Source: an uncultured SAR86 cluster bacterium (GTDB lineage: Bacteria; Pseudomonadota; Gammaproteobacteria; Magnimaribacterales; D2472). From it: 33,218 nucleotides of DNA. The notes under the pieces were generated by a model, which worked only from the letters and a program-made list of their open reading frames with translations, ran no database searches and was not told where the DNA came from. This document shows, in pieces, positions 1 to 33,218 of the stretch; positions within the stretch are counted from its first letter, which is position 1; each line of letters opens with the position of its first letter. A program made the position numbers and the translations under genes. Where the stretch lies: positions 1-33,218 of the forward strand of contig CABXFE010000014.1 in NCBI GenBank assembly GCA_902511425.1, given 5' to 3'.

Positions 1-357
1 ATTAACATAGTAACAATTTTTTTAGGCTTGGCCGTTGGATCAAAACTAGCAGCTGATCAGTTCCTTACCCCTGAAACTCTTGGAATCCTCTCGCTGGGTA
101 TCATAGCTTTTTCAATCGGAACAGCCTCGGGTGTTTTAATGGCAAAACTAATGAACATTTTGAGTTCGAATAAAATTAATCCATTGATTGGTGCTGCTGG
201 CGTTTCAGCAGTTCCAATGGCTGCAAGAGTTGTAAATAAAGTAGGCCTAGAAAATGATTCTCAAAACTTTTTACTTATGCATGCCATGGGTCCAAACGTA
301 GCCGGAGTAATTGGTTCTGCTGTTGCCGCAGGGGTCATGATTCAACTTCTAGCTTAA
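1..357 (+). CDS. Sodium-translocating decarboxylase beta subunit (OadB/GcdB type), C-terminal 118 residues
   Basis: The reading frame is open from base 1 and runs to TAA at 355-357, so the gene enters from the left and its start lies outside the window. The visible part is hydrophobic and carries the conserved end of the family: [14 protein letters not shown] near the left edge, then [18 protein letters not shown] and [18 protein letters not shown], finishing in a last membrane helix. In this family the beta subunit is the membrane part of biotin-dependent decarboxylases (oxaloacetate, methylmalonyl-CoA or glutaconyl-CoA); it couples decarboxylation of carboxybiotin to sodium export. Which acid is used cannot be told without the alpha subunit, which is not in view. 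A TTG at 28 could be mistaken for a start, but the homology continues upstream of it. Confidence 0.9.
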
Positions 358-361
358 TGCA

Positions 362-1492
362 ATGGATCCCTTTAAAAATATTAGACCATATACTGATGCT
401 GAAGTAGCTGGAGTTCTTCAGTCTCTTGTAAATAATCCATCAGTTTTAAAGGCTTTAATAGGATTTCAGTTACCTGGAATTCTTGCAAAAGCCCCTTTTG
501 TAAAATTTTTTGTTAAACAAAAGCTTATTTCTCAAATAAAAACTATCCACACAATTGATGACTATCAAATGATTTTTAAAGATTTGATGGAGAAAGTTGT
601 TAAAGAGTCTATTACATCTTTTGAGGTGAACGGTTTAGAGAGATTGAATAAAAACGAAAATTATCTATACATTTCAAACCATAGAGATATTTCATTGGAT
701 GCAGCTTTGCTTGCTCTCCATTTGCATAAATCTGGTTTTAGGACATTTAACATTGCAGTAGGTAATAATCTCATGGAGGAATCTTGGGCCTCAGATCTCT
801 TTCGATTAAATAAAAGTTTTATAATTCAAAGGTCTGGCGGAACTAAAAAAGAAATATATTCAGGTTTGTCACTTGCTTCACAATTTATTTATCAGAGCAT
901 CTTTCGGGATAACACCTCTGTATGGATTGCTCAAAAACAGGGAAGAGCAAAAGATGGAGTTGATGCAACGGATCCAGCTATGCTAAAAATGATCCACCTT
1001 ACTGAAAGAAAATTACAATCTGAGGCTAGTTATTTTAATTCTCTAAAAGTTGTGTCAGTTTCAATTTCTTATGAATACGATCCGAATGATAAATTAAAAG
1101 CTAAGGAATTAGATTTTTCGCAATCAAATAGCGAGTATGTAAAAGAAAAGGATGAGGATCTTAAAAGTATTGCCAATGGCATTATTGGCATTAAAGGCAA
1201 TGTGAGTATAAATTTATCTGAACCGATGAAATTTGCTGAGGCTGATGATTATCAGATGATTTCAAATAAAATAACTCAGTCGATAATCTCATCATATAAG
1301 CTGCATGCATCTAACTATGCAGCTTGTAATTTGATAGGTATAGATTTTACACAAGACTCATACAGCTCCGAGGAAATTGCGGAGGCAGAAAAAGAACTTA
1401 ATCAAAGAGTTAAATCTTTGGAGATAGGCGCTCGATCTAAGTTATTAGAACAATACGCCAATCCCGTTATTAGAAAGATACAATCAACTTAG
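362..1492 (+). CDS. Glycerolipid-type acyltransferase (PlsC/PlsB-like), 376 aa
   Basis: It begins 4 bases after the decarboxylase stop with no clear Shine-Dalgarno sequence, so it is probably coupled to that gene. The sequence YLYISNHRDISLD (residues 101-113) corresponds to the acyltransferase histidine motif, with H107 as the likely base; QRSGG (156-160) and WIAQKQGRAKDG (188-199) correspond to the later blocks of the family. The protein is longer than ordinary PlsC (about 240 residues), and resembles a subfamily of marine and gammaproteobacterial 1-acylglycerol-phosphate acyltransferase-like proteins. There is no long membrane helix, so it is probably peripheral. The usual H-x4-D spacing is not met: the aspartates stand at H+2 and H+6. 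Acyl transfer to a lysophospholipid is inferred from the family; the substrate is unknown. It overlaps the 3' end of the convergent amt gene by 4 bases. Confidence 0.78.
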   Translation: MDPFKNIRPYTDAEVAGVLQSLVNNPSVLKALIGFQLPGILAKAPFVKFFVKQKLISQIKTIHTIDDYQMIFKDLMEKVVKESITSFEVNGLERLNKNENYLYISNHRDISLDAALLALHLHKSGFRTFNIAVGNNLMEESWASDLFRLNKSFIIQRSGGTKKEIYSGLSLASQFIYQSIFRDNTSVWIAQKQGRAKDGVDATDPAMLKMIHLTERKLQSEASYFNSLKVVSVSISYEYDPNDKLKAKELDFSQSNSEYVKEKDEDLKSIANGIIGIKGNVSINLSEPMKFAEADDYQMISNKITQSIISSYKLHASNYAACNLIGIDFTQDSYSSEEIAEAEKELNQRVKSLEIGARSKLLEQYANPVIRKIQST

Positions 1493-2775
1493 CCTGAATG
1501 ATAAGCGCTTTCATTATGCTCGGTTAAGTCCAAGCCTTCATGCTCATTATCATCACTAACCCTTAAATCAGCTATTAATGATGTAATCTTTAAAGCAATC
1601 CAAGAAAAGACCAGAGTCCAAATACATATAACCACAACACCTTGGAGTTGAATCATAAATTGATCAAAGACAGATGGATCAAATCCTGCGGCTCCCGCTC
1701 CAAGAAAGCCATCTGGCTTTCCAATAAAAGCTAACATTAAAATGCCTAAAATTCCTCCAACACCATGAACAGGGAAGACGTCGAGTGAATCATCGATCTT
1801 AAAGAAGCCCTTGATCATTTGTGTTGCGTAGAAGCATATAAGACCAGCCAATAGACCAATGAGTAATGCTCCTTGAGGGCCAACTGTTCCAGATGCGGGT
1901 GTAATGGTTGCTAAACCTGCCACCATTCCAGTTGCTATACCTACAACTGTTGGTTTACCAGTTTTAATCCATTCAACTGTCATCCAAGTTAGAGCACCAA
2001 CAGCTGCACTGATGTGGGTTACAAGAATGGCCATTGCAGCGTTTGAATCAGCAGCAACTGCACTTCCGCCGTTAAAGCCAAACCATCCTACCCAAAGCAT
2101 TGCAGCACCCATTACTACCATGGGTCTGTTATGAGGAACTAATGAACCACCTGGAAAACCTTTCCTGGGCCCAAGCATCATGGCAGCAACCAAGGCACCA
2201 ACACCACAGGTGGCATGAACTACCAGCCCACCTGCAAAATCAATTACTCCGATGCTTCCAAGATAGCCTCCACCCCATACCATATGACATGCAGGTAAAT
2301 ACACTAAAGTTACCCATAGAACCGTAAAAATACACATAGCACTAAATTTCATTCGTTCGGCGAATGCGCCCACCACTAAAGCAGGAGTGATCACTGCAAA
2401 CGTCATTTGAAATACAACAAATAAGCTTTCAGGCAAAGTGCCTGATGCAGAATCTCTAGCTAGATTTGATAAGAAAAAAGCATCAGCTCCACCAATGATT
2501 GAACCACTTCCTGTAAAAGCTAAGCTGTACCCATAAATAACCCAAACCACTGAAACAATGCAACAAATTGCAAAACATTGCATCAGCACAGATAAGATAT
2601 TTTGCGACCTAACCAGTCCACCATAGAAAAGAGCTAATCCAGGAAGAGTCATAAACAAGACCAAGGCAGTAGCAGTAAGTATCCAGGCGGTATCTCCAGG
2701 ATTTACTTCAGAGGAGAGGGCAGCAGGAGAGAGAATAGTGGCAAGCGCAATAAGACAATAGTTAAATAATTTCAT
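1489..2775 (-). CDS. amtB: Ammonium transporter Amt (AmtB type, first copy), 428 aa
   Basis: Amt/Mep/Rh channel carrying ammonium across the inner membrane. It starts with a signal peptide (residues 1 to about 21, cleavage after LSS or nearby), as AmtB of Escherichia coli does, and then has about eleven membrane helices. The twin pore histidines are present as H187 (VVHATCG) and H337 (FPVHGVGG), and the conserved Asp before the first is D179; their spacing equals that of D160/H168/H318 in mature E. coli AmtB. The C-terminal tail after DDSLDV ends with a short hydrophilic stretch that family members use for P-II contact. A ribosome site (AAGGGG) precedes the ATG. The gene lies 12 bases behind glnK and shares its sigma-54 promoter. 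No terminator is seen before the convergent acyltransferase. Confidence 0.96.
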   Translation of the reverse strand: MKLFNYCLIALATILSPAALSSEVNPGDTAWILTATALVLFMTLPGLALFYGGLVRSQNILSVLMQCFAICCIVSVVWVIYGYSLAFTGSGSIIGGADAFFLSNLARDSASGTLPESLFVVFQMTFAVITPALVVGAFAERMKFSAMCIFTVLWVTLVYLPACHMVWGGGYLGSIGVIDFAGGLVVHATCGVGALVAAMMLGPRKGFPGGSLVPHNRPMVVMGAAMLWVGWFGFNGGSAVAADSNAAMAILVTHISAAVGALTWMTVEWIKTGKPTVVGIATGMVAGLATITPASGTVGPQGALLIGLLAGLICFYATQMIKGFFKIDDSLDVFPVHGVGGILGILMLAFIGKPDGFLGAGAAGFDPSVFDQFMIQLQGVVVICIWTLVFSWIALKITSLIADLRVSDDNEHEGLDLTEHNESAYHSG

Positions 2776-2787
2776 TTTTTCCCCTTG

Positions 2788-3176
<389 letters not shown>

Positions 3177-3234
3177 ATTTATAAAGCTATATTTGATACT
3201 TTTGAGGGTGTTTGTAAAAGAGTTTTATTTAATT

Positions 3235-3251
3235 TGCACTCTTTTGATGCA
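3235..3251 (-). promoter_or_regulatory. Candidate NtrC enhancer site upstream of glnK
   Basis: A 17-base interrupted palindrome, TGCATCAAAAGAGTGCA on the minus strand, matches the NtrC consensus TGCACYANAATGGTGCA at all but three positions and has both TGCA half-sites at the correct spacing. It lies roughly 90 bases upstream of the transcription start expected from the sigma-54 element, a normal distance for an NtrC enhancer. One end touches the T-run of the neighbouring terminator. Confidence 0.55.
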
Positions 3252-3284
3252 AAAAATAACCGCCAACATTTGTTGACGGTTATT
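3251..3284 (-). terminator. Rho-independent terminator behind the second amt gene
   Basis: On the minus strand, 12 bases past the amt stop, AATAACCGTCAACA pairs with TGTTGGCGGTTATT (one G-U pair) around a short loop and is followed by a run of six T. It separates the porin-glnK-amt operon from the next glnK-amt operon, which explains why the latter has its own promoter. Confidence 0.85.
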
Positions 3285-3296
3285 ATTGTGAGTTAT

Positions 3297-4577
3297 TTAC
3301 TTAAACTCTGGGTAAGCTTCAACTCCGATTTCTGATGCGTCAAGTCCAAGAGCTTGCTCTTCATCAGTAGCTCTTATAGGTGTAACCATATTGATTAGGT
3401 AAACAGCTCCATAACTAGCTATGAAACCAAAACCAGCAATTGATATAACGCCTACAAGCTGAATCAGGAATGATGCTTCTGGGTTAGTGAATGGGACAAC
3501 CATAACACCAAAGATTCCAACAATCCCATGAGCAGAGATAGCCCCAACTGGATCGTCGATCTTGAGTTTCGAATCAAAAAACAGGATTGATGCGTATACC
3601 AATAGGCCGCCTAGGAAACCAATAATCACTGATTCTCCTCCGCTTGGAGCGCTTGGGCCCGCAGTTATTGCAACTAAACCTGCAATAGCTCCATTTATCA
3701 CCATAGTCACGTCACTTTTTCCAGTCATTAATAGACTTAGTACCAATGCTCCTATGACCCCGCCAGCAGCTGCCATATTGGTATTTAAGAAGACTTGGCT
3801 TACGGCTATTGCACTTGCTTCATCACTGATCACCAGCTCAGAGCCACCATTGAAGCCAAACCAACCTAACCAAAGAATCAATACTCCTAATGCTGCTAGG
3901 GGAATATTAGATCCAGGCATAGGGTTAATGGAACCATCAGTGCCATATTTTCCATTTCTTGCACCAAGCAATGTCACAACACCAAGAGCTGCGGCAGCGC
4001 CAAGTAGGTGAACTGTTCCAGATCCAGCATAATCAGAATAACCAAGAACGCTTAAAAAGCCACCGCCCCAGTTCCAGTATCCTTGAACAGGATATATAAA
4101 GGCAGTTAGTATTACTGTAAAAATGAAGAAGGGTATCAACTTCATTCTTCCAGCAACAGCACCTGAGACGATAGACATAGCAGTGGCTACAAAAACAACC
4201 TGAAAAAAGAAGTCAGCTTGTTGGGAATAGTTCATTCCATATGCCATGCCTATTTCTTCAAGAGGCATGTCAGCACTTAAACCCCAAGATGTAGCTATAG
4301 CTGGAAAAATTCCGTATGAGATAGCTTCACCAGCTTCATCAAGCCCGCCAGCAATAGCGAACAAGGCGTCCGCTGGATACATCAAAGCAAAGCCACACAC
4401 AAGGTACATAACGCATGCAATTGAGAATAGACCAAGATTTTTGGTAACGATTTCAGAAACATCTTTCTTCTGGACTAACCCAGCTTCAAGCATGGTAAAC
4501 CCAGCAGCCATCCACATGACCAATGCTCCCGACATAATTGCGTAAAAAGTATCTAATGCAAATTTCATTTCTTCCAT
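3297..4577 (-). CDS. amt: Ammonium transporter Amt (second, divergent copy), 426 aa
   Basis: A second Amt channel, clearly a different subfamily from the copy at 1489-2775. It has no cleavable signal peptide and opens directly with MEEMKFALDTFYAIMSGALV, leading into a first helix with the FTMLEAGLV signature. The pore histidines are H190 (GTVHLLG) and H350 (ISAHGIVG), with D182 before the first, so channel function should be intact. The start at 4577 is supported by AAGGAG six bases upstream. It follows its own P-II gene by 14 bases. The two subfamilies may differ in affinity or in gating by P-II; that is inference. The long open frame on the opposite strand (3562-4011) is a composition shadow. 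Confidence 0.95.
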   Translation of the reverse strand: MEEMKFALDTFYAIMSGALVMWMAAGFTMLEAGLVQKKDVSEIVTKNLGLFSIACVMYLVCGFALMYPADALFAIAGGLDEAGEAISYGIFPAIATSWGLSADMPLEEIGMAYGMNYSQQADFFFQVVFVATAMSIVSGAVAGRMKLIPFFIFTVILTAFIYPVQGYWNWGGGFLSVLGYSDYAGSGTVHLLGAAAALGVVTLLGARNGKYGTDGSINPMPGSNIPLAALGVLILWLGWFGFNGGSELVISDEASAIAVSQVFLNTNMAAAGGVIGALVLSLLMTGKSDVTMVINGAIAGLVAITAGPSAPSGGESVIIGFLGGLLVYASILFFDSKLKIDDPVGAISAHGIVGIFGVMVVPFTNPEASFLIQLVGVISIAGFGFIASYGAVYLINMVTPIRATDEEQALGLDASEIGVEAYPEFK

Positions 4578-4591
4578 ATTAATCTCCTTAA

Positions 4592-4933
<342 letters not shown>

Positions 4934-5524
4934 TTATAAACTTGCTGAAATTGAAAAGAAGATACCGTCCTCATCCGCACCGTATCCTCCATCACTAAAG
5001 TCGTATGCAGTTATCCCGCAGTCAAATGATCCACAAGTAAAGCCATAGCTTACAGTTGTGTTATCACCGTAATCATCATATTCACCATAAGCAACTGAAA
5101 CAGGGCCAAATGCATATGAAAGCTCTGTATAGTCAGGCGCACCATCTTGACCAGAAGCTAAGGTTAATCCAAAATCGCCAAAACTCAGACCTAGATAAAT
5201 TTCTTCAAAATCAAGACCAGTTTGGTTTTCAGGATAATCAAAAGCGATGTAACCAATATCTACACCGACATCACCAAGAGAAAAGCCATAGCCAGCATAG
5301 TAATCCAATTCACTTCCAGCCCCATCATTAAAATTGACATTTGATCCCCAAATACCAGCATAGAAACCGGATTCAGCTTCAAAATCAAAGCCGCCTTGGA
5401 TCGCAGGACCATCACTTTGCGTCATTCCTCTCCAGACATAATCTGAGGCAAAGGAAACATTTGCACTTACTGCTGCAAAAGATGGTATAGCAAGCATACC
5501 TACTAGTAAAAACAATCTTTTCAT
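4934..5524 (-). CDS. TorF-family putative outer-membrane porin (TIGR02001/Gcw_chp), 196 aa
   Basis: A small secreted beta-barrel protein. Residues 1-21 are a signal peptide (MKRLFLLVGMLAIPSFAAVSA). The mature part starts with the family hallmark NVSFASDYVWRGMTQSD followed by AIQGGFDF, then alternating strands rich in Gly, Tyr and Asp, and ends in a hydrophobic strand (FFSISASL). Two cysteines (CGSFDCG) may pair. The start at 5524 follows AGGAG; a longer frame beginning 45 bases earlier lacks a ribosome site and would bury the signal peptide. It is the first gene behind the best sigma-54 promoter in the window. The likely role is to let small nitrogen compounds through the outer membrane for the Amt channel below; the substrate is inferred from operon position only. 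Confidence 0.82.
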   Translation of the reverse strand: MKRLFLLVGMLAIPSFAAVSANVSFASDYVWRGMTQSDGPAIQGGFDFEAESGFYAGIWGSNVNFNDGAGSELDYYAGYGFSLGDVGVDIGYIAFDYPENQTGLDFEEIYLGLSFGDFGLTLASGQDGAPDYTELSYAFGPVSVAYGEYDDYGDNTTVSYGFTCGSFDCGITAYDFSDGGYGADEDGIFFSISASL

Positions 5525-5564
5525 AATTTCTCCTATATGTTTTATGAAGTTACATAAATCTAAA

Positions 5565-5580
5565 TGCAATTATTGTGCCA
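5565..5580 (-). promoter_or_regulatory. Sigma-54 (-24/-12) promoter of the porin-glnK-amt operon
   Basis: On the minus strand the bases read TGGCAC-AATAA-TTGCA, a full match to the sigma-54 consensus TGGCAC-N5-TTGCW. The -12 element ends 41 bases before the porin ATG. No equally clear NtrC palindrome is visible upstream, where the region is shared with the divergent SDR gene. Confidence 0.85.
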
Positions 5581-5603
5581 AAATTTTTTTTACACTTTTA
5601 ATG

Positions 5604-5632
5604 TGATCATTTTTTAAATAGCTAGGTATAAT
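5604..5632 (+). promoter_or_regulatory. Candidate sigma-70 promoter of the SDR-acuI operon
   Basis: A perfect TATAAT (5627-5632) lies 24 bases before the SDR start codon. The hexamer 17 bases upstream (TGATCA) is a poor -35. Expected transcription start is near 5639. It lies back to back with the sigma-54 promoter of the porin operon. Confidence 0.45.
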
Positions 5633-5656
5633 TCTCGTTCAACATGGAGATATTCA

Positions 5657-6427
5657 ATGGAACTAAAAGATAAGGTTATAGCAATTACTGGTGGCGCATC
5701 AGGTTTGGGTGAAGCATCAACTAGACACTTTGTATCTCAGGGTGCAAAAGTCATGATTCTTGATATTAATGATGACAATGCAAAAGTCATTTGCGATGAG
5801 CTAGGTGATGATAATGTTAAATATGTAAATACGAACATTATGGAGGAACAGCCTGTGAAGGATGCCATGTCAAAAATTGAAGAGGAGTTTGGTAAATTGC
5901 ATGTTGCAATTAACTGTGCCGGTACTGGATATGGCGCAAGAATTATTGGTAAAGATGCACCTCATCCATTAGATCATTTTAAATTTATTATTGATTTAAA
6001 TTTGGTCGGGACATTTAATGTTATGCGTTTGGCCGCAGAACTGATGGATAAAAATGAAGCGGGTGAGGATGGTGAGAAGGGAGTTATTATTAATACTGCC
6101 TCCATCGCTGGCTATGAAGGTCAAATTGGACAATCAGCCTATAGCGCCTCAAAAGCTGGTGTTATTGGCTTAACTCTTACTGCTGCTAGAGATCTTGCAA
6201 GACATGGAATTCGAGTGAACACTATTGCCCCAGGTATCTTTGATACACCTTTAATGAAAATGGCTCCTGATAAAGTGAGAGATCCTTTGCTTGAATCGAC
6301 TCAGTTTCCCCACAGATTTGGGATTCCATCTGAGTTTGGTAATTTAGCTGCACATATCGTTGAAAATACATATTTGAATGGCGAAACAATTAGACTTGAT
6401 TCAGCTATGCGAATGAAACCAAGATAA
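5657..6427 (+). CDS. Short-chain dehydrogenase, 3-hydroxyacyl-CoA dehydrogenase type (HSD10-like), 256 aa
   Basis: Classical SDR. The cofactor motif TGGASGLG is at 11-18, NCAG at 86-89, and the catalytic residues are S149, Y162 (YSASK) and K166. Asp36 at the end of the second strand (ILDIND) favours NAD over NADP. The body, including the INTASIAGYEGQIGQ segment and the IAPGIFDTPL tail, resembles HSD10/type II 3-hydroxyacyl-CoA dehydrogenases, which oxidise short or branched 3-hydroxyacyl-CoA in beta-oxidation or isoleucine breakdown. The start follows a GGAGA site. Its stop overlaps the next start (TAATG), tying its expression to the AcuI-like reductase and pointing to a shared short-chain acyl-CoA pathway. 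The exact substrate is not shown by sequence. Confidence 0.85.
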   Translation: MELKDKVIAITGGASGLGEASTRHFVSQGAKVMILDINDDNAKVICDELGDDNVKYVNTNIMEEQPVKDAMSKIEEEFGKLHVAINCAGTGYGARIIGKDAPHPLDHFKFIIDLNLVGTFNVMRLAAELMDKNEAGEDGEKGVIINTASIAGYEGQIGQSAYSASKAGVIGLTLTAARDLARHGIRVNTIAPGIFDTPLMKMAPDKVRDPLLESTQFPHRFGIPSEFGNLAAHIVENTYLNGETIRLDSAMRMKPR

Positions 6428-7410
6428 TGCAATATTCAGCATATTTTGTTGAGGAAAAAGACGGCTCTTTTTTTGCCTCAATATCCAAGCTGGATCTTGA
6501 GAAGCCAGCAGACGGCTTTATTCAAATCAACGTATCTCATTCTTCTCTTAATTATAAAGATGCTTTGTCAGCCTCTGGAAACAAAGGGGTAACAAGAAAT
6601 TATCCATTTGTTCCAGGAATTGATGCTGCTGGAACCGTTAGTGATGCAAATTCTTCTCAATTTAATGAAGGAGATGAGGTTATAGTCACTGGTTATGACA
6701 TGGGTATGAACACCCCGGGTGGTTTTGGGGAATACATTAATGTTCCGACTGAGTGGGTTGTAAAGAAGCCATCTGCGCTGACAAGTTTAGAGGCTATGTC
6801 AATAGGCACAGCTGGCTTAACGGCTGCAGCCAGTGTTTTAAAAATTTTTGACTCCTCACAAGAATCAGAGCTACCCATTTTAGTATCAGGCGCAACTGGA
6901 GGCGTGGGTTCTATTGGGGTAATGCTGATGTCTAAATTGGGCAAAGAGGTAACAGCATTGACAGGCAAATCTTCCTCAGTTGATTTTCTAAAATCTATTG
7001 GCGCTGCAAATGTAATTATGCGTGATGAATATTTAGAGGCTCCTGCTAAAGCTATGGAAAGACCATTATTTTCGGCTGCCATAGATACAGTCGGAGGAAA
7101 TGTATTGAGTAAAATGCTTCCTCAAATTTCCCCTCATGGTGTAGTTGCATGTTGTGGAAATGTCGCTGGAATAGAGGTTAATACAACAGTTTTCCCATTC
7201 ATTTTAAGAGGCATAACCCTCGCTGGAATTGATTCAGCAGAATCATCGCTAGAATTTAAAACTAGTATTTGGGATAGATTTGCTAACGAATGGAGTATAG
7301 ACCTTTCATCAATGGTAAAAATTGTTACGAAGGAAAATTTACAGCAAGAAATTGACCTTATTCTGCAAGGCGGCCAACAGGGTAGGGTAGTCTTAAAACA
7401 TGGAGAATAA
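6427..7410 (+). CDS. acuI: AcuI/YhdH-type acrylyl-CoA reductase, 327 aa
   Basis: Zinc-free medium-chain dehydrogenase of the YhdH/AcuI family. It has SLNYKDALSASG (40-51), PFVPGIDAAGTV (60-71), the GDEV turn (82-85), PGGFGEYINV (97-106), and the nucleotide loop SGATGGVGS (154-162); the length is normal for the family. Family members reduce acryloyl-CoA to propionyl-CoA with NADPH, a step in dimethylsulfoniopropionate or acrylate detoxification and in 3-hydroxypropionate use. The ATG overlaps the TAA of the SDR by one base, so the two are translationally coupled. No DMSP lyase or DMSP demethylase gene is in view; the physiological substrate could instead be acrylate from other sources. Other quinone-oxidoreductase-like activities cannot be excluded. 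Confidence 0.85.
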   Translation: MQYSAYFVEEKDGSFFASISKLDLEKPADGFIQINVSHSSLNYKDALSASGNKGVTRNYPFVPGIDAAGTVSDANSSQFNEGDEVIVTGYDMGMNTPGGFGEYINVPTEWVVKKPSALTSLEAMSIGTAGLTAAASVLKIFDSSQESELPILVSGATGGVGSIGVMLMSKLGKEVTALTGKSSSVDFLKSIGAANVIMRDEYLEAPAKAMERPLFSAAIDTVGGNVLSKMLPQISPHGVVACCGNVAGIEVNTTVFPFILRGITLAGIDSAESSLEFKTSIWDRFANEWSIDLSSMVKIVTKENLQQEIDLILQGGQQGRVVLKHGE

Positions 7411-7412
7411 TT

Positions 7413-7544
7413 ATGTCAGATAAATATAACGAATACTTTGAGTCTCAAGAAGCTAACGAGGACAGCAAATCTGACTCTAGAGTTGCACTAATACTTATTG
7501 CAGTTTTTGTAGTTGGGATGGTGTTCTGGGTATCCGGTCAATAA
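7413..7544 (+). CDS. Small single-helix membrane protein, 43 aa
   Basis: A short gene beginning 2 bases after the acuI stop, with a TGGAG ribosome site at 7401-7405 that overlaps the end of acuI. The product is MSDKYNEYFE... with a charged, acidic N-terminal half (residues 1-22) and one hydrophobic helix from about 24 to 40 (ALILIAVFVVGMVFWVSG), ending GQ. Its stop abuts the trxB stop of the opposite strand with no base between. It has the look of a real small tail-anchored inner-membrane protein: good ribosome site, operon position, and a clean charge/hydrophobic division. I do not recognise a family and assign no function. Confidence 0.65.
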   Translation: MSDKYNEYFESQEANEDSKSDSRVALILIAVFVVGMVFWVSGQ

Positions 7545-8501
<957 letters not shown>

Positions 8502-8546
8502 TTAAAGAAATTGTTATCTTTTCTAACTAAATAAGTTATATCTCAA

Positions 8547-8552
8547 TATAAT
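8547..8552 (+). promoter_or_regulatory. -10 element of the ftsK operon
   Basis: TATAAT in AATATAATACTTG, 21 bases before the proposed ftsK start at 8574. The matching -35 region is weak. Transcription would start near 8559, just before the AGGGAG ribosome site. Confidence 0.45.
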
Positions 8553-8561
8553 ACTTGTAAC

Positions 8562-8576
8562 AGGGAGTTAATCATC
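8562..8576 (+). promoter_or_regulatory. Ribosome binding site deciding the unusual ftsK start
   Basis: AGGGAG at 8562-8567 is followed by TTAATC and then ATC GTT AAA ACG in the ftsK frame. The spacing of 6 bases to the ATC at 8574 is ideal, and the peptide from there (V-K-T-S-E-Q-S-N) leads straight into the first membrane helix. One base change, ATC to ATG, would give a normal start. Confidence 0.6.
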
Positions 8577-10904
8577 GTTAAAACGTCAGAGCAATCAAAT
8601 TTATCAGCCGGCACGCTGAAGAATGTTTTTGCATTTTTTTGCTTAGGGTCAGTTTTATATATTTTTATTTCACTTGTTTCTTATTCTCCTCTTGATCCAA
8701 GTCTTTCATCAGTCAGTTCACTTTCTAATTCAATTGAAAACCTTGGAGGGCCATTTGGTGCATACCTTTCTGATGCATTATTTTCGATTGCTGGTATTGG
8801 TGCATATCTATTTTTGGTAGTTATTTCTTTTGTGGCAGTCAAGCTGCTATTTTTTTATAGAGCATCTGACAGAACTCATAAAGTTATTAAAGTTATTTCA
8901 GCAATAGCCTTATTGTCATCATTTTCTGCATTAAGTGAATTTTATTATTCGGGAGATTACTTTCCTCAGTCTTCATCTGGTGGGCTTAACGGTGCATTAA
9001 TCTTCTCCAGTCTATCTAATATATTTGGAGTGGTTGGCTCTTTAATATTTATAGTTATTTTCTTTCTTGCCTCAATATCATTAACTTTTTCATTTTCGTG
9101 GTTATATGTGATAGACGTATTGGGGAATGGGGCCAAATATCTTGTATTGGAGCTTAGCGCTCAGATCAAACGTTTATTTAAATTTCTGTTTAATGCCTTT
9201 AGATCTATTGATTTATCAAAATTTAAATCTAAGAATAACTCTGAACTTAATAGCTCTATTGAGGAAGTTAAGCCAAGAGAGTTAAAGCTGCCTAAATCTA
9301 ACCCAGTGACACCTCAAAAAGAAACTAAATTACAAGAGTCCAACCAATCAGCACCAAAAACTGAGATTACAAAAAATGAATCCGTTGCAACATCTACTGT
9401 TTATAAACCAAAAGACAAAAATATTAATTCAGAAATGCCTTCAACCGATCTTTTAGATAGGGTGCTAGATGATGGCTCATCCCTTACCAAAGAACAACTC
9501 GATGAAGTGGCTGACAGGCTTGAGATTAAATTGCAAGAATTTGGAGTTGAGGCAAAGGTTGTTTCGGTTATTCCTGGACCAGTGGTAACTAGATTTGAAA
9601 TACAACCTGCTCCAGGTACCAAAGCAAGTAAAATTACAAATATTGCTCAAGATATTGCTAGATCTCTTGCGGTCATGAGCGTTAGGGTCGTTGAGGTCAT
9701 TCCTGGAAAATCAGTTGTTGGTATTGAGATACCAAATACAAATAGAAAGATGGTGCGTTTAACTGAGATATTATCCTCTGATACATTTCATAACTCTGCC
9801 TCACCCTTATCCATGGCATTAGGACACGATATTGCTGGTAAACCAATTGTAGTTGATCTTGCAAAAATGCCGCACTTATTAGTTGCAGGGACAACTGGCT
9901 CAGGCAAATCTGTTGGTTTGAATGCTATGTTGCTGAGTTTATTATTTAAATCAGATCCTGAAGCTGTTCGATTAATTATGATTGATCCTAAAATACTTGA
10001 GCTTTCAGTTTACGAGGGCATCCCGCATCTTCTTACTCCCGTAATTACTGATATGACAGATGCATCCAATGGGCTTAGGTGGTGTGTTGCTGAAATGGAC
10101 AGAAGATATAAATTAATGTCAGAAATGGGAGTTAGGGGTTTGGCTGCTTTTAATCAAAAAGTAGCCGAAGCCAACGCAGCTGGAACTCCCTTAATGGATC
10201 CATTTCAGGAGGATGAAGAGATCCCCCTTGAAGAGCTCCCTTCAATTGTTGTCGTTGTCGACGAATTTGCAGATATGATTATGATTGTTGGGAAAAAGGT
10301 TGAGCATTTGATCGCACGGATAGCTCAAAAAGCAAGAGCAGCTGGAATACATTTGATCTTAGCTACGCAGCGACCATCGGTTGATGTAATTACTGGGCTT
10401 ATAAAAGCTAATGTACCATCAAGAATTGCATTTCAAGTATCTTCAAAAATTGATTCACGGACAATTCTTGATCAAGGAGGTGCAGAACAATTATTGGGTG
10501 CAGGTGATATGTTGTATATGCCTGCAGGTCAAGGTGTCCCAGAGAGAGTCCATGGTGCATTTGTTGGAGATGATGAAGTTCATAGAGTTGTAGACAGCTG
10601 GAAACAAAAATCTGAACCAAATTATTTGGATGAGATTACATCAGAACTCCAAGAGACTGGGCCCATTCCGGGATGGTCTGACATGGATAATTCAGATTCA
10701 TCTGATGAAAATGATGAGCTCTATGATGAGGCAGTTGCATTTGTTATAGAGTCAAGAAGAGCATCCATATCTGCAGTCCAAAGAAAACTTAGAATTGGCT
10801 ACAATCGAGCTGCTAGAATTATTGAAGCCATGGAGATGGCGGGACTGGTTTCTGAAATGGGCAGCAATGGAAGCAGGGAAGTATTAGTTCCAAAACAGCA
10901 ATGA
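8574..10904 (+). CDS. ftsK: DNA translocase FtsK, 776 aa, with apparent ATC start codon
   Basis: Septal DNA pump that resolves chromosome dimers and helps complete division. The N-terminal part has about four membrane helices (17-38, 74-95, 104-122 and 147-178 roughly), with the typical SYSPLDPS and NLGGPFGAY after the first. A short Ser/Lys/Glu-rich linker follows to about residue 280. The motor has Walker A GTTGSGKS at 439-446 and Walker [10 protein letters not shown] near 559-567; the gamma winged helix for KOPS sites is the last 60 residues. Homology extends well upstream of the first in-frame TTG (8814), but no ATG, GTG or TTG exists between the stop at 8532 and 8814. The best start is ATC at 8574, six bases after AGGGAG. 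The stop overlaps lolA (ATGA). Confidence 0.93.
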
Positions 10905-11410
10905 CTGCTAAATCGTTCCTCCCATTTGTATTTTTGTTCGCAGTTTTTATCGATGCGTCAACAATCTCAACCTCTTTTTTGAATATTGAATTAAAAAAAA
11001 ATTACTCATTTGTTGAGAGATCTTTAAATGAATCTGATATGAAAATTGATAGCTCTACCGGGAATATTTTTTTTACCAATGAGGATATTTCAATTCAGGT
11101 TCTAACACCATTTGAAGAAAATTACAGAATTAGAGAAGACACAATTGAAATTCATGATATTTTTTTGGATCAAAAAAACGTTATTGATATAAAGGAACTT
11201 GATAACTTTTTTCTTGATCTTTTACTCGAAGGTGTTGACCAAGACTCAGAAACTTATTCAGTTGACATTATTAATGACTCTACAATTCAAGTTTTTGAAA
11301 ACAACGGACTTAATGTTGTTAGTTTTTCATTCATTGGCAATAAACTAAAACTCATACGCTACCAGGACTCTTTAGGGGTTGAGCATGGAATTGAGCTTAC
11401 TCTATTATGA
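10901..11410 (+). CDS. lolA: LolA-like periplasmic lipoprotein carrier, short and divergent, 169 aa
   Basis: Called mainly from position: in gammaproteobacteria lolA stands directly after ftsK and before serS, and this gene overlaps both neighbours by 4 bases (ATGA). An N-terminal hydrophobic segment with a lysine ([20 protein letters not shown], residues 2-21) acts as a signal peptide. The rest is rich in beta-strand patterns and acidic residues, compatible with the open half-barrel of LolA. LolA ferries outer-membrane lipoproteins across the periplasm from LolCDE to LolB. It is shorter than typical LolA (about 200 residues) and I cannot point to a diagnostic motif beyond the general pattern, so the name is moderately supported. 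Confidence 0.6.
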
Positions 11411-11772
11411 CTAAATTTATTCTTTTAGCTCTTGGGGGAGCCATGGGCGCCCCGCTAAGATATCTCATGAATGATTTAATGAAACATTCTTACTTTTTTA
11501 TGATGCCAAGCGGAATAATGCTGGTTAACTTTCTTGGATGTTTTTGCATGGGCATTGCCATGGCTCAGATTGTAGATTTAAAGTCTAATATTTATTTTTT
11601 TCTAATCATTGGATTTCTGGGATCTTTCACAACGATGTCAGCTTTCTCGCAGCAAACAATTGAAATGCTTTATAATGGCAAGGTGCTAAATGCGCTAATC
11701 TATGTTGTAGCATCAATTAGCTCCTGTTTAATAGGAACCTTTATAGCTTACTCATTATTTAAAACTACCTAA
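11407..11772 (+). CDS. crcB: Fluoride channel CrcB/FluC, 121 aa
   Basis: Dual-topology dimeric fluoride exporter of the inner membrane. Four hydrophobic helices are visible. The family marks are GGAMGAPLRY (10-19) with the conserved Arg, Asn41 in helix 2 (LVNFLGCF), and GFLGSFTTMSAF (69-80) containing the central Thr pair and pore Phe. Length is typical. The ATG overlaps the lolA stop by 4 bases and serS starts 4 bases after its end, so it is an internal gene of the ftsK operon rather than a stand-alone resistance gene under a fluoride riboswitch; no riboswitch is seen before it. Confidence 0.93.
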   Translation: MTKFILLALGGAMGAPLRYLMNDLMKHSYFFMMPSGIMLVNFLGCFCMGIAMAQIVDLKSNIYFFLIIGFLGSFTTMSAFSQQTIEMLYNGKVLNALIYVVASISSCLIGTFIAYSLFKTT

Positions 11773-11776
11773 ACCC

Positions 11777-13021
11777 ATGATTGATACAAATTTAATAAAA
11801 GCTAATTCAAAAGATATTTCCGAAAGATTGAAATTAAGAAATTATAGTTTTGATGAAGATTTATTTGCAAACCTGGAAGCTCAGCGAAAAAAATATCAAA
11901 CCGAAACTGAGGACCTACAAGCAAAAAGAAACACACTTTCAAAAGAATACGGACTTCTAAAAAAAGAGGGCAAGGATGATACAGCGCTCAGCAAAAATAT
12001 TGAGTCTATAAAAATTGATCTCGATACCTGTTCTAACAAACTAAATGAGATTCAATCATCTTTAAAAGAGTTTTTACTAGATGTTCCCAATCTTCCCGAT
12101 GATTCTGTACCATCTGGGGTGGATGAAGGAAGCAACAAAAAGATAAGAGAGCATGGCGAACCAGCCATTTTAAAGGGAAAAGATCATCTCGAAATCACAT
12201 CAATGATTGATACTGAGTCTGCAAACCTATTGGCCGGTTCTCGCTTTGCAGTTCTTAGGGGTGAAATTGCAAAATTACAGCGAGCCTTAATTGCTTTTAT
12301 GTTGGACAAGGCTGCTGAACATGGTTATACAGAATATTATTTACCCATGATTGCTAATACAGAATCTTTAACAGCAACAGGCCAACTTCCAAAATTTTCC
12401 GATGACTTATTTCAGCTAACAGATGATTACTTCCTCATTCCAACGGCCGAAGTGCCCTTAACAAATCTTTATAGAGATCAGATTCTGAATTTAAATCAAT
12501 TACCACAAAAACTCACAGCTCATACAAGCTGTTTCAGATCGGAGGCTGGCAGCTATGGCAAGGATACCAAAGGACTGATTCGGCAGCATCAATTTGAAAA
12601 GGTTGAATTGGTTCAAATATGCCATCCTGATAAATCATTTGAAGCATTAGAGAACCTAACTTCTGATGCTGAAACAATACTTAAAGAGCTAAACTTACCT
12701 TACCAAGTAGTTGAGCTATGTTCTGGAGATCTGGGTTTTTCAGCTGCCAAAACTTATGATCTTGAAGTCTGGATTCCAAGCCAAGAGACCTTCAGAGAAA
12801 TCTCATCTTGCTCTAATTGCACTGAGTTTCAATCCAGAAGGGCTAAGATTAGATTCAAGGAAGATGGAGTTTCAAAATACGTTCATACCCTAAATGGATC
12901 AGCCCTTGCAGCTGGCAGAGCTTTAATAGCTGTCATAGAGAATAACTATGATCAAAAAGGCGCTATTAATATTCCTCAAGCCCTTCAAGACTACACAAAG
13001 TGCAGCTCAATTAAGGTTTGA
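11777..13021 (+). CDS. serS: Seryl-tRNA synthetase, 414 aa
   Basis: Class II synthetase charging tRNA-Ser. The N-terminal long coiled-coil arm that grips the tRNA variable loop spans roughly residues 25-100 (many Lys/Glu heptads). The catalytic core contains TAEVPLTN (223-230), motif 2 CFRSEAGSYG (252-261) followed by RQHQFEKVEL, and motif 3 NGSALAAGRALIAVIEN near the C terminus. Nothing is missing. It is the last gene of ftsK-lolA-crcB-serS, starting 4 bases after crcB with no strong ribosome site. A tRNA-Ser gene lies at the far right of the window but is not linked to it. Confidence 0.97.
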   Translation: MIDTNLIKANSKDISERLKLRNYSFDEDLFANLEAQRKKYQTETEDLQAKRNTLSKEYGLLKKEGKDDTALSKNIESIKIDLDTCSNKLNEIQSSLKEFLLDVPNLPDDSVPSGVDEGSNKKIREHGEPAILKGKDHLEITSMIDTESANLLAGSRFAVLRGEIAKLQRALIAFMLDKAAEHGYTEYYLPMIANTESLTATGQLPKFSDDLFQLTDDYFLIPTAEVPLTNLYRDQILNLNQLPQKLTAHTSCFRSEAGSYGKDTKGLIRQHQFEKVELVQICHPDKSFEALENLTSDAETILKELNLPYQVVELCSGDLGFSAAKTYDLEVWIPSQETFREISSCSNCTEFQSRRAKIRFKEDGVSKYVHTLNGSALAAGRALIAVIENNYDQKGAINIPQALQDYTKCSSIKV

Positions 13022-13120
13022 TCTATGTTTTTAAATGTTACTTAATTGTTTCTTTTAATAACTTAAAATCCAGTATAGAATTAACCAACCGTCTTCATTT
13101 TAATTTTTTAGAGGGAAATT

Positions 13121-16100
13121 ATGAAATCACTACGTAACTTATTTATGGTTGCTGCTTTAATTGCTATTCCAGCATTTGGACAGGAACTTACTTCTGATAT
13201 CACCGGTACAGTAACAAATGGCGCAGGAACTCCAGTAAGTGGGGCAACTGTTAGCGTTACTTATACCCCTACAGATACAACAATTACCAGAACAACTAGC
13301 GCCAATGGACGCTATAACGCTGGTGGTTTAAAACCAGGTGGACCCTATGAGGTTAGCGTTCAATCAAGCGCATTTAGCTCAGAAACCACATCTGGAATCA
13401 CATTGATTGTTGGTGATACCAAAAGATTAAATTTTGTATTAGAGTCAATTGATGAGGTTGTTGTTGTTGCAAGCGCAGGAACAGCTTTAGATACTGGCTA
13501 TGGTTTTGGAACAGCTCTTACAGCTGATGATATTGAAAAAAATGCTTCAGTTAATAGGGATTTAAAAGATTTCATTAGATTGAACCCAATGGTTTCCCTT
13601 GATGATGCTGAGGATAACTATGAAGCAATATCTATTGCTGGTGCACATCCAAGAACAAATGATTTAAGGGTTGATGGAACATCGTTTAATGATGACTTTG
13701 GTCTTAATGATAACGGTTATCCAGCACAAAGAAGTCCTATTTCTCTTAATGCAATTGAGCAGCTCTCAGTTAAAGTTGCGCCTGCCTCTGTTGAATACTC
13801 TGGTTTTAGGGGTGGTGTGATTGAGGTCATTACAAAGTCAGGAACTAATGAATTTGCTGGAGAAGTTTTCTACTATGATCGTGGTGACTCACTCATGGGA
13901 GATGAGTCCGATGGTGATGAGTACACTTTTGACTTAGAGGATACATCTGAAGGTTTTGCTTTTGGCGGGCCATTAATAAAAGACAAAGCATTTTTCTATG
14001 TCACTTATGAAGAAGCTTCAATTAATAAACCGATTACTCACGGACCTGAAGGATCTGGACTTCCAAATATTCAAGGCATCACTGTTGCTGAGGTTGATCA
14101 GATTAGAAATATTACAAAGAGTAAGTATGGTTTTGATCCATTAGGATACACATCTAGCAATCAGTCCGAGCAAGAATTCCTTACAGCTAGGTTTGATATC
14201 AATATTACAGATAATCATCGCCTTACCTTAAATCATAAGGAAGTTGAAAGTTCAAAGCTTAACGGTGCAAATAGCTCATTTGGAACCTTTAATTTCTCTT
14301 CAGCTGAATATCAAAAAGGTGAGAATACTGAGACTGACGGATTTTTGCTTGTTTCTAACTGGTCAGATGATTTGATTTCAGAAATTAGTTATTCAACAAA
14401 AACACAAAAAACATCTCAAATGTCACCGGTAGGTCAAAATCTGCCTTCATTTGTAATTGAAAATTGCGGTGCTAGAGGTATTGATTGTGAATTAGGCCCA
14501 GATATATTCAGAAGCGCCAATGCTCTTGATACTGAAAATACATTCTTTAAAGCCAAGCTAACTTACTATGACGATAATCATAAATGGACAGCTGGTTATG
14601 AAATGAAAGAGTGGGATATCTATAACGTATTTATTGTAGCTCAAAATGGTTCATACACATTTGATGGAATTTCAGGTTATGAAAGTCAACAAGCTTCTAG
14701 TTTCTTCCATAATAATTCAAGAGATTTAACAGAAGCTGGCGGTGCTGCAATCTTTAAATATGATCTTACCTCTATGTACATCCAAGACGAGATCGAAATC
14801 TCTGATAAATTAAATGTATTGCTTGGTTTACGATATGATCAATTTGATTCAGATGACTCTCCTGCTTTAAATCAGGGTTTTGTGGATGCTTATGGTTTTG
14901 CGAATGGCGGAATTGCTGGCACAGACTTACTTAATTATAGATTTAGCTTTGAGTATGAGATTGACGATGTTAGCTCTCTGAAGGGTTTGTATGGTACTTT
15001 CTCGTCTAAATTACCAACTGTGTGGATATCGAATGCTTATACCAATGATGGTGTAAGAATCGCAGCTTACAACGGCTCTAATGCACCTGGGTGTGATCCA
15101 CTTACTGGAGTTACTTCAACCTTGCCTGCATGTGTTGGCACTGCAATCCAAAATGCTCCTTTAACAGATTCAGTTATCAACTTCATCGCTCCAAGCTTTG
15201 AGTGGCCTGAGACTAAAACATTGAATTTGACATACGACAGACAAATGGGCGACTGGATGATGACTGCTACTTATTTGCATTCAGATCAAGAAGAAGCTCT
15301 TTACAAAATCATTGATGGCTCACCATTAAGTGGTGATCAGCCTTTAACTCCTACGTTGAAAGCTCCTGATGGCCGACCTATATATAATCAAACAGGCCCT
15401 AGGGGCACTTATAAGGGAGGTTTATATAATCAAGGTGGAGGTGAGAGACAAGTTATGTCTATAGCTTTCTCAAGATTCTTCAATGATGGAGATACCTCAC
15501 TTTCAGTCGGATATACAAATCAAGATATCGATGAGTTAAGTGGCATGGCTTCGACTACAGCAAACTCAAGTTATGGAAAATATGCTGCTTCAGACTTTAA
15601 TAATAGAACTGCCGGCCGATCTATTTATGAAACCGAACATAGATTATTTGCAACTCTATCATCAACTCATTATTTCTTTGGAGCTGATAAGCCTACAACT
15701 TTCAATTTATTCTTTGAAAGAAAATCGGGCTTACCAGGTACCTATACTTGGGATACCTTTACTAGGGGTAACCCACAGAAACGTAAACAAGAAGCATTTG
15801 GTTATGAAAATAACTTGAATGATGATAGTGCACATTTATTATATGTTCCATCTGGTCTTAATGATCCTAACGTATGTTGGGGCTCATGTGCAGGCGCACC
15901 AGACCTAGTTGTCGCTAATGAAGTTCTCGATCTTCTTTACAATCAACTGAAGTTAAAAAGGTACGCTGGTCAAATTCTTCCAACTGGAGTATTTGAATAT
16001 CCATGGCAAACAACATTAGATCTTAAAATCACTCAAATCCTACCTGGATTTAGAAATGATGATGAGTTCGTAATTAGCCTTGGAATTGAAAACCTTCTTA

Positions 16101-16333
16101 ATCTTATAGATTCAAACGAAGGCGTGATCGAGTATGGAAGTTATACAGGTACTGTAGATGTACTAGATATGAAGATGAACGATGATTTCACTAAATACGT
16201 ATATCCTAATTCAAGAGGTGGTGCGGATTACGCATTTAGATTTAATCCAAATAACCCTCAAGAAATTAGAAAATCTGCAGTTAACAGTATATGGAGAGCT
16301 CAGCTAGGCTTCACATATAAGTTTTCTTTCTAA
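13121..16333 (+). CDS. TonB-dependent receptor with N-terminal carboxypeptidase-regulatory-like domain (Oar type), 1070 aa
   Basis: Large outer-membrane transporter. A signal peptide covers residues 1-21 (cleavage near AFG/QE). A carboxypeptidase-regulatory-like beta-sandwich follows (about 25-110: SDITGTVTNGAGTPVSGATV ... LKPGGPYEVSV), then the plug (about 125-245, including LRVDGTSFNDDFG and FRGGVIEVITKSGTNEFAG), and a long barrel ending in the aromatic-rich YKFSF. Cysteine pairs in NCGARGIDC, GCDPLTG...PAC and CWGSC are probably disulfides in outer loops. The architecture matches Oar-like receptors, common in marine bacteria and used for peptides, glycans or unknown large ligands; the ligand is not deducible. 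A good ribosome site (GAGGGA) precedes the ATG and a strong terminator follows, so it is a single-gene unit. Confidence 0.93.
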   Translation: MKSLRNLFMVAALIAIPAFGQELTSDITGTVTNGAGTPVSGATVSVTYTPTDTTITRTTSANGRYNAGGLKPGGPYEVSVQSSAFSSETTSGITLIVGDTKRLNFVLESIDEVVVVASAGTALDTGYGFGTALTADDIEKNASVNRDLKDFIRLNPMVSLDDAEDNYEAISIAGAHPRTNDLRVDGTSFNDDFGLNDNGYPAQRSPISLNAIEQLSVKVAPASVEYSGFRGGVIEVITKSGTNEFAGEVFYYDRGDSLMGDESDGDEYTFDLEDTSEGFAFGGPLIKDKAFFYVTYEEASINKPITHGPEGSGLPNIQGITVAEVDQIRNITKSKYGFDPLGYTSSNQSEQEFLTARFDINITDNHRLTLNHKEVESSKLNGANSSFGTFNFSSAEYQKGENTETDGFLLVSNWSDDLISEISYSTKTQKTSQMSPVGQNLPSFVIENCGARGIDCELGPDIFRSANALDTENTFFKAKLTYYDDNHKWTAGYEMKEWDIYNVFIVAQNGSYTFDGISGYESQQASSFFHNNSRDLTEAGGAAIFKYDLTSMYIQDEIEISDKLNVLLGLRYDQFDSDDSPALNQGFVDAYGFANGGIAGTDLLNYRFSFEYEIDDVSSLKGLYGTFSSKLPTVWISNAYTNDGVRIAAYNGSNAPGCDPLTGVTSTLPACVGTAIQNAPLTDSVINFIAPSFEWPETKTLNLTYDRQMGDWMMTATYLHSDQEEALYKIIDGSPLSGDQPLTPTLKAPDGRPIYNQTGPRGTYKGGLYNQGGGERQVMSIAFSRFFNDGDTSLSVGYTNQDIDELSGMASTTANSSYGKYAASDFNNRTAGRSIYETEHRLFATLSSTHYFFGADKPTTFNLFFERKSGLPGTYTWDTFTRGNPQKRKQEAFGYENNLNDDSAHLLYVPSGLNDPNVCWGSCAGAPDLVVANEVLDLLYNQLKLKRYAGQILPTGVFEYPWQTTLDLKITQILPGFRNDDEFVISLGIENLLNLIDSNEGVIEYGSYTGTVDVLDMKMNDDFTKYVYPNSRGGADYAFRFNPNNPQEIRKSAVNSIWRAQLGFTYKFSF

Positions 16334-16350
16334 GAGGTTTAAATATTAAT

Positions 16351-16380
16351 AAAAGGACGGTCTTTACCGTCCTTTTTTTT
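16351..16380 (+). terminator. Strong rho-independent terminator after the TonB receptor
   Basis: AAAAGGACGGT-CTTT-ACCGTCCTTTTTTTT: an 8-base GC-containing stem (AGGACGGT/ACCGTCCT) with a 4-base loop and a run of T, 17 bases after the receptor stop. The A-run on the left side could let it work on both strands, although no minus-strand gene ends here. Confidence 0.93.
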
Positions 16381-16382
16381 GT

Positions 16383-16388
16383 TAAAAT
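16383..16388 (+). promoter_or_regulatory. -10-like element just before the 2OG oxygenase start
   Basis: TAAAAT is followed by GAATT and then ATG at 16394. There is no ribosome site, and the preceding terminator leaves only 13 bases for expression signals. This fits a leaderless start; no -35 is recognisable because that space is occupied by the terminator hairpin. Confidence 0.35.
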
Positions 16389-16393
16389 GAATT

Positions 16394-17299
16394 ATGTCAT
16401 TTGATACTATTCCTGCTTTTTCTATGTCTGATATCCAGGACAGGGACGCTCAGACTATTGCTGCGTTAAAATTAGCATTAACCACCCATGGTTTTTTTAC
16501 TATTACCGATCATGGAATATCTGATGAAATTCTTCAGTCGAGTTATAAATTTAGCAAGGATTTTTTTTTACTTCCCGAAGATGTTAAAAATACATATGCT
16601 CATCCAGATAAAGCTGGTGCTAGAGGCTATACCCCATTTGGCAAAGAAACTGCTGTTGGAGAACATACACCTGATCTCAAAGAATTTTGGCATCACGGTC
16701 CAATGATCAATGAAACATATGATCCAAGAATATCTAAAAACATTACAGTTTCAGAAATTTCAGATTTTAATAATCAGTTTGATTTATTGTTTAACCAATT
16801 GAACATACTTGGAATGAAAGTGCTAAGTGCAATAGCAATAATCCTTAATAAGGAATCCTCTTTTTTTGATTCCTGGGTAACAAAAGGAAATTCTATATTG
16901 CGTCTGATTCATTATCCTCCTGTTGATGACTCATCAAATGTTTTGCGTGCTCGTGCACATGAAGATATAAATTTAATAACTTTACTAGTCGGGGCTGAGG
17001 AGTCTGGTTTGGAGGTTCAAAATCCAGACGGTCAGTGGATTCCAATTTCTGCTAAAAGTAAATCAATCGTATGCAATATTGGAGATATGATGCAATTGGT
17101 TACCCGCTCCCAGCTCAAAAGTACTAGTCATAGGGTTGTAGACTATAATGCGGGCTCTTCAAAATCTAGATATAGCATGCCTTTTTTTCTTCATCCTTCA
17201 CCTGAAATTGAGCTCTGTTCTATAGTGGATAATTCTTCTGAATCTATCAGCGCGCATGATTTTTTAGAAGAAAGACTAAGAGCAATTAAGTTATACTAG
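16394..17299 (+). CDS. 2-oxoglutarate/Fe(II)-dependent dioxygenase, isopenicillin-N-synthase family, 301 aa
   Basis: Non-haem iron oxygenase. The N-terminal domain has the family start IPAFSMSDI and GFFTITDHGI (33-42). The double-stranded beta-helix carries the iron ligands H189 and D191 (AHEDINLITLL) and H246 (STSHRVV), and the 2-oxoglutarate-binding R259-x-S261 (SRYSMPFF). All active-site residues are present, so it should be active. RGYTPFGKE (78-85) is typical of bacterial members of uncertain substrate; related enzymes hydroxylate small metabolites or make ethylene from 2-oxoglutarate. The nucleoside transporter starts 3 bases after its stop and is probably co-transcribed, hinting at a nucleoside- or base-like substrate. 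That is inference. Confidence 0.85.
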   Translation: MSFDTIPAFSMSDIQDRDAQTIAALKLALTTHGFFTITDHGISDEILQSSYKFSKDFFLLPEDVKNTYAHPDKAGARGYTPFGKETAVGEHTPDLKEFWHHGPMINETYDPRISKNITVSEISDFNNQFDLLFNQLNILGMKVLSAIAIILNKESSFFDSWVTKGNSILRLIHYPPVDDSSNVLRARAHEDINLITLLVGAEESGLEVQNPDGQWIPISAKSKSIVCNIGDMMQLVTRSQLKSTSHRVVDYNAGSSKSRYSMPFFLHPSPEIELCSIVDNSSESISAHDFLEERLRAIKLY

Positions 17300-17302
17300 G
17301 CT

Positions 17303-18565
17303 ATGACAGTTACCTCGCTATTTCATATTCTTATTGGCTTTATCGGGTTAGTTTGTATTGCTATTCCTTTTTCACAAAATAGATCATCTATTAATTATAG
17401 GCATATTTTTGCAGCAATAATATTACAAATTATTTTAGCTTTTGCGCTATTAAAAATACCCTTCATAGTTCAAATATTTGCCTATCTTTCGGAGGGCGTT
17501 ACAGCTTTACAAGCTGCCACCCAAGAAGGAGCGGAGTTTGTTTTTGGTTACTTAAGTAATACCTCGACATCACCATTTGAAAGATCTGATACAGGCAATT
17601 CAATGATTTTTGCTTTTCAAATCCTGCCTTTAATTATTGTCATTTCAAGTCTTTCTGCTTTGCTATGGTTTTGGAATATCTTGCCTTTGATTATTAGAGC
17701 AATTTCAAAAATTTTCGAAAAACTTTTTAATATTGGTGGTCCTATTGGATTGGGTGCAACTGCTAATATTATTATGGGCCAGGTTGAGGCTCCTTTATTG
17801 GTAAGACCTTATCTATCGAGGATGACCGAAAAAGAATTATTGATTCTGATGACTGCAGGTATGTCGACTGTCTCAGGCTCCATTATGATTGCATTAGTTT
17901 CAATGTTAGCACCTCAATTCCCTGATATTAATTTAATTCAACATCTCGTCTCAGCTTCAATTTTATCTATTCCTGCTGCAATCATGTATGCAAATATCAT
18001 GATCCCATCATCAGAAGTTACTAATTTTGATGGCAGCTCTGTCCCCAAAGTTTACGATAGCTCAATGGATGCCATTACTAGGGGTACAAGAGACGGTTTG
18101 GATATTTGTTTGAATGTTGGTGCGATTTTGATCGCATTTATAGCACTTGTATCACTGCTAAACTCTTTGCTTGGTATTCTTGGTGGCTGGATTGGCATAT
18201 CTGATCTCTCTTTGCAGTTAATACTGGGCTTTATTTTCTTTCCAATTGTGTGGTTAATGGGTGTTCCTCTCTCAGAAGCACTTACATCAGCTGAGTTACT
18301 AGGTCTTAAGACTGCCCTCAATGAATTTGTTGCTTATGGCGCACTTGCAAATATAGAGCCTGATGCTTTATCAGAAAGGTCAAAGCTTATTACTCTATAT
18401 GCATTATGTGGTTTTGCTAATTTCTCTTCAGTTGGGATTCTGGTCTCAGGAATTAGTGCAATGGCCCCAGAAAGAAAAAATGACTTAATTAAAGTGTCAA
18501 TCAAGGCATTGATTGGAGCTACGCTTGCTTCTTGTATGACTGGTCTTGTAATAGGTATTTTTTAA
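17303..18565 (+). CDS. nupC: Concentrative nucleoside transporter (NupC/CNT family), 420 aa
   Basis: Inner-membrane symporter that brings in nucleosides with protons or sodium. About 8-10 helices are visible. The family signature GQVEAPLLVRPY (159-170) includes Q160 and E162, equivalent to the nucleobase-binding Gln and Glu in the crystallised Vibrio transporter, and the second half has GVPLSEA and the Phe/Asn-rich CGFANFSSVGI segment. Length is standard. It lies 3 bases behind the 2-oxoglutarate oxygenase and overlaps the convergent tspO by 4 bases at its end. No terminator is visible. Confidence 0.92.
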   Translation: MTVTSLFHILIGFIGLVCIAIPFSQNRSSINYRHIFAAIILQIILAFALLKIPFIVQIFAYLSEGVTALQAATQEGAEFVFGYLSNTSTSPFERSDTGNSMIFAFQILPLIIVISSLSALLWFWNILPLIIRAISKIFEKLFNIGGPIGLGATANIIMGQVEAPLLVRPYLSRMTEKELLILMTAGMSTVSGSIMIALVSMLAPQFPDINLIQHLVSASILSIPAAIMYANIMIPSSEVTNFDGSSVPKVYDSSMDAITRGTRDGLDICLNVGAILIAFIALVSLLNSLLGILGGWIGISDLSLQLILGFIFFPIVWLMGVPLSEALTSAELLGLKTALNEFVAYGALANIEPDALSERSKLITLYALCGFANFSSVGILVSGISAMAPERKNDLIKVSIKALIGATLASCMTGLVIGIF

Positions 18566-18993
18566 TTCAGAAAAACAATTGAAGCATTTAAAAATGCTGC
18601 AAATGATAGCCATAAAACATAAGGAAGATAAAGAAAGTATAGTGCACCTGATTCTTTTTTAATTATCATCAATATTCTTTGATTTAAATAAATCAACAAA
18701 CCAATGTCTAAAAGAGCAATGAATGGGGCATGAAAATAAAAGAAAATCCATGACCATGCCGCATTTAAAACTAATTGCATAATAAAGATAGGCGCTATTT
18801 TATGCGCTAGCTTATATGCAATAATCCCCATTAATACATATAGTATTGGCCAAACAATTCCAAAAACAAAACTAGGAGGATTAAGCGAGCTCTTAATTAG
18901 ACTGCTATACCAGTCATCTGAGTTAATATATATATTCGCTAGAGATCCAATTACCGAGGTCAGAATGACCAGTATCGGTAAGAGATATTTCAT
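18562..18993 (-). CDS. tspO: TspO/MBR-family membrane protein, 143 aa
   Basis: Five-helix tryptophan-rich sensory protein. It shows the conserved NPPSFVFGIVWPILY (38-52), NAAWSWIFF (77-85) and PYVLWLSFAAFLN (124-136). Bacterial TspO binds or degrades porphyrins and modulates pigment and stress genes; in several marine or photosynthetic bacteria it is linked to light or oxygen responses. The gene follows the ketoacyl synthase by 4 bases and overlaps nupC tail to tail by 4 bases. Nothing around it concerns tetrapyrroles, so its role here is open. Confidence 0.9.
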   Translation of the reverse strand: MKYLLPILVILTSVIGSLANIYINSDDWYSSLIKSSLNPPSFVFGIVWPILYVLMGIIAYKLAHKIAPIFIMQLVLNAAWSWIFFYFHAPFIALLDIGLLIYLNQRILMIIKKESGALYFLYLPYVLWLSFAAFLNASIVFLN

Positions 18994-18997
18994 GTCT

Positions 18998-20110
18998 TTA
19001 TGCTTTTTCTACTAGAATTGAGCAGATAGAATACCCAGCACCAAATGAACAGATTATTCCTTTTTGTCCTGGTTTTAAATAATTATATTTATGAAATGAA
19101 ATTAATGATCCTGCAGAGCCTGTATTTGCATATTCATCAAGAACGTTTGGAGCTCTCTCTGGAGGAAAGTCATCACCTAGAAGTTTTTTTACAACATAGG
19201 TATTCATATTTATATTTGCTTGGTGTAACCAATATTGTTCAACCTCATCAGGCAGTAGATTATTTTCTTCAAGATGCTCACTTATTAGAGCTATAACCAT
19301 TGGCATTACTTCTTTAAAAACGCTTCGACCATTTTGGACAAACAGCAGCTCTTGATCTGTATAATTTTTGTCTTCAATAGAGTTCATAAAACCAAAATTA
19401 TTTCTTATATTATTAGAAAAATGAGTTTTCAATTTTGCATTCAATATTTTGAATTTATTTGGTGACTGGGAATCTTTTTCAATAACCGCAGCTGTGCAAA
19501 CATCACCAAAGATAAAATGGCTATCTCTATTTTTATAATTATTGTGCGCAGTAGTGATTTCAGGGTTTATTACTAATATTTTTGATGCTTTGCCTGAGGC
19601 TATATCCGAATAGGCGTTACTGATTCCAAAAGTGGTAGAAGAACAACCCACCATCATGTCATAAGCATAACCCTCAATGCCTAATTCGTTTTGAACCTCA
19701 ATAGCAATAGCAGGATAAGCTCTTTGAAGATTTGCAGTAGAAACTATTACTGCATCTATATCGTAGGGAGATAATTGTGCATTTTCAAGTGCCTGTTTTG
19801 CTGCAATTACACTAATTTCAGCGCAAATTGATAAAGAGTCATCATCTCTTGCCCCAATCATTGGTTTCATGCGTTTCGGATCAAGCAAGGACTCTTTTTC
19901 TATTACGTATCTATTCTGTATTCCTGAAGCTTTAACAATAAACTCTGATGAAGAAGGTTCTAGCGCCTTTAAAGAGCCAGATTCAATTTCCTCTGAATTC
20001 TCAGCATTATAAAGTGCAACATAACTGTTGAAAGACTCAACAAGTTCTTGATTTGAGACTTTGTGTGGTGGCGTCCAAATGCCTGTTCCAGAAATATATA
20101 TATCTTGCAT
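18998..20110 (-). CDS. FabH-like beta-ketoacyl synthase III, 370 aa
   Basis: Thiolase-fold condensing enzyme. The catalytic triad is complete: C156 (MMVGCSSTTFG), H296 (LHQANINM) and N329 (YANTGSAGS). It has the N-terminal ISGTGIWTPPHKVSN and the long insert ESFNSYVALYNAENSEEIES that mark a proteobacterial subfamily distinct from housekeeping FabH; I believe a related Pseudomonas enzyme primes fatty-acid synthesis with medium-chain acyl-CoA, but I cannot verify this here. The start is set at 20110 because TTGGGG precedes it and the family N-terminus begins there; an in-frame ATG 18 bases earlier is less likely. tspO follows by 4 bases. It is divergent from the hydrolase, with about 34 bases between starts. 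Confidence 0.88.
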   Translation of the reverse strand: MQDIYISGTGIWTPPHKVSNQELVESFNSYVALYNAENSEEIESGSLKALEPSSSEFIVKASGIQNRYVIEKESLLDPKRMKPMIGARDDDSLSICAEISVIAAKQALENAQLSPYDIDAVIVSTANLQRAYPAIAIEVQNELGIEGYAYDMMVGCSSTTFGISNAYSDIASGKASKILVINPEITTAHNNYKNRDSHFIFGDVCTAAVIEKDSQSPNKFKILNAKLKTHFSNNIRNNFGFMNSIEDKNYTDQELLFVQNGRSVFKEVMPMVIALISEHLEENNLLPDEVEQYWLHQANINMNTYVVKKLLGDDFPPERAPNVLDEYANTGSAGSLISFHKYNYLKPGQKGIICSFGAGYSICSILVEKA

Positions 20111-20130
20111 GTCTTTACCCCAATACATGT

Positions 20131-20141
20131 TATTTTATAGT
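20131..20141. promoter_or_regulatory. Face-to-face -10 elements between the ketoacyl synthase and hydrolase genes
   Basis: TATTTTATAGT on the plus strand reads ACTATAAAATA on the minus strand. Both directions contain a TATAAT-like hexamer (TATTTT or TATAGT forward, TATAAA or TAAAAT reverse) in the only 34 bases between the divergent starts. The forward start has no ribosome site and lies 8 bases past TATTTT, so it may be leaderless. Confidence 0.35.
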
Positions 20142-20144
20142 CAT

Positions 20145-21065
20145 ATGGAAAAAATAGCATTAGATACAAATCCCAACTCGAACTTGTTTTATGAGTTTCA
20201 TCAATCAAGAACGGATTCAATGCTTGGCTTGATTCAAATCTCTCATGGCATGGCTGAGCACAAAGGCAGATACAAAGAGTTTATAAATTTTTTGAATTTA
20301 AACGGTTTCCATGTTGTCATTCATGATCATCGCGGGCATGGTGAGAGAATTTTGAACAATGAAATTGGTTTTTTTGATCAAGATAATGGATGGAATTTAG
20401 TAGTAAATGATTTACTTGCTATACATATCGACACAAATAAGAGATTTCCAAATATGCCAAAAATTCTTTTAGGACATAGCATGGGTTCCTGGATAGGCTT
20501 ATCAGCACTGCAGCAAAAAAATATTTTTGATGCCGCAATGCTATCTGGGTCAAGTTATCCTAATTCTTCTGAGACTTTTATTCAGAAGCTATTGCTTAAA
20601 ATAGAAATGTTTAGACTTGGTAAGAATGGCTATAGTACTTTGTTGCATAAGATAATTTTTGGCGGTTTTAACAGTAAATTCAAAAACACTATCACCCCCA
20701 ATGACTGGTTATCTCAAGATGTAGAAAGAGTAGAGGATTATACAAACGATCCTTTATGCGGTTTTGTTGTTACTAATCAGCTATGGTCTGATCTTATCGA
20801 GGGCATCCAATTAGTTTTTGATCAAAAAAATTTGTTATTTATTAAAAAAAATATTCCCATTTTAGTTTTCTCTGGCACTCATGATCCTGTGGGCGGTATG
20901 GGTAAAGGAACTAGGAAATTACACCAATGCTTGATAGGGAATGAATGTAAATCAGAACTTTATCTCGTTGATGGAGCAAGGCATGAAACACTTAATGAAA
21001 CCAATAGAATACCAACCTATAATCATATTTTAAAATTTTTAATCAGCCATATAAAAGGAGCTTGA
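20145..21065 (+). CDS. Alpha/beta hydrolase, monoacylglycerol lipase/lysophospholipase-like, 306 aa
   Basis: Serine hydrolase with the nucleophile elbow GHSMGS (S112), oxyanion region QISHGMAEHKGRY (31-43) and HDHRGHGER (60-68), acid D247 (SGTHDPVG) and base H280 (GARHETLNE). The HGMAEHKGRY plus DHRGHG pattern is that of the monoacylglycerol lipase/PldB group. It has no signal peptide, so it is probably cytoplasmic or membrane-associated and frees fatty acids from lysolipids or monoglycerides. The start at 20145 is chosen because the family N-terminus fits there; a longer frame from 20061 would run antisense through the ketoacyl synthase start. It leads the plus-strand run to 24941, with the next gene 1 base after its stop. 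Confidence 0.85.
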   Translation: MEKIALDTNPNSNLFYEFHQSRTDSMLGLIQISHGMAEHKGRYKEFINFLNLNGFHVVIHDHRGHGERILNNEIGFFDQDNGWNLVVNDLLAIHIDTNKRFPNMPKILLGHSMGSWIGLSALQQKNIFDAAMLSGSSYPNSSETFIQKLLLKIEMFRLGKNGYSTLLHKIIFGGFNSKFKNTITPNDWLSQDVERVEDYTNDPLCGFVVTNQLWSDLIEGIQLVFDQKNLLFIKKNIPILVFSGTHDPVGGMGKGTRKLHQCLIGNECKSELYLVDGARHETLNETNRIPTYNHILKFLISHIKGA

Positions 21066-21066
21066 A

Positions 21067-21828
21067 TTGGATTTAGAAAACAAAGTATCTTTAGTCACAG
21101 GAGCCGGTCAAGGTATTGGAGAGGGCATTGCTAAAATTTTAGCTTCTCAAGGATCCAAAGTTATGATTGTAGATTTAAATCAACAATCAGCTGAGAAGGT
21201 AACCAGTGAAATAAATTCACTTTTTCCAAATTCTGCAGCATGTTTTGAGGCAGATTTAACTGACACAAATGCTATCCAATCAATGATTGAAGCAACCATA
21301 TCTACATTTAATAAACTAGATTGTATTTGTAATAATGCGGCCGCATCAAAAGGCTTAGGGCCAGTTGAAAATTATTCACTTGAAGATGTTCAAGCAACAC
21401 TTGATTTAACTTTCACATCGTTATGGAAATGCTTACAAGTTGAGATCATATCCTTAAAGGAGCAATCAATTCCTGCGTCCATAGTTAATATTTCTTCTAA
21501 CTCAGCTATCAGAGGTTATGCTTTTAATTCTATATATGCAGCTAGCAAAGCAGCTGTAAATAATCTTACTAAGTCTGTTGCCAAGGAAGTTGCTAGAAAT
21601 GGAATTAGAGTAAATGCTGTTTCGCCAGGAACGATTAACACTCCTGGTGTAATGCAATATTTTGAGGCTGAGCCAAAAGCAAAAGAAATGCTTGAAAAAT
21701 CATCTCTGTTACGACGGATTGGTGAGCCAGAAGAAATTGGTGAACTCGTGTCATTTCTTCTTTCAGATAGAGCCTCCTATATAACAGGGCAAGTTATTTC
21801 TGTAGATGGCGGCTCATCAATCAATTAA
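21067..21828 (+). CDS. Short-chain dehydrogenase/reductase, 253 aa, TTG start
   Basis: Classical SDR: TGAGQGIG at 11-18, Asp36 (IVDLN) favouring NAD, NNAA at 89-92, catalytic S143/S144, Y157 (YAASK) and K161, and the C-terminal YITGQVISVDGG that is common in FabG-like members. It starts with TTG at 21067, 8 bases after an AGGAG site that lies in the end of the hydrolase gene; no ATG is available near the N-terminus. Length is normal. The substrate is not deducible; the FabG-like tail and the hydrolase next door are compatible with hydroxyacyl or alcohol oxidation. Confidence 0.87.
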   Translation: MDLENKVSLVTGAGQGIGEGIAKILASQGSKVMIVDLNQQSAEKVTSEINSLFPNSAACFEADLTDTNAIQSMIEATISTFNKLDCICNNAAASKGLGPVENYSLEDVQATLDLTFTSLWKCLQVEIISLKEQSIPASIVNISSNSAIRGYAFNSIYAASKAAVNNLTKSVAKEVARNGIRVNAVSPGTINTPGVMQYFEAEPKAKEMLEKSSLLRRIGEPEEIGELVSFLLSDRASYITGQVISVDGGSSIN

Positions 21829-21834
21829 TTCACA

Positions 21835-22524
21835 ATGATCAATAAATTATTTGAATATCCGGCACTTGAACGTGTTGAAAAAAATGATGTTCGATATTAT
21901 CGAGATTCTAAAGAAAATCTTGTACCTTCTGTGACAACAATACTTTCTGCAACTGGTGATCATTCTGGAATAGAAGCATGGAAGAGAAGGGTAGGTCCAA
22001 AAACCGCAAAAGAGGTTGTGGATGAGGCAACAACAATAGGAACAGCTGTGCACTTAGCAATTGAAAACTATCTAAACGGGCTTGATTGGGAGCAATTTAC
22101 CGAGGATAGACTTGGCTTGATGGCGCATCAGATTGCAAAGAGATTTATTGATGACTGTTTGGGAGATATTGAGGAGGTTTGGGGTCTTGAATCTGGCCTG
22201 GTTGTTGATGGTCTATATGCTGGAACAGCTGATTGTATTGGTATATTTAAGGGTAAACCTACAATCATTGATTTTAAAACAGCAAAAAAAATAAAAAGGA
22301 AAGATTGGATAGAGGATTACTTTTTACAAGGCGCTGCTTATGCTAATGCTCACAATGTTATGTATGAAACTAACATTGAATCAATTGCAATTTTAATGGT
22401 AGATCGCGATCTTTTATTCAAAGAGTTTCTTGTAAAAAATAAAGAATTTGAAAGCTATACAGATAAATGGAAACAGCGGATTATAGGTTATTATAAAAAG
22501 CATGAAATTTTAGGGAGAGAATAA
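21835..22524 (+). CDS. PD-(D/E)XK exonuclease, MGME1/phage-exonuclease-like, 229 aa
   Basis: Single-domain RecB-fold nuclease. The order of motifs matches MGME1, the mitochondrial single-strand exonuclease, and related phage proteins: PSVTTIL (31-37), GTAVHLAIE with H73 (69-77), E119 (WGLES), D133 in YAGTADCIG, the D146-x-K148 pair in IIDFKTAKK, and Q165/Y169 in LQGAAYA. All expected metal and lysine residues are present. It stands alone, without a helicase or Cas1 partner, and is wedged between two SDR genes (6 and 0 bases away), which makes it look like cargo. Cleavage of single-stranded DNA is known for the family; the role here (repair, recombination, or domesticated phage gene) is inferred. 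Confidence 0.8.
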   Translation: MINKLFEYPALERVEKNDVRYYRDSKENLVPSVTTILSATGDHSGIEAWKRRVGPKTAKEVVDEATTIGTAVHLAIENYLNGLDWEQFTEDRLGLMAHQIAKRFIDDCLGDIEEVWGLESGLVVDGLYAGTADCIGIFKGKPTIIDFKTAKKIKRKDWIEDYFLQGAAYANAHNVMYETNIESIAILMVDRDLLFKEFLVKNKEFESYTDKWKQRIIGYYKKHEILGRE

Positions 22525-23262
22525 ATGAATGATTTAAAAGATAGGATAGTAATGATCACTGGTGCTAGCTCTGGGTTCGGCAAGGAAGCTGCAAAAATGT
22601 GCGTTGAGCTAGGAGCAAAAGTAGTTTTAGGTGCTCGTAGAGAGGACAAATTAAAAGAACTATGCGATGAACTTGGCACTGACTCAGCTATATACAAAGC
22701 TACAGATGTTACTTCAAAAGAACAGATGCATGCATTGGCACAACATGGCATTGAAACATTCGGAAGAATTGATTCATTGGTAAACAATGCTGGAGTAATG
22801 CCTCTCTCATTACTTGAAAAGGGCAGAACCGATGAATGGGATCATATGATAGACGTAAACATTAAAGGTGTTTTATATGGAATCGACTCAGTCTATTCAC
22901 ATATGCTGGCAAGAGAGTCAGGCCAAATAATCAATATTTCTTCTGTGGCAGGTAAAAGAGTTATGCCCGGAAGCGCAGTTTACTCAGGAACAAAATATGC
23001 TGTCAGAGCTATCTCCGAAGGTTTGAGATTGGAGTCTTCTGGGAAAATTCAAGTAACTTGCATCTATCCTGGTGCTTTTAAAACTGAGCTGGCTTTTTCT
23101 ATCAAAGATGAATCAATGCTTGAAGCATTAATGAGTAGGGGTATTGGCAACATTGCTCAACCAGCTGAAAGAGTGGCCGAATCTATAATCTATGCTCTGC
23201 AGCTTGATCCAGGAGTCTCTGTTAATGAGATAGTAATTAGGCCAACTGCTCAAGAAGCATAA
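22525..23262 (+). CDS. Short-chain dehydrogenase/reductase, NADP type, 245 aa
   Basis: SDR with TGASSGFG (12-19), NNAG (87-90), S140, Y153 (YSGTK) and K157. After the second strand comes GARREDKL instead of an aspartate, which points to NADP. The layout (NNAGVMPLS, MIDVNIKGVLYGID, IYPGAFKTEL) resembles the YdfG/clavaldehyde-type oxidoreductases that reduce small hydroxy acids or aldehydes. The ATG follows the nuclease stop directly and an AGGGAGA ribosome site sits inside the nuclease end. It is a different branch from the SDRs at 5657 and 21067. Substrate unknown. Confidence 0.86.
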   Translation: MNDLKDRIVMITGASSGFGKEAAKMCVELGAKVVLGARREDKLKELCDELGTDSAIYKATDVTSKEQMHALAQHGIETFGRIDSLVNNAGVMPLSLLEKGRTDEWDHMIDVNIKGVLYGIDSVYSHMLARESGQIINISSVAGKRVMPGSAVYSGTKYAVRAISEGLRLESSGKIQVTCIYPGAFKTELAFSIKDESMLEALMSRGIGNIAQPAERVAESIIYALQLDPGVSVNEIVIRPTAQEA

Positions 23263-23270
23263 TAGACTAA

Positions 23271-24941
23271 GTGTTGAGAGTATTTCTTTTTATATTGGGC
23301 ATCTATGCTCCTGCATTACTGGCAGCTACTCAATGTATTGAAGCTGATTTAATACTTCATGAAGGCACTATATACACTGGAAATAGTGGGGACTCATTTG
23401 TTGGTAGCATTGCCTCAAAAGACTCAAACATTACTTATGTTGGAAGTTCTTTATCAAATAGTGATTTAGCTTGTTCTGGGGCTGAAGTTATAAATTTAAA
23501 AGGTAATTATGTGTTCCCAGGATTTGTTGATGCTCACGCTCATCTCAAGGGAATTGGCTACAGAGAACTTACTCTAAATCTTCAAGGAATCTCCTCGCTA
23601 GATAACACCTTGAAGGTTGTAAGAAATTATCTATCAAAAAAAAATCCTGGAGATTGGGTTATAGGTCGCGGCTGGATTGATAAACTTTGGCCTGAAAAAA
23701 GATTTCCAAATAAATATGACCTAGATGCTTTTTCTCCAGACAATCCAATTGTTTTAGAAAGAGCTGATGGGCATGCGGTTGTAGTAAATAGCTTGGTTTT
23801 AAAGTTAGCAAAGATAGATAAAAACACAGAAGATCCACAAGGCGGCTTTATAGAAAAAGATCAAAATGGAGAGCCAACTGGATTGCTTGTTGATATGGCA
23901 ATGAACTTAATAACAGATCTTGTACCTAAATTAACCAGAAATAATGACAAGGAGGCCTTCCTTGAGGGTATTAAAAGAAATGTAAGTCTTGGCTGGACTC
24001 AAATACACGTTCCAGGAGGCACCTTTGATGACATTTCAATTTTAAATGAAATTAAATCTGAGAATAATTTACTTCAGAGAGTTTATTTTATGGTGAGCGA
24101 TGGCGAACCTGCAGATCGCTTAATTGAAAATGGACCAATTATTGACCCAGATCATTTTTTAACAGTTAGAGCTATTAAGATGTATGCTGACGGAGCTCTT
24201 GGCTCTAGAGGGGCCGCACTATTAGAAGAGTATAGTGATTATGATGGTAAGGGAGTCTTTATATTTCTTGAAGAAGACACAAAACCTAGGCTATCAAAAG
24301 CATTAAATAAAGGCATTCAAATTGGAACTCATGCCATTGGAGATCATGGAAATAGAGTGGTTTTAGATTGGTATGAAGAAACTTTTATTAAAGCACAAAA
24401 GAATAATCAATTCTTAGAATCCCCTAGGTGGAGAATAGAGCATTCACAAAATGTTACCCCGGTTGATCAAAAGCGCTTTGTTGAATTAAATATTATTCCT
24501 TCAATGCAACCATCACACGCTATTGGAGATTTACATTTTGCAATTGAAAGATTGGGACTTGAAAGAATTGATAATGCATATGCATGGAGGAATCTCATTG
24601 ATCAGGGTCTAATTATTGCTGGCGGGACTGATGCGCCAGTTGAGATTGGTGATCCAAGAATAGAGTTCTATGCCGCTGTTACTCGAAAAGATGTAGATGG
24701 GTATCATTCTGATGGCTGGAATCTAGATCAGAGACTCACTCGGTTTGAGGCATTAAAAATGTTTACAATTTGGCCTGCGATCGCCTCTTTTCAGGAGGAT
24801 GTGAAGGGCACCATTGAAGTTGGTAAATTGGCTGATTTTTCTATTTTTGATCAAGATTTAATGAGCATTCCTGAAGAAAAGATACTGGAATCTAAAAATA
24901 TATTAACTGTAGTAGGCGGTAAGATTGTTTTTCAGAAATAA
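23271..24941 (+). CDS. Secreted metal-dependent amidohydrolase, YtcJ-like (Amidohydro_3), 556 aa
   Basis: A signal peptide covers residues 1-18 (LRVFLFILGIYAPALLA), so the enzyme is probably periplasmic. Family marks: ADLILHEGTIYTG (25-37), GFVDAHAHLKG with metal histidines H89 and H91, KMYADGALGSRGAAL around 305, THAIGDHGNR around 355, and the late GGTDAPVE near 450. YtcJ-type amidohydrolases hydrolyse N-substituted or cyclic amides; the physiological substrates are mostly unknown. The start is GTG at 23271 or TTG at 23274, both poor. The gene ends 2 bases before the convergent GMC oxidoreductase stop. It closes the plus-strand run that began at 20145. Confidence 0.86.
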   Translation: MLRVFLFILGIYAPALLAATQCIEADLILHEGTIYTGNSGDSFVGSIASKDSNITYVGSSLSNSDLACSGAEVINLKGNYVFPGFVDAHAHLKGIGYRELTLNLQGISSLDNTLKVVRNYLSKKNPGDWVIGRGWIDKLWPEKRFPNKYDLDAFSPDNPIVLERADGHAVVVNSLVLKLAKIDKNTEDPQGGFIEKDQNGEPTGLLVDMAMNLITDLVPKLTRNNDKEAFLEGIKRNVSLGWTQIHVPGGTFDDISILNEIKSENNLLQRVYFMVSDGEPADRLIENGPIIDPDHFLTVRAIKMYADGALGSRGAALLEEYSDYDGKGVFIFLEEDTKPRLSKALNKGIQIGTHAIGDHGNRVVLDWYEETFIKAQKNNQFLESPRWRIEHSQNVTPVDQKRFVELNIIPSMQPSHAIGDLHFAIERLGLERIDNAYAWRNLIDQGLIIAGGTDAPVEIGDPRIEFYAAVTRKDVDGYHSDGWNLDQRLTRFEALKMFTIWPAIASFQEDVKGTIEVGKLADFSIFDQDLMSIPEEKILESKNILTVVGGKIVFQK

Positions 24942-24943
24942 AA

Positions 24944-26539
24944 TTATCTCTTCTGTAAAATTAAATCAGCACACTTAGCTCCAACAACATTGCAGGTTGC
25001 ATTTGTGTTACCTGAAATAATACTCGGAAATATTGATGCATCAGCCACCCTAAGCCCAGAAATACCTCTCACCTTTAATTGATCATCGACTACACATTCT
25101 TTGGTTAACCCCATCTTACAGGTACCAACTGGATGATAGACTGACAATGATTCATTTCTAATAAATTCTGCTATGTCAGATTTTTCTACACACTCACTCC
25201 CTGGCTGCAATTCTATGGCTTCTAATTCTTGCATGGGAGATGTTTTAAATATTTCTCGAGTTTTCTTAACGCCTTCTATCATCCATTGAATATCTTCCTC
25301 ATTATCAAGATAGTTTGCATAGATTTTTGGTGCATCAGCTGGGTTGGATGATGCGAGAGTCAGATGTCCGCGACTTTTAGGTCTTAAATTGCAGACAGAA
25401 GCTGTGATACCTGATGAAGGTTTCATAGCTCCATTCTTATTATATTTACCTGCTCCGGGAGCAAAATGTATCTGCGCATTAGGAGTTTGCACTTCATCAT
25501 TTGTTTTAAAAAATACACCAATATCAGAAGCAGGATAGGTCATTAGTCCTTTTTGCTGAATAAAATATTCAAATAGGTTTTTGATCATGCCTAGTGGTTT
25601 CATAAGCTCACTAAAGGTTTTTAATCTATTAATTTTATAGCTGATATTAACCGTAAGATGATCTTGTAGATTTTGCCCAACACCAGGCAGGTCCTCAACA
25701 ACTGATATATTGTGTTTCATGAGATCTTCTTTGGGTCCAATACCAGATAACATAAGTATTTGAGGAGTATTTATGCTTCCACCACAAAGCACTATCTCAG
25801 AAGTACATCCAATAATATTGCTACCATCTTTATTTTTAACTTTAACTCCAATAGCTTTTTTATTAGAAGTTATAATTTTTTCTACCAAGGTATTCGTTAA
25901 TAAGTGCAGATTAGACCGATCAAGTGCCGGTCTCAAAAAAGCATCTGATGCACTGAATCTTTTTCCATTTTTTATATTAACTTGATAATTACCAAAACCT
26001 TCTTGATCCTCTCCATTGAAATCATTATTTTTATGTAATCCATATTTTTCACATGCGCTTAAAAAAGACCTTGAAGCACCAAGAATTGGTTCATAGGTTT
26101 CCACCCACAGTGAGCCAAAATTTCCATGGTATTGATCTTCATGATTTTGGTTATTTTCTAACTCAATAAAATATTTCATTAGGTCTCTATAACCCCATCC
26201 CTTATTTCCAACTTTTTCCCATTCTTCATAATCATTGGCCTGTCCTCTTATATAAAGCATTCCATTGATTGAGCTGCTTCCTCCAAGAGTCTTACCTCGA
26301 GGCCAATTAATAGTTCTATTGTTTAAGTTTTTTTCTGGCTCAGTTTCATAACCCCAACCATATTTTTTGTTTTTAAACAAAGAACTTGCTGCTAAAGGCA
26401 TTTTTATTGGTGAATAATTATCCATTGGACCAGCCTCGATTAACAAAACTGAATTACTAGGATTTTCAGAAAGTTTATTTGCTAAAACACAACCTGCACT
26501 TCCTGCACCAATGATGATATATTTATGACTGAATTTCAT
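24944..26539 (-). CDS. GMC-family FAD oxidoreductase (choline dehydrogenase-like), 531 aa
   Basis: Flavin enzyme oxidising an alcohol. The FAD-binding IIIGAGSAGCVLA is at 8-20, the GMC signature PRGKTLGGSSSINGM at 80-94, VVEDLPGVGQNLQDHL in the middle, and the catalytic end has the conserved His in YHPVGTCKMG and Asn in ISGNTNATC. No signal peptide. It could act on choline, a polyethylene-glycol-like alcohol, or another primary alcohol; sequence alone does not decide. The start is set at 26539 so that the FAD motif has its normal distance from the N-terminus; a TTG 45 bases upstream would extend it into the divergent peptidase E gene. It has no operon partner. Confidence 0.9.
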   Translation of the reverse strand: MKFSHKYIIIGAGSAGCVLANKLSENPSNSVLLIEAGPMDNYSPIKMPLAASSLFKNKKYGWGYETEPEKNLNNRTINWPRGKTLGGSSSINGMLYIRGQANDYEEWEKVGNKGWGYRDLMKYFIELENNQNHEDQYHGNFGSLWVETYEPILGASRSFLSACEKYGLHKNNDFNGEDQEGFGNYQVNIKNGKRFSASDAFLRPALDRSNLHLLTNTLVEKIITSNKKAIGVKVKNKDGSNIIGCTSEIVLCGGSINTPQILMLSGIGPKEDLMKHNISVVEDLPGVGQNLQDHLTVNISYKINRLKTFSELMKPLGMIKNLFEYFIQQKGLMTYPASDIGVFFKTNDEVQTPNAQIHFAPGAGKYNKNGAMKPSSGITASVCNLRPKSRGHLTLASSNPADAPKIYANYLDNEEDIQWMIEGVKKTREIFKTSPMQELEAIELQPGSECVEKSDIAEFIRNESLSVYHPVGTCKMGLTKECVVDDQLKVRGISGLRVADASIFPSIISGNTNATCNVVGAKCADLILQKR

Positions 26540-26565
26540 AAATCTAATATCTCTCAGGGATGAAA

Positions 26566-27258
26566 ATGCGTCAAGTAATTGCAATCGGTGGAGGGGGTTT
26601 TGGCAGGACCCAAGACTCGAATTTAATTGAACAATTTATCTTAGATCAAACAGGCAAAAAGAATCCAAAAATTTGTTTTATTCCAACCGCTACTGGCGAC
26701 TTAGATCCTTATATTGTTAATTATTACTCTGTATTTTCAAAACTTGATTGTGATCCTTCTCATATAAGTTTTTTTAAGAGAACCATCGATCTTGAGAAAC
26801 ATATATTAAAACAGGATGCAATTTTTGTTGGAGGAGGCAACACAAAAAGCATGTTGGCTGTTTGGAAAGAGTGGGGCCTAGATTTAATTTTAAAAAAAGC
26901 ATATGAGCAAGGCATTGTCATGAGCGGGGTCAGTGCAGGCGCTATTTGTTGGTTTGAAGCTGGATTAACTGACTCTTGGGCGAGTGAACTAAAAATGATG
27001 GAATGCATGAACTTTATACCAGGTAGTTGTGCCCCTCACTATGACGAGGAACCTGAAAGACGTCCGGCAACTAAAAAATTTCTTGAAGATCAATCCATTT
27101 CTTTTATGTATGGAATCGAAGGAGGGGCAGCCCTTCATTTTATTGATGAACAGCCAGACTCGACTATAAGATTTAAAAAAAATAAAAATGCTTATAAAGT
27201 TACATGCGAATCTAATAAAATTCATGAAAATGCATATCAAGCAAAGGAATTAAAATAA
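26566..27258 (+). CDS. Peptidase E-like serine peptidase (family S51), 230 aa
   Basis: Class I glutamine-amidotransferase-fold peptidase. It shows IAIGGGGFGR (5-14), FIPTATGD (38-45), VGGGNT (88-93), the nucleophile in MSGVSAGAICWF (S123) and a histidine-containing CAPHYDEE (H158). S51 enzymes include dipeptidase E, which cleaves Asp-X dipeptides, and cyanophycinase; this is closest to the short PepE-like group often found near amino-acid catabolism. ATG at 26566 is preferred over 26560 because AGGGA (26556-26560) then sits at the right distance; at 26560 it would overlap the start codon. The next gene overlaps its stop by 1 base (TAATG). Confidence 0.86.
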   Translation: MRQVIAIGGGGFGRTQDSNLIEQFILDQTGKKNPKICFIPTATGDLDPYIVNYYSVFSKLDCDPSHISFFKRTIDLEKHILKQDAIFVGGGNTKSMLAVWKEWGLDLILKKAYEQGIVMSGVSAGAICWFEAGLTDSWASELKMMECMNFIPGSCAPHYDEEPERRPATKKFLEDQSISFMYGIEGGAALHFIDEQPDSTIRFKKNKNAYKVTCESNKIHENAYQAKELK

Positions 27259-27695
27259 TGAATCTTTGGTTTTTAATTAACCCTGTTGTCGCATTTCTTG
27301 CAAGATCACCTTTACATTTTCTTATCAGTCATCAGGTGCTAGTCATTCAATTTAAAGGTAGAAAATCTGGAAAACAATACTTGGTACCTGTTAGCTACCA
27401 TGAACATGAGTCCTCCTACACATGCGTGACATTAAGATCGAATATCTGGTGGAGAAATTTAAAAGAAGTTTCTCATACGAAGATATGGCTTAAAGGCACG
27501 TTAAAAAACGCTCAAATTGATTTGGAGTTTAACAATGATCAGATTGTTGAAAATACCTTAAGGGACCTCGTAACGAACAACAGAGTTGATGCTTATTTTG
27601 CAAAGATAAAACTAAATAAAGATGGTTCACCACATTCTGATGATTTAATCCAAGCAGGAAAAATTCATACCGTTCTTAAATTTACAATTACTTAA
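27258..27695 (+). CDS. Nitroreductase/deazaflavin-dependent-type split-barrel protein (Ddn-like), 145 aa
   Basis: Contains FKGRKSGKQYLVPVSY (32-47), which matches the TxGRxSGxxRxxPL core of the DUF385/Ddn family, and WWRNL (64-68), the usual next block. Members bind flavin or deazaflavin F420 in actinobacteria; in proteobacteria they mostly lack assigned function, and no F420 pathway gene is in view. It is translationally coupled to peptidase E by a TAATG overlap. It ends one base before the convergent OB-fold gene. A role as a small redox enzyme is possible but unproven. Confidence 0.68.
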   Translation: MNLWFLINPVVAFLARSPLHFLISHQVLVIQFKGRKSGKQYLVPVSYHEHESSYTCVTLRSNIWWRNLKEVSHTKIWLKGTLKNAQIDLEFNNDQIVENTLRDLVTNNRVDAYFAKIKLNKDGSPHSDDLIQAGKIHTVLKFTIT

Positions 27696-27696
27696 T

Positions 27697-28080
27697 TTAT
27701 TCTCTTATTTTAATTTGTTTCTCGGTTCTTATTTCCATTTGAGTTTTGCCCTCATGCTCAGAAATGCGACCTTTAACACAAACATTCTTTCTCTTAAGAA
27801 ATTTTTCGGGCTTATAAGAAAAATATTCAGAAAATCTTCCAAACCAAATTAAGCCTGTCATCTGCTGATTTGGATAGTCCCTACCAAAATTTAAAAATAT
27901 AGGCCCACCAGAAGCTCTTTTTAAATACTTCGTTGATACGATTTTTCCACAAACAATTTTTGTTTCGCCAACATACTTATAGGCTTCTTTTACCTCTATA
28001 GCCTGTTCTGACTGAGAGGATAGGTGAATCGGGATTAAAAATAGCAAACACCAAAACGAAAAAACTTTAATTTGAGCCAT
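27697..28080 (-). CDS. Secreted small OB-fold-like protein, 127 aa
   Basis: A signal peptide (residues 1 to about 22, hydrophobic FSFWCLLFLIPIHLS) is followed by a pattern reminiscent of secreted OB-fold nucleic-acid-binding domains: AYKYVGETKIVCGKIVSTKY, then PIFLNFGRDYPNQQMTG and a final KNVCVKGRISEHEGKTQMEI with QIKI at the end. Two cysteines (in IVCGK and NVCVKG) may form a disulfide. A TAGGAG ribosome site supports the start. Such domains occur as stand-alone proteins or attached to extracellular nucleases, but no nuclease is adjacent. Function unassigned; the fold call is by pattern. Confidence 0.6.
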   Translation of the reverse strand: MAQIKVFSFWCLLFLIPIHLSSQSEQAIEVKEAYKYVGETKIVCGKIVSTKYLKRASGGPIFLNFGRDYPNQQMTGLIWFGRFSEYFSYKPEKFLKRKNVCVKGRISEHEGKTQMEIRTEKQIKIRE

Positions 28081-28171
28081 GTAAATTCTCCTAATTAAAT
28101 AATAGTATATATTTCTTTTTTGCCTTGAATAAGTTAATTTATTTAATGTTAAAACAAGTTTAGGTGATTTT

Positions 28172-28711
28172 ATGTTTACAAGAATGGATGAAAGTACTCA
28201 AGAGGAATGGCAACATATCAGTGAGGAGCATATGCCTCACATTTTCGATATGCCCAAAAGGATACTCTCAATGCTTAAACAGGCCGAGTCATTAACACTT
28301 GGATTTGGAACAGATCAGCTTCATCATGCACTTCAGACAGCAACAATGGCCAGAAGAGCAGGCGCAGAAGATGAAATGATATTGATCAGTTTGATTCATG
28401 ATATTGGCAAGGTCATCAATGTGCCTAATCATGGTCAGATTGCAGCAGAAATGATTAAACCCTATGTTAGCGAGGATGCTTATCATATTATTCGTACCCA
28501 TCAAGATTTTCAGGGCGAACATTATTATCACTATATGGGAAAGCCACAGGACCTACGCAAACAATATGAGAAGGAGTCGTGGTATGCAAAGGCTACTGAA
28601 TTTACAGACGAATGGGATCAAGCTGCATTTGATCCTGATTATGAAACTGATAGCTTGGAATCATTTGAGCCCTTGATCAATCAATTTTTTGGCGCACCGC
28701 ACACTATTTAA
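28172..28711 (+). CDS. HD-domain protein, candidate mixed-valent diiron oxygenase (PhnZ/MIOX-like), 179 aa
   Basis: A compact HD-fold protein. Metal-ligand candidates are H52 (LHHALQ), H76-D77 (SLIHDIGK), H87 (NHGQIAAE), H110 (RTHQD) and an aspartate in TDEWDQAAFDP (D146 or D149). The spacing of 24 between the first His and the HD pair, and the presence of two further histidines, resembles the HD-domain oxygenases PhnZ, TmpB and myo-inositol oxygenase, which bind two irons, rather than one-metal phosphohydrolases. DEWDQxxFDPxY is also characteristic of that group. Substrate unknown; known relatives cleave C-P or C-C bonds. The start follows AGGTGA. It is convergent with the Rieske oxygenase, 49 bases apart. 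Confidence 0.72.
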   Translation: MFTRMDESTQEEWQHISEEHMPHIFDMPKRILSMLKQAESLTLGFGTDQLHHALQTATMARRAGAEDEMILISLIHDIGKVINVPNHGQIAAEMIKPYVSEDAYHIIRTHQDFQGEHYYHYMGKPQDLRKQYEKESWYAKATEFTDEWDQAAFDPDYETDSLESFEPLINQFFGAPHTI

Positions 28712-28760
28712 TTCATCTAACGCAAATATTTTTCATTGAGCAATTAAAGCTTTAATTTGT

Positions 28761-29903
28761 TTAAAAAATTTCAGAGTCCGAGGGTTTTAATTCATTTCTT
28801 GCAATAGGAATCGCTTGCCTAATTTTATTCGCACTATCAATCAAGCAAACTTCAGATGCAGCAAGAGGGCCTGATTTAAAATTATTTGTATTCATTCCTT
28901 CTTGCACCAGATTGATTAAATGAGTGTCCTCATTGTTTACTTGTCTATTAATTCTCCAATTTAGGTATTGAGCTGCCTTTGTTTCCCTGCGCTCATCTGG
29001 AAGGGCATACGCAATTTCTCTTATCATGGTTGTATTGGAGTCTATTGGAATAAACTGCATAAAATCCATTTGTTCTGGGTAAATATCAAATGCAAGATTT
29101 GGCCATAATCTGTAATATAGCCAATATCTTTGTTTGTCATCTGAAAGATGATCCATATGCGGCAAGTATTTATCATAAAGCCTGTTTGAAAGACAATCTT
29201 TGCGAATATTGGTTCCATCTCCCCACATTTTATGGACATAGCCATTATTTTTTGAGACTTCAACTCCGTAACTTTTACCAACCAAATTGGAGAGCCCAGG
29301 ATGCGCTACAGGTATATGCAATGCATCAACATAATTATCAGCAATTTGCTTCCAATTAACGCTTCTAGGTCTCATTGTAACTCTGCCTAGAGGCTTCATC
29401 TCTTCAAGTCTGTATTGCTCAATCTCATTAATATATGGCTCAAATTGTTCATGAACACTTGGCACATCAGATTCAAGTAATTTAACAAAAATAAAACCTT
29501 GAAATATCTCTAACTCAATTTTTTGAAGACCATGGTCTTTTTTATTCAGATCTGTAAATTGATCTTCATAAGGAACCTTGATTAGATTTCCCTTAAAGTC
29601 ATACCCCCAGGCATGATATGGACAAGTAATTTTTCCGTTACAGTTTCCCGAAACTTCATCAATAAGCTTGGTACCTCGATGAGAGCAAAAATTATTAAAT
29701 GCCTCAATATTGCCATCTTGATCTTTGATAACAAAAATACGCTTATTGAAAATCTCAAATGTAAAAAAATCTCCAGCATTTGGTACGTTGGAAATATGGC
29801 AAACTAATTGCCAGTTCTTAAGAATTAATTCTGTTTTTTCGAGCTCAAAAAATGCCTCACTGGTATAAGTCCAACCTGGCAAACTTTTATATGAATCATT
29901 CAT
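28761..29903 (-). CDS. Rieske-type aromatic-ring-hydroxylating oxygenase, large subunit, 380 aa
   Basis: Two-domain oxygenase. The Rieske [2Fe-2S] ligands are C73 and H75 (FCSHRGTKL) and C94 and H97 (CPYHAWGYD), with the normal spacing. The mononuclear iron site lies in NWKQIADNYVDALHIPVAH, with H196 and H201 as ligands and D193 as the bridging acid. Many such proteins hydroxylate aromatics, but others demethylate quaternary amines (choline, carnitine, stachydrine). No reductase or ferredoxin gene is adjacent. It is the last gene of the permease-pentein-Rieske run, starting 2 bases after the pentein stop, so a nitrogenous substrate is more likely than a ring; that is inference. Confidence 0.9.
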   Translation of the reverse strand: MNDSYKSLPGWTYTSEAFFELEKTELILKNWQLVCHISNVPNAGDFFTFEIFNKRIFVIKDQDGNIEAFNNFCSHRGTKLIDEVSGNCNGKITCPYHAWGYDFKGNLIKVPYEDQFTDLNKKDHGLQKIELEIFQGFIFVKLLESDVPSVHEQFEPYINEIEQYRLEEMKPLGRVTMRPRSVNWKQIADNYVDALHIPVAHPGLSNLVGKSYGVEVSKNNGYVHKMWGDGTNIRKDCLSNRLYDKYLPHMDHLSDDKQRYWLYYRLWPNLAFDIYPEQMDFMQFIPIDSNTTMIREIAYALPDERRETKAAQYLNWRINRQVNNEDTHLINLVQEGMNTNNFKSGPLAASEVCLIDSANKIRQAIPIARNELKPSDSEIF

Positions 29904-29905
29904 TA

Positions 29906-30772
29906 TTATATTCTCAGCAGTGGTCTTGTTAAGCAGGTTGGTCCGCCTTCACCTTTTCGGCTAATTTCAAGCCCCTTATAAGACTTGATTTTGCATCCAG
30001 CTTTCTCTAGTTCAGCACTTACCTCCGGCAATTCTTCAAGCATAATAATTGATCTTGGCGATGTTGCCAAAACATTGCATCCCATCAATAAGTATTCAGC
30101 ATCGGGAACCTCTACAAACTTTATTCCCAAGCTACTAAGCCAGCTAATAAAAGTATCTGGCATGAAAGGTTTATAAATTAAAGCTAGATCTTTATCTAGA
30201 GGTGAAATTATTGACATCAAATGAAGAACATCATCAGGGTGCTCTGGATCTGGTAAATTTACAACATGCAAATCTACTTCAGAGCCTAATATTTTTTTTA
30301 ATTGCTCTATGCCGTCAAGATTAGTTCTTGGACCTAGTCCAACAGCAGCATGATTATCGTCGATCCAAATAAAATCACCCCCTTCAAGCGTTCCAGGCGC
30401 TTTGATTTGACCAGCTATCTCATATCCTTTTTTAGCAAGAGTTCTGTAATTTTCATTGGCTTCTGGCGTCCTAGATTCTCTTCCCATATTACAAAGTATC
30501 AAACCAGCTTTGGATATTAAAATACTATCTCTTGTGTAAATACTATCAATCGTCAGTAAATCGGAAGAGGGCAAATCAACAATTTCTATTTCCTCTTCTA
30601 AAAGCAAATTTCTAAAGTAATTAAATTCAACAATTGCTTTTTCAAGATGAGGTTTTGCATGAAATCTTAACGGCTCCCACTCACGTGAGAGTTTTTCTTC
30701 ACTAACGAAACCTTGAAGAGGTGACCTGATCGCCACTTCTTTGATTTTAGAGTATTCATTCATTTCACGCAT
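29906..30772 (-). CDS. Dimethylargininase/arginine-deiminase-like pentein hydrolase, 288 aa
   Basis: Pentein-fold enzyme with a cysteine nucleophile. Conserved pieces are YTRD (79-82), IKAPGTLEGGDF (123-134), GLGPRTNLDGIEQL (145-158), H184 in DDVLHLMS and the nucleophile C280 in GGPTCLTRP. This set matches dimethylarginine dimethylaminohydrolase and related COG1834 proteins, which release dimethylamine (or ammonia) from methylated or free arginine and leave citrulline. Which substrate is used cannot be settled from sequence. The start is set at 30772 (or ATG at 30763); the longer frame from 30808 would run into the permease gene. It lies 4 bases after the permease and 2 before the Rieske gene. 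Confidence 0.85.
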   Translation of the reverse strand: MREMNEYSKIKEVAIRSPLQGFVSEEKLSREWEPLRFHAKPHLEKAIVEFNYFRNLLLEEEIEIVDLPSSDLLTIDSIYTRDSILISKAGLILCNMGRESRTPEANENYRTLAKKGYEIAGQIKAPGTLEGGDFIWIDDNHAAVGLGPRTNLDGIEQLKKILGSEVDLHVVNLPDPEHPDDVLHLMSIISPLDKDLALIYKPFMPDTFISWLSSLGIKFVEVPDAEYLLMGCNVLATSPRSIIMLEELPEVSAELEKAGCKIKSYKGLEISRKGEGGPTCLTRPLLRI

Positions 30773-30776
30773 GAGT

Positions 30777-32063
30777 TTATTTTTTAAGTAAGTAAATTGG
30801 CATGCCAATCAAAATAAGGATAAAAGAATAAAATATCATTTCAATACCAGCCCCCCAAATAGCAAAAAATGCATAAAAAAATGTACCACATGAAATTAAC
30901 ATTGCATTATTTCTTTGAGAATTATTGATATCCACTCGTGCAAATTTAAATTCTGCGATTGCGCAGAATGAATAAGCTATTAAGGTAGATAACGTTGACA
31001 GCATAGCCATGAAAATAAATGCATTTACTACCCCTTTTGTATAATTCAATATCAAAAGAATGCTAACAAATGACCCTGTAAGCAAATAACTAAAGAGCGG
31101 CGTCCCATTTTTATTTAAAATTACAAATTTTGCTGGAAGCAGACCATCTCTTGCAGCGGCAAGGCTTAGATTGCCTGCAGTCAGTGTATTTGCATTTAAT
31201 GAACCTAGAGTAGATATAAGAGCACCTATGCTAATTATTGTTCCGCCTGTTACTCCCAAGACTTTTGTTGCAGCTAATGCAAATGGAGCAGAGGAGTTTA
31301 TCAATTCATTTGCTGGAACTAAAACTGCTATTGCAATACTTACCAAGATATAAAGAATAAGTATCGTTAAAACTGATGCAATCAACACCTTGGGAATAGT
31401 TTTCTGAGGATTAATTACATTTTCTGCTGGCACAGTCGCTGTTTCAATTCCAATAAATGACCACATAACTAAGGTTGTAACTGTGGCAATAAGTGAAATG
31501 GGATGAAGATTGCTTGGATTCAGCTCTGGTAAATTAGCTGTATTAAAGTTTGCTGCTCCAAGTAAAATTATAAATATAAGTGGTAATAATTTTAATAAAG
31601 TAGTGACAAGCTGAAATTTAGAGCTATTTTCTAAACTTTTAATATTAAGAAAAACAATAATCCAAATGAGCAGGAGTGATACAAGCAAAGAATGAACTTG
31701 AGAGGCAATAATTTGAGGAAGAAAAAATCCTAAGTAGCCCACAAAAGCAATTGATATTCCAGCAATAGCTGAAATACATGATACCCAATAAGTCCATGCA
31801 ATTATAAAACCTGCAAAATTACCAAGCCCTTCGTTAACATAAACATAAGGTCCGCCAGTTTTAGGGATCCTTATAACCAATCTTGCCATTGTTAAGGCCA
31901 CCAATATTGATCCAGCGCCAGCTACAAGCCACCCACTAAATCCTAGCAATCCATAGGGAGCCAACAAAGTTGGCATCATAAATATACCTGAGCCTATCGC
32001 ACAGCCCACAGCAATTGACCAGCCTCTCCAAAACCCTATAACTCTGTGTTGATTTGAATCCAT
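30777..32063 (-). CDS. APC-superfamily amino-acid permease, 428 aa
   Basis: Inner-membrane transporter with about twelve helices. The N-terminal helix carries GCAIGSGIFMMPTLLAPYG, the substrate-gating GSG motif of the APA group (AdiC, CadB, PotE), and IPKTGGPYVYVNEGLG follows. That group moves arginine, agmatine, lysine or polyamines. It is immediately upstream of the dimethylargininase-like gene and almost certainly co-transcribed with it, which supports a basic or methylated amino acid as the substrate. There is no ribosome site; a TATTAT 6 bases before the ATG suggests a leaderless transcript in addition to read-through from the membrane-protein gene. Confidence 0.88.
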   Translation of the reverse strand: MDSNQHRVIGFWRGWSIAVGCAIGSGIFMMPTLLAPYGLLGFSGWLVAGAGSILVALTMARLVIRIPKTGGPYVYVNEGLGNFAGFIIAWTYWVSCISAIAGISIAFVGYLGFFLPQIIASQVHSLLVSLLLIWIIVFLNIKSLENSSKFQLVTTLLKLLPLIFIILLGAANFNTANLPELNPSNLHPISLIATVTTLVMWSFIGIETATVPAENVINPQKTIPKVLIASVLTILILYILVSIAIAVLVPANELINSSAPFALAATKVLGVTGGTIISIGALISTLGSLNANTLTAGNLSLAAARDGLLPAKFVILNKNGTPLFSYLLTGSFVSILLILNYTKGVVNAFIFMAMLSTLSTLIAYSFCAIAEFKFARVDINNSQRNNAMLISCGTFFYAFFAIWGAGIEMIFYSFILILIGMPIYLLKK

Positions 32064-32069
32064 CTAGAG

Positions 32070-32075
32070 ATAATA
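32070..32075 (-). promoter_or_regulatory. -10-like element abutting the permease start
   Basis: TATTAT on the minus strand followed by CTCTAG and the ATG. No ribosome site is present and no convincing -35 is seen. The arrangement repeats that before trxB. Confidence 0.35.
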
Positions 32076-32095
32076 CACGCAATATTTGAGGTTTT

Positions 32096-32698
32096 TTAAC
32101 TTACAGTTCTTCTAGCCAACAAGATAGTTAATTTATATAAGATTGGCGCCATTATTAACCAAGGTAATTGTGTTTGAAACATTACGCTTCTTCCGTTAAA
32201 TTCAAATAATAGCGGGTTAAAGAACTGACCGGTAGGAGCTAGAGGCGCCCATGATAGTGACTTACCCTCAGATAATTGATCGTGATATAAAAAAAGTTCT
32301 ACAAAAAGATTTTGAGTTATGCACCATATTAGTAGAATGCTAAAAGCTCCCCAGTTCCATTGTTCAAAAACTTGAATGTTTTGTTTGCTATATTTCCACA
32401 TTAACCACAAGCCTCCCATGGAAATTGTTCCCGCATCTGCTAAAGAATTTAGAAGCCAATTAAGATGCATTGGAATCCATGTATTCAAGACTTCTGATCT
32501 TCTGACATTTACAGGATCTCCATCAATCCAACCATAGGTAAACCAGAGTTCCCAGCTCAATGAACAAATAAGAAAAGATCCTAAATATATCGATGGTACC
32601 CAGAGTGGGATACTATCTTTTTTATAAAAATAAATTATTAGAGGAGCAAGAGCGCTAACATAAACAATAGTTATTACCCTTAGCTCCTCTAAAGACAT
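32096..32698 (-). CDS. Polytopic membrane protein of unknown family, 200 aa
   Basis: Five or six hydrophobic helices are visible (about 6-24, 31-52, 81-102, 115-140, 175-195). Between the second and third lies a polar, aromatic segment with WELWFTYGWIDGDPVNVRRS and the motif NTWIPMHLNWLLNSLADAGT, which may face the periplasm. I do not recognise the family. It starts 4 bases after the DUF4177-like gene and shares its promoter; the permease starts 32 bases after its stop. The gene context suggests membership in the permease operon, but a functional link is not shown. Confidence 0.75.
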   Translation of the reverse strand: MSLEELRVITIVYVSALAPLIIYFYKKDSIPLWVPSIYLGSFLICSLSWELWFTYGWIDGDPVNVRRSEVLNTWIPMHLNWLLNSLADAGTISMGGLWLMWKYSKQNIQVFEQWNWGAFSILLIWCITQNLFVELFLYHDQLSEGKSLSWAPLAPTGQFFNPLLFEFNGRSVMFQTQLPWLIMAPILYKLTILLARRTVS

Positions 32699-32702
32699 TG
32701 TC

Positions 32703-32918
32703 TTATAGTGGACGTCTCAAATATATTTGACTGGCTCCATCTTGAGTGACTAATTCCCAGCCTTCTTGTCCAAGCTTATTTAATTCGACCCTAGACATTT
32801 CATATTTCCAATGAACAGCATCTTTATATTCGATCTTAAAAGCTTCTGTTTCCTCGTTTGAGTAACCCATTGAAGTTGAATTGCTGTGATCAACAATTTT
32901 ATATTCCCATTTAGTCAT
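32703..32918 (-). CDS. DUF4177-like small protein, 71 aa
   Basis: A short soluble protein beginning TKWEYKIVDHS and containing LNKLGQEGWELVTQDG before a final YLRRPL. WEYKxV ... LNxLGxEGWELV ... YLxRP is the pattern of DUF4177, whose function is unknown. A GGAG ribosome site precedes the ATG. It is the first gene of the minus-strand run to 28761 and has its own promoter at 33008-33036, with a leader of about 80 bases that shows no clear riboswitch. Confidence 0.8.
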   Translation of the reverse strand: MTKWEYKIVDHSNSTSMGYSNEETEAFKIEYKDAVHWKYEMSRVELNKLGQEGWELVTQDGASQIYLRRPL

Positions 32919-33007
32919 TTTTTCATCTCCTGCCGGATGGCAATAAGATGCGTTCCTTCAGTATTATTACTTACTTCCGTCCCAAGAATAGGATGAACGA
33001 TATGAGT

Positions 33008-33036
33008 ATTAAACAAATATACTTAATTTATGTCAA
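33008..33036 (-). promoter_or_regulatory. Sigma-70 promoter of the DUF4177-membrane-permease run
   Basis: On the minus strand TTGACA (33036-33031) and TTTAAT (33013-33008) are separated by exactly 17 bases: a perfect -35 and a 5/6 -10. It is the best sigma-70-type promoter in the window. Transcription would start near 33001, about 80 bases before the ATG. Confidence 0.7.
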
Positions 33037-33057
33037 TAAAATGCTTATTCTGCATCG

Positions 33058-33085
33058 TTTACTTATTTCCAAAAGTCTTTAAAAT
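33058..33085 (+). promoter_or_regulatory. Candidate promoter of tRNA-Ser
   Basis: TTTACT (33058-33063) and TAAAAT (33080-33085) are separated by 16 bases, and the -10 ends 17 bases before the mature tRNA. It is back to back with the minus-strand promoter at 33008-33036. Confidence 0.4.
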
Positions 33086-33102
33086 GCTTTATCCAAAGGA
33101 AC

Positions 33103-33192
33103 GGAGAGATGGCAGAGCGGTTGAATGCACTGGTCTTGAAAACCAGCAAACCTTCGCGGGTTTCCAGGGTTCGAATCCCTGTCTCTCCGCCA
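33103..33192 (+). tRNA. tRNA-Ser, anticodon UGA, CCA encoded
   Basis: The acceptor arm GGAGAGA pairs with TCTCTCC at 33182-33188, followed by the discriminator G and a genomically encoded CCA. The anticodon stem CTGGT/ACCAG closes the loop CTTGAAA, giving anticodon TGA. A long variable arm (CAAACCTTCGCGGGTTT, with a CCTTCGCGGG hairpin) marks it as a class II serine tRNA; the T-arm CCAGGGTTCGAATCCCTG is standard. It reads UCA and other UCN codons. Confidence 0.97.
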
Positions 33193-33218
33193 ATTCTTTT
33201 CAACTCATAAACTCTTTT

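Follow-up and report, generated by a model that had tools for sequence, protein, structure and literature searches.

A permease, a pentein hydrolase and a Rieske oxygenase in one gene unit of a SAR86 bacterium: a candidate cassette for the catabolism of methylated arginine

Which compound is processed by the products of three adjacent genes encoding a permease, a pentein hydrolase and a Rieske oxygenase in an uncultured SAR86 cluster bacterium? The genes reside in a stretch of 33,218 nucleotides, which was analyzed as a whole and is termed the window below. To our knowledge, the recovery of the nitrogen and methyl carbon of methylarginines by bacteria with small genomes has hardly been described. 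Methylated arginines arise through the methylation of proteins and are freed by proteolysis, according to PMC6273216. An earlier note on the window had proposed a route for methylated guanidines. The permease-pentein-Rieske order with gaps of 4 and 2 bases, as described there, was borne out by the minus-strand ORFs when the ATG at 30772 was taken as the start of the pentein (Table 1), and Pfam and NCBIfam agreed with the note on the three kinds of proteins.

Table 1. The permease-pentein-Rieske unit and its flanking genes in the window
Feature	Coordinates	Strand	Basis or remark
APC-family permease, basic amino acid/polyamine antiporter type, 428 aa	30777..32063	-	First gene of the unit
Pentein hydrolase, ADI/DDAH superfamily, 288 aa from ATG	29906..30772	-	Pfam, NCBIfam, alignment
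Rieske oxygenase alpha subunit, 380 aa	28761..29903	-	Pfam Rieske and Ring_hydroxyl_A, NCBIfam
200-aa membrane protein (by eye), possible fourth cassette gene	32096..32698	-	Directly upstream of the permease
Convergent gene of an HD-domain protein, flanking and outside the unit	28172..28711	+	Weak PhnZ/TmpB/MIOX-type matches (Pfam, NCBIfam)

A second possible start of the pentein, the TTG at 30808, keeps the frame open and would yield an extended protein. The permease matched AA_permease_2 of Pfam with 160.9 bits and TIGR00905 of NCBIfam with 255 bits, the latter being below the cut-off of 409 bits. No Pfam or NCBIfam match was found for the 200-aa protein, the gene of which is upstream of the trio in 11 of the 15 genus-mates carrying the trio and has no match at the four trio-free genus sites read. 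The contig of another trio-bearing genus-mate (L031) begins at the permease. We considered the HD gene as a partner of the cassette because of its weak matches to phosphonate oxygenases, but dropped it, as it is retained in six of the 10 genus members without the trio. An S51-family peptidase (Pfam) is encoded two genes past the HD gene. Neither a DdaR-type, a reductase nor a beta-subunit gene was found among the window neighbours in the Pfam and NCBIfam scan, and the eight window genes scanned contained no further gene of the ADI pathway.

The conservation of the three-gene unit, on which the earlier reading had been made to depend, was found and speaks against a chance arrangement. A permease gene directly precedes the pentein gene in the same direction in all of the 29 other loci with pentein relatives of at least 55% identity, and a Rieske gene directly follows the pentein gene in 20 of the 29, distributed over the home genus and another class. 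One contig (G576) stops within a Rieske-like frame immediately behind the pentein. Seven genomes possess the permease-pentein pair but no Rieske ortholog, their best-scoring Rieske match being at most 34% identical, which implies that the pair works without the Rieske protein and that the latter is optional. In the home genus (26 genomes compared, 56-92% complete), the pentein and an adjacent Rieske ortholog occur together in 16 genomes, including that of the window, and neither of them was found in the remaining 10. The trio sits between the HD gene and f440 in the genomes possessing it. In three trio-free genomes (G034, G030 and G029), the assembled flanks adjoin each other in the order HD-cysE-cysK-f440, while the interval from HD to f440 in G039 contains other genes instead of the trio. 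Altogether, the trio behaves as a block that distantly related bacteria either possess or lack.

The residues D76, D82, R101, E130, R149, H184 and C280 are common to the window pentein and Pseudomonas aeruginosa DdaH in the alignment, and Cys280 and His184 had been correctly named in the earlier note. This set comprises the Cys-His-Glu of the catalytic center together with the Asp and Arg residues for the binding of the amine, carboxylate and guanidine in DDAH, albeit the role-by-role assignment of individual DdaH residues is partly our assumption. The roles of the arginine-binding residues follow PMC11659421. Two residues after the catalytic His, M186 occupies the position of Lys in DDAH and of Asp in ADI. 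All of the 45 family members compared have Met at this position (one protein per locus; the distant loci L072 and L073 and the loci L083-L086 were left out, two of the last four repeating G569 and G548). In DDAH, the Lys lets the enzyme accommodate the dimethylamino group, as stated in PMC11659421. The scores against the NCBIfam dimethylargininase models fell short of the cut-offs (77.1 against 340 bits for NF045660, 59.5 against 450 for NF045658, and 24.2 against 300 for NF045659), and a close dimethylargininase is ruled out by these scores and Met186. The designation as dimethylargininase thus stands in part: the Asp of ADI is absent, the residues for the amino-acid end are kept and the family context agrees, but Lys is replaced by Met and the best of the three scores is far below its cut-off. 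The predicted structure of the pentein was weak (mean pLDDT of 57.2), and a Foldseek search with it, in which P. aeruginosa DDAH ranked first and was closely followed by amidinotransferase and NnhA entries, added little beyond the sequence search. Hydrolysis of a substituted, probably methylated, arginine is the best reading of this protein.

More distant penteins with the HLM and GGPTC motifs, found in Rhizobium sp. AB2/73, Shinella, genus g236 and others, are 33-38% identical to the window pentein but, where read, have an ABC transporter, TetR, an aminotransferase and an AruI-type decarboxylase as neighbours, or else a second pentein, instead of the permease and Rieske protein. In genus g236, such a relative (35-38% identity) occurs in four genomes, and its direct neighbour in each of the four is another pentein, which bears the HLK motif of DDAH. 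One of these neighbours was scored and reached 390.5 bits against NF045658 (cut-off of 450). The position of the relative beside a DdaH-type protein suggests that their substrates are different, not identical. In the two distant loci scored, L066 and L070, the adjoining gene encodes 5-guanidino-2-oxopentanoate decarboxylase (778 and 787 bits, respectively; cut-off of 500), and L070 additionally encodes a Lys/Arg/Orn-type binding protein with 245.5 bits, just under the cut-off of 256. Furthermore, a DdaH-like protein adjoins the same kind of decarboxylase in Phaeobacter. The genomic context links some penteins of the wider family to dimethylargininase and arginine catabolism. Among the database records listed, penteins of this subfamily are named only 'arginine deiminase family protein'.

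The decarboxylase beside the distant relatives also agrees with another scheme. Here, the permease and pentein would constitute an ordinary deiminase unit for arginine or another unmethylated guanidino amino acid, the active site being unusual, while the Rieske protein would act on an unrelated or downstream compound. The TRD motif of the pentein and its matches to PRK01388 (65.9 bits) and arcA (56.7 bits) are ADI-like as well, and the lack of a Rieske ortholog in the pair-only genomes fits. However, these scores are far under the cut-offs of 414 and 489 bits, the second guanidine-binding Asp is replaced by Met throughout the family members taken (HLM instead of HLD in the alignment with 4e4j), a protein of this size has no room for the extra helical domain of the ADI enzymes of ~400 aa, and no companion gene of the ADI pathway was seen among the eight window genes. 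A canonical arginine deiminase is ruled out by motif and size, and we regard the scheme as a whole as unlikely.

The closest known counterpart of the pair is the dda unit of P. aeruginosa, ddaR-ddaH-APC permease, in which a pentein gene similarly has as its co-directional neighbour the gene of an APC permease of the basic amino acid/polyamine type, and DdaH shares its catalytic and arginine-binding residues with the window pentein. On the other hand, the window pentein and permease are only 26% and 28% identical to their counterparts, Lys is replaced by Met, the gene order is reversed, a Rieske gene is added, and no DdaR-type gene is among the scanned neighbours. As ddaH is annotated beside an APC permease in P. 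aeruginosa, the claim that no pathway of this composition has been described was too strong for the whole unit, but the Rieske gene is indeed unusual. The permease-hydrolase pair is of a known kind, and the Rieske addition seems to be new. Among the matches listed in the open-access literature, no title or abstract start dealt with such a methylarginine-Rieske unit, and arginine betaine gave no match in the literature searched.

The Rieske protein bears the cluster ligands C73, H75, C94 and H97 and, by alignment with CntA, the iron triad H196, H201 and D326. Its bridging residue is Asp193, and Asp is found in all of the nine trio rows and the 10 rows of relatives of ~50% identity, whereas the CntA- and GbcA-like rows have Glu; BenA, AndAc and DCA have Asp in the same alignment. 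The trio proteins therefore lack the bridging glutamate of group V, and the exchange E205D inactivates CntA according to PMC7948474. Tyr191, at the position of CntA Y203, is Tyr in 9/9 trio rows, in agreement with the aromatic residue expected of subgroup Va at this position (PMC7948474). CntA was the best PDB match (122.6 bits) and GbcA the closest NCBIfam model (125.6 bits against a cut-off of 670). An ortholog of CntA or GbcA is ruled out by the bridging Asp and these scores, and, in contrast to these group V enzymes, no reductase was found among the neighbours scanned. The demethylation of a betaine-like compound, suggested in the earlier note, is not supported, as the Glu of CntA and GbcA is absent. 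A ring hydroxylase with a beta subunit was also rejected, no gene for such a subunit being among the window neighbours scanned. The predicted model of this protein (mean pLDDT of 32.5) was not used.

The tree included nine of the 21 full trio sequences (L163, L165 and the G532 fragment were left out). The trio proteins formed a clade with supports of 100/99, and grouped with the ~50% relatives and the ABC-type proteins with 93/95. BenA, AndAc and DCA (the dichloroaniline-plasmid oxygenase) were placed outside with 100/99, albeit with long branches, few references and midpoint rooting. Among the next relatives in the tree are proteins whose operons also encode polyamine-type ABC transporters, aminotransferases and GcvT-like proteins. 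In this small tree, the Rieske protein appears closer to the Rieske enzymes that oxidise amines than to the ring hydroxylases, without the bridging glutamate of the former. In line with the earlier proposal, it appears apart from BenA, AndAc and DCA.

We tentatively prefer to regard the unit as a cassette for the breakdown of an arginine derivative, the likeliest candidate being an N-omega-methylated arginine, with optional N-demethylation by the Rieske protein. That the substrate is methylated we judge to be an evenly balanced matter, and we hold it somewhat doubtful, though possible, that the Rieske protein is an N-demethylase of the same route. In this cassette, N-omega-methylated arginine freed from methylated proteins would be imported by the permease, and Cys280, assisted by His184 and Glu130, would attack the guanidino carbon to release an amine and leave a citrulline-type product, which could be recycled to arginine by way of argG. 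With a reductase encoded elsewhere, the Rieske protein might oxidatively N-demethylate the substrate, a methylated citrulline or the released methylamine, yielding formaldehyde and a usable nitrogen compound. Strong argG matches (at least 125 bits) were found in 18 of the 26 genus genomes and not in the other eight. None of the 26 had a match above the cut-off of TIGR03105, which we take to be the GmaS model (20 weak matches), or any match to PF11927, presumably for dimethylamine oxidation; thus, neither amine outlet sought was found. Ten Rieske relatives of ~50% identity, which had no pentein in the stretch read and the genes of which often lie near that of a phytoene-desaturase/CrtO-like FAD protein, also weigh against this reading. 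If the cassette operates as proposed, an oxygen-dependent step would be added to the known scheme of import and hydrolysis, a function would be suggested for this pentein subfamily, and a Rieske clade of mixed type with directly testable chemistry would be named. Overall, the methylated-guanidine interpretation appears partly supported, and, as far as sequence can tell, none of the outcomes that the earlier note had named against itself was encountered.

Peptides might supply other methylated or N-substituted amino acids, such as N-terminally methylated proline or alanine and trimethyllysine, with the pentein and Rieske protein working on separate compounds under shared import and regulation. 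In L060, genes for an OPT peptide transporter, an Xaa-Pro dipeptidase (603.7 bits; cut-off of 500) and an M24 peptidase come before the trio in the same direction. Relatives of this dipeptidase are encoded in the vicinity of several Rieske genes of the ~50% group, and the S51-family peptidase of the window is in line with such a supply. The strict adjacency of pentein and Rieske genes in 20 loci nevertheless argues for one route, and we find separate compounds rather unlikely.

A single route could take another form and serve methylated arginines that are not substrates of the known dimethylargininase. The Met-type pentein would then split symmetric dimethylarginine (SDMA), or a different N-substituted arginine, into N-methylcitrulline and methylamine. 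The former would be converted to citrulline and formaldehyde by the Rieske protein as an oxidative N-demethylase of a new type, characterized by the bridging Asp and the aromatic residue at the substrate site. Human DDAH-1 does not convert SDMA, according to PMC6273216. This reading, which we consider distinctly unlikely, would explain both why the DdaH-type neighbour was kept in the four g236 genomes, not replaced, and why the pentein and Rieske genes have remained together.

Hydroxylation of an unmethylated or aromatic compound by the Rieske protein, with a place behind the pentein for historical reasons, would agree with the bridging Asp shared with the ring hydroxylases compared and with the low similarity to all solved enzymes. 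It is quite improbable, given the co-occurrence of the two genes in the genus, their adjacency in another class, the position apart from BenA, AndAc and DCA in the small, midpoint-rooted tree and the lack of a gene for a beta subunit among the scanned neighbours in the window.

The permease-pentein-Rieske trio is a real, conserved catabolic cassette. The layout described in the earlier note, in which the permease gene is followed by the pentein and Rieske genes, was borne out; all three are on the minus strand, and the intergenic gaps are 4 and 2 bases when the ATG at 30772 is taken as the pentein start. The window is an entire contig from a genome of 1.14 Mb that is 56% complete. In the Pfam and NCBIfam scans, the permease was of the APC type and nearest to basic amino acid/polyamine antiporters, the pentein was assigned to the ADI/DDAH superfamily, and the third ORF was a Rieske/Ring_hydroxyl_A protein. 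Although all three proteins passed Pfam cut-offs, none reached a curated NCBIfam cut-off (for the permease, among the best 25 of 32 matches). Thus, we regard the three as outliers of the named families.

Features of the window and of one locus in another genome
Feature	Coordinates	Strand	Remarks
HD gene	28172-28711		Convergent HD-domain protein; weak matches to PhnZ/TmpB/MIOX-type oxygenases
Rieske gene	28761-29903	minus	Third gene of the trio
Pentein gene	29906-30772	minus	Second gene of the trio
Permease gene	30777-32063	minus	First gene of the trio
200-aa protein	32096-32698		Upstream of the permease; no family match; accompanies the trio in 11 of 15
amtB-like relative	1489-2775		57% identical to the amtB-like protein of locus L062
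Rieske-gene relative, L165 (genome G114)	7064-7921		Broken by an in-frame stop

The pentein was found in 16 of the 107 genomes searched in the family, all of them belonging to the home genus (26 genomes), and the order permease-pentein-Rieske was seen around the pentein in all of the 15 other pentein-bearing members. A Rieske search of the home genus recovered the same 16 genomes with at least 69% identity, the remaining 10 yielding only local matches of 31% identity or less. Outside the genus, permease and pentein genes adjoined on four contigs of SAR92/Porticoccaceae with no adjoining Rieske gene, and in ten genomes outside the class of the window, all of a single order. Five of these ten carried the full trio (G433, G549, G539, G559, and G562); in G576, the contig breaks off within a Rieske-like frame that immediately follows the pentein, and a Rieske fragment (55%) was located at the end of a different contig in G532. 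The top-scoring Rieske match was 34% or lower in G526, G570, G544, and the four SAR92 genomes. Altogether, the unit proved to be conserved, with the pair in 29 of 29 loci and the trio in 20 of 29. Permease and pentein form the core, with the Rieske gene as an addition.

The HD gene was retained in 6 of the 10 home-genus members that lack the trio, and the trio-free stretches were read in five of them (G034, G030, G029, G039, and G017; genes named by eye). HD, cysE, cysK, and f440 (a 440-aa flank gene) were closed up with no trio in G034, G030, and G029, while a relative of f874 and other genes, again with no trio, lay between HD and f440 in G039; the G017 stretch was rearranged too far to be judged. 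In the trio genomes, the Rieske, pentein, and permease genes lie between the same flanks, in most cases accompanied by the 200-aa protein upstream. The cassette behaves as a single block, either present or missing.

The pentein, which had been proposed to be a dimethylargininase, shared 26% identity with P. aeruginosa DdaH (E 3e-16), and the alignment showed that it retains the catalytic residues (Cys, His, and Glu), the guanidine-holding Asp, and the two Arg and one Asp gripping the amino-acid end. These residues agree with the proposal, but its scores do not qualify the protein as a DDAH. When solved structures were searched with a profile, P. aeruginosa DDAH was at the top, with ADIs and human/bovine-type DDAH-1 lower. 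In the pentein tree, the window family separated from DdaH with full support and long branches. In ADI, an Asp two residues past the His is described to stabilise the guanidine, and DDAHs have Lys at this position, accommodating the dimethylamino group (PMC11659421). Met occupies this position in all of the 45 window-family proteins taken, which argues against plain arginine being the best substrate of this Met-type pentein.

A P. aeruginosa record has an APC permease after ddaH, as the window has a permease adjoining the pentein; the two permeases are 28% identical (E 4e-24). DdaR is cited as a regulator of methylarginine metabolism (PMC8694187; PMC7035377). In the genus g236, a Met-type pentein (35-38% identity) directly adjoins a pentein with the HLK motif in all four genomes with a match, and the only HLK pentein scored (locus L102) obtained 390.5 of 450 bits for dimethylargininase. 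Two more distant relatives (L066 and L070) neighbour a 5-guanidino-2-oxopentanoate decarboxylase scoring above the cut-off, and their surroundings contain ABC-transporter, TetR, or aminotransferase genes (by eye; from the annotation for Rhizobium sp. AB2/73); a DdaH-like protein of Phaeobacter (213.6 of 450 bits) adjoins the same type of decarboxylase. In G114 (43-44% identity), neighbouring genes judged by eye resemble formate-tetrahydrofolate ligase and PotB/PotC-type permeases. The thread shared by these contexts is arginine-derivative catabolism. Of the predicted route, the portion with the best support is the import of a substituted arginine and its hydrolysis. The g236 loci with the HLM and HLK penteins side by side (L083-L086; G569, G548, G597, and G552) resemble a methylarginine operon with two hydrolases. 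At L102 and L103, the pentein pair is also beside an apparent isochorismatase-family hydrolase and a TetR regulator. At L062 (G386), a 45% identical pentein relative is near amtB- and glnK-like genes (by eye).

Strong argG matches (at least 125 bits) were detected in 18 of the 26 home-genus genomes, from which citrulline is predicted to be usable in most of them; the tally over the search cut-off was 22, in which the other matches were weak, and G039 had two weaker pieces with stops. No home-genus genome had a GmaS-type match above the cut-off (weak matches in 20) or a PF11927 match, so that neither of these two kinds of outlet would be open to released methylamines. As these genomes are 56-92% complete, absence from any single one is weak evidence. 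The missing outlet would be filled by a Rieske demethylase; alternatively, the released amines may exit the cell.

The best match of the Rieske protein in the PDB was CntA (122.6 bits; the next other enzyme, 95.8) and the best NCBIfam model was GbcA (125.6 of 670). In the 45-row tree, all nine trio rows formed one clade (100/99). It was joined by ten roughly 50% identical proteins of Sphingobium and other genomes (all 19 at 100/98). Next to join (93/95) were proteins whose genes lie close to those for polyamine-type ABC transporters, aminotransferases, and GcvT-like and FAD proteins. The GbcA-like and CntA-like rows formed groups separate from the trio clade. The tree was midpoint-rooted and its outer branches were long, so that the trio Rieske is only likely to be near amine enzymes. 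Under this rooting, BenA, AndAc, and the dichloroaniline-plasmid oxygenase stand apart. The bridging residue speaks against a place near the amine enzymes: the trio has Asp, a feature shared with the ring hydroxylases compared, and the CntA and GbcA rows have Glu; CntA E205D is reported as inactive (PMC7948474). Tyr191 corresponds to the aromatic residue used by CntA for the cationic substrate. As far as our searches reach, finding a Rieske step in this setting is new, and its role is a candidate one. Of the 10 relatives of about 50% identity (L149-L157 and L105), 7 directly adjoin a large frame for a FAD protein, these frames belonging to one cluster; the only frame scored (in L154) was CrtO/phytoene-desaturase-like. 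An APC permease (28-34% identity) occurs within some kilobases in 4 of nine of these relatives. Several of the ten have TonB receptors, M20 peptidases, and Xaa-Pro dipeptidases in their vicinity. In G114, a second Rieske relative (37%) was found elsewhere in the genome.
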